From Pigmentiphaga humi (GTDB lineage: Bacteria > Pseudomonadota > Gammaproteobacteria > Burkholderiales > Burkholderiaceae_B), in NCBI RefSeq assembly GCF_900606115.1, contig NZ_UWPJ01000022.1, positions 62,001-126,000 on the forward strand: a DNA stretch of 64,000 nt, in the 5' to 3' direction. A program made the translations under genes and the position numbers. Positions within the stretch are counted from its first letter, which is position 1. Each line of letters begins with the position of its first letter. Below are positions 1 through 64,000 of this stretch, in pieces. The notes under the pieces were generated by a model. It was not told where the DNA came from. It saw nothing but the letters and a program-made list of their open reading frames with translations, and did no database searches.

Positions 1-2337
1 GCCAGGCGTGCCGGCGTCCAGCAGCACGCGGTCTATGTCGCGCTGGTCTTGCGGCGTGGAAGCGCCCGCAAACGCCAACGCTGCCGGCCCCAGGTCGAGG
101 TCGAATAGGCGGTTGCCGAGGCGGGATTGGTAGTAGTAGTCGCGCTTGGGCTGCGCGGTGGCGACGATCTCGATCTGCCGCGAATTTAGGCCGAAGCCTT
201 CGTAGATCGTGCGAATCTGCGGCTCGGTCGCCTGCGGGTTCGGCAGGAAGATGCGGCTTGCACAGCTTTCGATGATCGCGGGCGCGATGCTCGAATCCTT
301 GATGTCCGCAAGCGACTGTGTGGCGAAGATGACGCTGACGTTCTTCTTGCGAAGCGTCTTGAGCCACTGCCGGATGCGCGCGGCAAACACGGGGTCATCG
401 AGGAACAGCCACGCTTCATCGAGGATCAGCAGCGTGGGCGCACCGTCAAAGCGTTCATCGAAACGCGCAAAGAGGTAATGCAGCACGGCCATGACGGCGG
501 CCTTGCTGTGCATCAGCTCCTCCATCTCGAAACCCTGCACGTCGGCCATGCCCAGCCGGTCGTGATCGGCATCCAGCAGCTTGCCGTGCGCGCCGCCGAG
601 CACATACGGCGCGAGCGCCTGGCGCAGCGCATTGCTCTGCAACAGCACGGACAGCCCGGTCATCGTGCGCTGCTCCACCGGCGCACCGGCAAGGCTGCCG
701 AGTGCCGACCAGATGGCCGCCTTCTCGTCCGGGCCGACCGCCACGCCTTCGTGCAGCAAGCGCCCCTCGATCCATTCGGCGGCCCAGGTGCGGTAGCCCT
801 CGCGGTCGATGCGGGCGAGCGGCTGGAAGGCGATTTCGCCATCCATGCTCAGGTCGTAGTGCTCGCCGCCCAGCCCGAGGATGGTGGCGCGCATCGAGCG
901 CCCCATGTCGAAGGCGAAGATGCGCGAGCCGCGATAGCGGCGGAACTGCATCGCCAGCGTGGCGAGCAAGACCGACTTGCCCATGCCGGTCGGGCCGGCG
1001 ACCAGCGTGTGGCCCACGTCGCCGATGTGCGTCACCAGCCGGAACGGCGTCGCGCCATCGGTGCGTGTGACGATCAGCGGCGGGCCGCCCAGGTGGTCGT
1101 TCTTCTCCGGCCCGGCCCATACCGCCGACACCGGCATCATGTGCGCCAGGTTCAGCGTCGAGACGATGGGCTGGCGCACGTTGGCGTAGGCGTTGCCGGG
1201 GAGCGAGGACAGCCACGCATCCACGGCATTGAGCGTTTCGGGGATGGTGACAAAGCCCCGGCCCTGGATGACGCGCTCCACCATGCGCAGCTTCTCGTCG
1301 GCTGCGCCGGCGTCCTCGTCCGTGACGGTGACGGTCGCCGTCAGGTAGCCGAAGGCGACTTGATCGCTGCCCAGCTCCTGCAAGGCGGCATCAGCGTCGG
1401 CGGCCTTGTTGTTCGCGTCGGTATCGACCAGCGGGCTTTCCTGCTGGAAGATCGTTTCGCGCAGCAGCGCAATGACGTTCTTGCGCTTGGCAAACCACTG
1501 ACGGCGCAGGCGGGCGAGTTCTTTTTCCGCCTCGGATTTATCCAGGCACAGAAAGCGCGTACTCCAGCGATACCCAAATCCCAGGCGGTTGAGGTCGTCC
1601 AGAATCCCCGGCCAGGTCGAGGTCGGGAAGCCCCGCACCGACACCACACGCAGGTGCCGGTCGCCCAGCATGGGCGCCAAGCCACCGACCAGCGGCGAGT
1701 CGGTCAGCAGCGCGTCGATGTGGAAAGGCACCTCGGGCACGCCGACGCGAAAGCGCCGCGTCGAGATAGTCGAATGCAAATAGGTCAGAGTCTGCGCGTC
1801 GTCCAGCCAGGCGATTTCCGGCATCACGCCATCGAGCAGGTCGAAGACGCGATCCGTTTCCGCGACGAAGGCTTGCAGCCGCTCGCGCCAGTCCACGCCA
1901 CTCGTCGGCGTGTTCTCGTAGAGCATCTTGGCGGCTCGGGCGCGCGATTCCTCGGGCGGCAGGTACACCAGCGTCAGGTGATAGCCGCTCTCGAAGTGGT
2001 GGCCGGTATCCTCGAAGGCCGAGCGGCGTTCTTCGTCCACCAGCCACGAAAGCGGCTCGGAAAAGTCCGAGTGCGGGTAGTCGGCGGCGGCGCGGCGCTC
2101 GGCCTCGATGAACAGCGCCCAGCCCGAACCCAGCCGGCGCAGCGCGTTGTTCAAGCGCGCCGACGTGGCGATCAGCTCGCCTTGCGTTGCACTGTCGAGG
2201 TCAGGCCCGCGAAACCGGGCCGTGCGCTGGAAACTGCCGTCCTTGTTCAAGACGACACCCGGCGCGACCAGTCCGGCCCAGGGCAGCCAGTCGGCGAGCA
2301 GCGCGGGCCGCTGGCGGTATTCGGCGAGGTTCAGCAT
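1..2337 (-). CDS. trbE: TrbE/VirB4 conjugal transfer ATPase, 3' end cut by window edge
   Basis: This is the cytoplasmic ATPase that powers assembly and substrate transfer of the conjugative type IV secretion system. An open frame reads through the whole interval from an ATG at 2335-2337 (MLNLAEYRQRPALLADWLPW) to the window edge, 779 codons, without a stop. The family is usually about 815-850 residues, so only the C-terminus is missing. A Walker A motif GPTGMGKS lies near residues 448-455 (rev-comp around 975-995) and a Walker B motif LLILDEAW lies about 200 residues later. It starts 10 bases after the trbD stop and is the last visible gene of the traG-trb operon. The same interval holds long open frames on both strands, but none resembles a protein. 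Confidence 0.95.
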   Translation of the reverse strand, partial: MLNLAEYRQRPALLADWLPWAGLVAPGVVLNKDGSFQRTARFRGPDLDSATQGELIATSARLNNALRRLGSGWALFIEAERRAAADYPHSDFSEPLSWLVDEERRSAFEDTGHHFESGYHLTLVYLPPEESRARAAKMLYENTPTSGVDWRERLQAFVAETDRVFDLLDGVMPEIAWLDDAQTLTYLHSTISTRRFRVGVPEVPFHIDALLTDSPLVGGLAPMLGDRHLRVVSVRGFPTSTWPGILDDLNRLGFGYRWSTRFLCLDKSEAEKELARLRRQWFAKRKNVIALLRETIFQQESPLVDTDANNKAADADAALQELGSDQVAFGYLTATVTVTDEDAGAADEKLRMVERVIQGRGFVTIPETLNAVDAWLSSLPGNAYANVRQPIVSTLNLAHMMPVSAVWAGPEKNDHLGGPPLIVTRTDGATPFRLVTHIGDVGHTLVAGPTGMGKSVLLATLAMQFRRYRGSRIFAFDMGRSMRATILGLGGEHYDLSMDGEIAFQPLARIDREGYRTWAAEWIEGRLLHEGVAVGPDEKAAIWSALGSLAGAPVEQRTMTGLSVLLQSNALRQALAPYVLGGAHGKLLDADHDRLGMADVQGFEMEELMHSKAAVMAVLHYLFARFDERFDGAPTLLILDEAWLFLDDPVFAARIRQWLKTLRKKNVSVIFATQSLADIKDSSIAPAIIESCASRIFLPNPQATEPQIRTIYEGFGLNSRQIEIVATAQPKRDYYYQSRLGNRLFDLDLGPAALAFAGASTPQDQRDIDRVLLDAGTPG

Positions 2338-2347
2338 GGCGGCCCCC

Positions 2348-2620
2348 TCACACGTCCAGCAGCGGGCGGTGTTTGATGTGCCGGGCGAACACGGCCATGA
2401 ACTGCGGATCGACGCGCGCACCCCATACCGCCAGCGAATGGCCGACGATCCAAAGCACGACGCCCGGAATCCACAGTTGCAGGCCCAGCCCGACGGCGGC
2501 GGCCAGCGTCCCGTTGGCAATCGCCACGGTGCGCGGTGCGCCGCCCAGCAAGATCGGCTCGGTGAGCGAGCGATGCAGCGGCACCTCGAACCCGGCTGCG
2601 AAGCTATCCGGGGCGCTCAT
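2348..2620 (-). CDS. trbD: TrbD/VirB3-like conjugal transfer membrane protein
   Basis: This 90-residue protein is the VirB3-like inner-membrane component of the mating pore and works with TrbE. Two hydrophobic segments lie at about residues 33-50 and 51-66, followed by a short polar tail ending HIKHRPLLDV. The start is the ATG at 2618-2620, whose bases overlap the trbC stop in an ATGA arrangement. A longer open frame extends upstream, but that part lies inside trbC and trbB and is not real protein. Size and position between trbC and trbE match the Trb operon. Confidence 0.93.
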   Translation of the reverse strand: MSAPDSFAAGFEVPLHRSLTEPILLGGAPRTVAIANGTLAAAVGLGLQLWIPGVVLWIVGHSLAVWGARVDPQFMAVFARHIKHRPLLDV

Positions 2621-3003
2621 ACGACAGCCCCGCCCGAGAACGAAAAGAACGATAGGAAGAAGCTCGAAGCCGCGAACGCGATGGACAGGCCGAACACGAT
2701 CTGGATCAGCTTGCGGAAACCGCCCGACGTGTCGCCGAAGGCCAGCGCGAGGCCCGTGGCGATGATGATGATGACGGCCACGATGCGTGCCACCGGCCCC
2801 TGGATGGATTCGAGGATGGATTGCAGCGGGCCTTCCCACGGCATCGAGGAACCGGCGGCCTGCGCGGTTCCGGCCAGGAACAGCAGCAGCGCGGCCAGCA
2901 GCAGCCCTTGCCCCGCAGGGCGGCCCAGGCAGCGCAGCCGCGCGAGGATGGACAGGTGCGAAGGCGGATTTACGGAAACACGGAAGGCATGGGCGTGCGT
3001 CAT
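2617..3003 (-). CDS. trbC: TrbC/VirB2 conjugative pilin precursor
   Basis: This 128-residue protein is the precursor of the major conjugative pilin. It has a long N-terminal signal region ending near AGTAQAAG (residues 44-51), followed by two hydrophobic segments at about residues 71-90 and 98-118, the usual VirB2/TrbC hairpin layout. The ATG at 3001-3003 overlaps the trbB stop and the stop overlaps the trbD start, so translation of the three genes is probably coupled. In related systems a TraF peptidase trims and cyclises this pilin; a traF gene is present at 14475-15074. Confidence 0.93.
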   Translation of the reverse strand: MTHAHAFRVSVNPPSHLSILARLRCLGRPAGQGLLLAALLLFLAGTAQAAGSSMPWEGPLQSILESIQGPVARIVAVIIIIATGLALAFGDTSGGFRKLIQIVFGLSIAFAASSFFLSFFSFSGGAVV

Positions 3004-4058
3004 GGCAGTTCTCCAGAGGGATTGAGGGACGGGGATGAGGAAGTCGCCGCAGCGGATGCGGCATCGGGAACTGGCGACAGCTCGGGAAACGGCGTGTCCA
3101 TCGCATCCGCCAGTTGGTAGCCAACGCCGTCGAAGCCGACGACGCGGGCGATGCTCTCGATGCGGCGCTTCCGTCCGCGCCCGGCGATGTGGATCACCAC
3201 GTTGACCGCCTCGGCGATCAGCGCACGCGGCGGGTTCACCGCCACTTCGAGAATCAGTTGCTCCATGCGCAGCAGCGCGCCCAGCGCGGAACCGGCGTGG
3301 ATCGTGGCGATGCCGCCGGGATGGCCTGTGCCCCACACCTTGATGAGATCTAGTGCCTCGGCTCCGCGCACCTCGCCGACGACGACGCGATCAGGCCGCA
3401 GGCGCATGGATGAGCGCACCAGCTCGGTCATGGACACCACGCCGGAGCGCGTGCGTAGCGGCACGTGGTCGCGGGCGACGCATTGCAGTTCCACGGTGTC
3501 TTCGAGCACCAGTACGCGGTCGCCGGTGGCGGCTATCTCGGCCAACAGCGCGTTCGCCAAGGTCGTCTTGCCGCTGCTGGTGGCCCCGGCGATCAAGACG
3601 TTCTGGCGCTCGCGCACGGCGCGCACCAGAAAGCCTGCCTGGGCGGCGGTCATCATTCCGTCCACGACGTACCGCTCCAGCGGGATCACGCCGATGGCGC
3701 GCTTGCGCAGCGCGAAGGCCGGCCCCGGCGCGGCGGGCGGCAAGATGCCCTCGAAGCGTTCGCCGGTTTCGGGCAGTTCGGCGGACAGCAGCGGCTGGCC
3801 GCGATGCACCTCCGCGCCGACGTGGGTCGCGACCAGGCGGATGATTCGCTCGCCATCGGCTTCGGGCAGCTCCACGCCCATAGGCGCGCGGCCCGACGAC
3901 AGGCGATCCACCCAAAGGGTGCGGTCGGGGTTGAGCATGATTTCCACCACGTCGGGGTCTTCGAGCGCGGTGGCGATTAGCGGCCCCATTGCCGTGCGCA
4001 GCATCTGGATGCGCCGGTCGAGCGACGTGGCACTCATGGATTGGGGAACGGCACTCAT
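3000..4058 (-). CDS. trbB: TrbB/VirB11 secretion ATPase
   Basis: This is a hexameric cytoplasmic ATPase of the VirB11/PulE class that drives pilus and secretion-channel assembly. The 352-residue protein carries a Walker A motif GATSSGKT at residues 158-165, then an Asp-box region (LVLEDTVELQ) and a Walker B/His-box region (VVGEVRGAEALDL, GGIATIHAGSA). The first ATG (4056-4058) is chosen because it overlaps the stop of the preceding RHH gene as ATGA; a second in-frame ATG seven codons later (MSATSLDRR) is the start used in some relatives. It belongs to the traG-trb operon. Confidence 0.95.
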   Translation of the reverse strand: MSAVPQSMSATSLDRRIQMLRTAMGPLIATALEDPDVVEIMLNPDRTLWVDRLSSGRAPMGVELPEADGERIIRLVATHVGAEVHRGQPLLSAELPETGERFEGILPPAAPGPAFALRKRAIGVIPLERYVVDGMMTAAQAGFLVRAVRERQNVLIAGATSSGKTTLANALLAEIAATGDRVLVLEDTVELQCVARDHVPLRTRSGVVSMTELVRSSMRLRPDRVVVGEVRGAEALDLIKVWGTGHPGGIATIHAGSALGALLRMEQLILEVAVNPPRALIAEAVNVVIHIAGRGRKRRIESIARVVGFDGVGYQLADAMDTPFPELSPVPDAASAAATSSSPSLNPSGELP

Positions 4059-4516
4059 GACGCACGCTCCCGCGCCTGAGCCGCTGCGGCGGCGTCCTCC
4101 ATCCGCATCGGGTCGGGGTGCAGTTCCTCCACCACGTCGCGCACCAGGCTGCGTCCGCGCATCAGGTGGCGGCCAAGCTGCTCGGTGAACTGCTCGAAGC
4201 GCGCCTTGCCCTGAGCACGGGCCGCGTCTTGGTGCGCTTCGGGAACCGGCGTGCTGACGGTCAGGTAGTAGCGGATGAAAAGCGCCAGCGTCTCGATGGC
4301 GATGTTCTGGTCGCGCTCCATGCGCTCGGCCTGGCGCGACAGCCGATCAAGGCGCTTGGCGATAGCGGCCTCGCGCTGGTCGGCGGCATCGGGCGACAGC
4401 CACGATGCGAGCGCCGCCGCGACGATGGATGACTTGGACACGCCTTTCTTGGCGGCCAGTTCATCGAGCCGCTGGGCGTGCTCGGGCTGAATAAAGAGGT
4501 TCAGGCGGTAGCTCAT
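4055..4516 (-). CDS. Ribbon-helix-helix (CopG/Arc-type) regulator in the tra operon
   Basis: The N-terminal 45 residues (MSYRLNLFIQPEHAQRLDEL onward) have the beta strand plus two helices of a ribbon-helix-helix DNA-binding domain; the remaining about 100 residues are helical and charged with no recognised motif. The gene lies between traG and trbB, overlapping both by 4 bases, a constant place for a CopG-annotated gene in Tn4371-type elements. It probably autoregulates the transfer operon, or contacts DNA near oriT as RHH accessory proteins do in other plasmids. The role is inference; the fold and position are clear. Confidence 0.85.
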   Translation of the reverse strand: MSYRLNLFIQPEHAQRLDELAAKKGVSKSSIVAAALASWLSPDAADQREAAIAKRLDRLSRQAERMERDQNIAIETLALFIRYYLTVSTPVPEAHQDAARAQGKARFEQFTEQLGRHLMRGRSLVRDVVEELHPDPMRMEDAAAAAQARERAS

Positions 4517-6516
4517 AGCTCGATTCCGTCGTTGGGGTCGAGGGACGCCAGCCGGGCCACGCGCTGCATGGGCGGATCAAGCTGGCGAGGAAGGGGAAGC
4601 GGCAGGTCGTCGTCGTCATCGAGCAGCGCCAGGTCGGCCGCGGGCGCGGCCAGCTCGGGGTCGTAGGCGACGGTTTCGGAAAGCTCTGGCTGACGGCGCG
4701 GGCCGCCGTCGTCAGTGCTGGCCGGGAAGCCCTCGGCTTCTCCGGCGGCAGGCGGAGTCAGCACGGCGGGGATCGCCAAGCCGCTCCAGTCGTCAGCGCG
4801 CGCAGGCGGCGCGTCCGCGTACTGCCCGTCCGCCAGCGCAGGCGGCGGCATGACACGCTGCTTGAAATTGGTGTCGGCGTAGTAGCGCAGCTTCGTGGCC
4901 TTGATGGGGGCCACGCTGGACACCATCACCACGGCCTCATCGGGCGGAAGCTGCATGACTTCACCCGGCGTCAGCAGCGGGCGGGCCGTCTCTTGACGCG
5001 ACACCATGAGGTGGCCCAGCCACGGCGCGAGCCGGTGGCCTGCGTAGTTGCGCTGGGCGCGCAGCTCGGTCGCGGTGCCCAGCGTCTCGGAGATGCGCTT
5101 CGCTGTGCGTTCGTCGTTCGTGGCGAACGTCACGCGCACATGGCAGTTGTCGAGGATGGAGTGGTTCTGCCCATACGCCTTGTCGATCTGGTTGAGCGAC
5201 TGCGCGATGAGGAAGCTGCGGATGCCGTAGCCCGCCATGAAGGCCAAGGCCGTCTCGAAGAAGTCGAGCCGGCCCAAGGCCGGGAACTCGTCGAGCATCA
5301 GCAGCAGCTTGTGCCTGCGCGCTATGCCGTCCGAGCCGTCCAGCGATTCGGTCAGGCGCCGGCCGATCTGGTTGAGGATCAGGCGGATGAGCGGCTTTGT
5401 GCGGCTGATGTCCGAAGGCGGCACCACCAGGTACAGCGACACCGGGTGCTCGGCGGAGATGAGATCGGCGATGCGCCAGTCGCAGCGCGACGTGACTTCG
5501 GCCACCGTGGGATCACGATAGAGGCCCAAGAACGACATGGCGGTGCTCAACACGCCGGAACGCTCGTTGTCCGACTTGTTGAGCACTTCGCGCGCCGCCG
5601 AAGCGACGACGGGATGCGGGCCATCGCCGAGATGCGGCGTGGTCATCATCCGGTGCAAGGTCAGCTCGAAGGGGCTGGCCGGGTCACTGAGGAAGTTGGC
5701 GACGCCGCGCAGCGTCTTGTCTTCGCTCGCGTAGAGCACATGCAGGATGGCCCCGACCAGCAGCGCGTGAGAGGTCTTTTCCCAATGGTTGCGCTTCTCC
5801 AGCGCGCCTTCGGGATCGACCAGAATGTCCGCGATGTTCTGCACGTCGCGCACTTCATGCGCGCCGCGCCGTACCTCCAGCAGCGGGTTGTAGGCCGCCG
5901 ACTTCGCATCGGTCGGGTTGAACAGCAGGCAATGGCTGAAACGGCTGCGCCAGCCGGCGGTGATCTGCCAGTTCTCGCCCTTGATGTCGTGGATGACCGC
6001 TGAAGCCGGCCAGCTCAACAAGGTGGGCACCACCAGGCCGACACCCTTGCCGCTGCGCGTGGGCGCGAAGGTCAGGACGTGCTCTGGCCCTTCATGGCGC
6101 AGGTACTGGCGGTCGTGCTGGCCGAGGAACACGCCCGCTGGCTGCGTGAGGCCCGCCTTGCGAATGTCCTGCGCGTTCGCCCAGCGGGCCGACCCGTAGG
6201 TCGTGACCAGGCGTGCCTGCCGCGAGCGCCAGACCGACATGGCAATGGCGACGGCCACGGCGACCATGCCACTGCTGCCCGCGATGGCTCCGCCGGTGTC
6301 GAAGGTTTCCGGGGTATAGGCGCCGTAAGAAAACCACCACTCAAACAGCTTCCACGGGTGATAGATCGGCGTGCCAAGAAGATCGAACCAAGGCGAGCCA
6401 AGGCGTACTTGATAGCCAAGGGCTGCTGCTGTCCATTGTGTGGCGCCCCACACTCCGGCGATCACGATGCCGAATACCACGGCGATCTGACCGAATAGCA
6501 CGTTCGTCCCTTGCAT
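4513..6516 (-). CDS. traG: TraG/VirD4 type IV coupling protein
   Basis: This inner-membrane ATPase brings the relaxosome to the mating channel. The 667-residue protein has N-terminal transmembrane segments (about residues 5-32 and 78-96), a Walker A motif APTRSGKG at residues 151-158, and a Walker B/DEFPALGRL motif near residue 415. The C-terminal about 100 residues are acidic and proline-rich. A clear ribosome binding site (GGAGG) lies 9 bases upstream of the ATG at 6514-6516. It is the first gene of the operon that continues through trbE. A minus-strand terminator at about 6680-6710 separates it from eexN, so its promoter should lie within 6517-6680. Confidence 0.95.
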   Translation of the reverse strand: MQGTNVLFGQIAVVFGIVIAGVWGATQWTAAALGYQVRLGSPWFDLLGTPIYHPWKLFEWWFSYGAYTPETFDTGGAIAGSSGMVAVAVAIAMSVWRSRQARLVTTYGSARWANAQDIRKAGLTQPAGVFLGQHDRQYLRHEGPEHVLTFAPTRSGKGVGLVVPTLLSWPASAVIHDIKGENWQITAGWRSRFSHCLLFNPTDAKSAAYNPLLEVRRGAHEVRDVQNIADILVDPEGALEKRNHWEKTSHALLVGAILHVLYASEDKTLRGVANFLSDPASPFELTLHRMMTTPHLGDGPHPVVASAAREVLNKSDNERSGVLSTAMSFLGLYRDPTVAEVTSRCDWRIADLISAEHPVSLYLVVPPSDISRTKPLIRLILNQIGRRLTESLDGSDGIARRHKLLLMLDEFPALGRLDFFETALAFMAGYGIRSFLIAQSLNQIDKAYGQNHSILDNCHVRVTFATNDERTAKRISETLGTATELRAQRNYAGHRLAPWLGHLMVSRQETARPLLTPGEVMQLPPDEAVVMVSSVAPIKATKLRYYADTNFKQRVMPPPALADGQYADAPPARADDWSGLAIPAVLTPPAAGEAEGFPASTDDGGPRRQPELSETVAYDPELAAPAADLALLDDDDDLPLPLPRQLDPPMQRVARLASLDPNDGIEL

Positions 6517-6560
6517 GACCTCGCCTCCGATTTCTCCTGCGCTGATTCCTCATGGAAAAA

Positions 6561-6580
6561 GCGGCACACGGACGTGCCGC
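6561..6580. other. Perfect hairpin upstream of traG
   Basis: GCGGCAC (6561-6567) pairs with GTGCCGC (6574-6580) around a 6-base loop. It lies 45 bases upstream of the traG start, between that start and the terminator of the preceding operon. With no T-run, an operator or 5'-UTR element for traG expression is more likely than a terminator. This is inference. Confidence 0.4.
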
Positions 6581-6674
6581 AGGCGTCAGGATCGGTGCCG
6601 GGCCAGTGCCGGTCAAAGACCGTTTAGGACAGAAAGGTCGAACAAAAAGAAAGAATTAGCGCACTGGCGAGCCA

Positions 6675-6710
6675 AAGAAAAACGCCGCAAGCGCGGGCGC
6701 ATTGCGGCGT
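6675..6710 (-). terminator. Rho-independent terminator of the lysR-eexN operon
   Basis: On the minus strand a perfect 9-base stem (ACGCCGCAA 6682-6690 with TTGCGGCGT 6702-6710) is followed by a T-rich tract (plus-strand AAAGAAAAA at 6675-6683). It lies about 45 bases after the eexN stop and in front of traG. Confidence 0.8.
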
Positions 6711-6752
6711 GTTGGGCGGAAAAATGAAGGTAATGCGGCGAACCGACAACAA

Positions 6753-7031
6753 TCAGAACTTGGGCGATTCCTTCGGTGGCGTGTACGGGGTTTCTCCGTC
6801 GCCATAGAACCGCTTGCGCGTGGCTTCGGCGACCCGATTACACAGCACGTCGCCCAGCTTGGCACGGTCGGTTTTGCATTGCTGGCGCAGCTCCTTGAGC
6901 CGTTCGGGGTTGGCTGCCAGTTCTTCCACCGTCGGGATATTTGCCTCCGAATCGGCGGCTTTCTGCGGCGCCTCGGATTGGCCGCAGGCGGTCAATGCGG
7001 CCGCCAGCAAGAAAGGAATGGTCTTCTTCAC
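6753..7031 (-). CDS. EexN-like entry-exclusion lipoprotein
   Basis: This 92-residue protein has a signal peptide and a lipobox ending LTAC (Cys at residue 16), so it should be a lipoprotein anchored on the periplasmic face of a membrane. The mature part (TVEELAANPERLKELRQQC, then a second Cys and a GDGE-type C-terminus) matches the EexN/TrbK-type exclusion lipoproteins that stop a second copy of the element entering the cell. The start is GTG at 7029-7031, overlapping the lysR stop, with GGAGGT 11 bases upstream inside lysR. The family match is from the residue pattern; exclusion activity is inferred from the family. Confidence 0.8.
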   Translation of the reverse strand: MKKTIPFLLAAALTACGQSEAPQKAADSEANIPTVEELAANPERLKELRQQCKTDRAKLGDVLCNRVAEATRKRFYGDGETPYTPPKESPKF

Positions 7032-7972
7032 GGCGTAGGTACCTCCGGTAGGTCAAGAGTATGGCCCGTGATGGGCCGGGGAGATTCCGGTGATTCGATA
7101 GCCTGCACACGTTTAATGAAGCGTGTCAGCACATCGGAGGGGAAATTCTCTGGGCGGAGCAGGTACGTCGTCAGCGGCGGTACACGGGACGCCAGTGGTC
7201 GCGCTACCACGCCCGGTTCACGGCTTGCGACAATGTGCGCTGCACCCGCCAGGCCAAGTGCGAAGCCTGCCGATACGAGCGCCATCATCAGGTCGCAGGA
7301 AGCGACCCGCTCCGCAATTAGCGGCTCCATGTCCGCCCGACGCAGCACTCGATCAACGTGTTTGGCATGGCCTTCGCACACTTGCGGGTCGCACAAGACA
7401 AGCGGGTAGCGCAGCAACTCATCCAGAGGGATGCGTTTGTGGGCCAATAGCGGATGCCTCGCCGGCACCGCCACCATAAGCGGATCGCTCCAAGCCGGTA
7501 AAGCGACGATGCCATCGCCTGCCTCCCTGGACTGCGCGAATCCTACGTCGTACAGATCGTCATGTAGTCCCTTGATCTGTTGTGACAGTGGCACCTCGAA
7601 GAATCGGATTTCGACCTCTGGTTCTTCTTGTCGGCAGACGGCGAGCAAAGCAGATAGGCGTGACGGGGTGATGCCGTCGGACAGCGCCACGCGCAACTGT
7701 CCATGAAATCCATTGGCCGCTGCCCTCACACTGTCCCGTGCTTGTTCCAAGGCGGCGAAGACGCGGCGCACGTGCTCCAGAAACAGTTTCCCGGCGCGGG
7801 TGAGTTGAGTGCTGCGAGTGGTTCGAGCAAACAGCACAACGCCCAGTTCTTCTTCCAACTCTTTGATAGCACGCGACAACGGTGATTGCTCGATGTGCAG
7901 CTTCTCCGCGGCGCGGCCGAAGTGGAGTTCTTCGGCTACGGCCCAGAAATAGCGTAGATGGCGCAACTCCAT
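7028..7972 (-). CDS. LysR-family transcriptional regulator in ICE cargo region
   Basis: This 314-residue protein starts MELRHLRYFWAVAEELHFGR, a typical LysR N-terminus. A winged HTH (about residues 17-60, AAEKLHIEQSPLSRAIKELE) is followed by a substrate-binding domain. The ATG at 7970-7972 is chosen because the family begins here; the upstream extension of the open frame is unlike LysR. Its stop overlaps the GTG of eexN, so an exclusion lipoprotein is coupled to a LysR gene, an unusual pairing. Possible targets are the uspA-sulP pair on its 5' side or the transfer genes. No effector can be read from the sequence. Confidence 0.88.
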   Translation of the reverse strand: MELRHLRYFWAVAEELHFGRAAEKLHIEQSPLSRAIKELEEELGVVLFARTTRSTQLTRAGKLFLEHVRRVFAALEQARDSVRAAANGFHGQLRVALSDGITPSRLSALLAVCRQEEPEVEIRFFEVPLSQQIKGLHDDLYDVGFAQSREAGDGIVALPAWSDPLMVAVPARHPLLAHKRIPLDELLRYPLVLCDPQVCEGHAKHVDRVLRRADMEPLIAERVASCDLMMALVSAGFALGLAGAAHIVASREPGVVARPLASRVPPLTTYLLRPENFPSDVLTRFIKRVQAIESPESPRPITGHTLDLPEVPTP

Positions 7973-8224
7973 GAGAACTTCCCTATATATAGGCGTGTGC
8001 CGCCTTCTCCACGCGCATGCATATCTACAGCCTTGTCGCTCTGAAACTGTCAACGCGCTAGCAGAGCGTGTAATCAGACCGAGTTGTCGTAACTGAAAAA
8101 CTCAAATGTTCGTGTTGCCGACCAACTTATCTTTAGGCCCTCACGATGCAGATTGACTACCCCATCAGGCGGCAATGGGGCCTCGTTCCAAAACAGACGA
8201 CTGCCTTGTGGCGATCGCCTCTTG

Positions 8225-9088
8225 CTACCGCAGTAAGAGCGTTGGAATGCGTGACGAGCGCAATAAGTCCGTCGTCTTGCTTCCAAATAGCAGGCCGCGC
8301 AGTGGTGAATGACCAAATGCGCCCATGATGAGCATGTCAATGGACTGTTCTTTCACTGCCGTTGCAATCACTGTTTCGGCATCTCCGGGAACCAGTGAAA
8401 CCGTCACCTCGAAGCCTGCTGCTTTCAGGGTGTCCCTGGCCCAATCAAGCGATTTGGGTGCGTCTCTGCTTTGCTTGCCGGACATCAGCAATAGGATGGG
8501 CAATCCGCGAAACAGCGGGCTGCCCGCCACCATTTCAACGCCGCGCCGTGTGACGGTGCCGCCATCGAAGGCGATCATCACCCGTTGGGGCGCCTTGAAG
8601 TCTTCGGTCACGGTCAGGATGGGGCGATTCAGAGCGCGAACCAGATGCTCGACATGATGGCCCAGCTCACGTCGCGCCACTTCGGCCCCTGCACCTCGTC
8701 GGCCCAGCACTAACAGACGCACGCCTTGCGCCTGTTCCACCACTGTGTCTTCCAGTGCGCCGTGACGCTGCCGCACATCGACGCGCGCCGCACCCGCCGC
8801 CAATGCGCGTTCGCGCAGTTGGTTCAGGAACAGCCGGCCTTGCTCTCTCGCGCTCTTGGCGCGTGCTTCGTCCTCGGCTGACAGTTGTGCCAACAGGCTT
8901 TCCTGAGCGTCGACGCCGATGGCACCGCTGTGGTCGTCGCCCGGTCCCCGCTCGGGATGGCTGTCGATCACGTGTAGGAACTCCAGCGGTGCATCCATGC
9001 GGTGGGCCGCCCAGGCCGCGCAGTGGGCCACATGAACCGCGTATCGTGATTGATCGACGCAAGCCAGCACCTTATTCTCGTTTTTCAT
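8225..9088 (-). CDS. Tandem universal stress protein (UspA family)
   Basis: This 287-residue cytoplasmic protein has two Usp domains (about 1-145 and 165-287). The second has the complete nucleotide-binding signature G-2x-G-9x-GS (GAFG ... FGS, near residues 258-272). The first has a degenerate version (LGRRGAG), so only one domain may bind ATP. It follows the SulP permease gene with a 15-base gap and the same direction, so the two are almost certainly co-transcribed. Usp/SulP pairs are known in proteobacteria, where the Usp protein is thought to modulate the transporter; here that is inference. Confidence 0.9.
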   Translation of the reverse strand: MKNENKVLACVDQSRYAVHVAHCAAWAAHRMDAPLEFLHVIDSHPERGPGDDHSGAIGVDAQESLLAQLSAEDEARAKSAREQGRLFLNQLRERALAAGAARVDVRQRHGALEDTVVEQAQGVRLLVLGRRGAGAEVARRELGHHVEHLVRALNRPILTVTEDFKAPQRVMIAFDGGTVTRRGVEMVAGSPLFRGLPILLLMSGKQSRDAPKSLDWARDTLKAAGFEVTVSLVPGDAETVIATAVKEQSIDMLIMGAFGHSPLRGLLFGSKTTDLLRSSRIPTLLLR

Positions 9089-9103
9089 GATCCGTTCTCC
9101 TTG

Positions 9104-10582
9104 TTAGTGGCCCGCGAGCATGTCGGCAGCGCCGTCCTTGTCGTGGACGCCGAACTTGTCCACCATCGTGGTGCTGGCCTCGTTCAGGCCGATCACTTCC
9201 ACTTCCGTGCCTTCGCGCCGGAACTTGATGACCACCTTGTCCAAGGCGCTCACCGCGGTGATGTCCCAGAAGTGGGTGCGGCTGACGTCGATGCGTACTT
9301 TGTCGATGACTTCCTTGTAGTCGAAGGCATTGACGAAGCGTTCGGCCGATGCGAAGAACACCTGGCCGGTGATGGTGTAGGTGCGTATGCGGCCTTCGTC
9401 CTCCGTGAGGGAGGACGCATGGAAGATCCGGCCGACCTTGTGGGCGAAGAAAAAGCCCGAGAGCAGCACACCAACCAGCACGCCCTTGGCTAGGTCATGG
9501 GTACCTACCGTCATGGCGACAGTCGCGAGCATCACCACGCTGGAACTCTTGGGGTGCGCGCGCAGGTTGCGAAACGATGTCCAGCTAAAGGTACCGATGG
9601 CCACCATGATCATCACTGCAACCAGTGCAGCCATTGGAATGCGCGCCACCCAATCTCCGATGAACACCACCATCAGCAGCAGGAATACACCGGCTGCAAG
9701 CGTGGACAGCCGGCCCCGGCCACCCGACTTCACGTTGATGACCGACTGGCCGATCATGGCGCAACCCGCCATGCCGCCGAGAAAACCGCTGGCAATGTTC
9801 GCCACGCCTTGGCCTACGCATTCACGGTTTTTGTTGCTGTTCGTGTCGGTCAGGTCATCGACGATGGAAGCCGTCATCATGGATTCCAACAGGCCCACCA
9901 CGGCCAAGGTGGCCGACACCGGGAAGATGATCTTGAGCGTCTCCAGATTCAACGGCACATCGGGCAGTAGGAACACCGGCAGGCTGTCGGGCAACTGGCC
10001 CATGTCACCCACGGTGCGGATGTCGAGGCCAAGGACGATCGCCACGGCGGTCAGCACCACGATGGCCACCAGGGGGGACGGCACGGCCTTGGTGATACGG
10101 GGGAAGAGATAGATGATGGCCAGGCCCGCCGCCGTCATGGCATAGACGTGCCAGGTCACGTTCGTCAGCTCGGGCAACTGGGCCATGAAGATCAGGATCG
10201 CCAGCGCGTTGACGAAGCCGGTGATGACCGAGCGCGAGACGAAGCGCATCAACGCGCCGAGCTTTAGCCAGCCAGCGATGATCTGAAGTACACCCGTCAG
10301 CACCGTGGCGGCCAGCAGGTATTGCAGTCCGTGTTCTTTGACCAGCGTGACCATCAGCAGCGCCATCGCGCCGGTGGCCCCCGAAATCATGCCCGGTCGG
10401 CCGCCTGTGAAAGCAGTCACTGCGGCGATGCAGAATGAGGCATACAGGCCGACCTTGGGATCGACGCCTGCGATGATCGAGAAGGCGATGGCTTCGGGGA
10501 TGAGGGCGAGCGCTACGACGACGCCAGCCAATAGGTCGTGCCGGACGTTGGAGAACCAGTCCTGGCGCAGGGATTTCATCAT
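9104..10582 (-). CDS. SulP-family anion permease with STAS domain
   Basis: This is an inner-membrane transporter of 492 residues with about 10-12 hydrophobic segments (beginning [20 protein letters not shown] near residue 17) and a C-terminal cytoplasmic STAS domain (about residues 395-480). SulP proteins carry sulfate or bicarbonate; the substrate cannot be told from the sequence. The start is placed at the ATG at 10580-10582 (MMKSLRQDW), since the upstream 30 codons of open frame look non-coding; the adjacent ATG one codon on is equally possible. It heads an operon with the Usp gene. A transporter/stress pair within ICE cargo suggests an accessory physiological function rather than transfer. 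Confidence 0.9.
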
Positions 10583-11377
10583 TGATCTATTCCGGGGGCA
10601 GGCTCGGCCGCAGGCTGGAACGGATCTAGGCGCGAATGCCTCTTTCCGAACCCGGAATAGAGAACAGCCCAAAAAGTAAGGGCTGGCAAAACACAGCCAG
10701 TCGAACGTACAGCCTCGTGCGAGCGAAGTTTGAAATTAGAAAAGCGGCTCGCTGCGAGACTGATAGTTACACTGGTAAGAGCTCCAAATAGGTGGCTGTG
10801 TGCTGATGGGTAGTGCGGGGATTGTAACTGCTTTTGCGCACCGCAGCAAGTCCCGGCAGCGCGTCTCTTGCTAGGTTGCTGCCGTTCCCGATGATTGCCC
10901 AGACGCTTGGTAGCTTCTAAGGTCTCTTTCTTAGCGACCGCTCGGCGATGTCCGAGTTCTGCGACTCATGTTCAATGCCAGCACTAGAATGGGTCATGTC
11001 CCATTGCGGTCGTATGTCTTGGAAGCATCAGCCTGCCTTGGTTGGTCGGCCACTTCCTTGCGGCTACTTCTTCCCTGTGACTCCGCCCTGAGCGCACATC
11101 GTGTGCTTGTCGGCAGTCGCCAGGTTGACCACGAATAGCCGAGTACGCCTCACCCCCTGTCTTGAGGGCGTGAACCTCGTAGCTCATTGTCGGCAACATG
11201 AAAGTGTGACTTCCTCGCAGATGTCGATCTAGCGAGGATGTCGAGCTACGAGAAGATGGATGGAACAGCCTAAAGGGCATCTAACCATCAGATCCTGCGA
11301 TTCCGCAGGCCCTCGCCGATCTGTCATGTACGGAGTCGGTGTGAAGACCGACCAACATAGAACCGACATGGGCCGAC
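10583..11377. other. 795-base region with no convincing gene; AT-richer than the backbone
   Basis: This gap separates the divergent sulP gene and the membrane-protein ORF. By eye it is less GC-rich than the ICE backbone, and its short open frames give low-complexity or Cys/His-rich translations without family resemblance. The promoter of sulP-usp should be in its first 100-200 bases. I see no tRNA, IS ends or CRISPR-like repeats. Confidence 0.5.
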
Positions 11378-12010
11378 ATGCGTTGCCAGACAGATTCCGT
11401 ACAACCCGCCGACTCGCCTGCCGAATGGCCTTTTCATACCGTCTATCTTTGGGACGCACAAACAAGACTCGCTCCGTTGCTACTTCTGGTAGGGGCGTTC
11501 GGCTCATGGCTGACGGTGGACATGCTTCGGTGGCAGACGTTTCACTGTAGCCTGGATGTAGCGTTGCCTTGGCTTGCCCTGTTTCATGTGCTATGGCCAC
11601 TGTTCGGGCCGCGCGGTGCAGCCGTGCGAGCGCAGTTGGGCGCAAGCTGGAATTGGCACAGTTCCCTGGCGCCTTGGTCATTAAGAATGCTCGGCCCAGG
11701 TCATCAAGGATTAGCCATCAGAGCACTGGTGCTATTGCTTGCGCTAGGAATGGCCTTTTCCGCCATGTTCTCCCGCACGTGGCACCAAGGACTGGCCTCC
11801 GTCTTGGTGCTGGCCGTCGTTTTGCAGATGTTGGGCCAACTATGGGTGCATTGGCGTGCAGGTGACGCACTGCTGCCAGCACTGCTACATGGCATGGGCC
11901 CAAGTCGCCTCAATGAAGCCTTGCCAAAACACGCACGTGGCATGGCACTGATTCTGACAATGGTGATTCCGGTCTGCTGGGGATGGCAAGAGGTACGCAT
12001 TGAACCTTAA
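11378..12010 (+). CDS. Predicted integral membrane protein, unknown function
   Basis: I do not recognise this 210-residue protein. It has about five hydrophobic segments (residues about 32-50, 60-77, 113-133, 138-157, 185-203) separated by Trp-, Arg- and His-containing loops, which argues for a real multi-pass membrane protein. It is the only plus-strand gene in the left 19 kb of the element and converges on the relaxase gene with 33 bases between stops. There is no good ribosome binding site before the ATG at 11378, so the true start is uncertain. Codon use looks less GC-biased than its neighbours, suggesting separate acquisition. It could also be a decayed fragment of a larger protein. Confidence 0.5.
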   Translation: MRCQTDSVQPADSPAEWPFHTVYLWDAQTRLAPLLLLVGAFGSWLTVDMLRWQTFHCSLDVALPWLALFHVLWPLFGPRGAAVRAQLGASWNWHSSLAPWSLRMLGPGHQGLAIRALVLLLALGMAFSAMFSRTWHQGLASVLVLAVVLQMLGQLWVHWRAGDALLPALLHGMGPSRLNEALPKHARGMALILTMVIPVCWGWQEVRIEP

Positions 12011-12043
12011 CTGTCCTGTAGCAGAGCTGAAATTGGGGGTTGG

Positions 12044-14026
12044 TTATCGCCCGAATCCTCGCTGCCGCCCAATCTCCCACGACACCCTACCGCCGCGCAC
12101 CGTGGCGGCAAGCTGCTGCCCCAAGCGTTGTTCGATCACCGGCTTCCACGGCACCAGACTGAATCCCATGCCGTCATCGAGCATCGCGTAGCGCCCGCTG
12201 GCGAGCATGACGGAGCGCCGGTAGATTCCGGCCACGCGCTGCCCGTCGGCGACCGGGCGATGCTCCAGGCCGGTATCAGCAGCAATGGCCTTCGCGGCCT
12301 GTGCCAGTTCCCGGTTGCGCAGCGTGCCCAGCAGGTTGCGCGCCAGGATCACGCGCTGCCCGCGCCGCTCGGCCAGCCCTTGTTCGGCGAGGAAGTCGGC
12401 GCGCTGCTGCATCGCCTGCTTGGCCTCGCCGCCAAACCCCAGGTCGCCCAGGCCAGTGCCGCCGCCGATCAACTGTTGGTCAAGCCAGGTGGCCCCGATC
12501 ACGCGCGCCTGCCGCTCGATGGGCAGGTGCGATTTCAGCTCCACGGCCACGCCGCCCAGGCGCTGCGCGTCGTAGCGGCGGCCCTGCTCGGGCAGGTCGC
12601 CCGGCACCTTCCATAGCCCCTCGGCTACGCGCTCCACGATGCCCGCCCGGCGTAGGGCTTCCAGCCTGCGGACATGGGCCGCCACAACTTCCTGCGGATC
12701 GCGTCCGGGGACGGCCTGGCCCTGTGTCACGGCCAGGTGGTGGTCGGTGCGGTACAGGCCATCGCTCGCCAGCGCGGCAATGTTCCTGTCGGCCGCGCGC
12801 ACGTCGGCCGATCCCTTCACCTCCACCACGGCCCCGGTCGGATAGTTCGCCAACTCGTCGCGGGCGTTGAGCGCGACGTAGTGGGCCTTGCCGTCCACGC
12901 CGTCGATGACCAGATAGCCCCGGTCGTGCAGTTCGTCGGCCAGCCCCTTCGCGGCCACGCGGCCGACGATGGTGCGGCCATCCTCGCCCGGCTCGAACAC
13001 CGCCAGCTCGCGCGGCTGGCCGCTCATGGCCCGCTGCATGGTGCGGATAATGTCGCCGCGCTCGCCCAAGGCGCGCAAGGTCTTCTCGGCATCGGCATGG
13101 ATGGCCCAGGAGCCGGGCTGCGTCTCGTCGGCCAGGCCCAGGCGCTGCAAGCGTTGCAGGCGGCCGATCAGCAACAGGCGTTGGCGCTGCAAGCGAGGTT
13201 CGTTGAGCCGTTCGACATGCACCAGGCCATCGTCGCCGGCCTCGCGCTTCAAGGTGCGATCCAGACTCGTCCACCGCTCTTGCTCCACCTCGCGCTGCAA
13301 GGTCTGCTGGATCTCCAGCTCAGTGCGCGGCCCCAGCCACTCGGTCGCCAGTTCGGCGGCGCGGTGGCGGAAGCCGTCGGCGATGTAGTCGCCCGCGATG
13401 ATGAGGTCTTTGCCGGTGTCGTCGCGCCCGCGCACGACGATGTGCGTGTGCGGGTTGTCGGTGTTCCAGTGGTTCACGGCCACCCAATCGAGGCCCGTGC
13501 CCAGGTCGGCCTCCATGCGGCCCATGAGGTGCCTCGTGTAGGTGCGCAGGTCTTCCAGCTCCGCGCCATCCTCGGGCGAGAGGATGAAGCGGAAATGGTG
13601 CCGGTCGTCGGCGCAGCGTTCCTTGAAGGCGTCGAGGTCGGCCACGTCTGTCTGCGCTCCGTAGGCTTGACCCGGTTCACCGTCGCGTCCCACACCGTCG
13701 CGCTCGATGTAGCGCAGGTGCTTGGCGAGCGACTGCGGGCTGGCCCGCTGGTGATTCACCAGCAGCGTCTTGATGGTCACGCGCCGGGACATGGGCGTCA
13801 GCTTCGCGTCCGCGAAGCGCGCCGCCGTATGGCCGCGCCCCAGGCGCGAGCCGGGCCGCTGGCCGGTGCCACCCGTCGCGCCAGGACGGCGCACCGAGGA
13901 CTTCCCGCCGCTGGCCTTGCCGGTCTGCTTGAGCACCTTGGAAACGAAGCTCTGCCCCTGTCCCTTGCCCCGGTTCTTCGGGGCGCTGGGGCGCACGCGG
14001 AAATCGTCATCGCGGCGGTCGCTCAT
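12044..14026 (-). CDS. MOBP-type relaxase with DUF3363 (VirD2/RlxS-like)
   Basis: This is the nicking enzyme that cuts oriT and pilots the strand into the recipient. The 660-residue protein begins MSDRRDDDFRVRPSAPKNRG. The metal-binding motif is visible as H186...D190..H193.H195 (NHWNTDNPHTH), and a likely catalytic Tyr lies in HLRYIERDG (Tyr106). The long C-terminal part matches the DUF3363 region of Tn4371-type relaxases. The ATG at 14024-14026 is chosen because the protein upstream in frame is low-complexity. It lies 447 bases from traF; oriT is expected nearby. Confidence 0.93.
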   Translation of the reverse strand: MSDRRDDDFRVRPSAPKNRGKGQGQSFVSKVLKQTGKASGGKSSVRRPGATGGTGQRPGSRLGRGHTAARFADAKLTPMSRRVTIKTLLVNHQRASPQSLAKHLRYIERDGVGRDGEPGQAYGAQTDVADLDAFKERCADDRHHFRFILSPEDGAELEDLRTYTRHLMGRMEADLGTGLDWVAVNHWNTDNPHTHIVVRGRDDTGKDLIIAGDYIADGFRHRAAELATEWLGPRTELEIQQTLQREVEQERWTSLDRTLKREAGDDGLVHVERLNEPRLQRQRLLLIGRLQRLQRLGLADETQPGSWAIHADAEKTLRALGERGDIIRTMQRAMSGQPRELAVFEPGEDGRTIVGRVAAKGLADELHDRGYLVIDGVDGKAHYVALNARDELANYPTGAVVEVKGSADVRAADRNIAALASDGLYRTDHHLAVTQGQAVPGRDPQEVVAAHVRRLEALRRAGIVERVAEGLWKVPGDLPEQGRRYDAQRLGGVAVELKSHLPIERQARVIGATWLDQQLIGGGTGLGDLGFGGEAKQAMQQRADFLAEQGLAERRGQRVILARNLLGTLRNRELAQAAKAIAADTGLEHRPVADGQRVAGIYRRSVMLASGRYAMLDDGMGFSLVPWKPVIEQRLGQQLAATVRGGRVSWEIGRQRGFGR

Positions 14027-14474
14027 GGCTGCGTTCCATGAAAGCTGGGGCGTGCCCCGGCGTGCGAAGCACGCGGGCCGCCCTGTCTTGGCGTGGGCCT
14101 CGCACCACACGCGGCACGGCGGCGAAGCCGCTCCGTGCCGTGCCAACCCCACGTGCAGACTGGCTTTCGACGCGGCCCGGTGCCGCGTACTTTTGTCTTG
14201 CCTTCCGCCTTTGCCCCTCGCTGACGCTCCGGGCAGCGGCGGCCCGGCGGCGTTGCTGCGCGAGCAGCCAGCGCGCCGGCGAACGCAGCGACGGCCAAAG
14301 GCCGGGCGCATTCGAGGCAAGACGCCTGCACATGGGAAGGCAGCGCGAAGTGCGGCGCCCGATACGTAGGATCGGCGCTCGCACGGCACGCGCGACGACA
14401 TGAGGAAAGCCACGGGATCGGCACGCCCGATGGCACGACAAGATGCACGGCAACGTGCAGTGAGTCGGCGGCCA
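14027..14474. other. Intergenic region next to relaxase, candidate oriT
   Basis: The 448 bases between the relaxase start and the traF stop contain no credible gene. Inverted repeats are visible: CGGCACGG (14112-14119) with CCGTGCCG (14133-14140) enclosing an inner CGGC/GCCG stem, and TGCACG (14444-14449) with CGTGCA (14454-14459). oriT regions are usually beside the relaxase gene and rich in such repeats, so this is the first place to look. No nic sequence could be identified by eye. Confidence 0.4.
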
Positions 14475-15074
14475 TCATGGGTGGGCCTCCAGCCAGATCG
14501 GGCGCGCGACGCCGATCACGGCAGATGCGCTGACCGGCCCGAAATACCGGCTGTCGAACGACGCCGGATTGGTCACACTGAGAAGGAACAGTTCGCCAGG
14601 CCGAAGCTGCCGGCACTGCGGCCAGGATGGCAGCGGGCGGCCCAGCCGGTCGGCGGGCCGAACGGCAGCCACCGGCACGCCGTCGATCCACACCAGCGCA
14701 TCGAAAACGCAAACGTGCTGCGGCGCGACTGCGCCTACACGTTTGAGCAGCGGCACGCGCACCGGCAGATAGCCGCGCTGCGCAGCGAGTGCGGCGGCCG
14801 TGGTCGGCAGCGGCACCAGCACGATGCTGTCCACGGACAAGGGACGTGGCAGCGAGGCGGTGCGTGGGTCGAACGGGTCGATGCGATACCAGCCGACCGC
14901 CACGCTGTCGGACGGGTTGTAGATCAGGCGCGGCAGCGGATGAACGAAGGACGCCCAGGCCAGCGCAGCGAGGCCGCAGGCGGCGAGGCCCGCGAGCACG
15001 ATGCGAGCGCGCAAGCGTGAGCGGGTGTGCGAGCGAGGACGCGGCGCAGTGCCGCCAGTGGAAACGGCGGTCAT
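14475..15074 (-). CDS. traF: TraF-type S26 signal peptidase (pilin maturation)
   Basis: This is a membrane-bound serine peptidase of the TraF class that matures the TrbC pilin. The 199-residue protein has one N-terminal membrane anchor (about residues 24-42). The S26 catalytic Ser is probably Ser57 in PSDSVAVGWY and the general-base Lys is Lys111 in VPLLKRVG. The ATG at 15072-15074 overlaps the stop of the DUF2840 gene upstream (ATGA). Such a peptidase beside the relaxase genes rather than in the trb cluster is normal for Tn4371 elements. Confidence 0.9.
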   Translation of the reverse strand: MTAVSTGGTAPRPRSHTRSRLRARIVLAGLAACGLAALAWASFVHPLPRLIYNPSDSVAVGWYRIDPFDPRTASLPRPLSVDSIVLVPLPTTAAALAAQRGYLPVRVPLLKRVGAVAPQHVCVFDALVWIDGVPVAAVRPADRLGRPLPSWPQCRQLRPGELFLLSVTNPASFDSRYFGPVSASAVIGVARPIWLEAHP

Positions 15075-15628
15075 GGCAGCGCCCTCCCGGTCAGCCAGGC
15101 GGCGTGCCGCTCGGTGGTGTATTCGGGCAGCGGCAGGCGCGCAGCAAGCCGGTTGGCGAGCGTGCGCCAGTACGCGGGCGAGACGGCGATGGCTGCGATG
15201 CCCAGCGCCTCGATGGCGTCGATGCGCTCCAGCACGGCGCGCACTTGCCCGTCGCCCTCGGCGTGCAGCAGCAGGCGCGCGCCCGGCTGCACGCCGGGGA
15301 TGCGCTGCGCGCCGTCCAGCGGCGTGCAAGCCTGCATCACCATGAGCTGCCAGCGCACGGTGCCGAAATCGTTGGACTGCCAGCGCACGCGGCAGAACAC
15401 CGCACCCGGCAGGAACACCGCGCTACGCCGCCAGCGGTCGAGCTGGTGCGTGCGCGCGGGTTCGCCGAAGCGCAGGTAGAGCTTGAAACGGGCCTCGATG
15501 TAGGCCAGCGCCACGCGCGTCAGCGGCGCGCTGGCGGGCTGGCCGGAAGGCGCGCTGAATGATGGCTGTGGCGCAGCCGTGGCCGCGCCAGCGGCAGGCG
15601 CGGCAGCAGGTGCAGTGGATGCGGTCAT
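15071..15628 (-). CDS. DUF2840-family protein
   Basis: This 185-residue protein matches the DUF2840 proteins found next to traF in Tn4371-type elements. The N-terminal 40 residues are Ala/Pro-rich and probably disordered; the rest (FKLYLRFGEPARTHQLDRWR onward) is a compact domain with several Trp and Arg residues and no signal peptide or membrane segment. Start at the ATG at 15626-15628, overlapping the preceding RHH gene; stop overlapping traF. Function unknown; its fixed place between the partition and transfer genes suggests a part in DNA processing. Confidence 0.8.
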   Translation of the reverse strand: MTASTAPAAAPAAGAATAAPQPSFSAPSGQPASAPLTRVALAYIEARFKLYLRFGEPARTHQLDRWRRSAVFLPGAVFCRVRWQSNDFGTVRWQLMVMQACTPLDGAQRIPGVQPGARLLLHAEGDGQVRAVLERIDAIEALGIAAIAVSPAYWRTLANRLAARLPLPEYTTERHAAWLTGRALP

Positions 15629-15909
15629 GGTGTGTTCTCCCTGCGGTTCTCGGAAAACTCCCGCTCCAGCAGGCCGCGCAGCAGGTCGGCCACGGTCACG
15701 CCTTGCGTGAAGGCCGATACCTTGATGCGCGCCCGCATGGCGGGCGTGATGTCGAGCGTGAGGCGGGCGGTGTAGAGGTCGCCCTTGCCCAGCGCATCGG
15801 CGTCGCCTTGCCGAATCCACGCTTCAGCGTGCGGATTCGCGGGCGGACGCGCGCCTATGCCGACGCGCTTTGCTGCGCGCTTGCCGTTCGGTGGTGGCTT
15901 CGCTGTCAT
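15625..15909 (-). CDS. Small ribbon-helix-helix protein, probable ParA partner
   Basis: This 94-residue protein has a basic N-terminus and a C-terminal half (RLTLDITPAMRARIKVSAFT then VADLLRGLLEREF) with the beta-helix-helix pattern of ribbon-helix-helix DNA-binding proteins. It directly follows parA with a 4-base overlap, the arrangement of ParA/RHH-ParB (type Ib-like) partition pairs. The ATG at 15907-15909 is preferred over one three codons upstream because it makes the ATGA overlap. It probably binds a centromere site and partners ParA; a separate large ParB-like protein is encoded at 21525-23609. Confidence 0.75.
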   Translation of the reverse strand: MTAKPPPNGKRAAKRVGIGARPPANPHAEAWIRQGDADALGKGDLYTARLTLDITPAMRARIKVSAFTQGVTVADLLRGLLEREFSENRRENTP

Positions 15910-16544
15910 GTCGTCCACCGCAGCAGTTCGTCCACCAGGACGGTGATTTCACGGGCGGCGGCGCTGTCCGGTGCCGTCTCGCGTGCAAGCCGGCCAGCGG
16001 CCACGCTGTCGGCGAACACGATGCGCTGATGCACTTCCGCGCGCAGCGCAGGAAGCGGCTGGTCGGCGAGCGCCTGGCGTGCTTCGCGCCCGATCACGGT
16101 GGTACTGACACGCCGGTTGATGACGAAGGCCGCGCGCAGCGCAGGCCGAAAGACTTGCGCCTCGCGGATCAGCGCCACCATCTCGGCGCTGGCCCACAAG
16201 TCGTAGGGGCTGGGTTGCACCGGGATCAGCACGCGCTCGGCCGCCAGCAGCGCGGAGCGCGCCAAGGCGGCGATGCGCGGCGGGCCGTCGATGACGACGT
16301 GATCGGCGCGGCGTGCCAGCTCTGGCGCTTCCTGATGCAGCGTCTCGCGTGCGAGGCCCACGGCGCTGAACAGCCGTGGCAAGCCTTGCTGGCTTCTGCG
16401 TTGCGTCCAGTCCAGTGATGAACCCTGCGGGTCGGCGTCCAGCAGCACGACGTGCTGGCCGCGCATTGCCAGTTCGCCAGCGATGTGGGTGGCGAGCGTG
16501 GTCTTGCCCACGCCGCCTTTCTGGTTGAGTAGCGCGACGATCAT
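15906..16544 (-). CDS. parA: ParA/MinD-family partition ATPase
   Basis: This is a Walker-type ATPase that segregates or stabilises the element, presumably in its circular form. The 212-residue protein begins MIVALLNQKGGVGKTTLATH with a deviant Walker A (KGGVGKT at residues 9-15) at the very N-terminus and a Walker B-like VVLLDADPQGS near residue 36. There is no N-terminal DNA-binding domain, as in the short ParA class. The start at 16542-16544 is fixed by homology; the open frame upstream enters the repeat-rich non-coding region. It is the first gene of the parA-RHH-DUF2840-traF chain. Confidence 0.92.
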   Translation of the reverse strand: MIVALLNQKGGVGKTTLATHIAGELAMRGQHVVLLDADPQGSSLDWTQRRSQQGLPRLFSAVGLARETLHQEAPELARRADHVVIDGPPRIAALARSALLAAERVLIPVQPSPYDLWASAEMVALIREAQVFRPALRAAFVINRRVSTTVIGREARQALADQPLPALRAEVHQRIVFADSVAAGRLARETAPDSAAAREITVLVDELLRWTT

Positions 16545-16635
16545 GGCTTGGCCCTCCATGTTGGAAAGCCCGGCTGTTGCTGCTGCGTTGATGGCCGCGT
16601 GGCGGTTATCCACCGCAGCGGCGTTTCCCTACTAA

Positions 16636-16667
16636 AAGTTAGAGAAATTAAGTTAGGGAAGTTAGAG
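16636..16667. repeat. AT-rich 9-base direct repeats (possible DNA unwinding element)
   Basis: Three copies of AAGTTAG(A/G)G begin at 16636, 16650 and 16659 on the plus strand. The tract is clearly AT-rich against its surroundings and lies between the iteron-like repeats and the DnaA-like box, as a duplex-unwinding element would. Confidence 0.6.
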
Positions 16668-16710
16668 GGCGCGCAAACCCAGTGCTGGCGCGGGTTTGCG
16701 GCCGATTTTG

Positions 16711-16773
16711 TTGCCTGATAGCACGATAGTTCGTTGCCTGATAGCACGATACTTCTGTTGCCTGATAGCACGA
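16711..16773. repeat. Three iteron-like direct repeats downstream of repA
   Basis: TTGCCTGATAGCACGA occurs at 16711-16726, 16734-16749 and 16758-16773, exact in all three copies. Start-to-start spacing is 23 and 24 bases, close to two helical turns, so a protein would bind all three on one DNA face. They begin about 25 bases past the repA stop. Confidence 0.8.
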
Positions 16774-16797
16774 GTCCGTCCACAGGCTCTCCCGCAC

Positions 16798-17655
16798 TTA
16801 TCCCCGTGCCGTGGACGGCACGGGCCGGAACGTGAGCAGCGGCGACGAAAGCCCGGATACGTGCTCGATGCCCAAGTGGTAGCCGGGCAAGGACTGCCGC
16901 GCGACCAATGCCCGCAGGTCGGCGGCGAAGTCGTAGTAGCGCGCCACGCTGCCCGATTTGCGGTACAGGTGCTGAAAGTCGAACTGCCAGCCGTGTTCCT
17001 GCCTGCCGCCGTGCTTGCGCACCAGGCGGTACAGCCACCGCTCGATGCCGCCGGTCAATCGGAAATACGCCGGGTCGATGGTCAGCACCAGGGCGGCGTC
17101 GATCACGCCCGCATAGAACCAGTCCGGCAGGATCAGCTCGATGCCCAGCGGCGTGCCGCTGGCATCGGCCAGTTCCTTCCATTCGTTGATCCATGAGAAC
17201 CGATGCAGGCGCCGGCCTGTCGTCTCGCGGATGGACGTGGCCACGGTGGTCGATTGCAGGCGATCCAAGGCCGCTTTGAGGCGCTGGTAGTCGCGCAGCG
17301 ACGTGCCGCGCCCGATGAAGCGCAGGATCTCGTAGGGCGTGGCCTGCATCAGCCGCGACGGGCGCAGGCCCGCGTCGCGCGCTTCCACGATCTGGCTGGC
17401 GGCCCAGATCAGAATGTCGGCATCCCAAATCGTGGCGATGCCGTGCTCGGCTGTGCCCTCCACGCGGATCGTGACGTTGCCGGCCCGGAAGTCGATTGGC
17501 GCAACGCGCCGAGACTTCGCCAGCGAGAAGAACGGAAAGGCCATCAAGTCCTGGCTGTCGCGCGGCGCCATGTCGCCCGGCAAGGCGCGGAACAGGTCGA
17601 GCTGTTCGCGCTCTTGCATCGGCCGCTGCCGCACGGGCAGCGCGGGGCTGGACAT
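16798..17655 (-). CDS. repA: Replication initiator protein (RepA-like)
   Basis: This 285-residue protein (start [20 protein letters not shown]) matches the RepA replication-initiator proteins annotated in Tn4371-type elements and some broad-host-range plasmids. It contains long helical segments and a region ATPYEILRFIGRGTSLRDYQ typical of the family. It should bind the iteron-like repeats just past its own stop and load replication factors, letting the excised circle replicate. The ATG at 17653-17655 is chosen because the frame upstream overlaps the AlpA-like gene. It ends 253 bases before the parA start. Confidence 0.85.
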   Translation of the reverse strand: MSSPALPVRQRPMQEREQLDLFRALPGDMAPRDSQDLMAFPFFSLAKSRRVAPIDFRAGNVTIRVEGTAEHGIATIWDADILIWAASQIVEARDAGLRPSRLMQATPYEILRFIGRGTSLRDYQRLKAALDRLQSTTVATSIRETTGRRLHRFSWINEWKELADASGTPLGIELILPDWFYAGVIDAALVLTIDPAYFRLTGGIERWLYRLVRKHGGRQEHGWQFDFQHLYRKSGSVARYYDFAADLRALVARQSLPGYHLGIEHVSGLSSPLLTFRPVPSTARG

Positions 17656-17681
17656 GACGATGGCCTGACGCGCGCCAGCGA

Positions 17682-17963
17682 TCAGCGCGCACGGCTGTCC
17701 GCCGAGTGGTGCTCGGCGTACTCGGGATCGGAAGTCGTCTCGAAGCTGCGGTCGGCGGCCCAAGCATCGAGGTCGGCCACGGCGTACATGACGCGCCGGC
17801 CGAACTTGCGAAAGCGTGGGCCGCCGCCGATCACGCGCTGCTTTTCCAGCGTGCGCGGCGACAGGCGCAGGTACTCGGCGGCTTCGTCGTTGGTGAGGTA
17901 ACGCTGCGGCTGCGCGGCAGCGGTCGAGACAGTGGCGGCAGGCCGCAAGGGAGCGGGACGCAT
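17682..17963 (-). CDS. AlpA/excisionase-like HTH protein
   Basis: This 93-residue protein carries a MerR-type helix-turn-helix of the AlpA/excisionase superfamily: RYLTNDEAAEYLRLSPRTLE (residues about 21-40) then GGGPRFRKFGRRVMYAVADLDAWA. A strong ribosome binding site (GGAGGT) lies 8 bases before the ATG at 17961-17963. It precedes repA by 26 bases on the same strand, so it may regulate repA or act as the element's excision factor; both roles occur in this superfamily, and context favours regulation of replication. Confidence 0.85.
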   Translation of the reverse strand: MRPAPLRPAATVSTAAAQPQRYLTNDEAAEYLRLSPRTLEKQRVIGGGPRFRKFGRRVMYAVADLDAWAADRSFETTSDPEYAEHHSADSRAR

Positions 17964-18046
17964 GGTGTGAACCTCCATCGGTTGAAAACGACCAGCCACA
18001 CAGCGCGACCGGATGGAGGCAGTCTCAAGAAGCGAGGGGTTTTCGA

Positions 18047-18820
18047 TCAGGGACGTTTTGCGTCGGCTGCAAAACGTCCCTTCTCAAGCGGCGCAAGCTG
18101 TGCTAGGCGGCGATAGCCGCCGCGCATCAGCGCATCGCCGCGCCGTACCAGACGGCGCACGCGGGCGCGCAGATCACCGTCGGCGTGCCAGTCGGCCGCC
18201 ACGGCATCGGCGCCGAACAGCCCTTCGGCGATTTCGCGCAAGGACGCGCCCGCCAGGGCTGCGTCGAGCGCCTGCAAGGTGTGCAGTTCCAGCAGCGCGG
18301 CGAGTGTCGGCCGGGGCTTCGTATCGGCCATGTCGGAGCTGGGCAGATGCCCATGCACCGGCGCGGCAGCGCCGCCGCGGTGGGCATAGGCGACAGCCAT
18401 GCCGTCCTCCAGGCCGGGCGCCAGCACGAAGCGCACGCATCGGCCAGGGCTGCGCGCGATCAGCGCCAGCCCTTTGCCGTCATGCAGCAGTTGCTTGTGC
18501 CCAGGGATGTGCCAGAACGCAAAGACCGCCGCATCGAGCGGCGGGTCGGCGTCGGGATAGAGTTGCACCACGGCAGCGTGGCCGGGCAGCCAGGCTGGAT
18601 GCGCGTCGCGCACATCCAGCACCGGGTCTTCCAGAAGGCGCAAGCCCCAGCGATGCGCCGCGTCCTGTGCCGCCTGCGGCCGGCGATGACGGCGCAGCCA
18701 GTCGAGCCGGTAGTCGGGATGCCTGCGCAGGTATTCCCAGGCGAGCGCGAGGTCGTCCAAATGCAGCGCGTACAGGTACGCGGCAGTCGGATACCAAGGC
18801 TCGGCGCTGCGATCGACCAT
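18047..18820 (-). CDS. DUF2285-family protein (ICE regulatory region)
   Basis: This 257-residue protein has a short N-terminal domain (MVDRSAEPWYPTAAYLYALH) and a C-terminal DUF2285 domain (about residues 165-235, ending VRRLVRRGDALMRGGYRRLA) that resembles a winged-helix or HTH fold. Such proteins always sit near the repA/AlpA genes of Tn4371-type ICEs and are annotated as putative regulators or replication-associated proteins; function is unproven. The ribosome binding site (GGAGG) is 8 bases before the ATG at 18818-18820. It lies 83 bases upstream of the AlpA-like gene and is probably co-transcribed. Confidence 0.82.
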   Translation of the reverse strand: MVDRSAEPWYPTAAYLYALHLDDLALAWEYLRRHPDYRLDWLRRHRRPQAAQDAAHRWGLRLLEDPVLDVRDAHPAWLPGHAAVVQLYPDADPPLDAAVFAFWHIPGHKQLLHDGKGLALIARSPGRCVRFVLAPGLEDGMAVAYAHRGGAAAPVHGHLPSSDMADTKPRPTLAALLELHTLQALDAALAGASLREIAEGLFGADAVAADWHADGDLRARVRRLVRRGDALMRGGYRRLAQLAPLEKGRFAADAKRP

Positions 18821-19131
18821 GACGCAACCTCCCTGCGAACAGGACTGGCCGCCACGGAAGAACTACGCGCTACATCGGTATCGTCAGAACGTCATGGGTT
18901 AAAAAAGATGGATGGACCTGTCAAGACCGATTGGCTCCGACGCGTTGCGGTAGTCGTCTCAATGGCGGGGCAGCGGCGCCCCAGCCGTGGGACGCCGTAT
19001 CGTCCAGCCTGCCGCAGCCCGCGCGGGGCATCATGTCTATTTGGATCAGACTGGCGTGGGTATGCCGCAATAATCCCGATTGAGACTTGCCCGGTATGAC
19101 AAAAGACTGAAAAAGTCACAGTCGGCGGTGG
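18821..19131. other. 311-base gap with no gene seen
   Basis: This lies between the DUF2958 stop and the DUF2285 start. Short open frames on both strands give no recognisable protein. It should contain the promoter for the DUF2285-AlpA-repA series. Confidence 0.5.
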
Positions 19132-19482
19132 TCAATCTGGAATGGCCCCGTCTCGCTCGGCTAGGCGGGTGTACTCCGACAGCGTGCGCGTGGGCCGGAA
19201 ATAGAGGTCGCGCAGTACGGGCTGCTGGCGCGGCCCGACGATGCCGGCCAGCTCGGACAGCTTGACGGTGCCCTGCGCGGGCATCCCGATCCCCAGGTCG
19301 ATAAGGCCCCAAGCGGTGTCGCCATCGGCGGGATCGAGCGCCGCCAGCAGCCAAGTCACATGCGCGTCGGGCGTGAACAGCCGCACCACGGGCACCGGGT
19401 CGATGGCCCGGCCAGCGGCACGGGCCTCGCCGTTGGCGAGCAGTTGCGCGCGCTCTGGGTCGGTGGCGAGTGGCTGGGGCAT
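19132..19482 (-). CDS. DUF2958-family protein (first copy)
   Basis: This 116-residue soluble protein (MPQPLATDPERAQLLANGEA) has the DUF2958 core, visible as PVVRLFTPDAHVTWLLA and DLYFRPTRTLSEYTRLAE. It is a clear paralogue of the protein encoded at 25580-25930: same length, and shared VV.LFTPD..ATWLL, LGLG and RDLYFR patterns. The family is common on ICEs and plasmids and its function is unknown. Start at the ATG at 19480-19482; the N-terminal extension of the open frame is not like the family. It is divergent from the XRE regulator gene. Confidence 0.85.
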   Translation of the reverse strand: MPQPLATDPERAQLLANGEARAAGRAIDPVPVVRLFTPDAHVTWLLAALDPADGDTAWGLIDLGIGMPAQGTVKLSELAGIVGPRQQPVLRDLYFRPTRTLSEYTRLAERDGAIPD

Positions 19483-19661
19483 GGTCGGTAATCCCACGAA
19501 TCCAATGATGCACGGATGCGGTTTCGCGCCAAAGCGCAGAACTGCCGAGCCGGATTTGTGCCTTCGTGCGCAAGCACGGACGCGGTTCCGTGGCTTTGCT
19601 GGAACCCGCCGATGCGGATTTCCGTAAAGGCACAAAAACGGATAGCAACACCAAATGAACA

Positions 19662-19682
19662 CTATAGATTGTAGTCCTATAG
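19662..19682. promoter_or_regulatory. Possible operator: paired CTATAG palindromes before the XRE gene
   Basis: CTATAG occurs at 19662-19667 and 19677-19682, with ACTA...TAGT dyad symmetry across the first half. The AT-rich stretch (19640-19690) is the only such tract in this high-GC neighbourhood and lies 44 bases before the XRE start, in the 243-base divergent gap with DUF2958. It is probably the promoter and autoregulatory site of the XRE gene. Confidence 0.45.
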
Positions 19683-19725
19683 GGCGCAATGGGCTGTCAT
19701 CTTGGTTTTTTGAGGGAAACCATAG

Positions 19726-20031
19726 GTGGCGGCTGGGTATTCATTGGCAAAGGCGTTGAAGACGGTCAGAAAGGCGCGTGGCTTGAGCCAGGAAGCCTTC
19801 TCTGACGTGTCCAGCCGCACCTATATGAGTACCCTCGAACGCGATCTGAAAAGCCCGACCTTCTACAAGCTGGCGGAGTTGTGCGAGGTGATGGAGATCC
19901 ACCCGCTCACGCTGCTGACGCTGGCCTATGCGGGCAACAGCCCGAGCAAGGCCGACGAGCTGCTGGCGCAGGTGCGCCAGGAGCTAGAGGCGGTGTTGAG
20001 CGAACGCGACGCGGCGAAGCCGCGTGCGTGA
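19726..20031 (+). CDS. XRE-family HTH regulator
   Basis: This 101-residue cytoplasmic DNA-binding protein has a Cro/C1-type HTH at about residues 6-62 (SLAKALKTVRKARGLSQEAF, then SRTYMSTLERDLKSPTFYKL) and a short helical C-terminus probably used for dimerisation. The start is GTG at 19726-19728 with GAGGGA about 10 bases upstream. It is one of the few plus-strand backbone genes, divergent from DUF2958 and facing DUF736 with a shared terminator. It is a likely repressor controlling the element's regulatory genes; targets unknown. Confidence 0.88.
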   Translation: MAAGYSLAKALKTVRKARGLSQEAFSDVSSRTYMSTLERDLKSPTFYKLAELCEVMEIHPLTLLTLAYAGNSPSKADELLAQVRQELEAVLSERDAAKPRA

Positions 20032-20057
20032 TGCGGTGATGTGCTGCGATCAGCAGC

Positions 20058-20089
20058 ACAGCGCCCCGCCGCGATGGGCGGGGCGCTGT
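20058..20089. terminator. Bidirectional hairpin between convergent XRE and DUF736 genes
   Basis: A perfect 13-base stem (ACAGCGCCCCGCC 20058-20070 with its complement 20077-20089, 6-base loop) lies between the two convergent stops. No T-run on either side, so it may be an intrinsic terminator of weak type or an end-protecting hairpin. Confidence 0.65.
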
Positions 20090-20094
20090 GGCGG

Positions 20095-20409
20095 TCACGC
20101 CGCCTGGGGCTTGCTGCGCGACCAGATCAGGTCGTGCGTGCCGTCCTCGCCTTCGATCAGGCGGGCATAGACCGGCGCCGGGAACGAAGGATCGTCAATG
20201 CTCACGGACTTGTAATCCCGCCCGGCCTCGCTTTTCTTGTTCCATGCCGCGCCGATGTCGTGACCGGCGGCCTGGAGCCGGAAGTCGGGAGCGTTCTCGC
20301 TGCTGCCCTTGTCGTTGGGAACCAGTTTGACCTTGACATTGAGCGTCAGGGTGCGAAGCGTGCCGGTGAAGCCGTCTTTGTCTGCGGTGAAGGTGCCGAT
20401 GTTGGCCAT
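20095..20409 (-). CDS. DUF736-family protein
   Basis: This 104-residue protein begins [20 protein letters not shown] and matches the DUF736 family of small cytoplasmic proteins abundant on ICEs and alpha/betaproteobacterial plasmids. It is beta-rich with conserved regions [18 protein letters not shown] and [25 protein letters not shown] lies about 8 bases before the ATG at 20407-20409. The much longer open frame upstream is non-coding. Function unknown. Confidence 0.9.
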
Positions 20410-20970
20410 GATGTTTTCTCCTGTCGGTTGAACAAGGTTCGCGCCCATCGCGTCCTTGTTGTGATCCGGCTGGCGGGAGACGGGCTGGCTGCACCGCTTG
20501 CGGTCGAAACGCAGTGGAGAACCGGAAGGCGAAAAGAATTTGCTGCGCGAGGAAGCCGCGCAGCGGCGGGGAAATTGTTTTCGCCGGACGGTTGCAGTCA
20601 TGAAGCCCGAGGCGCAGCCGCGCCACCGCCAGGATTCACAACGAGACAAGGACGCCTTGGGCCGAACCGCTCCGAAAGGAGATGGGGCCGGCTCGGCATC
20701 CCCGCATGAAGGCTGCTCCGGCTCGCCCGCTGACGCGGGCCAGGTCAACCACCCGACGACAGGCGAGAACGCCCCTGCCGCACCTTGCGGTGCCGGTCTT
20801 GAGGCGTGGTGTGGAAGCTCCATAGCGATGTCGGGCGGGTTGTCCGTGAACCGTCCTTCGTGACGTGACAGGCAGGAACCGCCAGCGTTGAGGACCGCAC
20901 GCATTTGCACAACCCGCCGCAGCAAGCGCCAGCGTGTTCGCCGGCACGCCGTCCATCGCGGCGGGGCGCT

Positions 20971-21079
20971 GGCCGAGCCGATCCGGCGCAGCCGGTTCGG
21001 CGGCATCAAGGGGCGCCAAGCATTGCGCGGCGGGGGATAGCCCGCAGGGCTTTCCCCTGGACATAAGCGTAGCGCGCAG
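20971..21079. repeat. Long imperfect repeat, copy 1 (other copy 25109-25211)
   Basis: About 100 bases match 25109-25211 at roughly 80% with small indels. The best-conserved part (21033-21057) is identical in both copies and folds as nested stems: GGGGA with TCCCC outside and AGCCC with GGGCT inside. It ends in an AAGCG.AGCGCGCAG motif seen elsewhere in the element's gaps. Confidence 0.75.
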
Positions 21080-21172
21080 GTATGGGCCGGGCGAATGCTC
21101 GGCTGCTCTAACGCCGCCGCCTGAGCCACCGCGAAGGCGGCGGCGTTCTGATTCGGCTGTTGGCCTTGAACA

Positions 21173-21208
21173 CCGGGCGCGGCCACCGCCGCGCCCGGAT
21201 TTTCTTTT
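21173..21208 (+). terminator. Plus-strand Rho-independent terminator with no annotated gene upstream
   Basis: A perfect 11-base stem (CCGGGCGCGGC 21173-21183 with GCCGCGCCCGG 21188-21198) is followed by ATTTTCTTTT. It reads as a strong terminator on the plus strand, where no protein gene lies for over 1.1 kb upstream. Confidence 0.65.
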
Positions 21209-21252
21209 CACCGCGCCCAGGGCGGAACGGCCTGGGCGCGGTGCTGTTCGGG

Positions 21253-21462
21253 TTATTCCTTCGTCTCGATGAGCCACCACACGGCACGCGGCAAGGCGCG
21301 GCCCGTGATGGGGTGAATGTCGGTGAGGTCGGCGCGGGCTGACCAGCCCGAGGGCGGACGGTAGCCGCGCACGTCGCCGTCGCCGTGCCAGCGGCGGGCG
21401 CGTACCACGCCGGGGGCATAGATCGCCGCCATGCGTGGGCGGCTGGTGGTAGTGCGGGTCAT
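21253..21462 (-). CDS. Hypothetical 69-residue basic protein downstream of parB
   Basis: I do not recognise a family. The protein (MTRTTTSRPRMAAIYAPGVV) is basic and Trp-rich (RARRWHGDGDVRGYRPPSGW ... LPRAVWWLIETKE) with no membrane segment. The start at 21460-21462 is supported by GGAAGGAAAA just upstream; longer in-frame starts overlap the hairpin at 21483-21510. It follows the ParB-like gene by 62 bases in the same direction. A conserved-looking, non-repetitive C-terminus suggests a real gene. Confidence 0.6.
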   Translation of the reverse strand: MTRTTTSRPRMAAIYAPGVVRARRWHGDGDVRGYRPPSGWSARADLTDIHPITGRALPRAVWWLIETKE

Positions 21463-21482
21463 GGGGCGTTTTCCTTCCAGCG

Positions 21483-21510
21483 AAGCGCCCCGGTCGAGGC
21501 CGGGGCGCTT
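21483..21510. terminator. Perfect 11-base hairpin after parB-like gene
   Basis: AAGCGCCCCGG (21483-21493) pairs with CCGGGGCGCTT (21500-21510), loop TCGAGG. It sits between the parB-like stop (21525) and the small gene start (21462); without a T-run it may attenuate rather than end transcription. Confidence 0.5.
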
Positions 21511-21524
21511 GCTGTCGGCGCGGG

Positions 21525-23609
21525 TCAAGCGGCCAGCGCCACGGCGGGTTCATCCGCCATTGCCTCGGAATCCTCCGGGGCGTCGTCCTGCTCCTGCGGT
21601 TCTGCCTGCGGTTCTGCCTGCGTGGCTGCCTGCGTGCCTTCGGCCTTGAAGATGGCAGGCATCCAGCCTGTGCCGTTCGCCAGCCGCTCGGCTTCGCTGG
21701 CAATGTCGGCCTTCTTCAACTTCGCCAGCCGGGAAACCTGCTCTGGCGCGTACTCGCCCACGGCTTGCAGGATGGCGGCCTTGGGAACGTGCTGGAAGTA
21801 GCCTTCCGCGCTCGGCTGCCACCATGCTGCCATGTCGAGGCCCACGGCCTGCGCCAGTTCCTCGCCGGGCTGGCGCAGCATGGCGCGAGGCGTCACCACG
21901 TCCACCGTGGAAGCCACGCACACGGCCAGCAGCCGCACCAGTTCGTCTTGCGGCTTTGCCAGCAGCGCGGCGAACAGTTCGGCGCTGTCCTGCGGCAAGC
22001 CTTCACCGGCCACTTGTTGCAGTTCGCGCAGCGCCACGGCGGCGGGCGATTCCGGCCAGTCCGGGGCCATGCCTTCCAGCCGGTCTTGCATTTTCAGGCT
22101 CACGCCCAGCGGCAAGTCGTGGCCGTAGCGGCTTTCCTGCAAGACGGTCTGCACCATGCCATGCACCAGCGCGGCCAGCGCCACTTGCGGATGCCGGGCG
22201 ACTTCGATTTGCAGCGCGGCGGTGCGGTGGGCGCTCAACCGTTGCGCCAGCCGGTCGGACATGGCGGCGGTCTTTGGCTGCCCGTCGCCGTCGCCGTCTC
22301 CGTCCTCGCCTTCGTCGTCGTTCCCGGCATCCTCGCCGCTGAAACCTTGGCGCAGGCGTTCCAGCGTGCGCAGCGCCTTGGCCTCGGCCTCGCGCATCAG
22401 CCCGCGATGAATCACGGCCTGCCCGTTGCGGTCGATGGTGACGATGGCACCGGCTGCGGCCTTCGCGGTCGGGCTGTAGTCCTGCAAGCCATCTTCCAGC
22501 GCCTGCAACTGCTCGCCCACGGCTTCGCCTTCCTCTTGCAGTGCATCGGCCTTGTCCTCGTCCTCGGCGTCCAGCGCGTCATCCACGGCTGCGGCCAGTT
22601 CCTGCATCTTGGATTGCAGCTTCTCGATGCGCTGCGCTTCGCGCTTGGTCGGCTCGCGCCGCTCCCTCGGCGCACGTTGGAAAGCGTGCAGGTCAGCATG
22701 GGTCACGCCCGGCGTGGCATCCACCCATGCCCAGCCTTCGGCCTTCACCTGGGCGGCCATGCCCGCCAGCCGGTCTTGCGCCAGCCTGTCCAGCAGCGCG
22801 GCATCGGTCAGATACACGCCCGCGTCACCTTCGGCGAACAGATCACGGCGCACGCCACCGCCTGCGGCTTCATAGGTGTCCAGCCCGACGAAGTGCACCA
22901 GCGGATGCCGGTAGGCGTCGATTTCCCGCTCGGTGAGGCGGTCGCGCAGCGCGGACGGCTGGCGCTGCCACGTCGGCGCATCGTAGAAGGCGGCTTCCTG
23001 CGCGGCGTGGTCGTCGGTGATGGCAAGGGCCATCAACTGGTCAAGGCTTACGGCTTCGGCGCGGTAGTCGGCCAGCAGCCGGGGCGAGACGTTCGCCAGC
23101 TTCAAGCGGCGCTGCACCACCAGCGGGGACACGCTGAAATCGGCGGCTATGTCCTCGATGGGTCGGCCTTCGGCCACCAGCGCGGCGAATGCCTCGAACT
23201 GGTCTGCGGGGTGCATGGCTTCGCGCTGCACGTTCTCGGTCAGGCTGGCGGTGCGCGCCGTGCCATCGGCCACCAGCAGGCAAGGCACCTCCCATTCCTT
23301 GCTGATGCGGTGCTTCTTCGCCAGCAGCTTCAACGCGGCCAGCCTGCGGCCACCGGCCACGACTTCGTAATGTTCGCCATCGGCGGCGGCAATCACGATC
23401 AAGTTTTGCAGCAGGCCCACGCGCTGGATGCTCGCGGCCAGTTCGGGGATGGACATGCGCGGGGTCTTGCGCACGTTGCGGCCCGTGGGGCGCAGCACCA
23501 GCCGCGACAGCGGAACCAGAATCAGGTTCTTGGTCGGGTCGGCGGCTTCCAGCGGGATAGCGGCGGCGGCATTGACGGCGCGGGCTTCGGTGTAGGTGGT
23601 TGCGTTCAT
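21525..23609 (-). CDS. Large ParB/RepB/Spo0J-family protein
   Basis: This 694-residue cytoplasmic protein has an N-terminal ParB domain: conserved box GGRRLAAL at residues 86-93, ENVQREAMHP at 125-134, then an HTH (about 150-175, IEDIAADFSVSPLVVQRRLK). A long C-terminal region (about 300-694) contains charged helical segments (335-375) and an acidic low-complexity linker (about 425-445). ParB proteins bind centromere sites and CTP, but this long ICE type has no known centromere and may be a DNA-binding regulator or maintenance factor. TAGGAG lies 8 bases before the ATG at 23607-23609. It is separate from the parA/RHH pair at 15625-16544. Confidence 0.9.
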   Translation of the reverse strand: MNATTYTEARAVNAAAAIPLEAADPTKNLILVPLSRLVLRPTGRNVRKTPRMSIPELAASIQRVGLLQNLIVIAAADGEHYEVVAGGRRLAALKLLAKKHRISKEWEVPCLLVADGTARTASLTENVQREAMHPADQFEAFAALVAEGRPIEDIAADFSVSPLVVQRRLKLANVSPRLLADYRAEAVSLDQLMALAITDDHAAQEAAFYDAPTWQRQPSALRDRLTEREIDAYRHPLVHFVGLDTYEAAGGGVRRDLFAEGDAGVYLTDAALLDRLAQDRLAGMAAQVKAEGWAWVDATPGVTHADLHAFQRAPRERREPTKREAQRIEKLQSKMQELAAAVDDALDAEDEDKADALQEEGEAVGEQLQALEDGLQDYSPTAKAAAGAIVTIDRNGQAVIHRGLMREAEAKALRTLERLRQGFSGEDAGNDDEGEDGDGDGDGQPKTAAMSDRLAQRLSAHRTAALQIEVARHPQVALAALVHGMVQTVLQESRYGHDLPLGVSLKMQDRLEGMAPDWPESPAAVALRELQQVAGEGLPQDSAELFAALLAKPQDELVRLLAVCVASTVDVVTPRAMLRQPGEELAQAVGLDMAAWWQPSAEGYFQHVPKAAILQAVGEYAPEQVSRLAKLKKADIASEAERLANGTGWMPAIFKAEGTQAATQAEPQAEPQEQDDAPEDSEAMADEPAVALAA

Positions 23610-23689
23610 GGTGATAACTCCTAACGGTTCAGGGATGCAGCAGCGAAAGAAGCGGCAAGGGCTGCTGCCTGCCCCTGCCGCGTGGGGAA

Positions 23690-24520
23690 TCAGGCTTTCA
23701 ACTGGCGCAGGCCATCGGCCAGCATCCAGAGGGCGCGATTGAGGCGCACATCGGAATCAATGCCCTGCACGGGGCGGGTCTGCTGGCGGCGTCCGTTGGC
23801 GCTGCGGCCATGCAATCCGCCTTTGGTCAGGTTTTCTTGCGTGCGGTTGAACACGCTCCACAAGTCCGGGCGGCGGTCGTCGAACCGGCGCGGCATCAGG
23901 ATTTGCGATTCGGTGATGGGCGCGGGCTTGTTGTCGGTGGGGTCGTACTTGAGGGCCAGCGCGGCGCGGGCGAATACTTCGGCCTCGCCTTCGTCCAGCG
24001 TGATCGCACGCATGGCATCGCGGGAATCCTTCACCCGGTCGAAGCCGCGCAAGACTTCGTAAGCGCCTTCGATGACATGCCCGGAAACGTCGCCCTTGTG
24101 GGGTACGCGCACATCGGCCACGGTGTCGCCACACACCAGCCCATTGCTGCACACGAACCGGAACATGCCCGCGAGCATCTGATAGCTGCTCGTGCCATCG
24201 TGCGAGTTCAACAACACGATTTCATTGGCCTCCGCGCCGTTGATCTGGCTGGCGTGGCGCAGGCGCAGCATGTGTTTCGTATGCTCGCGCTTGCCTTCAT
24301 CGCGCACGCGGGTTTGCGTCACCAAGAAGGGCTGGAACCCTTCTTTGCGAAGCTCGGCCAGCACGGCGGCGGTGGGGATATAGGCGTACCGCTGCGAACG
24401 GCTTTCATGCGGCGCGTCCGCGAAGATGGACGGCGCTACGCGGTGAATCTGGTCATCGGACAGCGGGTAGTCGCTGCGCAGCGAGGGGGAGCGGGAAGCG
24501 AAGCGGGATGCGAGTTGCAT
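23690..24520 (-). CDS. DUF932-family protein
   Basis: This 276-residue protein (MQLASRFASRSPSLRSDYPL) matches the DUF932 family of phage- and plasmid-encoded proteins, with recognisable stretches such as ANEIVLLNSHDGTSSYQMLA, FRFVCSNGLVCGD and HKGDVSGHVIEGAYEVL. A strong Shine-Dalgarno (GGAGA) precedes the ATG at 24518-24520. It lies 80 bases upstream of the ParB-like gene and is probably co-transcribed with it. DUF932 proteins are often found with anti-restriction or recombination genes; activity is not established. Confidence 0.88.
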   Translation of the reverse strand: MQLASRFASRSPSLRSDYPLSDDQIHRVAPSIFADAPHESRSQRYAYIPTAAVLAELRKEGFQPFLVTQTRVRDEGKREHTKHMLRLRHASQINGAEANEIVLLNSHDGTSSYQMLAGMFRFVCSNGLVCGDTVADVRVPHKGDVSGHVIEGAYEVLRGFDRVKDSRDAMRAITLDEGEAEVFARAALALKYDPTDNKPAPITESQILMPRRFDDRRPDLWSVFNRTQENLTKGGLHGRSANGRRQQTRPVQGIDSDVRLNRALWMLADGLRQLKA

Positions 24521-24867
24521 TTCATTTCTCCTGACAAAGAAAAAAGGGTTTGCTGTTCACCGCACACCGGATTCCTAGATTCGGAGCCCAGCCTTTCGGC
24601 TGTTTGGTGCGGTCGGCGAGAGGAACCCGGTTGGCCCTGTTGCCACCGTCTTCCTGAGTTCATCGCCCGCGACGGTCAGGAGCGCGCGGACGGGGGCCGT
24701 CAAGGAAACAAGCGCAGGGGGTGGTGCGGCCCGCAGGCGTAGCCGAGGACACGGCCCTGCGCGCCTTGATGGCACGCGGGAGCGGGCTACAGTCGCGGAC
24801 AAGGTGATGAAGTCAGGGGAGACGGCTGGACATGGCAACGGCCTTCCCCTTGCGCTGACTGCACGGC

Positions 24868-24915
24868 AAGCGAAGCGCGCAGGCCCGGATCTGGAAGCCG
24901 GGCCGAAGGCGTCAG
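24868..24915. repeat. Structured short element, copy 1
   Basis: Conserved flanks AAGCGAAGCGCGCAGG and CCGAAGGCGTCAG enclose a 7-base stem GGCCCGG/CCGGGCC with a 9-base loop. The flanks recur at 25197-25239 and 26917-26955 while the stem sequence changes but still pairs. Confidence 0.6.
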
Positions 24916-25108
24916 CCGAGCGGAGCGAGGGAACGATGGAAGCCCGACAGGGGCGAGACGCCGCAGGCGGCTCGATGCGCTACGCGCACGACAGCGCGAC
25001 CGGCCATGTTTCTTGGCCGGGGACGCCCAGCCTTCAAGGTTCGATGAGCACCAGGCGCACTACGCCCCACGCATCGGGAAGCGGGTTCTGCTGTGGCTGC
25101 GGATTTCT

Positions 25109-25211
25109 GGCCGAGCCGACGCAGCCGGTTCGGCGGTCTTTAGGGGTGCCAAGCATCGCGCGGTGGGGATAGCCCGCAGGGCTTTCCCCTAGAGGCAAGC
25201 GAAGCGCGCAG
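25109..25211. repeat. Long imperfect repeat, copy 2 (other copy 20971-21079)
   Basis: This shares GGCCGAGCCG, GCAGCCGGTTCGGCGG, GCCAAGCAT.GCGCGG and an identical nested-hairpin core with copy 1. The two copies lie in separate non-coding gaps about 4 kb apart, in the same orientation. Confidence 0.75.
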
Positions 25212-25239
25212 CGCCCCGGAAGGGGCGCGAAGGCATCAG
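25197..25239. repeat. Structured short element, copy 2
   Basis: AAGCGAAGCGCGCA and CGAAGGCATCAG enclose a perfect 7-base stem GCGCCCC/GGGGCGC, different in sequence from copies 1 and 3. Its right edge contains the stop codon of the 25236-25514 gene. Confidence 0.6.
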
Positions 25240-25514
25240 GCCGAGCCATCAGGACGCAGGCTGGATTCCGCAACCGGCATCCACGGCGATGCCGAGTCCA
25301 GCAGGTAGCGCGCACCGCGGGCGTACATACCTGAAAGCCCGGTGGGCTGATAGAACCCGGTGACGCGGAGCCGGAACTGTGCGCCGTACTCGTTGGTGAA
25401 GATCACCGCGTCGCCGATCTTGAAGCGCAGCGGCTGGCCGTTTTCCGGCGCGAACGGCTTGAGCGCATCGTGCTGCGCGGTGATTTCGATGATGTAGTCG
25501 TGATGGCTGCTCAT
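25236..25514 (-). CDS. Hypothetical 92-residue ICE backbone protein
   Basis: I do not recognise a named family. The protein (MSSHHDYIIEITAQHDALKP) is soluble and looks beta-rich, with a core LRFKIGDAVIFTNEYGAQFR and a conserved-looking Tyr/Gly-rich region GFYQPTGLSGMYARGARYLL. AGGAGA lies about 10 bases upstream of the ATG at 25512-25514. It sits 65 bases after the second DUF2958 gene on the same strand. The regular composition and good ribosome binding site make it a real gene; function unknown. Confidence 0.72.
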   Translation of the reverse strand: MSSHHDYIIEITAQHDALKPFAPENGQPLRFKIGDAVIFTNEYGAQFRLRVTGFYQPTGLSGMYARGARYLLDSASPWMPVAESSLRPDGSA

Positions 25515-25579
25515 GGCATTGATCTCCTGTGATGGTCGAGAAAGCGCAAGGAGCGCCTTGCGGCGCTCCAGGTGCGAGG

Positions 25580-25930
25580 TCAGAGAACGATCCGCCCAGC
25601 CAGCCGCGCATCGCGCGCATAGCCGCTCAACCGCTTCTCGGCCCGGAAATACAGGTCACGCTCGATCGGCAGGCCCAGCCCGCCGCGCACGGTCGCCAGC
25701 TCGTTCAAGCTGACCCAGCCGATTTCCGGCTCGCCCAGGCCCAGGTCGAAAAGACCAAAGGCGTGGTCATGGTTGTCGGGATCAATCTCGGTCAGCAGCC
25801 AGGTCGCGCCACCGTCCGGCGTGAACAGCTTGACCACCGGGGCCGGATCGAAGTCCGGGTTCTCCAGCGATGCGCGGCCGTTGGCCTGCAGCACGATGCG
25901 CTGCTCGGCAGTGATGAGTGCGTTGTTCAT
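25580..25930 (-). CDS. DUF2958-family protein (second copy)
   Basis: This 116-residue protein (MNNALITAEQRIVLQANGRA) is of the DUF2958 family, with the typical core PVVKLFTPDGGATWLLTEID and LGLGEPEIGWVSLNELATV. It is a paralogue of the 19132-19482 product. The start at 25928-25930 is set by the family; everything upstream in frame is a repeated leader (25948-26102) that is also found before radC. It probably forms an operon with the 92-residue gene downstream. Function unknown. Confidence 0.88.
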   Translation of the reverse strand: MNNALITAEQRIVLQANGRASLENPDFDPAPVVKLFTPDGGATWLLTEIDPDNHDHAFGLFDLGLGEPEIGWVSLNELATVRGGLGLPIERDLYFRAEKRLSGYARDARLAGRIVL

Positions 25931-25947
25931 GGTGAACTCCTGAAAGG

Positions 25948-26102
25948 TTGCCGGGCGGAATTGCCCGACCCTTCCGGGGCACGGCGCAGCGCAAGCAGTC
26001 AGGGGTCGCAGACGGCCGCCAGGACGCAAGCGCCATCGCGCGCAGCCCTTGACGGCGAGAACGCCGTGGCACGATGAAGGGGACAGCAAGACCGCCCCAT
26101 AC
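25948..26102 (-). repeat. Conserved leader upstream of DUF2958 (second copy before radC)
   Basis: About 155 bases just upstream of the DUF2958 start match 26729-26890, just upstream of the radC start, at about 80%. Conserved parts include GGGCGGAATTGCCCG (a small hairpin), CACGGCGCAGCGCAAGCAGT and CCCTTGACGGCG.GAACGCCGT-type hairpins. Both copies have the same orientation relative to the gene, so this may be a shared promoter or leader. Confidence 0.75.
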
Positions 26103-26183
26103 CTCCATGCAGGCCATGAATTTCCGAAACGCTGTCTCGGAAATCCGAGGCAGCGTTTTCGCCCGGCCCGCGCCGGGCGCAGC

Positions 26184-26204
26184 AAAAAGGGGCCGAAGCC
26201 CCTT
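26184..26204 (-). terminator. Rho-independent terminator after radC
   Basis: On the minus strand AAGGGGC/GCCCCTT (26198-26204 with 26187-26193, loop of 4) runs into a T-tract (plus-strand AAAAA 26184-26188). It lies directly after the radC stop. A further long imperfect hairpin (about 26126-26159) follows before the DUF2958 leader. Confidence 0.8.
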
Positions 26205-26206
26205 GG

Positions 26207-26716
26207 TCAGATCAAGCCGCATTCGGCAAACGATGTGGTGTCGGTGCCCGCCACGATGACGTGATCCAGCACGCGCACGTCCACCAGCCCCAGCGCCTCC
26301 TTGAGCCGCTGGGTCAGCGCCCGGTCGGCACCGCTCGGCTCGGGATTGCCGCTCGGATGGTTGTGCGAAATGATGACCGCCGCCGCATTGAGCCGCAGCG
26401 CCTCCTTGACCAGCTCGCGCGGATACACCGATGCGCCGTCGATGGTGCCGCGGAACATTTCGGCGTATTCGATCAGCCGATGTTGCGTGTCCATGAACAG
26501 CACCGCGAACACCTCATGCTCGAAGCCGGCCAGCTTGGCGCGCAGGTACTCCTTGACCGCCGCCGGCGACGTGAACGACGTACCGCGTTGCATCTTGCGC
26601 TCGATGGCCTGGCGCGCGGCCTCCAGAATCTGCTCGGCAGTCGCCAGCAGGTAGCGGCCCTGTGCGTCACGCACCATCAGCGAGGAATCGAACGAGGAAA
26701 AGGACAGTTGCGACAT
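26207..26716 (-). CDS. RadC/JAB-domain protein
   Basis: This 169-residue protein carries the JAMM metalloprotease-like motif of RadC proteins: HNHPSGNPEPSGAD (His118, His120, Asp131) with an upstream Glu (Glu66 or Glu68). It lacks the N-terminal helix-hairpin-helix of chromosomal RadC, as is usual for versions on ICEs and genomic islands. Such proteins are often in anti-restriction and DNA-maintenance clusters; biochemical activity is not established. Start MSQLSFSSFD at 26714-26716. The upstream leader repeats that of DUF2958. Confidence 0.9.
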   Translation of the reverse strand: MSQLSFSSFDSSLMVRDAQGRYLLATAEQILEAARQAIERKMQRGTSFTSPAAVKEYLRAKLAGFEHEVFAVLFMDTQHRLIEYAEMFRGTIDGASVYPRELVKEALRLNAAAVIISHNHPSGNPEPSGADRALTQRLKEALGLVDVRVLDHVIVAGTDTTSFAECGLI

Positions 26717-26728
26717 GATCGTGCTCCG

Positions 26729-26890
26729 GTTGCTCGGGCGGAATTGCCCGGAACCGTGGAGAGCACGGCGCAGCGCAAGCAGTCAGGGGTCGAGGACGGC
26801 TGCCAGGCCGCAAGCGTGCAAGCACGCGCAGCCCTTGACGGCGAAAACGCCGTGATACGGTGAAGGGAACAGCAAGACCGCCCACACCCG
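26729..26890 (-). repeat. Conserved leader upstream of radC (second copy before DUF2958)
   Basis: This matches 25948-26102 over its whole length at about 80% with few gaps. Both begin about 13-18 bases before the start codon of a minus-strand gene and include the same hairpin pair. Confidence 0.75.
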
Positions 26891-26916
26891 CCCAATGCAC
26901 ACACTCGCCTTTGTGC

Positions 26917-26955
26917 AAGCGGAGCGCGCAGGCCCGCCAGGGCCGAAGGCGTCAG
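26917..26955. repeat. Structured short element, copy 3
   Basis: AAGCGGAGCGCGCAGG and CCGAAGGCGTCAG enclose a 5-base stem GGCCC/GGGCC. It lies between the radC leader and the left repeat flanking the ars operon. Confidence 0.55.
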
Positions 26956-26976
26956 GGGTCAAAGCCGGATGGCCGC

Positions 26977-27034
26977 GATTCGGCACGAAGCGCGGGGCGC
27001 AGCCCGCGAACCCGACGGCGGTACGCCGGGACGC
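26977..27034. repeat. Left copy of the direct repeat flanking the ars/chr cargo
   Basis: This 58-base stretch matches 31439-31496 with 7 mismatches and no gaps (88%), same orientation. The identical core includes GCAGCCCGCGAACCCGACGG. It lies about 60 bases before arsR. Confidence 0.8.
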
Positions 27035-27072
27035 CACCAAGCGGTGTTTTCCTTTCTTCTTTCTATTAATTC

Positions 27073-27078
27073 TATAAT
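27073..27078 (+). promoter_or_regulatory. -10 element of the ars operon
   Basis: A perfect TATAAT (27073-27078) lies 18 bases before the arsR ATG in a sharply AT-rich tract (27044-27100) in otherwise GC-rich DNA. A matching -35 is weak (TTTTCC near 27047-27052). ArsR dimers would bind across this region; the overlap of promoter and start fits direct autorepression. Confidence 0.6.
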
Positions 27079-27095
27079 TGTTGTATCATCGAATA

Positions 27096-27419
27096 ATGAA
27101 TGAAGATCAAGCCGTTTCCGCCCTGAGTGCGCTGGCCCACACGCAACGACTGCGTGTATTCCGCGCCCTGGTCGTCGCCGGGCCGGAAGGACGCACGCCC
27201 AGCGTCCTCGCCGATCAGCTCGACGTGGCCCGCAATACCTTGTCCTTCCACTTGAAGGAACTGGCCCACGCTGGCCTCGTTTCCATCGAGCAGCAGGGCC
27301 GCAACCTGATCTACCGCGCCGAGTACGGTCACATGAACGGCCTGATCGGCTACCTGACCGAGCATTGCTGCCAGGGCGGCGTCTGCGAGGTTTCCGAATC
27401 CCCTAACTGCAACTGCTGA
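27096..27419 (+). CDS. arsR: ArsR arsenic-responsive repressor
   Basis: This 107-residue winged-helix repressor of the SmtB/ArsR family starts MNEDQAVSALSALAHTQRLR. The DNA-binding helix is around LADQLDVARNTLSFHLKELA (residues 39-58). The alpha-3 CxC of classical ArsR is absent. Instead Cys91, Cys92 and Cys97 near the C-terminus (HCCQGGVC) match the As(III) site described for Acidithiobacillus ferrooxidans ArsR (adjacent Cys pair plus one), with two more at 105 and 107. The start ATG at 27096 is preferred to a TTG 18 bases upstream, which lies in the -10 region. First gene of the six-gene resistance operon. Confidence 0.93.
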   Translation: MNEDQAVSALSALAHTQRLRVFRALVVAGPEGRTPSVLADQLDVARNTLSFHLKELAHAGLVSIEQQGRNLIYRAEYGHMNGLIGYLTEHCCQGGVCEVSESPNCNC

Positions 27420-27423
27420 CGCC

Positions 27424-27918
27424 ATGACCGACACCACCTACAACGCACTGTTCATCTGCACGGGAAATTCGGCCCGTTCCATCCTCGCCGAAGGCTTGCT
27501 CAATGAGCTGGGCCAAGGCCGCTTCCGTGCCTGGTCGGCCGGCAGCCACCCGAAAGGCGAAGTGAATCCGCTGGCACTCGCCACGCTGGAACGCCTGCGC
27601 CTGCCGACCACGGGCTACCGCAGCAAGAGCTGGGACGAATTCGTGGTTCCCGGTGCGCCGGTGTTCGACTTCATCTTCACCGTCTGCGACAACGCCGCCG
27701 GCGAGGCGTGTCCGCTGTGGCCGGGCCAGCCCGTCTCGGCGCATTGGGGCGTGCCCGACCCGGCCGCCGTCGAAGGCACCGAGGAACAACAGCGCAAGGC
27801 GTTCATGGACGCGGCCATCACGCTGCGCCGGCGCATAGAACTGTTCCTGTCGCTGCCGCTCCAGCGCCTCGATGCCATGTCCTTGCAGCGTGAGCTGCAC
27901 GACATTGGACGCAAGTGA
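27424..27918 (+). CDS. arsC: Arsenate reductase, low-molecular-weight phosphatase fold
   Basis: This 164-residue cytoplasmic enzyme reduces arsenate to arsenite. The phosphatase-type P-loop CTGNSARS (Cys12 to Ser19) is present, with Cys88 and Cys96 (TVCDNAAGEAC) as likely partners for the disulfide relay and an Asp-Pro at residues 111-112 for the general acid. It follows arsR by 4 bases. The reductant (thioredoxin or another thiol) cannot be told from the sequence. A second, unrelated arsenate reductase lies two genes downstream. Confidence 0.93.
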   Translation: MTDTTYNALFICTGNSARSILAEGLLNELGQGRFRAWSAGSHPKGEVNPLALATLERLRLPTTGYRSKSWDEFVVPGAPVFDFIFTVCDNAAGEACPLWPGQPVSAHWGVPDPAAVEGTEEQQRKAFMDAAITLRRRIELFLSLPLQRLDAMSLQRELHDIGRK

Positions 27919-27925
27919 GGCAACC

Positions 27926-29002
27926 ATGACCGCCAGTGCATCCGCCAGCCGCGCACCGACTGTTTCCGCCATGAGCGTGTTCGAGCGATACCTGACCGTG
28001 TGGGTGCTGCTGTGCATCGTCGCCGGCATCGCGCTCGGCCAGTTCGCGCCCGGCATGTTTCAGGCCATCGGCCGCATAGAAGTCGCCCAAGTCAATCTGC
28101 CGGTCGGCGTGCTGATCTGGGTCATGGTGATCCCAATGCTGCTCAAGGTGGATTTCGGTGCGCTCGGCCAGGTCAAACAGCACTGGCGCGGCATCGGTGT
28201 GACGTTATTCGTCAACTGGGCAGTCAAGCCGTTCTCAATGGCACTGCTGGCGTGGATCTTCATTCGGCACGTCTTCGCCGAGTGGCTGCCGGCCGACCAA
28301 CTCGACAGCTACGTGGCCGGCCTGATCCTGCTGGCCGCCGCGCCCTGCACGGCGATGGTGTTCGTCTGGAGCCGGCTGACCGGCGGCGACCCCGTATTCA
28401 CGCTCTCGCAAGTCGCACTCAACGACACCATCATGGTGTTCGCCTTCGCGCCCATCGTTGGCCTGCTGCTCGGCCTGTCGGCCATCAGCGTACCGTGGGA
28501 CACGCTACTGATCTCGGTGGCGCTTTACATCGTCATCCCGGTCATCGTCGCGCAGCTCTGGCGGCGGGCGCTGCTGCGCCGGGGCCAGGCCGCATTTGAC
28601 CGCGCCCTTGAACGCATCGGCCCGCTGTCCATCGCCGCGCTGCTGCTGACGCTGGTGCTGCTGTTCGCCTTCCAGGGCCAAGCCATCCTGCAACAACCAC
28701 TGATCATTGCCATGCTGGCGGTGCCGATCCTGATCCAGGTGTTCTTCAATTCCGGCTTGGCCTATTGGCTCAACCGCAAGACAGGCGAGCAACACTGCGT
28801 CGCCGGCCCGTCGGCCCTGATCGGCGCGAGCAACTTCTTCGAGTTGGCCGTGGCCGCGGCCATCAGCCTGTTCGGTTTCCATTCCGGCGCGGCGCTGGCC
28901 ACCGTGGTGGGTGTGCTGATCGAGGTGCCGGTGATGCTGCTGGTGGTGCGCGTGGTCAACCGCTCGCGCCGCTGGTACGAGCGCGGCCACGCAACGAACT
29001 GA
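27926..29002 (+). CDS. acr3: Acr3-type arsenite efflux permease
   Basis: This 358-residue inner-membrane protein has about ten hydrophobic segments and extrudes arsenite in exchange for protons. Recognisable Acr3/BART-superfamily features are IPMLLKVDFG, the conserved Cys in LAAAPCTAMVFVWSRL, and SALIGASNFFELAVAAAISL. GAGG lies 7 bases before the ATG at 27926 (MTASASASRAP). It is often annotated ArsB, but the sequence is Acr3 rather than the 12-segment ArsB. Confidence 0.95.
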   Translation: MTASASASRAPTVSAMSVFERYLTVWVLLCIVAGIALGQFAPGMFQAIGRIEVAQVNLPVGVLIWVMVIPMLLKVDFGALGQVKQHWRGIGVTLFVNWAVKPFSMALLAWIFIRHVFAEWLPADQLDSYVAGLILLAAAPCTAMVFVWSRLTGGDPVFTLSQVALNDTIMVFAFAPIVGLLLGLSAISVPWDTLLISVALYIVIPVIVAQLWRRALLRRGQAAFDRALERIGPLSIAALLLTLVLLFAFQGQAILQQPLIIAMLAVPILIQVFFNSGLAYWLNRKTGEQHCVAGPSALIGASNFFELAVAAAISLFGFHSGAALATVVGVLIEVPVMLLVVRVVNRSRRWYERGHATN

Positions 29003-29011
29003 GAGAAACCC

Positions 29012-29434
29012 ATGAGCAACATCACGATCTATCACAACCCGAACTGCGGCACCTCGCGCAATGTGCTGGCCCTGATCCGCAACAGCGGCGAGGAACCCAC
29101 GGTCATTGAGTACCTGAAGACGCCACCGACGCGGGAAACGCTGGTCAAGCTGCTGGCGGACGTGGGCCTGAGCGCGCGCGAGGTGCTGCGCGAGAAAGGC
29201 ACGCCCTATGCGGAGTTGGGCTTGGCCAACCCAAAATGGACGGATGATCAGTTGCTCGATGCCATCGGGCAACATCCGATCCTGATGAACCGGCCCATCG
29301 TGGTCACGCCGCTGGGCACGAAGCTGTGCCGCCCCTCGGAAACCGTGCTGGACATTCTGCCGAATCCGCAGCGCGGCGCGTTCAACAAGGAAGACGGCGA
29401 GGCGGTAGTGGATGCAAAGGGGCAGCGTGTCTGA
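29012..29434 (+). CDS. arsC: Arsenate reductase, glutaredoxin-dependent type
   Basis: This 140-residue protein matches the E. coli plasmid R773 ArsC class: [20 protein letters not shown] places the catalytic Cys at residue 12 with the downstream Arg residues (for example NRPIVV and CRPSE). It uses glutathione/glutaredoxin to reduce arsenate. It lies 9 bases after acr3. Two unrelated arsenate reductases in one operon are seen in some betaproteobacterial ars operons and may widen the range of usable electron donors. Confidence 0.94.
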
Positions 29435-30149
29435 TACCCGTATCGGCCTGCCGAACCTCGATGCCACGCTGTTCCAGCAGCCGGACAAGGAACGGCTCCT
29501 GACACCCGAACGCGCCACGCACGCGCCGCGCTTCCTGCTGCTCTACGGCTCGCTGCGCGACCGCTCGTACAGCCGCCTTGCCGCCGAAGAAGCGGCGCGC
29601 ATCCTGCGTGCGCTCGGCGGCGAAACACGGTTCTTCAACCCGTCGGGCCTGCCGTTGGTGGACGATGCCGGCGACGATCATTCGAAGGTAAAGGAACTGC
29701 GCGAACTGGCGCAATGGATGGAAGGCATGGTGTGGTGCTCGCCGGAGCGCCACGGCGCGATGACCGGCCTGATGAAGACGCAGATCGACTGGATTCCGCT
29801 GTCCTCCGGAGCGGTGCGCCCGACCCAGGGCAAGACGCTGGCGGTGATGCAGGTATCAGGCGGCTCGCAGTCATTCAATGCGGTCAACCAGATGCGCGTG
29901 CTGGGTCGCTGGATGCGGATGCTGACCATCCCGAACCAGTCTTCGGTCGCCAAGGCATATCAGGAGTTCGATGAAACCGGGCGCATGAAGCCCTCGGCCT
30001 ATTACGACCGCATTGTGGACGTGATGGAAGAACTGATGAAGTTCACGCTGCTCACGCGCGACGCGGCACCGTATCTGGTGGATCGGTACAGCGAGCGCAA
30101 GGAAAGCGCCGAAGCGTTGTCCAAGCGCATGAAACAGGAGTCGATTTGA
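29427..30149 (+). CDS. arsH: ArsH NADPH-dependent organoarsenical/quinone oxidoreductase
   Basis: This is a flavodoxin-fold FMN protein that oxidises trivalent methyl- and aryl-arsenicals. The sequence [20 protein letters not shown] gives the FMN-phosphate loop, and [20 protein letters not shown] is the diagnostic ArsH segment. The GTG at 29427 (240 residues, [12 protein letters not shown]) is preferred because AAGGGG lies 7 bases upstream; an in-frame ATG at 29412 would add five residues. Either start lies inside the end of the arsC gene, so translation is coupled. The stop overlaps the chrA start. Confidence 0.93.
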
Positions 30150-31351
30150 TGCCAGAGCCAGCCACCGCAGAGCGCGACAACGCCGGGCGCGTTTTTCTGG
30201 TCTTTCTGCGGCTGGGGCTGACCTCCTTCGGCGGGCCAATCGCGCACTTGGGCTACTTCCGCACGGAGTTCGTCGAGCGTCGCCGCTGGCTGGACGATCG
30301 CAGCTACGCCGATCTGGTCGCGCTGTGCCAGTTCCTGCCGGGGCCGGCCAGCAGCCAGGTCGGCATGGCGCTTGGCTTGGGCCGTGCTGGTGGGTGGGGC
30401 GCACTGGCGGCTTGGGTCGGATTCACGTTGCCCTCAGCGCTCGTACTGATCCTGTTCGCCTACGGCATTTCCGAATACCACCCGCTCGCTGAAGCCGGTT
30501 GGGTGCATGGCTTGAAAGTGGTTGCCGTCGCCGTGGTGGCGCAAGCGGTGTGGGGCATGGCGAAAACGCTGTGCCCCGACCGGCCCCGCGCCGCGCTAGC
30601 GATCCTGGCCGCGTTGCTGACACTATTGCTGCCGTCGGCCTGGGTGCAAGTCGCGGCCATCGTCATGACGGGCCTGATCGGTCGCTGGTGGCTGCAACTG
30701 CCGCCGCTGCCGGCAGCGCATCTGGCCTCGTATGCGGTGTCGCGCCGTACTGGCGCGATAGCGTTGGGCTTGCTGGCCGCGTTGCTGCTCGGTCTGCCGT
30801 TGTGGGCGGCGGCCAGCGGCTCGACGATGGCTGCGCTGATCGACGGCTTCTTCCGCGCCGGCGCACTGGTGTTCGGTGGCGGCCATGTCGTGTTGCCGCT
30901 GCTGCAAGCAGTCACCGGCTCGACCGGCGCGGTCGGCAATGCCGATTTCCTGGCCGGCTACGGTGCGGCGCAGGCCGTACCGGGGCCGCTGTTCACCTTC
31001 GCGGCCTATCTCGGCACTGTGGCCGACTGGCCCTTGCACGGCTGGCTTGGCGGGCTGGTGCTGCTGATCGTGATCTTCGTGCCAGCCTTCCTCGTGCTGA
31101 TCGGCACGCTACCGTTCTGGCAGCGGTTGCGCCACCGGCCGAGCATCCAGGCTGCAATGGCGGGCATTAACGCAGGGGTGGTCGGCATCCTGCTGTCCGC
31201 GCTCTACGACCCCGTATGGACAAGCGCCATCCACGGACGCACCGATTTCGCTCTGGCCTTGGCCGCCTTCGGCCTGCTGGTCTATGGACGCTTGCCGCCG
31301 GTGCTGGTGGTTGTGCTGGCCGCCATAGCGGGGCAAATCCTGTCTGCCTGA
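30149..31351 (+). CDS. chrA: ChrA chromate efflux transporter
   Basis: This 400-residue inner-membrane protein is of the CHR family, with two homologous halves: FGGPIAHLG in the first (near residue 30) and FGGGHVVLPLLQ in the second (near residue 245), about ten hydrophobic segments in all. It exports chromate. The ATG at 30149 overlaps the arsH stop (TGATG) and has AGGAG upstream, so it belongs to the ars operon although it handles a different oxyanion. An alternative TTG one codon earlier exists. No terminator with a T-run is evident, only CCTGAT/ATCAGG at 31347-31368. Confidence 0.94.
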   Translation: MPEPATAERDNAGRVFLVFLRLGLTSFGGPIAHLGYFRTEFVERRRWLDDRSYADLVALCQFLPGPASSQVGMALGLGRAGGWGALAAWVGFTLPSALVLILFAYGISEYHPLAEAGWVHGLKVVAVAVVAQAVWGMAKTLCPDRPRAALAILAALLTLLLPSAWVQVAAIVMTGLIGRWWLQLPPLPAAHLASYAVSRRTGAIALGLLAALLLGLPLWAAASGSTMAALIDGFFRAGALVFGGGHVVLPLLQAVTGSTGAVGNADFLAGYGAAQAVPGPLFTFAAYLGTVADWPLHGWLGGLVLLIVIFVPAFLVLIGTLPFWQRLRHRPSIQAAMAGINAGVVGILLSALYDPVWTSAIHGRTDFALALAAFGLLVYGRLPPVLVVVLAAIAGQILSA

Positions 31352-31438
31352 TCCTGCGCAGAATCAGGAGGGCGCTACGTCATGCACCTGGGTGTGCTGG
31401 GCATCAGGCGCATGCGGGTAGGCAAACGGGATGAGTGT

Positions 31439-31496
31439 GATTCGGAGCGAAACGCGGGGTGCAGCCCGCGAACCCGACGGCGGCACGACAGGACGC
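31439..31496. repeat. Right copy of the direct repeat flanking the ars/chr cargo
   Basis: This matches 26977-27034 with 7 substitutions in 58 bases and no gaps. It sits in the 161-base gap between the convergent chrA and yhcG-like genes, so the pair brackets the complete resistance operon. Confidence 0.8.
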
Positions 31497-31512
31497 ACAA
31501 ATGCTGCTTGGC

Positions 31513-32577
31513 CTACTCCGTGTCCTGCGTGCGCTGTTCGATCTGTAAGCGCGCCCGCTCGGTCGCCTGCTGCAATCGTTCGCCCAACACCGCACGCGGC
31601 GGCAAGGTGGTCAGGTACTCGGCGACGTGGATGCCCGACTTGTCCAATTCCAGTAGTTCGATTTGCTCGCGCTTCTTGCCCGTGCAGAGGATGATTCCCA
31701 GCGGCGAGGCTTCTTCCGGCTCCCGCTCGTGCTTGTCCAGCCAGCGCAGATAAAGCTCCATCTGCCCCTTGTACGCTGCCTTGAACTCGCCGATCTTCAA
31801 TTCGACGGCCACCAGCCGCCGCAGCTTGCGGTTGTAAAAAAGCAGGTCAAGGTGAAAATCCTCGTCGTCAATCGGGATGCGCTTCTGCCGGGCAACGAAG
31901 GAAAAGCCCGCGCCAAGCTCCAGCAGGAAGGCTTCCATTTCGCGGATGATCGCGGCTTCCAAGTCGCCTTCCTGCCAGCTATCCCGCAGGCCCAAGAAGT
32001 CGAGGATGTACGGATCGCGCATGACCAGCGCCGGGGTCATGCGCTGCGCATCGCGCAGGGTCGCCAGTTCCTGCGCGATGGTTGCTTCCGTCTTTTGGGA
32101 CAGCGCCGTGCGCTCGTACAGCATCGAGTCGATGCGCTCGCGCAACGTCCGCACGCTCCAGCGTTCGGCGCTCGCCATCTGCGCGTAGTAGTCCCGCTGG
32201 AGCGGGTCTTTCAGCGGGATCAGGGCGATGAAGTGCGTCCAGCTCAATTGTCGTATCAGTGATACGACAATTCGCTCGTCCGGGTAAGCGACGGCGAACT
32301 GCACCATCCGACGCAGATTCTTGACCGAAAAACTGCTGCCGTACTCCTTCACCAGTTGCGCTGCCAAGGTCAGCACGACTTCCTCGCCGTAGTCGGCCCG
32401 CCGACCTTCCAAGACCTGCGTATGGATGCGCTGGCCGATGCGCCAGTAGAGCATCGACAGCTCGCTATTCACCGCCGAAGCGGCGCGCTTGCGCGCCGCT
32501 TCGATCAATGTCCGAATGTCGCCCAGCAGCGCCGTCGGCGCTGCGGGCGAAGGAACAGATGCTTTGCGCCTGTTCAT
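31513..32577 (-). CDS. YhcG-type PDDEXK nuclease (DUF1016)
   Basis: This 354-residue protein has an N-terminal DUF1016 helical domain (about 18-155, including SWTHFIALIPLKDPLQRDYY) and a C-terminal PDDEXK nuclease domain, visible as DEDFHLDLLFYNRKLRRLVA followed by VELKIGEF with the E-x-K core. It starts inside the integrase gene (ATGA overlap at 32574-32577), so it is co-translated with the integrase. Family members have been linked to anti-phage defence, recombination and transposon functions; which applies here is unknown. It is usually a stand-alone gene, so tight coupling to an ICE integrase is notable. Confidence 0.9.
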   Translation of the reverse strand: MNRRKASVPSPAAPTALLGDIRTLIEAARKRAASAVNSELSMLYWRIGQRIHTQVLEGRRADYGEEVVLTLAAQLVKEYGSSFSVKNLRRMVQFAVAYPDERIVVSLIRQLSWTHFIALIPLKDPLQRDYYAQMASAERWSVRTLRERIDSMLYERTALSQKTEATIAQELATLRDAQRMTPALVMRDPYILDFLGLRDSWQEGDLEAAIIREMEAFLLELGAGFSFVARQKRIPIDDEDFHLDLLFYNRKLRRLVAVELKIGEFKAAYKGQMELYLRWLDKHEREPEEASPLGIILCTGKKREQIELLELDKSGIHVAEYLTTLPPRAVLGERLQQATERARLQIEQRTQDTE

Positions 32578-33773
32578 GCGATGGCCTCCTGGGGCTGCCG
32601 CGCGCCCGTGATGGCCTGCCGCCGGCTCGCCACCAGTTCGGCCGCATCACGCACCGGCTTGTCCTCGGTGTGAACGTAGTGCATGAACATTGCCACGGTC
32701 TTGTGGCCCGTCAGCTTCATACCTACCTTGGTCGGCACGCCCGAATTGGCAATGTCGGTAGTCGAGCGATGGCGGATGCCGTGCGTACCGACATGCGGAA
32801 CACCGGCGGCCTTGAGCACGCGGCACCAGCCGCCATAGTGCTCGCCAAAGGTCAGGTGCTTGGTCGGGTCGTTGGGCGACGGCAGGACGTAGGGGCAACC
32901 GTCCCGGCGCGGTGCGGTCGAGAACAGCCGATAGGCTTCCGCGCTCATGGGCTTGGAAAGGCCGCCGGTCTTGCTGTCCGGCCACACCACGCGCCGATTC
33001 TCCAGGTCGATCCAGCTCCATTCGAGCGTGCAGATTTCGGAGCGACGACCGGCAAACTCGAATTGCAGGCGGATCGCCAGCGGGATGACGTAGTTCTCCA
33101 GCCCTTCCGCCTCCAGCTTCTCCAGTTGGCGGAAGATCAGCGCCAGCTCGTCGTCCACGATGAGCCGGGTTTCCTCGCCGGGCGGATACATCGGGACGTG
33201 GCGGCACGGGTTCGTGCCGTCCGGGCGGAAGCCCCACACTTCGGCCAGGTTGAACATCTTGCGCAGCACGCCAAAGGCATTGTTCGCCTCGGCCGGCTTG
33301 TAGGCCAGCTTCTCCATCAGCCCGGCAATGTCGGGCCGCTTCACGTCCTGCACCTTCTTAGGGCCGATCAGCGGGACGATACAGCGGTCGATGACCGCCT
33401 GATAGCCGCGCTGCGTGCTGGGCTTGTTGCGCTTTTTGGAGTAGTCCTCCATGAACTTCTTGCACAACGCTTCGACCGTGGGTGCCTTGCGCGCCTCGGC
33501 CTTGGCACCGCCGGGATCGCCGCCCCGGCGAACCTCGGCCAGCCAGTCTTGCGCCATGACGCGGGCCTGCTCCACGGTCAGTTCCCCGAACAGGCCCAGC
33601 GAGGGCTTGCGAGGCTGCCCGGAGTTCGTGCGGTACTGGAGCATGAACACCCGGCGGCCCTTCGGGGTAATCTTGCAGAGGAAGCCGGGCACAACGGTAT
33701 CCCGTAGTTCGATGTCCTTCGCCTGGGGTTGCGCAGACTCTACGGCGGTCTTGGTGAGCTTGATTTTTGCCAT
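32574..33773 (-). CDS. int: Tyrosine recombinase (ICE integrase)
   Basis: This is the site-specific recombinase that integrates and excises the element. The 399-residue protein has an N-terminal arm-binding domain (DUF4102-like, about 5-90), a core-binding domain (about 98-180) and a catalytic domain with Arg243 (AGRRSE), His331 and Arg334 (HGIRH), His357 (TGHKT) and the nucleophile Tyr366 (MHYVHTE). AAGGAG lies 8 bases before the ATG at 33771-33773. The open frame extends 10 codons upstream without a better start. The gene reads into the element from next to the presumed att site. Confidence 0.95.
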   Translation of the reverse strand: MAKIKLTKTAVESAQPQAKDIELRDTVVPGFLCKITPKGRRVFMLQYRTNSGQPRKPSLGLFGELTVEQARVMAQDWLAEVRRGGDPGGAKAEARKAPTVEALCKKFMEDYSKKRNKPSTQRGYQAVIDRCIVPLIGPKKVQDVKRPDIAGLMEKLAYKPAEANNAFGVLRKMFNLAEVWGFRPDGTNPCRHVPMYPPGEETRLIVDDELALIFRQLEKLEAEGLENYVIPLAIRLQFEFAGRRSEICTLEWSWIDLENRRVVWPDSKTGGLSKPMSAEAYRLFSTAPRRDGCPYVLPSPNDPTKHLTFGEHYGGWCRVLKAAGVPHVGTHGIRHRSTTDIANSGVPTKVGMKLTGHKTVAMFMHYVHTEDKPVRDAAELVASRRQAITGARQPQEAIA

Positions 33774-33948
33774 GATGACTCCTTGGAACGACCCGGATTC
33801 CAAGAGCCAGATAGGAGCGGCGCGAGGGCAAACCGGGTCAGATTTCAGAAAGCACCGGCATATGATGGACGCGCGTAAGCTATTGATAAACCTGCTGTAT
33901 CGAGCTGCTGCGCAGTCCAGCGAACTACCGGGCTGGAGTCATCGTCAA

Positions 33949-33956
33949 ACAAAAAA
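33949..33956. other. Candidate attachment-site core of the ICE
   Basis: ACAAAAAA (minus strand TTTTTTGT) fits the TTTTTYRT core I recall for Tn4371-family insertions. It is 176 bases outside the int start, where the element should end, and forms part of the T-run of the adjacent terminator. The other att copy is outside the window, so this is not proven. Confidence 0.4.
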
Positions 33957-33984
33957 ACCCGCCACAAACGAATCTGGCGGGTTT
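33951..33984 (-). terminator. Strong minus-strand terminator at the ICE/chromosome junction
   Basis: A perfect 10-base stem (AAACCCGCCA 33955-33964 with TGGCGGGTTT 33975-33984) continues into seven Ts on the minus strand. It would end transcription of the lytic transglycosylase gene at 34155-35051 and also insulate the element. Confidence 0.85.
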
Positions 33985-34012
33985 CTCAATGACGGCTACG
34001 GCATCTGTTTCG

Positions 34013-34118
34013 ACCCAGGGCGCCGCGGATCCGGCTTTGCCGGTCCGGCGCCGGGCCGCCCCAAGGCGGACCAGGCCCCCTCGGGGGCTGCCGCGTAGCG
34101 GCTGGGGGCTCACCATCC
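34013..34118. repeat. Dispersed chromosomal hairpin repeat, copy A
   Basis: This contains GGATCCGGCTTTGCCGGTCC (34027-34046), a CCGGC/GCCGG hairpin found identically at 41763-41782 and 59867-59886 (both reversed). The flank is GC-rich (CCCAGGGCGCCGC on one side, runs of G/C on the other). Lies between the ICE end and the transglycosylase gene. Confidence 0.8.
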
Positions 34119-34154
34119 TGGGCCCGCGTAAGCGGGTAGGGGTGGGCCTTACAC

Positions 34155-35051
34155 TTACATCACGGCAGGCGAATCCGGCTCGGCACTCTTGACCGACACG
34201 GCCTCGCCTGCGCGCGACGGAATGGGCATGGCGCCGGCGGACTTCGGCGGCGGCGCAAGGTTGGGCAGCTCACCGGACAAGCCCGCGGCCGAAGCCAGCC
34301 TGCGGCGCTCGGCCAGCACCTTGTCGCCATAGGGGCTGGAACCGTCCGGCCCCACGCCCACATACATGCGCAGGCCCACGATCAGCGAGCCGCCGCGTTC
34401 GATGTATTCCTTCAGGATCGCCGCCCCGACCCGGATGTTGGCCACCGGATTCCAGGCCGCCTGCTCGCCGCCGAAAGGCTGGAAACGCTCGACGTGGACA
34501 CGGGTCAGCACCTGCATCAGGCCCTGCGCGCCCACATGGCTTTCGGCAAACGGGTTGAAGCTCGATTCGATGGCGATGATGGCCAACAGCAGCAACGGGT
34601 CGATACCCATTTCCTGGCCCACGCCGTAGGTGGTGGAAATCAGCATCTGGGTGGCTTCGTTCGACACCCGGTACTTGCGGGCGATGTAGCGGCCCAGCGA
34701 TTCGGCCTGGGCCGAGGACACCTTGATGACCGGCAGCTTCTGCGCCAGGTCGCCATTGCCGACGGACCCCAGGAACGACACGGTGCGCTCATGCGACGGC
34801 CGCGCGGGAACCGGCTGCCAGTCCGCAGGCAGGGCATTGAGTTCCGCGGCCGGCGCCTGGGCCACGGCGGGCGCCACGCGCGGCTGTCCGATCTGGGCGC
34901 GCAGATCGGGCACGGACAGGATTGCGATGGCCGCCACCGCGGCGGCCGTTCCTACTATATAGCTGGTAATCGAGCTGGACCACTTCGCCATGACCTGTCG
35001 GACCTGGACGGCGCCCTGCCCGGACGACGAGCGCAATTGCGCGTCGGGCAT
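34155..35051 (-). CDS. Lytic transglycosylase (SLT domain), membrane anchored
   Basis: This is a murein-cleaving enzyme acting in the periplasm. The 298-residue protein has a cytoplasmic N-terminus, one membrane segment (about residues 28-46, ITSYIVGTAAAVAAIAILSV) and an SLT domain (about 130-235). The catalytic Glu lies in LLLAIIAIESSFNPFAESHV, followed by GAQGLMQVL and the NPVANIRVGAAILKEYI signature. A near-perfect ribosome binding site (AGGAGG) precedes the ATG at 35049-35051; about 136 upstream codons of the open frame are non-coding. First chromosomal gene beyond the ICE. Confidence 0.88.
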   Translation of the reverse strand: MPDAQLRSSSGQGAVQVRQVMAKWSSSITSYIVGTAAAVAAIAILSVPDLRAQIGQPRVAPAVAQAPAAELNALPADWQPVPARPSHERTVSFLGSVGNGDLAQKLPVIKVSSAQAESLGRYIARKYRVSNEATQMLISTTYGVGQEMGIDPLLLLAIIAIESSFNPFAESHVGAQGLMQVLTRVHVERFQPFGGEQAAWNPVANIRVGAAILKEYIERGGSLIVGLRMYVGVGPDGSSPYGDKVLAERRRLASAAGLSGELPNLAPPPKSAGAMPIPSRAGEAVSVKSAEPDSPAVM

Positions 35052-35653
35052 GCTTACCTCCTTGCACTGGCGGGCCATAAAAAAACACCGCATCCGGGAA
35101 ACGATGAACACCGGACGTGTTGGCCTCGACCTGCTTGGCTGCACATCGCACCGCTGCCAGGACGACAGCGGTACACCTGCATGGTCGCTATCGTGGATAG
35201 CCTGGGACCATGCCTGTTTCGGGCAGAGGGCGCGAAGCGCCGCTAGAGAACTCCAGTATGGTGGGCGCCCGATGGCCCGTTGAATTCGTCCCGGTGCTGA
35301 TTTGCCGCCCGGCCTTCGTAGGGCTGGTAGGGGCGGCGGCACCGGGCGCACGCTGAAAGTGGGCGGATTGTAGAAACGCGATTCGGTCTGGTCAACCTTA
35401 CATGCGCCCCATTTTGGTGCCGACCGTGGGGAAGCCCGGTCATTGCTATTTTCTATCACTATTGATGAGACCGTATACGGCTACATCAAAATAAGTAAGT
35501 ATTTACTATCACGACGAACGCAGCAGAATATGAAAAAATTGTAAAAAGCGTGGGATCTGTCCGATGTGCTCGTCCATTGCGGGCTTCGGCCGGCCTGTGC
35601 GGCAGCCGGGTTACAGTGGCGATGCTCATGATTGCCGCCAAGGTACTGCCACC
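35052..35653. other. 602-base divergent intergenic region, no gene seen
   Basis: This separates the transglycosylase and ubiD starts. The part from about 35440 to 35550 is AT-rich (for example TAAGTATTTAC near 35492) and probably carries the promoters. No RNA gene or repeat recognised. Confidence 0.5.
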
Positions 35654-37201
35654 GTGAAATACCGCGACCTCCGAGACTTTCTTCGCCAACTCGAAGCCCA
35701 GGGCGATCTCAAGCGCATCGCTACCGAAGTTTCCACGCACCTGGAGATCACCGAGATCAGCGACCGCGTGCTGCGCGCCGGCGGCCCCGCCCTGCTGTTC
35801 GAAAACGCCCGCCAGCCGGGGCGCGGCAAGGCCGCCATGCCGGTGCTCGCCAATTTGTTCGGCACCCCGCGCCGGGTCGCGCTGGGCATGGGCGCGGACG
35901 ATGTCGGGGCGCTGCACGAAGTAGGCGAACTGCTGGCCTCGCTGCGCGAGCCCGAGCCGCCGCGCGGCCTGCGCGACGCGCTGGGCAAGGTGTCCATGCT
36001 GAAGTCCGCGCTGTGGGACATGGCGCCGCGCGAAGTCCGCAACGCCCCGTGCCAGGAAATCGTCATCGAAGGCGACGACGTGGACCTGTCCAGCCTGCCC
36101 ATCCAGCATTGCTGGCCCGGCGACGTCGCCCCGCTGCTGGCGTGGGGCCTGGTGGTCACGCGCGGGCCCAACCGCAAACGGCAAAACCTGGGCATCTACC
36201 GGCAACAGCCCATCGGCCGCAACAAGCTGATCATGCGCTGGCTGTCGCACCGCGGCGGCGCGCTGGATTTCCGCGAACACATGCTGGCCCATCCCGGCCA
36301 GCCCTTTCCGGTGGCGGTGGCGCTGGGCGCGGATCCGGCCACCATCCTGGGCGCCGTGACGCCCGTGCCCGACGCGCTGTCGGAGTACCAGTTCGCGGGC
36401 CTGCTGCGCGGCGGCCGCACCGAGACGGTGCGCTGCCTGGGCAGCACGCTGAGCGTGCCGGCCTCGGCCGAGATCGTGCTGGAGGGCCACTTGTTGCCGC
36501 TCACCGATCCACGCGCGGCCGCGCCCCGGTCGGCCGCCGGCGCGCCGGCGGCGCCGGACACCGGCTACGAGATGGCGCTGGAAGGCCCCTACGGCGACCA
36601 CACCGGCTATTACAACGAGCAGGACTGGTTTCCCGTCTTCACCGTCGAGCGCATCACCATGCGCCGCGACCCCATCTACCACTCCACCTACACCGGCAAG
36701 CCGCCCGACGAACCCGCCGTGCTCGGCGTGGCGCTCAACGAGGTTTTCACGCCGCTGCTGCGCCGGCAATTGCCCGAGATCGTCGATTTCTACCTGCCGC
36801 CCGAAGGCTGCAGCTACCGCCTGGCCATCGTGTCGATCCGCAAGCAGTACGCCGGCCACGCCAAGCGGGTGATGTTCGGAATCTGGAGCGTGCTGCGCCA
36901 GTTCATGTACACCAAGTTCATCGTGGTGGTGGACGAGGAAATCGACGTACGCAATTGGCCGGACGTCGTGTGGGCGATCACCACACGCATGGATCCGGTG
37001 CGCGATACCCTGCTGACCGACCGCACGCCCATCGACTACCTGGATTTCGCCTCGCCGGTTTCAGGCCTCGGCGGCAAGATGGGGCTCGATGCCACCAATA
37101 AATGGCCGGGCGAGACCGACCGCGAATGGGGCCGGCCCATCGAGATGGACCAGGCGGTCAAGCAGCGCGTGGACGATATCTGGCAGGAACTGGGGATCTG
37201 A
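35654..37201 (+). CDS. ubiD: UbiD-family prenylated-FMN decarboxylase
   Basis: This 515-residue cytoplasmic enzyme decarboxylates 3-octaprenyl-4-hydroxybenzoate in ubiquinone synthesis. It starts [20 protein letters not shown], the usual UbiD N-terminus, with GTG at 35654. The prFMN/metal-binding region around [19 protein letters not shown] and the active-site stretch [12 protein letters not shown] are intact. An Ala/Pro-rich insertion (about residues 279-295) interrupts the middle and is probably a surface loop. The longer open frame upstream lacks a ribosome site and family similarity. Confidence 0.95.
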
Positions 37202-37218
37202 TCCGGCCGGGCCGGACG

Positions 37219-37244
37219 GCGCAATCCCCGGCGGGGGATTGCGC
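37219..37244. terminator. Hairpin between convergent ubiD and yqjK
   Basis: A perfect 11-base stem GCGCAATCCCC (37219-37229) with GGGGATTGCGC (37234-37244) and a 4-base loop lies between the two stops; it can serve both strands. Confidence 0.75.
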
Positions 37245-37254
37245 AATGGGCCGC

Positions 37255-37626
37255 TCAGCGAGGGTCGGCCCGCGAACCTCGGTCTTGTTTGATGGCGCTC
37301 CAGAGCTTGTAGCCCTGGTAGGCCGCCAGGGCGGCCCCGCCCAGCTTGGCGACACGCCAGATGCCGCGCGGACGGATGCGGGTCAGCAGCATGGATGCCG
37401 CCGACGAGACGAAGGGATAGCGGCGCAGGATGCGCCACGCCTGCATCGCGCTGCCCACGCCGCCGCTGGAGGCCAGCTTTGGCCAGACCGTCTTCAGGAG
37501 CCGGCCGGGCGAAGCCGCGGCCTGGACCTGGTGCAAATGGCTGGCGAACTCCAGCCGCTCGATCGTCGAGCGCGCCAGCAGCAGTTCCTTGCGGGCCTGC
37601 ATGTCGACATGGCGGTGGCGGCTCAT
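37255..37626 (-). CDS. yqjK: YqjK-like protein
   Basis: This 123-residue protein of the YqjK/DUF-type family is found with YqjD and YqjE. The N-terminus (MSRHRHVDMQARKELLLARS) is basic and helical; a weak hydrophobic segment lies at about residues 92-108. The ATG overlaps the yqjE stop (ATGA at 37623-37626). Last gene of the yqjDEK operon; function unknown, envelope- and stress-associated in enterics. Confidence 0.8.
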   Translation of the reverse strand: MSRHRHVDMQARKELLLARSTIERLEFASHLHQVQAAASPGRLLKTVWPKLASSGGVGSAMQAWRILRRYPFVSSAASMLLTRIRPRGIWRVAKLGGAALAAYQGYKLWSAIKQDRGSRADPR

Positions 37627-38027
37627 GGGCGGCTCCGGGATTCGGCGTCGGCAACCGCCGCCAGCATGTCGCGGTCGCGCTGCAGTTCAGCCAAGGTTTC
37701 CTCGAACGCGATGGGCGCCCCGAAAGCCTGGCGCCGCACCATCAGCAGCATGACGAGACCGACCAGCAGGTAGGCCGCGCCCACCAGCGCAATCGCCAAA
37801 TGGCGATATTCGGTATCCCAGAACACCACTACCACCAGCAGCGAGAACATCATCAGGCCCAGGGTCAGGCACAGCAGCGCGGCGAGCGCCACCAGCAGCA
37901 TGCCCATCAGGCGGGATTTTTCCTCGGCCAGTTCGATGGCGACCAGTTCGAGCCGGGTACGCAGGATGCCGACCGACGTGGCAGCCAGCGCCCGGAGCGA
38001 ACGCAGCAGATGCGGAGACTCGGACAC
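37623..38027 (-). CDS. yqjE: YqjE-like membrane protein (holin superfamily III type)
   Basis: This 134-residue inner-membrane protein has two hydrophobic segments (about residues 40-66 and 75-95) and a helical N-terminus (LLRSLRALAATSVGILRTRL). It matches the YqjE/phage-holin-like family. The start is GTG at 38025-38027, 13 bases after the yqjD stop. Middle gene of yqjDEK. Confidence 0.85.
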   Translation of the reverse strand: MSESPHLLRSLRALAATSVGILRTRLELVAIELAEEKSRLMGMLLVALAALLCLTLGLMMFSLLVVVVFWDTEYRHLAIALVGAAYLLVGLVMLLMVRRQAFGAPIAFEETLAELQRDRDMLAAVADAESRSRP

Positions 38028-38040
38028 CGCGCCGCCCCGA

Positions 38041-38352
38041 TCAGCGGCGGCCGTTGACGAGCAGACCGGCCAGGAAGCCGATCGCAGCGCCGATGCCGAT
38101 GGCGCGCCACGGGCTGTCGTGCACGAAATCGTCGGTGGCGCGGGCGGCAGCCTTGCCGCGCTCGAACATCGACTCCTGCACGTCGACCAGCTTTTCGCGG
38201 GCGCGCTTGAGGGACGTCATGGCGCGCTCGCGCAGTTCGACGGCGCGATCGCCCGTGCTCGAGGCCGCCTGTTTGAAAAGGTCTTCGGCGTCGCTCAGCA
38301 CGACCTTGACGTCGGAGAGGAGTTTTTCTTTGCCGGCGTTATTGGTTGTCAT
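38041..38352 (-). CDS. yqjD: YqjD/ElaB-family membrane-anchored protein
   Basis: This 103-residue protein has a long amphipathic helix (about 5-75) and a C-terminal membrane segment (DSPWRAIGIGAAIGFLAGLL). YqjD and ElaB in E. coli bind stationary-phase ribosomes at the inner membrane. The ATG at 38350-38352 has GGGAGC upstream and the MTTNN start is typical. First gene of the operon. Confidence 0.88.
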   Translation of the reverse strand: MTTNNAGKEKLLSDVKVVLSDAEDLFKQAASSTGDRAVELRERAMTSLKRAREKLVDVQESMFERGKAAARATDDFVHDSPWRAIGIGAAIGFLAGLLVNGRR

Positions 38353-38521
38353 GGTCTTGCGCTCCCTGTGTTGTATTGCGGTTGGACGGTTCGATGATAG
38401 CAGCCGATTTCGCATACCGGAACCCTGCAAGAGCTGCGCGCTCCCGCCCGAAACCCGCGCCGCCCGGGCCTGAGCAGCCAGCGGGGCAGGATCGGGTAAC
38501 ACTTGCAACCTCATACTTGCA

Positions 38522-39952
38522 TCATTGCGCCGTCAGCCATGCCACCAGTTTGTCGTGAAAGCCATTGGCCTGCTGCGCCTTCTCGTCGTTGACCAGGCTC
38601 ACCACCGTATAGCGCTGCCCGCTGGCGCCCAGCGCATAGCCGGCCAGCGCGCGGACGTCGCGCAGCGAACCGCTCTTGAGGTGGGCCATGCCCGCCGCCT
38701 CGGAATTGCGCAGGCGCCGCCGGACGGTGCCGTCCACCCCGGAGATCGCCAGCGAGGACACGAATTCCGGCATGACCGGCGAGCGCCACGCCGCGCCCAG
38801 CAGGCGCGCCAGGCTGTCGGCCGAGATCCGGCCATTGCGCGACAGCCCGGAGCCGTTGTCCAGCATCAATTCGGGAAACCGCAGCCCGCGCGCCGCGAGG
38901 ATGTCGTCCACGGCGCGGCCGCCGCTGGCCACGGTGGCCGGCCCGGGCTCGTAGCCGGCGCCCAGCGCCAGCAGCAGCAGGCGCGCCATCACGTTGTTGC
39001 TCAGCTTGTTGATCTGCCGCACCACCTCGGCCATCGGCGCCGAATCGTGGACGGCGAACAGTACCGCGTCGCCCGGCACGCGGCCCTCGCGGACGCGGCC
39101 CTGCATGCTGCCGCCCATTTCCTGCCACAGCACGCGGAACACCGCCTCCGCATGACGAGGCTGGGACAATGCCAGCCGATACAGGCTGAACTCGCCGCAG
39201 CCGCCGGCCACGGTGCCGGACAGCCGCAGCGACACCCCGGACGAGGTCAGGAAGGGTTCGGTCTGGACCGAGGGCGCGCCCGGACAAGCCTGGTCGGACC
39301 ATTTCACCCCGCCTTCGACCTTGACGCCCGGCAGTTGCGGGTCGAGGCTGACGTGCCACTGGCGGGTGCGCGGATCGGGCGTGAACAGCAGACGCACCGC
39401 GCCGAACCCGACCATCCAGGCATCCGGACTGGCGTTATAAGGGCGCGAGGGATCCCCGTCGAAGGCACCGGGATCGATGGCCACCGGCCCGAACACCGAT
39501 CGGTCCACCACCAGCTCCGGGATCCGGCGCACGCCGCGCACGCGCAGTTCGCGCAGCAACTGCCACAGGTCTTCCAGACGGAATTGGGGATCGCCGCTGG
39601 CTCGCAGGTACAGCGGGCCGGACAGCGTACCGTCGGCGCCGATGGTCGTGCCCGGATCCACCAGCAATTGCGTGCGCCACACGTAGGCCGGCCCCAGACT
39701 GTCGAGCGCGGCGAAAGTGGTGACCAGCTTCATGACCGAGGCGGGATTGCGCGGCTGCCCCGCGTTGACGGCAAGCAGCCGCGTGCCGTCCATGCGCTCG
39801 ACCACCAGCGAAAGCGCGCTTTCCGGCAAGCCGGTGGCAGCCCAGGCCGCCGCCAGGTCGGGCGGCAGCGCCTGCGCGCGCGCCCACGCGGCAGGCATGC
39901 ACACCAGGCACCACAACAGGACGACGCGCGCCGCCCTCCCCACGCCGGCCAT
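38522..39952 (-). CDS. dacB: DacB/PBP4 D-Ala-D-Ala carboxypeptidase/endopeptidase
   Basis: This periplasmic penicillin-binding protein of the S13 family trims or opens peptidoglycan crosslinks. The 476-residue protein has a signal peptide (cut near PAAWARAQA). The three active-site motifs are present: SVMK (S-x-x-K, about residue 70), SNN (NKLSNNVMARL) and KSG (HLKSGSLRDV). The ATG at 39950-39952 is chosen because the only upstream start is a TTG without a ribosome site. Isolated gene upstream of the yqj operon. Confidence 0.93.
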   Translation of the reverse strand: MAGVGRAARVVLLWCLVCMPAAWARAQALPPDLAAAWAATGLPESALSLVVERMDGTRLLAVNAGQPRNPASVMKLVTTFAALDSLGPAYVWRTQLLVDPGTTIGADGTLSGPLYLRASGDPQFRLEDLWQLLRELRVRGVRRIPELVVDRSVFGPVAIDPGAFDGDPSRPYNASPDAWMVGFGAVRLLFTPDPRTRQWHVSLDPQLPGVKVEGGVKWSDQACPGAPSVQTEPFLTSSGVSLRLSGTVAGGCGEFSLYRLALSQPRHAEAVFRVLWQEMGGSMQGRVREGRVPGDAVLFAVHDSAPMAEVVRQINKLSNNVMARLLLLALGAGYEPGPATVASGGRAVDDILAARGLRFPELMLDNGSGLSRNGRISADSLARLLGAAWRSPVMPEFVSSLAISGVDGTVRRRLRNSEAAGMAHLKSGSLRDVRALAGYALGASGQRYTVVSLVNDEKAQQANGFHDKLVAWLTAQ

Positions 39953-40095
39953 CCGGCTTCGGCAACGATCCGCGAACGGACCAGCCTGCACTCGACGATG
40001 CTGCAACGCCTATCCCCTATACCCGATCGGCCGCAGACGACGCGGCCGGCACGCTTTGAACAGAGGCTAGAGCATAACGGTTCGCGCCGGCGGGC

Positions 40096-41682
40096 TCAGC
40101 GGTACAGCGAGGTTTCGTAGCGCACCAGCAGATGCTGCATGTCGCCTACGGTGCCCTTGAGCGCTTCGGTCGCCTGCGCGAGCGAAGCAACCGAGGTCGA
40201 CGTGCGCTCGACCTCGTTCGAGATGCCTTCCATACTCTCGGCCACTTCCTTGGAAGCCGACGACTGCTGCATCAGCATGCCGGAGATGTCGCGCGCGCGC
40301 TCCACCACGAGCGAGGAAGAATGGCGCACGCGTTCGAAGAAGCCGGCGCTCTCGCGGATCTGTTCGCCGCTGTACTGCACCGAGGTCACCGCTTCCTGCA
40401 TGGACGTCGACGTCTCGGTGGCGAAGCGGGTAATGGCTTCCAGCGCATGGCCGATGTCGCCGGTGCTGCCCGCCGTGCGGTCCGACAGGGTGCGGACCTC
40501 TTCGGCAACGACACCGAAGCCGCGGCCGTTCTCGCCGGCGCGGGCGGCCTCGATGGCCGCGTTGAGCGACAGCAGGCGGGTCTGGTTGGCGATCTCGCTG
40601 ATGGCCTGGGTCACGCCGGCAATGGTCGAGACCAGGTCGTGCAGCGAGCCGATCTGGGCATTGGTGCGCCCCACCGCCTCGGCCACCGAGTTGGTGCCGC
40701 GCACCGAATCGCCGATCTTGGCCTCGGCGGTATCCACCTCGTTCAGCGCCGATTCGGACAGCGACAGCGCCGTGCCCGTATGCTGCGAAGCCTCGCGGAT
40801 CGCTACGCTCATCTGCTCGACCGCCGCGGCGATGCGCGTCAGGCGGTCGCGCTGCTCGTCGATCACGCCGCGTATGGCCATGATCTCGCCATTGACGCGA
40901 TTGGCGCTGCCATCGACCGCATTCGCCACCTGCAGCACGTCGCAGAGCGTGGAACGCATGTGGATGCGGGTGGATTCGACCCGCATCGGCAGGCCGCCGA
41001 GATCGAACTGGTGCCGACTTTCGACCCGCTCGGACAACCGGCCTTCGCCGATGGCGGCCAGCGCGCTGCCGATGCGCTGCAGCGGCGTGGCGATGCGGAC
41101 CCGCCAAACCGCGGCCAGCGCGGCGATCACGCCGGCCTGGGCCACCAGCCAGCCCCAGTGCGGCAGCAGCCAGCCGCCCAGCGCCACCAGCAGTGTCGCG
41201 ATGGCGCCCGCCGCGCTCCAGGGGCCGGGGCGATGCCACCAGTGCGGCCGGTGCGTGGCCGGAAAACGCGCCTTGCCGGCCGCCATGTCGGCATAGAGCG
41301 CCTCCGTCGCGGCGACCTCGGTCCGGTCGGGCGCGTTGCGCACCGACATATAGCCGACGTGGGCGCCGTTCTCGTGCAGCGGCGTGACGTAGGCCTCGAC
41401 CCAGTAGAAGCCGCCGTCCTTGCAGCGGTTCTTGACCAGGCCGCGCCAGGGCTGGCCGCGCTTGATCGTCTGCCAGAGGTCGGCAAAGGCTTCCACCGGC
41501 ATGTCCGGATGGCGCACGATGTTGTGCGGCTGCCCGACGAGTTCGTCGCGGGCAAAACCGCTGACCTCGACGAATGCCGGATTGGCGTAGGTGATGCGCC
41601 CTTTCAGGTCGGTGGTGGTGACGATCGGGCGGCTTTTCTCGACGAACCGCTCGACCGACGTGACAGGCAGATTCTTGCGCAT
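40096..41682 (-). CDS. aer: Aer-like PAS/methyl-accepting chemotaxis receptor
   Basis: This is an energy- or redox-sensing receptor. The 528-residue protein begins [10 protein letters not shown], then a PAS domain at about residues 18-115 (with [18 protein letters not shown] and the [10 protein letters not shown] end, typical of Aer PAS domains), two adjacent membrane segments at about 150-195, and a C-terminal signalling domain with the tip sequence [20 protein letters not shown]. The ATG at 41680-41682 is chosen on family similarity; an ATG eight codons upstream abuts repeat copy B. No periplasmic sensor domain is present. Confidence 0.92.
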
Positions 41683-41708
41683 AGACTTCTTAAAAAGGTA
41701 GGCCATCC

Positions 41709-41797
41709 GGACCCGCCCCCTATCCGCTTGCGCGGGCTCCCTCGAGAGGAGGCGGCGCTGGCGGACCGGCAAAGCCGGATCCGCGGCGCCCGGGATG
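41709..41797. repeat. Dispersed chromosomal hairpin repeat, copy B
   Basis: This is inverted relative to copy A. The 20-base core lies at 41763-41782; flanks CCGCCCCCTATCCGCTTGCG and GCGGCGCCCGGG match copy A. It sits between the aer-like start and fghA. Confidence 0.8.
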
Positions 41798-41980
41798 GGA
41801 CACGGCTGGCTTCATGCGCTGCGACAGCGTGCAGCGCCGAAGGAAATTCGTCCGATGCATCGTTGTCGGCCAGAAGTCCTAGGAACTTTAGGGGTATTTG
41901 CCGCCGGACCGCGTCGAGAGAAGGCGCCCCTTCCGGAGCGGCGCACTAGAATGCGGGGGAACCACGCAAGAAGGATCCCT

Positions 41981-42832
41981 ATGTCCAGCCTGGAACTCCT
42001 CAGCCAGCATGCCTGCTTCGGCGGCCAGCAACGCTTCTACAAGCACGATTCCGCGCAGATCGGCCTGCCCATGCGCTTCTCGGTCTATCTGCCGCCGCAG
42101 GCCGGGGCCGGCCGCGTGCCGGTGCTGTTCTATCTCGCGGGCCTGACGTGCACCGAAGAGACCTTCATGATCAAGGCTGGCGCCCAGCGCCTGGCCGCCC
42201 GGCACGGCATCATGCTGGTGGCTCCCGATACCAGTCCGCGCGGCGCCAACCTGCCCGGCGAGACCGACAGCTGGGACTTCGGCGCGGGCGCCGGCTTCTA
42301 CCTCGATGCCACCGAGCAGCCCTGGGCCCGGCACTACCGCATGCACAGCTACATCGTGGAGGAACTGTTCGGCATCGCGACCGCCGAGCTGCCCGGCGAT
42401 GGCGCCCGGGCCGGCGTCTTCGGCCACTCCATGGGCGGCCACGGCGCGCTGGTACTGGCGCTGCGCAATCCCGGCAAGTTCCGTTCGGTCTCGGCGTTCG
42501 CCCCCATCGCCCACCCGAGCGATTGCCCGTGGGGCCACAAGGCCTTCGGCAACTACCTGGGCAACGACCGCGAGCAATGGAAGCAGTACGACGCCACCGA
42601 GCTGATGCGCGGCGCGCGCCAGCCCTTCCCGGGCGGCATCCTGGTCGACCAGGGCCTGGCCGACCAGTTCCTCGACGCACAACTGCGCCCCGAAGCCTTC
42701 GAAGACGCCTGCCGGCAGGCCGGCCAGCCGCTGGAACTGCGCCGCCACGCGGGCTACGACCACGGCTATTACTTCATCTCCACCTTCATGGAAGACCACC
42801 TGGCCTTCCATGCCAAAGCGCTGGGCGCCTGA
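41981..42832 (+). CDS. fghA: S-formylglutathione hydrolase
   Basis: This cytoplasmic esterase D-type enzyme hydrolyses S-formylglutathione in glutathione-dependent formaldehyde detoxification. The 283-residue protein has the nucleophile elbow GHSMGG with Ser150, likely Asp228 (DQGLADQF) and His261 (YDHGYYF); LAGLTCTEETFM and GANLPGETDSWDFG are diagnostic. AAGGAT lies 5 bases before the ATG at 41981. The partner formaldehyde dehydrogenase is not in the window. Stops convergently 12 bases from the TonB receptor gene. Confidence 0.95.
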   Translation: MSSLELLSQHACFGGQQRFYKHDSAQIGLPMRFSVYLPPQAGAGRVPVLFYLAGLTCTEETFMIKAGAQRLAARHGIMLVAPDTSPRGANLPGETDSWDFGAGAGFYLDATEQPWARHYRMHSYIVEELFGIATAELPGDGARAGVFGHSMGGHGALVLALRNPGKFRSVSAFAPIAHPSDCPWGHKAFGNYLGNDREQWKQYDATELMRGARQPFPGGILVDQGLADQFLDAQLRPEAFEDACRQAGQPLELRRHAGYDHGYYFISTFMEDHLAFHAKALGA

Positions 42833-42844
42833 ACGGCCCGGAGT

Positions 42845-44950
42845 TCAGAACGACGTCCGCAGCCCCACCTTCACGCTGCGCCCGCCCAGCGGCGCGATGT
42901 CCCGCAGGATGGAGGTGGCGCTGCGCGCCTCCTTGTCGGTGAGGTTGTCGGCGCGCACGTAGGCCAGGCTGCTCAGTCCGTTCCAGCGGAAACGGTAGCT
43001 CAGCGAAGCGCCCAGCAGCACGTAGCCGGCGGTCGGCGTGTCGTTGGCCGGCACCCGCGACTGCCTGGCCACGTAGTCCACGTTCAGGCGCGCGTCCCAC
43101 GGGCCGCTGCCGTAGATCAGCGACGAACCGGCGCGCCAGGGCGCCAGCCTCGGCAGCGGTTCGCCGGTGTCGCGGTTGCTGCCGCGCACCGTATCCGCGC
43201 GCAGCGCCACGTCCAGCTTGTCGGCGGAAGCCAGCAGGCCGCGCGCGACCGTGGCCCGGCCTTGCGCTTCCAGGCCGTACAGCCGGGCCGGCACGCCCAG
43301 GTAGCGGTACTCCGGCAGGGCGTCGCCGCTTCCCGGCGCCACCGCATTGCCGTCCTCGTCGCGCGCCGCGCCGGTCGCGGCCAGGGCCAGATAGTTGCTG
43401 AAGCGGCTGTAGTAGGCCGATACGCTGCCCTGGTAGGCCTCGCGCCGGACTTTCAGGCCGATGTCGAGCGACACCGCCTTTTCCTTGGCCGCGTCGGGGT
43501 CGCCCTGCTCGTACGCGCCGGTGGCCACGTGGGGGCCGTTGGCATAGAGCTCGTAGAAAGTGGGCGCGCGCTCGGTATAGGCGAGATTGCCGGTCAGCGT
43601 GCGCGCCTCGTCCAGTTTGTACAGCAGCCCTGCCGATGCGCTGCCGGCGGTGAAGCTGCGGCTGGCGTCGCGGAAACGGCTGTTGCCCGCGGCGCTGGCC
43701 GAGATGGCGCTGTGGTCCGCGCGCGCCCCCAGGTCCAGCTTCAGGCTGCCCGAGGCGTTCAAGGGCCGCTCTTCGAAGACGAACAAGGCGGCGGTGTCGG
43801 TGTCCGTGGACGGAACGAACGCCTCTTCGCCCAGCGCGGAGAAACGCTTCTGCCCGACTTCCGCCCCGAGCACGCCGGTCCATAGGCCCAGCGGCCCATG
43901 CTGGGCTTCCACACGCCCTTCCCAGCCGCGATTGCGGAACACCGTGCCGGTCTCGCCGCCTTCGATCTCCTTGTGTTCGTAGTCGCTGTAGCCGAGCTTG
44001 CCACGCACGGTGTGGAACAGCCCGCCCGCCAGGCCCAGGCCGCGCGCCTCGCCCTCGAGCGCGAAGTTATCCTGCTTCATGTCGATGCGGACGTCCTCTT
44101 CGGCCACGGTGCCGTAGTTGCTGCGGTAGCCGCTGTAGCTCGCCCCCAGGTAGCCGTCCGCCCAGGTGCGCGAGATGCCCAGGGCGCCGCCGTACTGGCG
44201 GGCGCTGCTGTTGGGCAGGCGACCCTGCGCCTCGGTCTCGCCGGCGTCGAGCGGCTCGGCGGCGCGCAGGCGGGCGCTGCGCGCGTAGCCGGGAATGTGC
44301 AGATCGCTGGTCTCGCGGTCGAAGGCATCGGCATGCACGGCGAGCTCGCCATTGCCGCCCTCGACCATGACGCTGCCGCCGCGCTCGGCGTCGGCGCCGC
44401 CTGCGCGCGCATCAACCGCGCCGTGCATGCCCCGCACCGGCTCCTTGGGAATGCGGTTGTTGATGACGTTGACCACGCCGCCCATGGCATTGCCGCCATA
44501 CAGCAGCGCCGCCGGACCGCGAACCACTTCCACCCGGTCCACCACCAGCGGATCGATAGGCACCGCATGGTCGTATGACAGCGCGGAGGCGTCGAGCGAA
44601 ATCCCGCCGTTCTGCAGAATGCGGATGCGGTCGCCGTCCAGGCCGCGGATGACGGGCCGGCCGACATTCGGGCCGAAGCTGCCGTTGGCCACGCCGGGCA
44701 GCCCGTCCACGGTGTCGCCGAGCGTGCTGCCGCGCCGCACCGCGAGTTCGTCGCCTTCCAGGCTGGAGACGGCCGGCACCAGGTCCATCAGGTCGCTGCC
44801 GAGCGGATTGCCGGTCACCACGATGCCGCGCAACTGCACGGTGGGCGCGGCGGGCGGCGTATCGGCGGCCTGAGCGAAGGAGGATGAGGAAAACAGGATC
44901 GGCCAAGCGGCCGCAAGCGGCGTGAGCCGCCGAATCGAACGTATTGTCAT
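42845..44950 (-). CDS. ZnuD-like TonB-dependent outer-membrane receptor
   Basis: This 701-residue outer-membrane receptor has a signal peptide (about 1-28), a plug domain with GSDLMDLVPAVSSLEGDELA, RPVIRGLDGDRIRILQNGG and DHAVPIDPLVVDRVEVVRGP, and a beta-barrel ending in Phe (VKVGLRTSF). This plug sequence is the pattern of the ZnuD zinc (and haem) receptor of Neisseria and relatives, and HKEIEGGETGTVFRN is also typical. The start at 44948-44950 gives a proper signal peptide. A small gene with a His/Cys-containing tail lies upstream on the same strand. Substrate zinc is inferred; no clear Zur box was found by eye. Confidence 0.85.
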   Translation of the reverse strand: MTIRSIRRLTPLAAAWPILFSSSSFAQAADTPPAAPTVQLRGIVVTGNPLGSDLMDLVPAVSSLEGDELAVRRGSTLGDTVDGLPGVANGSFGPNVGRPVIRGLDGDRIRILQNGGISLDASALSYDHAVPIDPLVVDRVEVVRGPAALLYGGNAMGGVVNVINNRIPKEPVRGMHGAVDARAGGADAERGGSVMVEGGNGELAVHADAFDRETSDLHIPGYARSARLRAAEPLDAGETEAQGRLPNSSARQYGGALGISRTWADGYLGASYSGYRSNYGTVAEEDVRIDMKQDNFALEGEARGLGLAGGLFHTVRGKLGYSDYEHKEIEGGETGTVFRNRGWEGRVEAQHGPLGLWTGVLGAEVGQKRFSALGEEAFVPSTDTDTAALFVFEERPLNASGSLKLDLGARADHSAISASAAGNSRFRDASRSFTAGSASAGLLYKLDEARTLTGNLAYTERAPTFYELYANGPHVATGAYEQGDPDAAKEKAVSLDIGLKVRREAYQGSVSAYYSRFSNYLALAATGAARDEDGNAVAPGSGDALPEYRYLGVPARLYGLEAQGRATVARGLLASADKLDVALRADTVRGSNRDTGEPLPRLAPWRAGSSLIYGSGPWDARLNVDYVARQSRVPANDTPTAGYVLLGASLSYRFRWNGLSSLAYVRADNLTDKEARSATSILRDIAPLGGRSVKVGLRTSF

Positions 44951-45133
44951 GGAAGAAATCCCGTCCCCTCGCGCTTCGCATGCCGGCATGGCCGGCTCCC
45001 GGCCGCTATGCAGCAGCCTCCATGGAGCCAGGGTCGGGAATGCCAAGCGCAGGGGGATCGTTGGAAGGACGCCTCGCCGGCCGGGGCCGGAGAGGTGCGA
45101 AGACAGGCCTATGGCCTGCCGGCATCGTTCCGA

Positions 45134-45514
45134 TCAGGCGGGAAGCTGCGGCGGGGCTCGGCTCAGGAAGCGGCGTGGCGCCGCCAGGTGCGGCGTCGCG
45201 CCCGCTTCGGCCAGGACGGCCGGCAGATGCGAAGCAAGCGGTGGAACCAGGACGATGGGCAGCGCGGGCGGGCCGTCGGACAATGCCGCTGCCGCGTAGA
45301 GCACGCAGGAATGGCCGGCATGGCCATAGGCCTTGGCCGGCCCGCCAGCGAGGCCGGCCGGCGACTCGGACCAGCCGTGCTCGATCTCGTGCAGCACGCC
45401 GGCCCATTGCGCCACGCACAGAGCAAGGACGAGCCAGGCCGCCAGCATGCGGACGGACCGCGCGCCGGTCCAGCCAGCGCCGAGGCGGCGCTTTCTGCTC
45501 GAGACCATGACCAT
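45134..45514 (-). CDS. Small exported or membrane protein upstream of TonB receptor (DUF2946-like)
   Basis: This 126-residue protein has a basic N-terminus, one hydrophobic segment (RMLAAWLVLALCVAQWAGVL), then a periplasmic tail with HEIEHG and GHAGHSCVLYAAAALSDG. The His/Cys spacing and the hydrophobic start recall DUF2946-type small proteins that accompany metal-receptor genes; this match is weak. An alternative ATG lies two codons in (45506-45508). It reads towards the ZnuD-like gene, 183 bases away, and diverges from ggt. It may be a periplasmic metal-binding accessory. Confidence 0.55.
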   Translation of the reverse strand: MVMVSSRKRRLGAGWTGARSVRMLAAWLVLALCVAQWAGVLHEIEHGWSESPAGLAGGPAKAYGHAGHSCVLYAAAALSDGPPALPIVLVPPLASHLPAVLAEAGATPHLAAPRRFLSRAPPQLPA

Positions 45515-45633
45515 GCCCGCAGGATCGCATGCGCGCGCTGAACGCAAGCTGAACCCGCATCGCACCGCCGCGCCCCTGCCGAAGGCGGGCACCTGGATGG
45601 TAAGGTTGTGGCCTTCCGGTAAACACGCCGCCC

Positions 45634-47433
45634 ATGCACGCATCGCCCCTCTCCTCCTTTCCCGCCAGGCGCGCGATACGCGCGCGCCTGCGGCTGGCCG
45701 GCCTGCTCGCCGCAGGCCTGGCGGCCTGTGCCGGGGCCGCGGCGCAGGCTCCCGATACCGCGCCCGAGGCCCAGACGGCCTACACGCCCAAGCAGGCGGC
45801 GATGGCTCGCCGCTTCATGGCGGTCACCGCCCATCCGCTGGCGACCGACGCCGCCTGGCGCGTCCTGGACCGCGGCGGCCACGCCATCGATGCCGCCATC
45901 GCCGCGCAAGCCATGCTGAGCCTGGTCGAGCCGCAGTCCTCGGGCCTGGGCGGCGGCGCGTTCCTGCTTTATTACGACGCCGCCACAGGCACGGTCTCCG
46001 CGTTCGACGGCCGCGAAACCGCGCCCGCGGCCGCTGGCGCCGACCGTTTCCTGGAAGACGGCCGGCCGATGGAATTCGCGCAGGCGGTCGATAGCGGCAA
46101 ATCGGTGGGCGTGCCAGGCATGCTGCGCGCGCTCGAGCTGGCCCACGCCCGTCATGGCAGGCAGCCATGGCGCACCTTGTTCGACGACGCGATCGCCCGC
46201 GCGCGGCACGGTTTCCCGGTATCGCAGCGGCTCGCGGCGCTGCTGGACGGCAACGCGCGCCTGGCCGCCCAGCCGGCGGCGCGCGCCTATTTCTTCCACG
46301 CCGACGGCACGGCGCGCCGCCAGGGCGAGATCCTGCGCAACCCCGCGCTGGCCCGCACGCTGGCGGACATCGCCCGCCACGGCGCCGACGCCTTCTACCA
46401 TGGCGCGCCGGCGCAGGCCATGGTGGACGCGGTCCGCGCCCATCCGCAGCCGGGCGACCTCTCGCTGGCCGACCTGGCAGGCTACGCCGCGCGCGAGCGG
46501 CCGGCGCTGTGCCGGCCCTACCGCGCCTATACGGTCTGCGGCATGCCGCCGCCCAGTTCGGGCGGCCTGGCGGTCGCGCAGATGCTGGCCCTGCTCGACG
46601 CTACGCCGCTCGCCCGGTACGCTCCCCTGTCGGCCGAAGCCGTCCACTATTTTTCCGAAGCCGGCCGGCTGGCTTACGCCGACCGCGACCGCTACGTAGC
46701 CGACCCCGACTTCGTCGACGTCCCGGTGCAGGCGTTGCTGGAGCCGGCCTACGTGGCCCGGCGCGCCGCGCTGATCCGCCCCGACCGCGCGATGGGCCGG
46801 GCCCACCCCGGCGAGCCGCTGCCGGGCGCGCTGTCGCGGCACGGCGAAGACGATACGCCCGCCCTGCCCTCGACCACCCATTTGTCCATCGTCGATGCCG
46901 AGGGCAACGCAGTCGCGATGACCGCCTCGATCGAGCAGGCCTTCGGCAGCAAGATCTTCGTCGGCGGCTTCCTGCTCAACAATGAACTGACGGACTTCGC
47001 GCTCTCGCCGCGGGACGCGCGCGGCCGCCCTGCCGCCAACCGGGTCGAGCCGGGCAAGCGTCCGCGCAGCACCATGGCCCCCACCATCGTGCTGCGGCGC
47101 GACGGCGCCGGTCCGGCCCTGCGCCTGGTGGTGGGCGCGCCCGGCGGCGTCGCGATCGCGAATTACGTGGCCCAGACCGTGCTCGCCAATCTCACGTGGG
47201 GCCTGGACATCCAGAGCGCCATCGACCTGCCGCGCTACGGCAGCCGCAACGGCCCGACCGAACTCGAGCGCGGCACCGTCCTCGAATCCCTGCAGCCCGC
47301 GCTGCGCGCCATGGGACATGCCACCGCGGTCGTGTCCTCGCCCAGCGGCCTGCACGGCGTGGAAATGATGAGCAACGGCATGCTGCGGGGCGGCGCCGAC
47401 CCGCGCCGCGAAGGCATGGCACGAGGGCGGTGA
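45634..47433 (+). CDS. ggt: Gamma-glutamyltransferase
   Basis: This is a periplasmic Ntn-hydrolase that cleaves glutathione. The 599-residue precursor self-cleaves before the catalytic Thr: [18 protein letters not shown] places it at Thr414. Substrate motifs PSSGG (near residue 310) and GAPGG (near residue 499) are present. The N-terminal signal sequence ends in a lipobox-like LAACAG, so the protein may be a lipoprotein. Start ATG at 45634 without a strong ribosome site. Stand-alone gene. Confidence 0.94.
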
Positions 47434-47584
47434 ACACATGATGCGAATCCCGTTTCCAGGCGCTGCAGCGCGGCAATCGCTACATCCGGTAGTACTTGTA
47501 CACGCAAGCATCCCCATCGGAACGGCCATAGCCTCTAAAATCGCCGTTCCAGAATTCTCGCCATACCCGGACGACCATAGATCC

Positions 47585-49183
47585 GTGACTGACTTCCCTC
47601 TCCTTGTTTCCCGGAAGCGCCTGCGCGCCTCCCGCGTCCTGCTGTCCGCCCTGGCGTTGACGGTCGGCCTGCTGGCCGCCGCGCCTGCGAGCGCTTTCGA
47701 TTTCTTCGATGTCACCCGGCGCGCCAAGGCGCTGGCCAACGAGAAATACAAGGCGCCCAGCAGCGCACTGCCCAAGGAGTTGCGCGAACTCAAGTACGCC
47801 GATTACCAGCAGATACGGATCAAGCCGGACCGGCAGCTCTGGGCCGACGGCCGCACGACCTTCCAGGTCGCCTTCCTGCACCAGGGCATGGCCTTCGACC
47901 TGCCCATCAAAATCAACGAGATCGACGCAGAAGGCGTGCGCGAGATCAAATACGACCCCGACGACTTCGACTTCGGCACACGCAAGCCTGACCTGAAGCA
48001 GCTCAAGAACCTCGGCTTCGCGGGTTTCCGCGTGTTCCATTCCTTCGGCGACCGGGCCAACAAGCGCGACGGCGAGCTGGCCTCGTTCCTGGGCGCGAGC
48101 TACTTCCGCGTGGCCGGCAAGGGCCAGGTCTTCGGCGTGTCCGCGCGCGGCCTGGCCATCGACACGGCGGTCGCCTCGGGTGAAGAATTCCCGCGCTTCC
48201 GCGAATTCTGGATCGCCCGTCCGGCCAACAACGACAAGCACCTCGTCATCTACGCGCTGCTCGACTCGCCGCGCGCCACCGGCGCCTATCGCTTCACCAT
48301 CAATCCCGACGAAGACACCACGGTCCAGGTGCGTTCGCGCGTCTACCTGCGCGCGCCGGTCGGCAAACTGGGCATCGCCGCGATGTCCAGCATGTACCTG
48401 TACGGTTCGGCCCAGCCCTCTTCAGCCGCCAATTTCCGTCCCGAACTGCACAATTCCGACGGCCTGGGCATACGGGCCGGCAACGGCGAATGGCTGTGGC
48501 GCCCACTGAACAATCCGCGCCGGCTCGCCAGCAGCTCGTTCGCCGTCGAGAATCCGCGCGGTTTCGGGCTGCAGCAGCGTTCGCGCGATTTCCGCCTCTA
48601 TGAAGACCTGGACGAGCGCTACGACCTGCGTCCCTCGCTGTGGGTCGAACCCGAGGGCGACTGGGGCAAGGGCCGCGTGGAACTGCTCGAACTCCCCACC
48701 TCCGACGAGACCAACGACAACATCGCCGCGTTCTGGGTCCCGGAGAGTCCGCCCAAGCCCGGCGCGGCGCTGGACCTGAACTACACGCTGCGATGGACTC
48801 GCAACGAAACCGCGCTGGCCGACGCGAAGCTGGCGCGCGTGCTGCAGACGCGGCGCTCGACAGGCGAAACCCGCGGCGCCGACCAGATCCGGCGGCCGGA
48901 CGGCAGCATCGCGCTGATGGTGGACTTCTCCGCGCCGGTCCCGGCCAAGCCCAAGGATCCGCCGCTGCCGGTGTCGCTGAATTTCTCCACCAGCGGCAAC
49001 GCCGACGTGCTGGAGAACAGCCTGCGCCGCAATCCCGTCACCGGCGGCTGGCGCGTCAGCTTGCGGCTGAAGGTCAAGGATCCGGCCAAGCCGGTGGAAA
49101 TGCGCGCCGCGCTGGTCAATGGCCAGAACCCCGTATCCGAAACCTGGAGCTACCAGCTGCCGGGCTATGAGACGGGTGAATAA
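47585..49183 (+). CDS. opgG: OpgG/MdoG periplasmic glucan biosynthesis protein
   Basis: This periplasmic protein is needed for beta-1,6 branching and polymerisation of osmoregulated periplasmic glucans. The 532-residue protein begins [20 protein letters not shown] (GTG at 47585) with a signal peptide ending APASAFDFF. OpgG signatures include [47 protein letters not shown] and LNNPRRLA. An in-frame ATG 49 codons earlier is unlikely as it would bury the signal peptide. It is followed by opgH after 4 bases. Confidence 0.94.
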
Positions 49184-49187
49184 GGCC

Positions 49188-51485
49188 ATGTCCGCGGCGC
49201 TAGACCAACTTTCCCCCGAACACGGCCAGGCCGAAGAACTGGCGCAGACGCTGCGCACGGCCTGTGGCCCGGAACTGGAACAGCACGGCCTGGTCGGCCG
49301 CGACGGCGACGGGCGCCTGCGCATCGAGACCGCGCCGCCCATCCGCCGCGCTTCCATGGTGCCCGAACCCTGGGTCACCAATCCCCTCATGCGCGGCTGG
49401 AAGCGCGTCAGCAGCAAGATGCACCGCAGCCGCGCGCAGGGGCTGACGCAGCCCCCTGAACCACGCTGGAAAAGCGCGGGCCGGGCGCGCCGCATGATCC
49501 TGCTGATCGCCGTGCTGGCGCAGACGGCCGTGGCCACCTGGTACATGAAGGCGGTGCTGCCCTACCAAGGCGGCCAGGCGCTGGAAATCGCCATCCTGCT
49601 GCTGTTCGCGCTGCTGTTCTGCTGGGTTTCGGCCGGCTTCTGGACCGCGCTGATGGGCTTTCTGCAGCTGATGATAGGCCGCGACCGCTACAGCATCTCG
49701 GCCACCGTGGCCGAGGGCGTGCCGATCTCGCCGCACAGCCGCACCGCCATCGTCATGCCCATCTGCAACGAGGACGTCGGACGCGTGTTCGCGGGCCTGC
49801 GCGCCACCTACGAATCGGTCGAGCGCACGGGCGACCTCGACAAGTTCGACTTCTTCATCCTGAGCGACAGCTACAAGGCCGACCAATGCGTCCAGGAGCA
49901 ACAGGCGTGGGTGGACGTCTGCAAGGCGGTCGGCGGCTTCGGCCGCATCTTCTACCGGCGCCGGCGCCGGCGGGTCAAGCGCAAGAGCGGCAACATCGAC
50001 GATTTCTGCCGCCGCTGGGGCAGCCAGTACGACTACATGGTGGTGCTGGACGCCGACAGCGTGATGAGCGGCGAATGCTTGAGGCGCCTGGTCGTGCTGA
50101 TGGACGCGAACCCCGAGGCCGGCATCATCCAGAGCGCGCCGCGCGCCTCCGGCATGGACAGCCTCTATGCGCGCGTGCAGCAATTCGCCACCCGCGTCTA
50201 TGGTCCGCTGTTCACTGCCGGCCTGCATTTCTGGCAGCTGGGCGAATCCCACTACTGGGGCCACAACGCCATCATCCGGCTCGAACCGTTCATCCAGCAC
50301 TGCGCACTGGCGCCGCTGCCCGGCAAAGGCGGCTTCTCGGGCGCCATTCTGTCGCACGACTTCGTCGAGGCAGCGCTGATGCGGCGCGCCGGCTGGGGCG
50401 TCTGGATCGCCTACGACCTGCCGGGCAGCTACGAAGAGCTGCCGCCCAACCTGCTGGACGAACTGCAGCGCGACCAGCGCTGGTGCCAGGGCAACCTGAT
50501 GAATTTCCGGCTGTTCCTGATCAACGGCCTGCACCCGGTGCACCGGGCCGTGTTCCTGACCGGCGTGATGTCCTACCTATCGGCGCCGCTCTGGTTCCTG
50601 TTCCTGGCGCTGTCCACCGCGCTGCTCGCGGTGCACACGCTGACCACGCCGCAGTATTTCGTCACGCCCTTCCAGTTATTCCCGATCTGGCCGCAATGGC
50701 ACCCCGAAGAAGCCATCGCGCTGTTCTCCACCACCGCGGTGCTGCTGTTCCTGCCCAAGGTGTTGAGCGTGCTGCTGGTATGGGCCAAGGGCGCGCGCGG
50801 CTACGGCGGCGCGTACAAACTGCTGTCGTCCATGCTGCTGGAAGTGCTGTTCTCGATGCTGCTGGCGCCGATACGGATGCTGTTCCACACGCGTTTCGTC
50901 GTGGCCGCCTACCTGGGCCTGAAAGTGCAGTGGAAATCGCCGGCGCGCGACAACAACGAGACCTCGTGGGGCGAGGCCTTCCGGCGCCACGGCCTGCAGA
51001 CCCTGCTGGGCATCTGCTGGGGCCTGCTGGTGGCCTGGCTCAATCCCAACTTCCTGTGGTGGATGATCCCCATCCTGGCCTCGCTGGTGCTGGCCATCCC
51101 GCTGTCCGTGCTGTCCAGCCGAGTCGGCCTGGGCCGCGGCGCCTACGACGACGGCCTGTTCTGCATTCCCGAGGAAACCTCGCCGCCGCGCGAGCTGGCC
51201 GATACCGATCGCTACAACGAGGCCAACCAGGCGCAGGAACAACCGGGCTTCCTGGATGCCCTGCACCGCCCCGAGGTCAACGCGCTGGCCTATGGCTTCG
51301 GCACGGCCCGGCACCGGGCCGGCCATCCCATGATCGAATCGGCCCGGCAGGCGCGCGTGCGCAATGCGCTCGACGCCCGCCCCGAGCGCCTGAACGACCA
51401 GCACCGGGTGCGGCTGCTGGACGATCCGGTCGCGCTGCGCGCGCTGCACCGGGCGCTGCAAGCCTCCGAAGCCTCCGGGCACTGA
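49188..51485 (+). CDS. opgH: OpgH/MdoH glucan glucosyltransferase
   Basis: This inner-membrane GT2-family enzyme polymerises UDP-glucose into the periplasmic glucan backbone. The 765-residue protein has two N-terminal membrane segments (about 100-150), a cytoplasmic catalytic domain with [11 protein letters not shown] (DxD), [15 protein letters not shown] and the [10 protein letters not shown] (QxxRW) motif, and further membrane segments in the C-terminal third. The ATG at 49188, just after the opgG stop, is chosen (AAGG 5 bases upstream); an ATG at 49167 overlaps opgG. It is shorter than the E. coli enzyme (847) at the N-terminus. Confidence 0.94.
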
Positions 51486-51491
51486 GCGCCT

Positions 51492-51517
51492 CCGGCGCGG
51501 CGCAGCCGCCGCGCCGG
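51492..51517. terminator. Hairpin between convergent opgH and the metallo-hydrolase gene
   Basis: A perfect 10-base stem CCGGCGCGGC (51492-51501) with GCCGCGCCGG (51508-51517), 6-base loop, lies just past the opgH stop and just past the stop of the opposing gene. Confidence 0.7.
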
Positions 51518-51525
51518 CCCTCGAT

Positions 51526-52887
51526 TCAGGCAGGCAGGTCGACCTGCTGCCCGTCGCTCGCGACCTGCGCCCGCCAACCCAGTTCACGCTCGATGCGCCC
51601 GGCCAGCACACCGGCCGGACCGGACTCTCCATGCGTCAAGAAAACCTGGCGCGGCGCGGCCGGCGCGGTGCGCAGCCAGGCCAGCAACTGCTCCGCGTCC
51701 GCATGCGCCGACATGCCTTTGAGCGCCACCACCTCCGCAACCACGGGCACGTCCTGGGCGAATATGCGCAGGGTCGGCTCGCCGGCCGCCAGCCGGGCGC
51801 CGCGCGTGCCGCGCGCCTGGTGGCCGGCCAGCACCACGGTGTTGCGCCGATCCGGCAGCATGGCGCGCAGGTGGTGGAGCACGCGCCCGCCGGTGGCCAT
51901 GCCGCTGGCCGAAACGATGATCGAAGGAAAACGCATCTGCGTCACCTCGCGCGACTGGTCGCTGGTGCGCACCATGGTCGCGGATTGCGCCATGATCCGC
52001 GCCTGCTGCGCCGACAGGCGATGCTCGGCATGGTGGGCCGCGTAGATGCCGGTCATGTCGATCGCCATCGGGCTGTCCAGGAATACCGGCACGTCGGGAA
52101 TCGCCGCGCGCGCCTTGAGCCGGGAGATCGCCAACAGCAGCGCCTGGGCGCGGCCGACCGCGAACGACGGGATCAGCACCTTGCCGCCCCGGCCCACCGT
52201 GCGCTTGACCACCTCGGCCAGCAATGCCTCCTGGTCGTCCGCGCCGTGCCGGCGATCGCCATAGGTGGACTCCATCACCAGATAATCGGCGGCGGGCATG
52301 GCGCTGGGCGGATACATGATGGCGTCGTCGGACCGGCCCAGGTCGCCCGAGAACAGCACGCTGGCGGCGTCCGTCTCGATCCGCGCCGAGGCCGCGCCCA
52401 GGATGTGGCCGGCATAGCGCAGCGCGACCCGCATGCCCGGCACGATCTCCTGCTCACGCTCGTAGTCCAGCGGCTGGAGGTAGCGCAGCACGTGGCGCGC
52501 GTTTTCCTCGGTATAGAGCGGCAGCGCGGGGTGGTGCCTGGAGGTGCGGTGGCGATTGGCGAAGGCTGCGTCCTCTTCCTGCAGGTGGCCGCTGTCGGGC
52601 AGCAGCAGGCCGCACAGCTCGATGGTGGCCGGCGTGGCATAGATGGGGCCGCGAAAGCCGCGCCGCATCAGCAACGGCAAGGCGCCCGAGTGATCCAGGT
52701 GGGCATGGGTGAGCACCACCGCGTCGATCGCCTGGGCATCGAAGGGGAACGGCGCCCAGTTCCGTTCGCGCAAGGGTTTTTCGCCCTGGAACAGGCCGCA
52801 ATCGACCAGCACTTTGCGGCCGCCGTGCTCCAACAGATAGCGGGAGCCGGTCACCGTGCCGGCCGCCCCCAGAAAGCTCAGTTTCAT
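51526..52887 (-). CDS. Metallo-beta-lactamase/beta-CASP-fold hydrolase (RNA-processing type)
   Basis: This is a 453-residue cytoplasmic enzyme. The metal-binding motif is HAHLDH, with downstream GHILGA, FSGDLGRSDD and a C-terminal RMBL region (GMSAHADAEQLLAWL) and beta-CASP segments in between (VLIPSFAVGRAQALLL, MATGGRVLHHL). These match the RNase J/CPSF-73-like family annotated as predicted exonuclease of the beta-lactamase fold involved in RNA processing. The start MKLSFLGAAGTVTGSRYLLE at 52885-52887 is typical and has GGGAG upstream. The RNA substrate is not predictable. Confidence 0.92.
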   Translation of the reverse strand: MKLSFLGAAGTVTGSRYLLEHGGRKVLVDCGLFQGEKPLRERNWAPFPFDAQAIDAVVLTHAHLDHSGALPLLMRRGFRGPIYATPATIELCGLLLPDSGHLQEEDAAFANRHRTSRHHPALPLYTEENARHVLRYLQPLDYEREQEIVPGMRVALRYAGHILGAASARIETDAASVLFSGDLGRSDDAIMYPPSAMPAADYLVMESTYGDRRHGADDQEALLAEVVKRTVGRGGKVLIPSFAVGRAQALLLAISRLKARAAIPDVPVFLDSPMAIDMTGIYAAHHAEHRLSAQQARIMAQSATMVRTSDQSREVTQMRFPSIIVSASGMATGGRVLHHLRAMLPDRRNTVVLAGHQARGTRGARLAAGEPTLRIFAQDVPVVAEVVALKGMSAHADAEQLLAWLRTAPAAPRQVFLTHGESGPAGVLAGRIERELGWRAQVASDGQQVDLPA

Positions 52888-52951
52888 ACCGCTCCCGCAG
52901 GCTAGCTCGAGCGCACATCTTGCCACGGACGAGCGCCGCCGCGCGGGCACC

Positions 52952-54175
52952 CTACCCGCGCCGGGGGATGGGAGGCGGGCTCTTCTCGCCGGTCTTCCAC
53001 AACGCCATCCCTATCGCCAGCCCGGCGAGGTGGGTCCAGGCCAGGCCCTGGGCCGTACCGAACACCAGGGGCGCAAGCAGTCCGGAGATCAGGGCGAACA
53101 GCATCATCTGAATGAAACCCTGCATGGACGCGGCCAGCCCGCGCATCTGCGGAAACACGCTCAGGACGATGACGGTCATGCCCGGCGACGCCAGCGACAG
53201 GCCGAAGGTATAGAGCATGAACGGCAGCACCGCGTACGGCACGCGGACCGCGAACAGGCTCGTATAACAGGCGCTGATCAGCACGCCCGCGCCCATCACG
53301 CAAAAGCCCACCCGTATCATCCGCTCGGCCGGGACGCGATGGGCCAGCCGGCTGGCCACCGCCGACCCCAGCATCATTCCCCCCACCATGGGGATGAACA
53401 GCCAGCCGAAAGCGGTCTCGGGCTTGCCGAGGATGGTCATGACGTAGGCCGAGGCGGATCCGACATACAGCGGCAGCCCGGAAAACACCATGGCCACGCC
53501 GCCGGCCATGAGCATGAAGCGGCGGCTGCGCGCCGCGCGCAGGTAGTTGGCCGCGATCGGCCTAAGCCGGAATGGCGTACGCTGCTCCGCCGGCAGGGTT
53601 TCGCCGAGCACTTTCCGGCTCACTGCCCACAATGCCGCGCCGAACAAGGCCAGGAACCAGAACACCGAGCGCCATCCCAGCGCGGCCTGCAGCCATCCGC
53701 CGATGACGGGCGCGAGCGCCGGCGCCACGCCGAACACCATGGTGATCATCGCCATCATGCGCTGCGCCTCGCTGCCGCGGAAGCGGTCCTGCACCATGGC
53801 GCGGGCGATGACCATGCCGGCCCCGCCGCACAGGCCTTGCAGCACGCGCACGGCGATCAGCATCTCGATGCTGGTGGCGAGCGCCGCCAGCGCCGAAGTA
53901 AGCGTGAACAGCAGCAGCGAGACCAGCATCACGGGCCGGCGGCCGAGCGAATCGGACAACGTGCCGTAGAACAGCATCATGACGCTCATGCCGGCCATGT
54001 AGAAACTCAGGGTCTGCTGGACCGCCAGCGGCGAGGCCTGCAGCGATGCGCCGATGGCATGGAACGAGGGCAGGTAGGCATCGATGCCCAGCGGCCCGAC
54101 CATGGTCAGCAGCGCCAGCACGACAGTCAGGGCAAGAGTGGGCATGGAGGACGCCAAACAGGGAAAACCTGCCAT
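52952..54175 (-). CDS. Bcr/CflA-type MFS multidrug transporter
   Basis: This 407-residue inner-membrane antiporter has 12 hydrophobic segments. The DHA1/Bcr-CflA features GTLSDSLGRRPVMLV (motif A) and RVLQGLCGGAGMVIARAMVQ DRF-type region are clear, together with GVAPALAPVIGGWLQ (motif C). The ATG at 54173-54175 is chosen because of GGGAAACGGG upstream; a second ATG ten codons in is possible. It diverges from the PcaQ-like gene. The drug or metabolite exported is unknown. Confidence 0.9.
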   Translation of the reverse strand: MAGFPCLASSMPTLALTVVLALLTMVGPLGIDAYLPSFHAIGASLQASPLAVQQTLSFYMAGMSVMMLFYGTLSDSLGRRPVMLVSLLLFTLTSALAALATSIEMLIAVRVLQGLCGGAGMVIARAMVQDRFRGSEAQRMMAMITMVFGVAPALAPVIGGWLQAALGWRSVFWFLALFGAALWAVSRKVLGETLPAEQRTPFRLRPIAANYLRAARSRRFMLMAGGVAMVFSGLPLYVGSASAYVMTILGKPETAFGWLFIPMVGGMMLGSAVASRLAHRVPAERMIRVGFCVMGAGVLISACYTSLFAVRVPYAVLPFMLYTFGLSLASPGMTVIVLSVFPQMRGLAASMQGFIQMMLFALISGLLAPLVFGTAQGLAWTHLAGLAIGMALWKTGEKSPPPIPRRG

Positions 54176-54332
54176 TTTACCCGTTTCCCGGCGGGAAAGT
54201 AAGGGAAAACCCTCGGATATCGGACCAAACCGCCATGGCGGTTCTTCCCGACACGGCGCGCCGGGGCCTCCTCCCTGGCGGCCCCGGCGCGCAGGCCGTA
54301 CCATCACGGCTTTGTCCGCCGGCCCGCTCCGC

Positions 54333-56142
<1,810 letters not shown>

Positions 56143-56158
56143 TCGAGGACCGCAGACC

Positions 56159-56800
56159 ATGAGCACCCAAATCACCTTCCTGCCCGAAACCGCCTCGCAG
56201 ACCGGCGGCCCGTACGTCCACATCGGCCTGGCGCCCAAGCAGGCCGGCTTCGACATCTTCGAGAACAACTTCGGCCCCGACCTGGTCAAGCCCGAGACCG
56301 AGGGCGAGCGCGTCCGCCTGGAAGGCCAGGTGTACGACGGCAGCGGCACCGTGCTGCGCGACGTGCTGATCGAGATCTGGCAGGCCAACGCCGCCGGCAA
56401 GTACGCCCATCCGGCCGACACGCAGGACAAGCCCATCGACCCCGCCTTCCGCGGCTGGGGCCGCACCGGCGCCGACTTCGACACCGGCTTCTACAGCTTC
56501 GAGACCATCAAGCCGGGCCCCGTCGCCGGCGCCCGGCCCGGTACCGTGCAGGCCCCGCACATCTGCCTGGTGCTGTTCGCCCGCGGCATCAACATCGGCC
56601 TGCACACCCGCGTGTATTTCGAAGACGAAGCCGAGGCCAACGCCAAGGATCCGATCATCAACGGCATCGAATGGGAAGTGCGCCGCGACACGCTGATCGC
56701 CAAGCGCGAAGAGCGCGACGGCAAGGCGGTGTACCGCTTCGACATCCGCATCCAGGACACGCCCGACGGCGGCAAGGAAACGGTGTTCTTCGACGTGTGA
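56159..56800 (+). CDS. pcaG: Protocatechuate 3,4-dioxygenase alpha subunit
   Basis: This is the 213-residue alpha subunit, structurally homologous to PcaH but without metal ligands. Typical features are TASQTGGPYVHIGLAPK at the N-terminus, QANAAGKYAHPAD and TGFYSFETIKPGPV, and a C-terminal VYRFDIRIQDTPDGGKETVF. Start ATG at 56159 with GGACC upstream. Co-transcribed with pcaH. An inverted repeat after the stop terminates both this and the convergent LysR gene. Confidence 0.95.
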   Translation: MSTQITFLPETASQTGGPYVHIGLAPKQAGFDIFENNFGPDLVKPETEGERVRLEGQVYDGSGTVLRDVLIEIWQANAAGKYAHPADTQDKPIDPAFRGWGRTGADFDTGFYSFETIKPGPVAGARPGTVQAPHICLVLFARGINIGLHTRVYFEDEAEANAKDPIINGIEWEVRRDTLIAKREERDGKAVYRFDIRIQDTPDGGKETVFFDV

Positions 56801-56813
56801 GGAAATCGCCGCG

Positions 56814-56837
56814 CATGGCCCGCCGGCGCGGGCCATG
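56814..56837. terminator. Hairpin between convergent pcaG and LysR gene
   Basis: CATGGCCCG (56814-56822) pairs perfectly with CGGGCCATG (56829-56837) around 6 bases, in the 48-base gap between stops. Confidence 0.7.
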
Positions 56838-56848
56838 GATGCCCTGCT

Positions 56849-57730
56849 TCACCGCACCATGCGCGGTACGCACTCCACGAAGCGGTCCGCCATCATCGGC
56901 TTGGACTGCGGCCGCCAAATCACCGAGATATCCAGCGTAGGCAGGGTAGCGGGCGTCACGCGGCAATACCGGACGCCCTGGAAGGCCACGCGCCGCGCCG
57001 AACTCGGCATCAGCGCGACGCCCAGTCCCGCGGCGACGCATGAAAGCATCGTCAAGCCGCGATGCGCCTCTTGCACGATCAAGGGCTCGATGCCCTCGCG
57101 CCGCAGCGCATACAAAGTGCGCGCGCGCACGGCGCCCTCGGTCTCGGGGGCGAGAATCAGGCCCCTGCGAGAGATGGCCTCGAGCGTGACCTCATCCTCG
57201 CCCCGGGCGAAATCCTCCGGCACGACCGCGAGCAGCGGTTCGCTCGACACCAGCATCGCACGCACCAGCCGCGTGGAGGAGATGGGAGAGCGGGTGAAGC
57301 CGACGTCGATCTGCCCTTCGCGCAGCGCGGCCAACTGCTCGGTGCTGTTAATCTCGCGCAGGTCGACGGACACATTCGGATAGCGGGCCCGGAATGCGGC
57401 AAGCGTCCTGGGCAGGACCTCGTACAGCGCCGAACTGATGAAGCCCGCCACGACCCGGCCGGACTGCCCGGCGGCCAGCCGCTGGCCCAGCGAGGCGAGC
57501 CCCTCCACCTGAGCCAGCACCTGGACGGCCTCGTCCAGCCACAGCCTGCCCGCATCGGTAGCGGCCACGCCGCGCCGCGAGCGCTTGAAGAGGCGCATGC
57601 CCAGCATTTTTTCGGCCTGGCTCAGCGCCAGGCTGAGCGCGGGCTGCGCCAGGCCCAGCCCCAGGGCGGCGGCGCTGATGCTGCCGGCCCGGTCGATCGC
57701 CACCAGTTGCCTGAGCGTTTTGGCTTCCAT
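56849..57730 (-). CDS. LysR-family regulator of the adjacent SDR/PrpF/Bug cluster
   Basis: This 293-residue regulator has an N-terminal HTH (MEAKTLRQLVAIDRAGSISA, then AQPALSLALSQAEKMLG) and a substrate-binding domain with the usual two lobes. It is divergent from the SDR gene with 90 bases between starts, which contain a perfect palindrome (57743-57758). This is the standard layout for a LysR activator of a catabolic operon. The effector is unknown. Confidence 0.9.
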   Translation of the reverse strand: MEAKTLRQLVAIDRAGSISAAALGLGLAQPALSLALSQAEKMLGMRLFKRSRRGVAATDAGRLWLDEAVQVLAQVEGLASLGQRLAAGQSGRVVAGFISSALYEVLPRTLAAFRARYPNVSVDLREINSTEQLAALREGQIDVGFTRSPISSTRLVRAMLVSSEPLLAVVPEDFARGEDEVTLEAISRRGLILAPETEGAVRARTLYALRREGIEPLIVQEAHRGLTMLSCVAAGLGVALMPSSARRVAFQGVRYCRVTPATLPTLDISVIWRPQSKPMMADRFVECVPRMVR

Positions 57731-57742
57731 AACTCAGAAAAT

Positions 57743-57758
57743 ATGAATCCATATTCAT
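57743..57758. promoter_or_regulatory. Operator-like palindrome between divergent LysR and SDR genes
   Basis: ATGAAT (57743-57748) and ATTCAT (57753-57758) form a perfect dyad with a 4-base spacer, in the AT-rich part of the divergent promoter, 12 bases before the LysR start. Confidence 0.6.
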
Positions 57759-57820
57759 GGGATTATGCAAAAGCTCGGCATCGCTGACTACTATCCCTAC
57801 ACGACGAGCAAGGAGAACGC

Positions 57821-58576
57821 ATGGATCTGCAGTTGCGCGACCGCACCGCGGTCGTTACCGGCGCCAGCCAGGGCATAGGCAAGGCCACGGCCATCGGCCT
57901 GGCCGCCCAAGGCGTGCGCGTCGCCCTGGTGGCGCGCCGCCGGCCGCTGCTGGAAGAAATCGCCGCCGGCATCGAAGCCGCGGGCGGCCCCGCGCCCCAC
58001 ATCATCGAGGCCGATCTCTACCAGGAATCCGCGGTCGACCATATCGTGCAATCGGCCCAGGCGGCCTTCGGCCACGTCGACATCGTGGTCAACGCGGGCG
58101 GCGGCAGCCGGCCGCTGGACTTCGACGCCGGGCCCGATCTCTGGATGGAAGGAATGACGCTCAATTTCTTCCGCCTGCGCGAACTGACCCAGGCCCTCGT
58201 CCCGGGCATGCGCAAGCAGCGCTGGGGCCGGGTGGTCAATATCACCGGCACGTCCGAGCCCAAGATACTGAACGCCGCCTTCAGCGCGAAAGCCGCCGTG
58301 CACGTCTGGGCCAAAGGTCTGTCGCGCCTGGTCGCGGCCGACAACGTTACGGTCAACTGCCTGCAGCCGGGGCGCATTCGCAGCGAGCAGATGAAGCTGC
58401 GCTACCCCACCGAGGAAAGCGAACTGGAATTCGCCCGCCAGGAGATTCCCGCCGGACGCTTCGGCGAGGCCGAGGAACTGGCCAACCTGGCGGTGTTCCT
58501 CTGCTCGCAGCGCGCCTCCTACGTCACCGGCACCGTCATCCCCGTCGACGGCGGCATGTCGCGCTTCGCGTTCTGA
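57821..58576 (+). CDS. SDR-family oxidoreductase lacking the usual YxxxK Tyr
   Basis: This 251-residue Rossmann-fold protein has the cofactor motif TGASQGIG at residues 13-20, NAGGG at 91-95 and a Ser at about 145 (ITGTS). The conserved active-site Lys is Lys157 (KAAV), but the residue four before it is Ala153 rather than Tyr (NAAFSAKAAV), so the catalytic Tyr is absent. A subfamily of such atypical SDRs exists, so this may be natural. RBS GGAG lies about 9 bases before the ATG. First gene of the cluster with the PrpF-like protein; substrate unknown. Confidence 0.88.
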   Translation: MDLQLRDRTAVVTGASQGIGKATAIGLAAQGVRVALVARRRPLLEEIAAGIEAAGGPAPHIIEADLYQESAVDHIVQSAQAAFGHVDIVVNAGGGSRPLDFDAGPDLWMEGMTLNFFRLRELTQALVPGMRKQRWGRVVNITGTSEPKILNAAFSAKAAVHVWAKGLSRLVAADNVTVNCLQPGRIRSEQMKLRYPTEESELEFARQEIPAGRFGEAEELANLAVFLCSQRASYVTGTVIPVDGGMSRFAF

Positions 58577-58589
58577 GACCGAGGCAGCC

Positions 58590-59810
58590 ATGTCCAGCCA
58601 CAGCGCGAACCAGGCATCCGGCCACGCCGACGCCGCATGGTGGAAGCGCATCCGCCGCCGCGGCGACCAGATCGGCATTCCCTGCGTGTTCATGCGCGCC
58701 GGCACCAGCCGGGGCGCCTTCCTGCGCGAAGAAGATCTGCCCGCCGACCCCGGGTTGCGCGAGAAGCTGATCCTCGCCATCTATGGCAGCCCGGACTTCC
58801 GCCAGATAGACGGACTGGGCGGCGCGACCTCGCTCACCAGCAAGGTCGCGATCATCGGCCCGCCCACCCGGCCTGACGCCGACGTGGACTACACCTTCGG
58901 CCAGGTGCGCATCGACGAGGCGCGGGTCGACTTCAAGGGCAACTGCGGCAACATCTCGTCCGGCATCGGCCCCTTCGCGATCGAAGAGGGGCTCGTGCCC
59001 GCCGCCGGCCCGGTTACGGCGGTACGCATCCACCTGACCAATTCGCGCGCGCTGCTGGTGGCCGAAGTCCCGGTGGCCGACGGCATCTGCCCCGTGCAGG
59101 GAGACGCCCGCGTCGCCGGCGTGCCCGGCAGCGGCGCCCCCATCGTGCTGGACTGGGCCGACGTGGGCGGCACGCTGGGACGCGGGCTGCTGCCCACCGG
59201 CCGGGTCCGCGAATGCCTGTCGACGGCCACGGGCGAAATCGAAGTGTCCATCGTCGACGCCGGCAACGTGACGGCTTTCGTGCGTCCCTCGGACCTGGGC
59301 TTTCGCGCGCCGGAATTCCCCACCCAGCGATTCGATGCCGATGCGCTGGCGCGCATCGAAGCCGTACGCGACGCCGCCGCCCTGCGCCTGGGCATGATCG
59401 AGCCGGGCCAGCGCGCGGCGGACGTGACGCCCACCATTCCCAAGCTCTACATGGTCGATGCGCCGTACGACTACGTGGACGCCAACGGCCGCTCCGTAGC
59501 CGCCAGCGACTACGACCTGCTGGGCCGCGGCATGAGCATGGGCACGCCGCATGCGGCCTATGCCGGCACCGTGGCCGTCTGCACCGGCGCGGCCGCGCTC
59601 ATCGACGGCACGCTGGTGAACGAGGTTGCGCGCCCGCCCGGCAGGCGCGGCGGCCGCCTGCGCATCGGGCACCCGATGGGCATTCTCGACATCGACGCGC
59701 GGGTCGGCCAGGCCGGTTCCGCGCCGATCCTGGAACGCGCCGCGGTGGTCCGCACCGCGCGCCGCATCATGGAAGGCATCGTCTACGTACCGATGAATCG
59801 ATTGTCCTGA
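58590..59810 (+). CDS. PrpF-family isomerase/tautomerase (4-oxalomesaconate tautomerase-like)
   Basis: This 406-residue cytoplasmic protein is of the PrpF/DUF453 family (diaminopimelate-epimerase fold, two halves). PrpF hallmarks are PCVFMRAGTSRGAFLREEDL, LGGATSLTSKVAII, DFKGNCGNISSGIGPFAIEEG with the active-site Cys in NCGN, and the C-terminal IGHPMGILDIDARV. Members isomerise aconitate-type acids or tautomerise 4-oxalomesaconate. It is 13 bases from the SDR gene. pcaHG lie nearby but belong to another aromatic branch, so the link is not proven. Confidence 0.9.
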   Translation: MSSHSANQASGHADAAWWKRIRRRGDQIGIPCVFMRAGTSRGAFLREEDLPADPGLREKLILAIYGSPDFRQIDGLGGATSLTSKVAIIGPPTRPDADVDYTFGQVRIDEARVDFKGNCGNISSGIGPFAIEEGLVPAAGPVTAVRIHLTNSRALLVAEVPVADGICPVQGDARVAGVPGSGAPIVLDWADVGGTLGRGLLPTGRVRECLSTATGEIEVSIVDAGNVTAFVRPSDLGFRAPEFPTQRFDADALARIEAVRDAAALRLGMIEPGQRAADVTPTIPKLYMVDAPYDYVDANGRSVAASDYDLLGRGMSMGTPHAAYAGTVAVCTGAAALIDGTLVNEVARPPGRRGGRLRIGHPMGILDIDARVGQAGSAPILERAAVVRTARRIMEGIVYVPMNRLS

Positions 59811-59818
59811 GATGAGAG

Positions 59819-59897
59819 CCCCCCCCCTACGCGCTGACGCGCGCCCCCCCAGGGGGCGGCACTGGCGGACCGGCAAAGCCGGATCCGCTGTGCCCTG
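59819..59897. repeat. Dispersed chromosomal hairpin repeat, copy C
   Basis: This is in the same orientation as copy B. The identical 20-base core is at 59867-59886 and the flank CCCCCCCTACGCGCTGACGC resembles that of copy B. It sits between the PrpF-like and Bug-family genes and may separate them transcriptionally. Confidence 0.8.
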
Positions 59898-59982
59898 GAT
59901 CGGGTGGCGTACTGTCATGCGATGCGGGTGATGCGCAGCGCCATGAAAAACTGATCGGGAAAAACCGGCTGGAGGAGACACC

Positions 59983-60966
59983 ATGAAAGCAAGCAAGCGC
60001 AAGGCCCTGGCCTATGCGGCGGCCGCGGCCGCCTCGTGCCTGTTCAACCCGCCCGCCCTCGGCGCCGACGCGTATCCCGACAAGCCGATACGCATGGTCG
60101 TGCCGCTGCCGCCGGGCGGCGGCGGCGATTTCCTGGTGCGGCTGCTGGGGGAACACCTGAGCAAGGAATTGGGACAGACCATCGTCATCGAGAACAAGGG
60201 CGGAGCCGGCGGCAGCATCGGCGCCCAGTACGTCGCCCAGGCCGCGCCCGACGGCTACACGCTGGTGTTCGCCTATACGGCCTCCCACAGCATCAACCCG
60301 GCCATCTCCAAGCTGCCCTACGACCCGCTGGAAGACTTCACGCCCGTGGCCCTGGTCGCGCTCGCGCCCAACATGCTGGTGGTCAACCCGGGGGTGCCGG
60401 CCAAATCGGTGCAGGAACTCATCGCGCTCGCCAAGCAACAGCCGGGCAAGCTGCGCTATGCGTCGGCCGGCACGGGCAGCGCGCCGCATATGTCGGGCGA
60501 GCTGTTCAATCACATGGCCGGCACGACCATGGTGCACGTCCCCTACAAAGGCTCCGGCCCGGCCATGAACGACGTGATCGCGGGACACCTCGAACTGACC
60601 TTCGCCAGCCTGCCCGCCGGCCTGCCGCACGCCAAGGCCGGCTCGGTGCGCATGCTGGGCGTCACGGGCAGCAAGCGCGCCACGCTGCTGCCCGAGCTGC
60701 CCACCATCGCGGAGTCGGGCCTGCCCGGCTTCGATACCGACCAGTGGTACGGCGTGCTCGGCCCCAAAGGCCTGCCGGCCAATGTGGTCGCCACGCTGAA
60801 CAAAGCCATCACGGCGGCGCTCCGTTCGCCCGACCTGCTCGAGAAGGCGTCCAAGCAGGGTTTCGAAATCACCCCCGGCACGCCGGACCAGCTCGCCCGC
60901 CACATGCGGGCGGAAACCGCGAAATGGAAGAAAGTGGCCGCCGACGCCAACATCCAGGTCAACTGA
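59983..60966 (+). CDS. Bug/TctC-family periplasmic solute-binding protein
   Basis: This 327-residue periplasmic receptor belongs to the Bug family, enormously expanded in Bordetella and relatives. It has a signal peptide ending NPPALGADA, then YPDKPIRMVVPLPPGGGGD, GGAGGSIGAQYVAQAAPDGY and the VPYKGSGPAMNDVIAGHLEL segment. Such proteins bind carboxylic acids (for example citrate, glutamate, nicotinate). The position after the SDR and PrpF-like genes suggests uptake of the acid they handle. GGAGG lies 9 bases before the ATG. A TctAB membrane partner is not next to it. Confidence 0.92.
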   Translation: MKASKRKALAYAAAAAASCLFNPPALGADAYPDKPIRMVVPLPPGGGGDFLVRLLGEHLSKELGQTIVIENKGGAGGSIGAQYVAQAAPDGYTLVFAYTASHSINPAISKLPYDPLEDFTPVALVALAPNMLVVNPGVPAKSVQELIALAKQQPGKLRYASAGTGSAPHMSGELFNHMAGTTMVHVPYKGSGPAMNDVIAGHLELTFASLPAGLPHAKAGSVRMLGVTGSKRATLLPELPTIAESGLPGFDTDQWYGVLGPKGLPANVVATLNKAITAALRSPDLLEKASKQGFEITPGTPDQLARHMRAETAKWKKVAADANIQVN

Positions 60967-60990
60967 ACGCGGCGACGGCGGCATGGCGCG

Positions 60991-63282
60991 CTACGCGTTC
61001 TGATCGGCCGGCAGGCCGGACGCGCCGTCGAACGCCGCGGCGCCCCGCCGATCCGCCACGCCCAGCACGATTTGCAGCGCCACGGCCACGGCGCCGACGA
61101 TGAACACGATGTCGCCGAAGGTGCGCACCCACCGGAGCGTCTGCAGCAGGGGCTGCTGCATGAAGGCTTCGCTGCGCGCATACCAGAGGCCGTGCTCGAC
61201 GCTGGCCTGGAACTGGATGATGCCGATCGGCAGCAGGCTGGTGAACACCATCAGCGCCAGCCCCGCGTTGAGCCACCAGAATGCGGTCTTCATCAGCCCG
61301 TCGTGCAGGCGGTAGTGCGGCCGCACGTAGCGCAGCACCAGCAGCGCGAATCCCAGCGCCAGGAAGCCGTAGACGCCGAACAGGGCGGTGTGCGCATGCA
61401 CCGGCGTGGTGTTCAGCCCCTGCACGTAGTACAGCGAAATGGGCGGATTGATCATGAAGCCGAACACGCCCGCGCCCAGCATGTTCCAGAAGGCCACCGC
61501 GACGAAGCACATCAGCGGCCAGCGCAGGTTCTCCATCCACGGCGCGCGGGCGCGCAGGCGCCAGTTCTCCCAGGCTTCGTGGCCCAGCACGATCAGCGGC
61601 ACCACTTCCAGCGCGGAAAAACTGGCGCCCACGGCCATGACCGGCGTGGTCGTGCCGGAGAAGTACAGGTGGTGGAAAGTGCCAGGCACGCCGCCCAGCA
61701 GGAATAGCGACGCCGACGCCAGGCTGGCCGTCGTCGCCATCGGCCGCGACACCAGCCCCAGCGTGGAGAAGACGAAGGCCAGCGCCGTCGTCGCAAAGAC
61801 CTCGAAGAAGCCCTCCACCCACAGGTGCACGACCCACCAGCGCCAATATTCCATGACAGACAGGTGGGTGCGCTCGCCATAGAACAGGCCCGCGCCGTAG
61901 AACAGGCCGATGGCCACGACCGAGGCGGTCAGCAGCGCCAGCAGGTTGCGGTCGCTGCCCGGCGTCGTCAGCGCGGGCCAGATGGCGCGCGCCATCAGCA
62001 CCAGCCAGAAGGCGATGCCGGCAAACTTGCCGATCTGCCACAGCCGGCCCAGGTCCACGTACTCGTAGCCCTGGTGGCCCAGCCAGAAATTCCATTCAGG
62101 CGGCATGACCTGGGCGATGGCGAAGTAGTTGCCCACGAACGAGCCGACCACCACCACGACCAGCGCCCAGAACAGCACGTCCACGCCCAGGCGCTGGTAG
62201 CGCGGATCCTTGCCGCCGTTGATCAGCGGGGCCAGGAACAGGCCCGCCGCCAGGAAGCCGGTGGCGATCCAGAACAGCGCGGCCTGGATGTGCCAGGTGC
62301 GCACCAGCGAATAGGGAAACCACTGCGACACATCGATGCCGTAGAAGCCCTGGCCTTCCAGCGTGTAGTGCGCGGTGAAGCCGCCGATGAAGACCTGGAA
62401 CACGAACAGCGCCGCGATCAGGAACAGGTATTTGCCCAGCGCGCGCTGCGACGGCGTGAGCGCGAACGCGGTCAGCGGATCCTGCGCGCCGGACGCGGGC
62501 GGCGCCTCGTCGTGCCGGCGCAGGAAGGACCAGGCCCAGACCAGGAAGCCTATCCCCGCCAGCAGGACCACGATGCTGGCGATGGACCAGACGATGTTCT
62601 CGGTGCTGGGAGCGTTGCCGACCAGCGGCTCGTGCGGCCAGTTGTTGGTGTAGGTCACCTTCTGCCCGGGCCGCTCGGTGGCCGCGGCCCACGCCGTCCA
62701 GAAGAAGAATTCCGTCATGCGCGTACGCCGCTCGGCGCTGGGCAGCGTGTTCTCCTTCATCGCGAAATGTTCGCGGGTCGTGCGCAGTTCGGGCGCATCC
62801 GAGAACAGCCGCGCGTAGTAGTCCGCCGTCCGGGCCATGGCGGCGGCCCGGCGCGCCGAGACCACCAGCGCGCCGCTGTCCGGCTGCGGGCGGTTGCTCC
62901 GGTACTCGGCCTGCAGCGCGGCGCGCAGTTGCATCTGCTGCCCAGGCTCCAGCGCGGCATAAGGACTGCCGTACGCCTCGTGGGCCGCGAGATCGAGCCA
63001 TGCCGTGGCCTCCCGGTGCAGCCAGTCGGCCGTCCAGTCCGGCGCCTGGTAGGCGCCGTGCCCCCAGATGGAGCCGAGCTGCATGCCGCCGACCGATTGC
63101 CAGGCGGTCTGCCCTTCCAGGATGTCGTCGTGCGTGAAGAGCACCTCGCCGTCGGCGGCCTGAACCTGCGCGGGAATGGGCGGCGCCTCGCGATAGACTT
63201 CGGCGCCGAAATACCCCAATAGCGAAAAAGTGACCGCCAGGACGGCGACCAGGATGAACCAGTGTTTGCGGTAAGGACCCAT
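60991..63282 (-). CDS. norZ: Quinol-dependent nitric oxide reductase (qNor)
   Basis: This 763-residue inner-membrane enzyme reduces NO to N2O with electrons from quinol. The first 225 residues are the periplasmic extension fused to NorB in qNOR. The haem and non-haem iron ligands are visible: His in RTWHIQAALFW, His and Glu in VVHLWVEGFFE, His-His in GTFHHLYF, and His-x-His in VHAHTALFGVYG. GAGG lies 10 bases before the ATG at 63280-63282. It follows ytfE by 23 bases. Without other denitrification genes in view it is probably for NO detoxification. Confidence 0.95.
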   Translation of the reverse strand: MGPYRKHWFILVAVLAVTFSLLGYFGAEVYREAPPIPAQVQAADGEVLFTHDDILEGQTAWQSVGGMQLGSIWGHGAYQAPDWTADWLHREATAWLDLAAHEAYGSPYAALEPGQQMQLRAALQAEYRSNRPQPDSGALVVSARRAAAMARTADYYARLFSDAPELRTTREHFAMKENTLPSAERRTRMTEFFFWTAWAAATERPGQKVTYTNNWPHEPLVGNAPSTENIVWSIASIVVLLAGIGFLVWAWSFLRRHDEAPPASGAQDPLTAFALTPSQRALGKYLFLIAALFVFQVFIGGFTAHYTLEGQGFYGIDVSQWFPYSLVRTWHIQAALFWIATGFLAAGLFLAPLINGGKDPRYQRLGVDVLFWALVVVVVGSFVGNYFAIAQVMPPEWNFWLGHQGYEYVDLGRLWQIGKFAGIAFWLVLMARAIWPALTTPGSDRNLLALLTASVVAIGLFYGAGLFYGERTHLSVMEYWRWWVVHLWVEGFFEVFATTALAFVFSTLGLVSRPMATTASLASASLFLLGGVPGTFHHLYFSGTTTPVMAVGASFSALEVVPLIVLGHEAWENWRLRARAPWMENLRWPLMCFVAVAFWNMLGAGVFGFMINPPISLYYVQGLNTTPVHAHTALFGVYGFLALGFALLVLRYVRPHYRLHDGLMKTAFWWLNAGLALMVFTSLLPIGIIQFQASVEHGLWYARSEAFMQQPLLQTLRWVRTFGDIVFIVGAVAVALQIVLGVADRRGAAAFDGASGLPADQNA

Positions 63283-63305
63283 CGATGACCTCGTCGTGGA
63301 TGCGT

Positions 63306-63839
63306 TCAATGACGTGACGGCCAGCCGGCCGCGGCTTCGAACAACACATTGTTTTCCAGGTGGATGTGCGCCATGAGATCGTCCCGGAATAGGCGCAGCC
63401 CCCGGTACAGCGCCTGCCATGTCGCGCACGCCCCGGCGGGCGGGATGGCATCGCCGGTCAGCGCGGCCAGTTCGCGCAGCGCCTCGCGGTGCTGATCGTG
63501 CTCGAGCCGCATGACGGCGATCGGAGCGGCGGCCATCGCGCCATGGCCGCGCGAGATCATGGGGAACAGTATCTGTTCTTCTTTGCGCATGTGGCTTTCC
63601 AGTTCCTGCTGCATCGCCCGCAGCCGGTCGGCGAGCCCCGCGGGACAATCGGGCCGCTCGCCGTGCACCTGTTCGACCTTGGCCGCCAGAGCGATCAACT
63701 CGGGCAGCTGCTGGCGATGGCGCTCGTGATAGCGCCGCAGGATGTGGTCGATCAGGTCGGAGGCCGGCCGGTTGCGCCAGTCTTCGTCGCCGGGAACGGC
63801 GCGAGGCGGCGTGGGCGGGGATTGGTCCAGCACGTTCAT
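63306..63839 (-). CDS. ytfE: YtfE/RIC-type di-iron hemerythrin-like protein
   Basis: This 177-residue cytoplasmic protein has the His/Glu pattern of the RIC di-iron domain: ILRRYHERHRQQLPEL, HMRKEEQILFP, EHDQH and HIHLENNVLF. Such proteins repair NO- or peroxide-damaged iron-sulfur clusters. The N-terminal ScdA/DUF542 domain of E. coli YtfE (220 residues) is missing. AGGAG (63846-63850) precedes the ATG at 63837-63839. A sigma-54 promoter and three NorR sites lie just upstream, so ytfE-norZ form an NO-induced operon. Confidence 0.9.
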   Translation of the reverse strand: MNVLDQSPPTPPRAVPGDEDWRNRPASDLIDHILRRYHERHRQQLPELIALAAKVEQVHGERPDCPAGLADRLRAMQQELESHMRKEEQILFPMISRGHGAMAAAPIAVMRLEHDQHREALRELAALTGDAIPPAGACATWQALYRGLRLFRDDLMAHIHLENNVLFEAAAGWPSRH

Positions 63840-63870
63840 GGTTTTCTCCTCGAATCCTGTTTTCTTCCGA

Positions 63871-63885
63871 GCGAAAACCGTGCCG
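63871..63885 (-). promoter_or_regulatory. Sigma-54 promoter of ytfE-norZ
   Basis: The minus-strand sequence CGGCACGGTTTTCGC has GG and GC separated by 10 bases, the -24/-12 pattern of sigma-54 promoters (TGGCACG-N4-TTGC), with GG at 63883-63884 and GC at 63871-63872. It lies about 30 bases upstream of the ytfE start and 40 bases from the nearest NorR site, as expected for an enhancer-dependent promoter. Confidence 0.7.
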
Positions 63886-63924
63886 GTTTTTTCCCCTTTA
63901 ATAACAAGGACTTGGAGAGATAAG

Positions 63925-63981
63925 GGTAAATCAGACCCGATTGTTTTGAGGTACTATCAACCTGATCAGGTAGAAATCACC
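63925..63981. promoter_or_regulatory. Three NorR-type enhancer sites GGT-N7-ACC
   Basis: Exact GGT-N7-ACC sites lie at 63925-63937, 63950-63962 and 63969-63981. NorR of E. coli binds three sites with the GT-N7-AC core upstream of norVW. Finding three perfect copies within 57 bases upstream of an NO-reductase operon is strong evidence for NorR control. Confidence 0.8.
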
Positions 63982-63984
63982 CTC

Positions 63985-64000
63985 ATGGACGCTTTTCTTC
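63985..64000 (+). CDS. norR: Start of a divergent gene, probably norR (cut by window edge)
   Basis: Only MDAFL is visible (ATG at 63985). NorR, the NO-sensing sigma-54 activator, is commonly divergent from the operon it controls, and the three GGT-N7-ACC sites lie just upstream. The third site ends 4 bases before the ATG. No protein motif can be seen in five codons, so the identity is inference from context. Confidence 0.5.

Follow-up and report, generated by a model that had tools for sequence, protein, structure and literature searches.

Tn4371-type ICEs, which are widespread among beta- and gamma-proteobacteria, are vehicles for genes of degradation and of metal and antibiotic resistance. 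The 64 kb stretch of DNA analysed here, hereafter referred to as the window, includes a short region between the repA and parA genes of one such element, and the question that it raises is whether the element could be replicated from this region once it has been excised. A preliminary description had proposed a plasmid-type iteron origin at this site, and comparative analysis strongly supports that proposal. The region is very likely an iteron origin of a type already known and, on the basis of sequence comparison, positions 16606-16806 probably represent an iteron-type theta oriV of a Tn4371-family ICE, which would be bound by RepA and serve the excised circle. An origin of a known kind is thereby located in an ICE family for which the literature searched, in the portions available, describes neither an iteron origin nor an oriV. 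In the accessible part of one report, the repA of Tn4371-family ICEs is termed only possibly involved in replication (PMC2789088).

By its gene content and ends, the element that contains this region belongs to the Tn4371-type ICEs and spans approximately 40 kb. These features include a tyrosine integrase (32574-33803, minus strand; 70.6 % identical to the int of the Tn4371-like element on pPNAP01) and an 11-base att repeat, CAAACAAAAAA (33946-33956, plus strand), of which the other copy falls beyond the window at C25:55927 of the contig set, at a distance of 40.0 kb. At both ends CAAACAAAAAA contains the complement of TTTTTTGT, of the TTTTT(C/T)(A/G)T kind, and the empty att site (joined flanks) was found in none of 60 other genomes. 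Other ICE genes encode a relaxase with DUF3363, TraG and a T2SSE-family (TrbB-like) ATPase (Pfam), a ParB-like protein and a LysR-family regulator (7028-8053, minus strand), which is a candidate TraR. The ParA/RHH pair named in the preliminary description is also encoded, with parA at 15906-16559 (minus strand; start at 16559 or 16544) and the small RHH protein, the likely ParA partner, at 15625-15909 (minus strand; Pfam match below the cut-off). Relatives of seven ICE proteins, with 65-91 % identity, are encoded in the same order on the pPNAP01 element, which is listed among the Tn4371-like elements (PMC2789088). The order common to the window and pPNAP01 is int, ParB-like, xis, repA, parA, RHH and relaxase, while the searched stretch of pPNAP01, which ends at 49000, yielded neither TraG nor the LysR gene. 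The likeness to the Tn4371-family ICEs (Tn4371, ICEKKS102Tn4677 and the pPNAP01 element) thus comprises the TTTTTTGT type of att, the gene order shared with pPNAP01 and a TraR-type box like that of KKS102. A small cargo region (8225-10672), encoding a universal stress protein and a SulP-type sulfate permease, is situated between the LysR gene and the relaxase gene.

The region between repA (16798-17658, minus strand; GTG start) and parA incorporates three exact direct repeats, GTTGCCTGATAGCACGA, which read TCGTGCTATCAGGCAAC on the repA strand. The repeats and their 23-24-base spacing had been noted previously and are real, with a length of 17 rather than 16 bases. They are located on the plus strand at 16757-16773 (next to repA, and the first on the repA strand), 16733-16749 (middle) and 16710-16726 (next to a hairpin, and the third on the repA strand), with start-to-start distances, in this order, of 24 and 23 bases, and no further site with three or fewer mismatches to the 17-mer occurs in the 64 kb window (0.09 expected). 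The DnaA-box-like sequences mentioned in the preliminary description are likewise present, with one to two mismatches. These include a TCCACA core before the first iteron (16779-16784, plus strand; TGTGRA kept in 71/76 elements), TTATCCCCG (16798-16806, plus strand; two mismatches to TTATCCACA), which overlaps the repA stop, and TTATCCACC (16606-16614, plus strand; one mismatch to the DnaA consensus; KGTGGA kept in 72/76 elements). The letters of TTATCCCCG, silent positions included, are kept in 65/79 distinct elements and 75/80 close relatives. Given that this sequence (CGGGGATAA on the repA strand) also encodes the end of RepA, the constraint may be double. As three one-mismatch DnaA sites occur in the window, against 3.2 expected, TTATCCACC alone is not above chance. 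The AT-rich region (16624-16667), a proposed DNA unwinding element, contains the three 9-mers, AAGTTAG(A/G)G, that had been reported before (16636-16644, 16650-16658 and 16659-16667). These fall within the 40-base segment of highest AT content in 16400-17000 (70 % AT, a value reached by 0.09 % of the 40-mers of the window). At least three TAAC motifs are found in the corresponding region of 76/76 elements, as opposed to a mean of 0.0 in a control stretch further on (76 elements, one short of 77, enter the box and TAAC counts). A GC-rich hairpin (16668-16703, minus strand; -22.7 kcal/mol, z -4.3) separates the iterons from the AT-rich region; it has no T run, and its inverted repeat is partly visible in relatives. 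Read on the repA strand, the computed order is CGGGGATAA across the stop, TGTGGA, three iterons, the GC hairpin, three TAAC 9-mers, CGGTGGATAACC and parA.

Absence of the repeats from relatives with the same repA would have spoken against the preliminary interpretation, but three copies of the repeat core are present in all 80 close RepA relatives (85-99 % identity). The copies begin 27, 51 and 74 bases after the repA stop in 76/80, with a shift as a block in the other four, and at least two copies with no more than four mismatches to the 17-mer of the window itself are found in 80/80. After identical RepA-plus-tail rows were merged (111 to 79; the partial L109 was dropped), the 24/23 spacing could be observed in 77/79 distinct elements. 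Both L084 and L123 carry the repeats. In L123 (Niveispirillum plasmid unnamed1) the repA frame is open through the iterons and AT repeats to parA, and the repeats are still spaced 24/23. When 300 genomes of the order were searched, the two-copy repeat pattern was found in ten (13 loci), and each of these loci adjoins a RepA with 76 % identity or more. The control, which was the pattern in reverse, was found in none of the same 300. Fifteen full-length or nearly full RepA places with at least 65 % identity are present in these genomes (the truncated RepA of G126 was left out), of which thirteen fit the pattern and two have altered iterons, one being that of G140 with three copies of TCGTGCTATCAGACGC. 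The other of the two is a further RPA-type element of the genome from which the window comes (C46:112148-112936; L002, L088). It encodes a RepA with 67 % identity and has the same origin layout, with three TTCGGGGTTTTNGGCGCA-like repeats at 23/23 spacing, a consensus DnaA box before them and TAAC repeats after.

The protein encoded beside these repeats is a 286 aa initiator of the Pfam RPA family (PF10134; 303.9 bits against a cut-off of 27, residues 33-262), this being the sole Pfam match at an E value of 0.001. A PDB sequence search with RepA gave a best E value of 0.41. The AlphaFold model (mean pLDDT 82) predicts two winged helices, with a C-terminal HTH at 228-254 followed by a wing, and helix 241-254, which includes residue 246, is the predicted recognition helix by its position before the wing. 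In structural comparisons, which included a Foldseek search, this computed model matches RctB (5tbf, Z 17.6), two RepE complexes (one with iteron DNA, 1rep, Z 14.0; one with an iteron plus unwound DUE, 8aan, Z 14.3) and the pi-iteron complex (2nra, Z 12.8), at 12-16 % identity. RepA would thus share its fold with mini-F RepE and R6K pi, while differing from them in sequence (about 12-14 % identity). The repA gene is under purifying selection, with a median dN/dS of 0.19 (1336 pairs from 60 genes; pairs with at least 80 % identity and unsaturated dS).

Among more distant RPA loci (below 61 % identity), three-copy repeats are present within 380 bases after repA in 9/18, L116 being too short for this comparison. 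Iterons follow repA in 5/9 circular-plasmid records with RPA initiators under 61 % identity (L126, L127, L128, L132, L133), namely Azospirillum p2, Novosphingobium humi unnamed3, Methylobacterium pM44601, Xanthomonas pXAS24 and P. syringae pNCPPB880-40. In two of the other loci, Roseivivax pTHAF40_f and the IncU-typed p6P3, repeats are situated upstream of repA, and L121 carries them further downstream. The remaining 6/18 loci showed no repeats in the flanking sequence available, at most 1.2 kb per side (for L129, cut just before repA, the downstream side only). Repeats are also found beside the RPA genes of 14/27 IMG/VR relatives (28 loci less the truncated L134). That plasmids have comparable repeats following repA, and that IMG/VR contigs have them next to their RPA genes, argues against accessory sites for integrase or excisionase. 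An excisionase-like gene does adjoin repA, but the nearer att site is 17 kb away, and this explanation is extremely improbable.

Other type Ib systems have small RHH partner proteins that bind to direct repeats. Given that the repeats and 9-mers of the window are located just upstream of parA, they could instead represent a partition site (parS) or an operator for the RHH partner of ParA. The plasmids pM44601 and pXAS24 are informative in this regard. They resemble the window element in having an RPA (PF10134) initiator, iterons after repA at 21-24 base spacing and AT-rich TAAC/TAAAAC repeats beyond, and differ from it in the iteron sequences, in a RepA of only 34-42 % identity and in the position of parA, which lies upstream of repA. 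The iterons and AT-rich repeats nevertheless remain after repA, and the 9-mers thus appear to be part of the origin rather than of a partition site. On the same grounds the 9-mers were rejected as a parA operator. Similar AT-rich repeats are clear in 5/8 distant loci (L127, L128, L132, L112, L115) and not clear in L126, L133 and L113. As the tails of the window-type repeats also covary with a RepA residue, as described below, a partition role is very unlikely. Two RepA records examined in the plasmid collection (at least 80 % identity) lie inside larger plasmids, and the RepA of pVS1 is reported as related (PMC2789088). The 17,850 bp linear record pBAL398.2 (L083) was considered as proof of a free form and rejected, since it ends inside transfer genes.

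Variation within the iteron is slight over the first 13 bases and greater over the final four, and this four-base tail is identical across all three copies in 63/77 elements. Residue 246 of RepA predicts the tail in 72/72 elements of the three main types (A-CAAC, 16; C-CGTG, 39; Y-AGTA, 17), this number comprising the distinct elements with one of the three main tails. Across all 77 rows, Y246 also occurs with GACC and AGCG, and R246 with two CGC tails, while residues 238 and 240 separate CGTG from the other tails in 77/77. A base-by-base scan from -400 to +270 around the repA stop (71 elements, one of the 72 missing) gave normalised mutual information above 0.5 only at codons 238-246, the iteron tails and the three bases directly behind the tails. 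The computed covariation may suggest that the C-terminal recognition region of RepA (residues about 238-246) reads the tail. Codon 246 and the tails are only some 160 bases apart and the best tree of RepA residues 1-221 requires at least 16 changes of repeat type, which suggests cassette exchange, and they could be travelling together merely as neighbours swapped as one cassette, with no bearing on binding. However, the approximately 160 bases between codon 246 and the first tail reach at most 0.46 (20-base bins, -120 to +40), compared to 1.0 at codon 246. This intervening DNA is hardly associated with tail type, which argues against mere linkage, and the residues that covary with the tail lie close together at the predicted recognition helix. 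Co-travel as a cassette is consequently quite unlikely. The RepA tree is poorly resolved, with only two supported independent switches or pairs per repeat type, so that a phylogenetic sign test cannot reach significance. If RepA does read the tail, residue 246 and the iteron tail provide a direct handle, and changing one or a few residues should alter the origin used by RepA.

A 93 aa gene (17682-17963, minus strand), 23 bases upstream of the repA GTG, encodes an HTH_17 protein with an excisionase match below the cut-off and is a candidate xis/rdfS. This fits the rdfS/xis of the Tn4371 family, which is reported to adjoin RepA (PMC2789088). Upstream of xis, a TraR-type box (CGTTTTG-N9-CAAAACG; 18054-18076, plus strand) occurs in exact form once in the window. 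The box is exact in 43/73 relatives and has at most one mismatch in 53/73, at 388-472 bases before the repA match (73 elements, six short of 79), while none of 79 repA-body controls contains it at two or fewer mismatches. The putative TraR box before xis in ICEKKS102Tn4677 has the same sequence, and binding of TraR to it was weak in an assay (PMC11448139). One terminator-like site is found between the box and xis (1.2 expected by chance), and a scan of 16500-18150 retrieved no sigma-70-like promoter. As xis and repA are only 23 bases apart behind the computed box, TraR probably raises both, presumably through co-transcription, and the onset of excision would probably coincide with that of replication. 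After induction of TraR in ICEKKS102Tn4677, attP increased 130-fold and attB 40-fold relative to time zero (PMC11448139). The excess of attP over attB is compatible with replication, and rolling-circle copying would account for it equally well.

For other ICEs, copying in rolling-circle mode from oriT has been described (PMC4489591). If RepA no longer fired the origin, the circle could survive only by such copying and re-integration, and the repeats would be a relic of a plasmid ancestor that serves RepA as an operator or titration site (autoregulation, incompatibility). The element is integrated, and RepA-dependent replication of a Tn4371 ICE was not found in the literature examined, in the parts available. 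However, the repeats are situated after repA and not before it, the whole origin set of boxes, iterons and AT repeats is kept rather than the iterons alone, and repA is under purifying selection. The operator or titration role is therefore rather unlikely, and the origin reading is preferred.

The closest known system for such an origin in an integrated element is S004-rep-oriV of SGI1, which likewise incorporates an HTH_17 gene, rep, 16-17-base iterons downstream, an AT-rich region and DnaA boxes (PMC7826253, PMC7433901). Replication of SGI1 after excision has been shown, with 4-8 copies per cell (PMC7826253, PMC7433901). By the available descriptions, which are the basis for setting them apart, the SGI1 Rep is named as a Rep_3 family or RepA_C domain protein and not as RPA. 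Its four iterons are of another sequence, and SGI1 requires an IncC helper, whereas the window element itself encodes transfer functions together with a TraR-like regulator. From the anatomy and the SGI1 precedent, the excised circle of the window element likely undergoes transient autonomous replication, with a copy number that would exceed one. RepA, as a two-winged-helix RPA initiator, would bind the three 17-base iterons, with its recognition region reading the tails, and together with host DnaA at the flanking boxes would open the AT-rich 9-mer region, whereupon host helicase and polymerase would enter and replication would proceed in theta mode. The signal for excision would probably also supply RepA, as in SGI1, and ParA and the RHH protein would segregate the circle. 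Should the circles indeed replicate, it would be necessary to rethink how excision leads to loss of the element, as well as its transfer yield, its host range and the competition among elements. More tentatively, and with a probability somewhat below even, the Tn4371-family ICEs may be part-time plasmids, in which a single TraR-driven xis-repA unit would start excision and theta replication at the same time, and a helix/tail code of several classes (A-CAAC, C-CGTG, Y-AGTA, R-CGC and others) would allow different ICEs in one cell to replicate without cross-talk. Both this switch and this code are predictions that can be put to the test.

Some genomes harbour more than one such element, with three in G133 and two in G231, and their tail types partly differ and partly agree. 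The same CGTG tail type occurs twice in G133, and Diaphorobacter aerolatus (L034, L070) also contains a CGTG pair. Given the co-residence of same-type elements in one genome, there is no sign of incompatibility between them while they are integrated. A Tn4371-type ICE with AGTA-type iterons and efflux-gene cargo is furthermore present inside an IncL/M OXA-48 plasmid (L085; OW967598.1).
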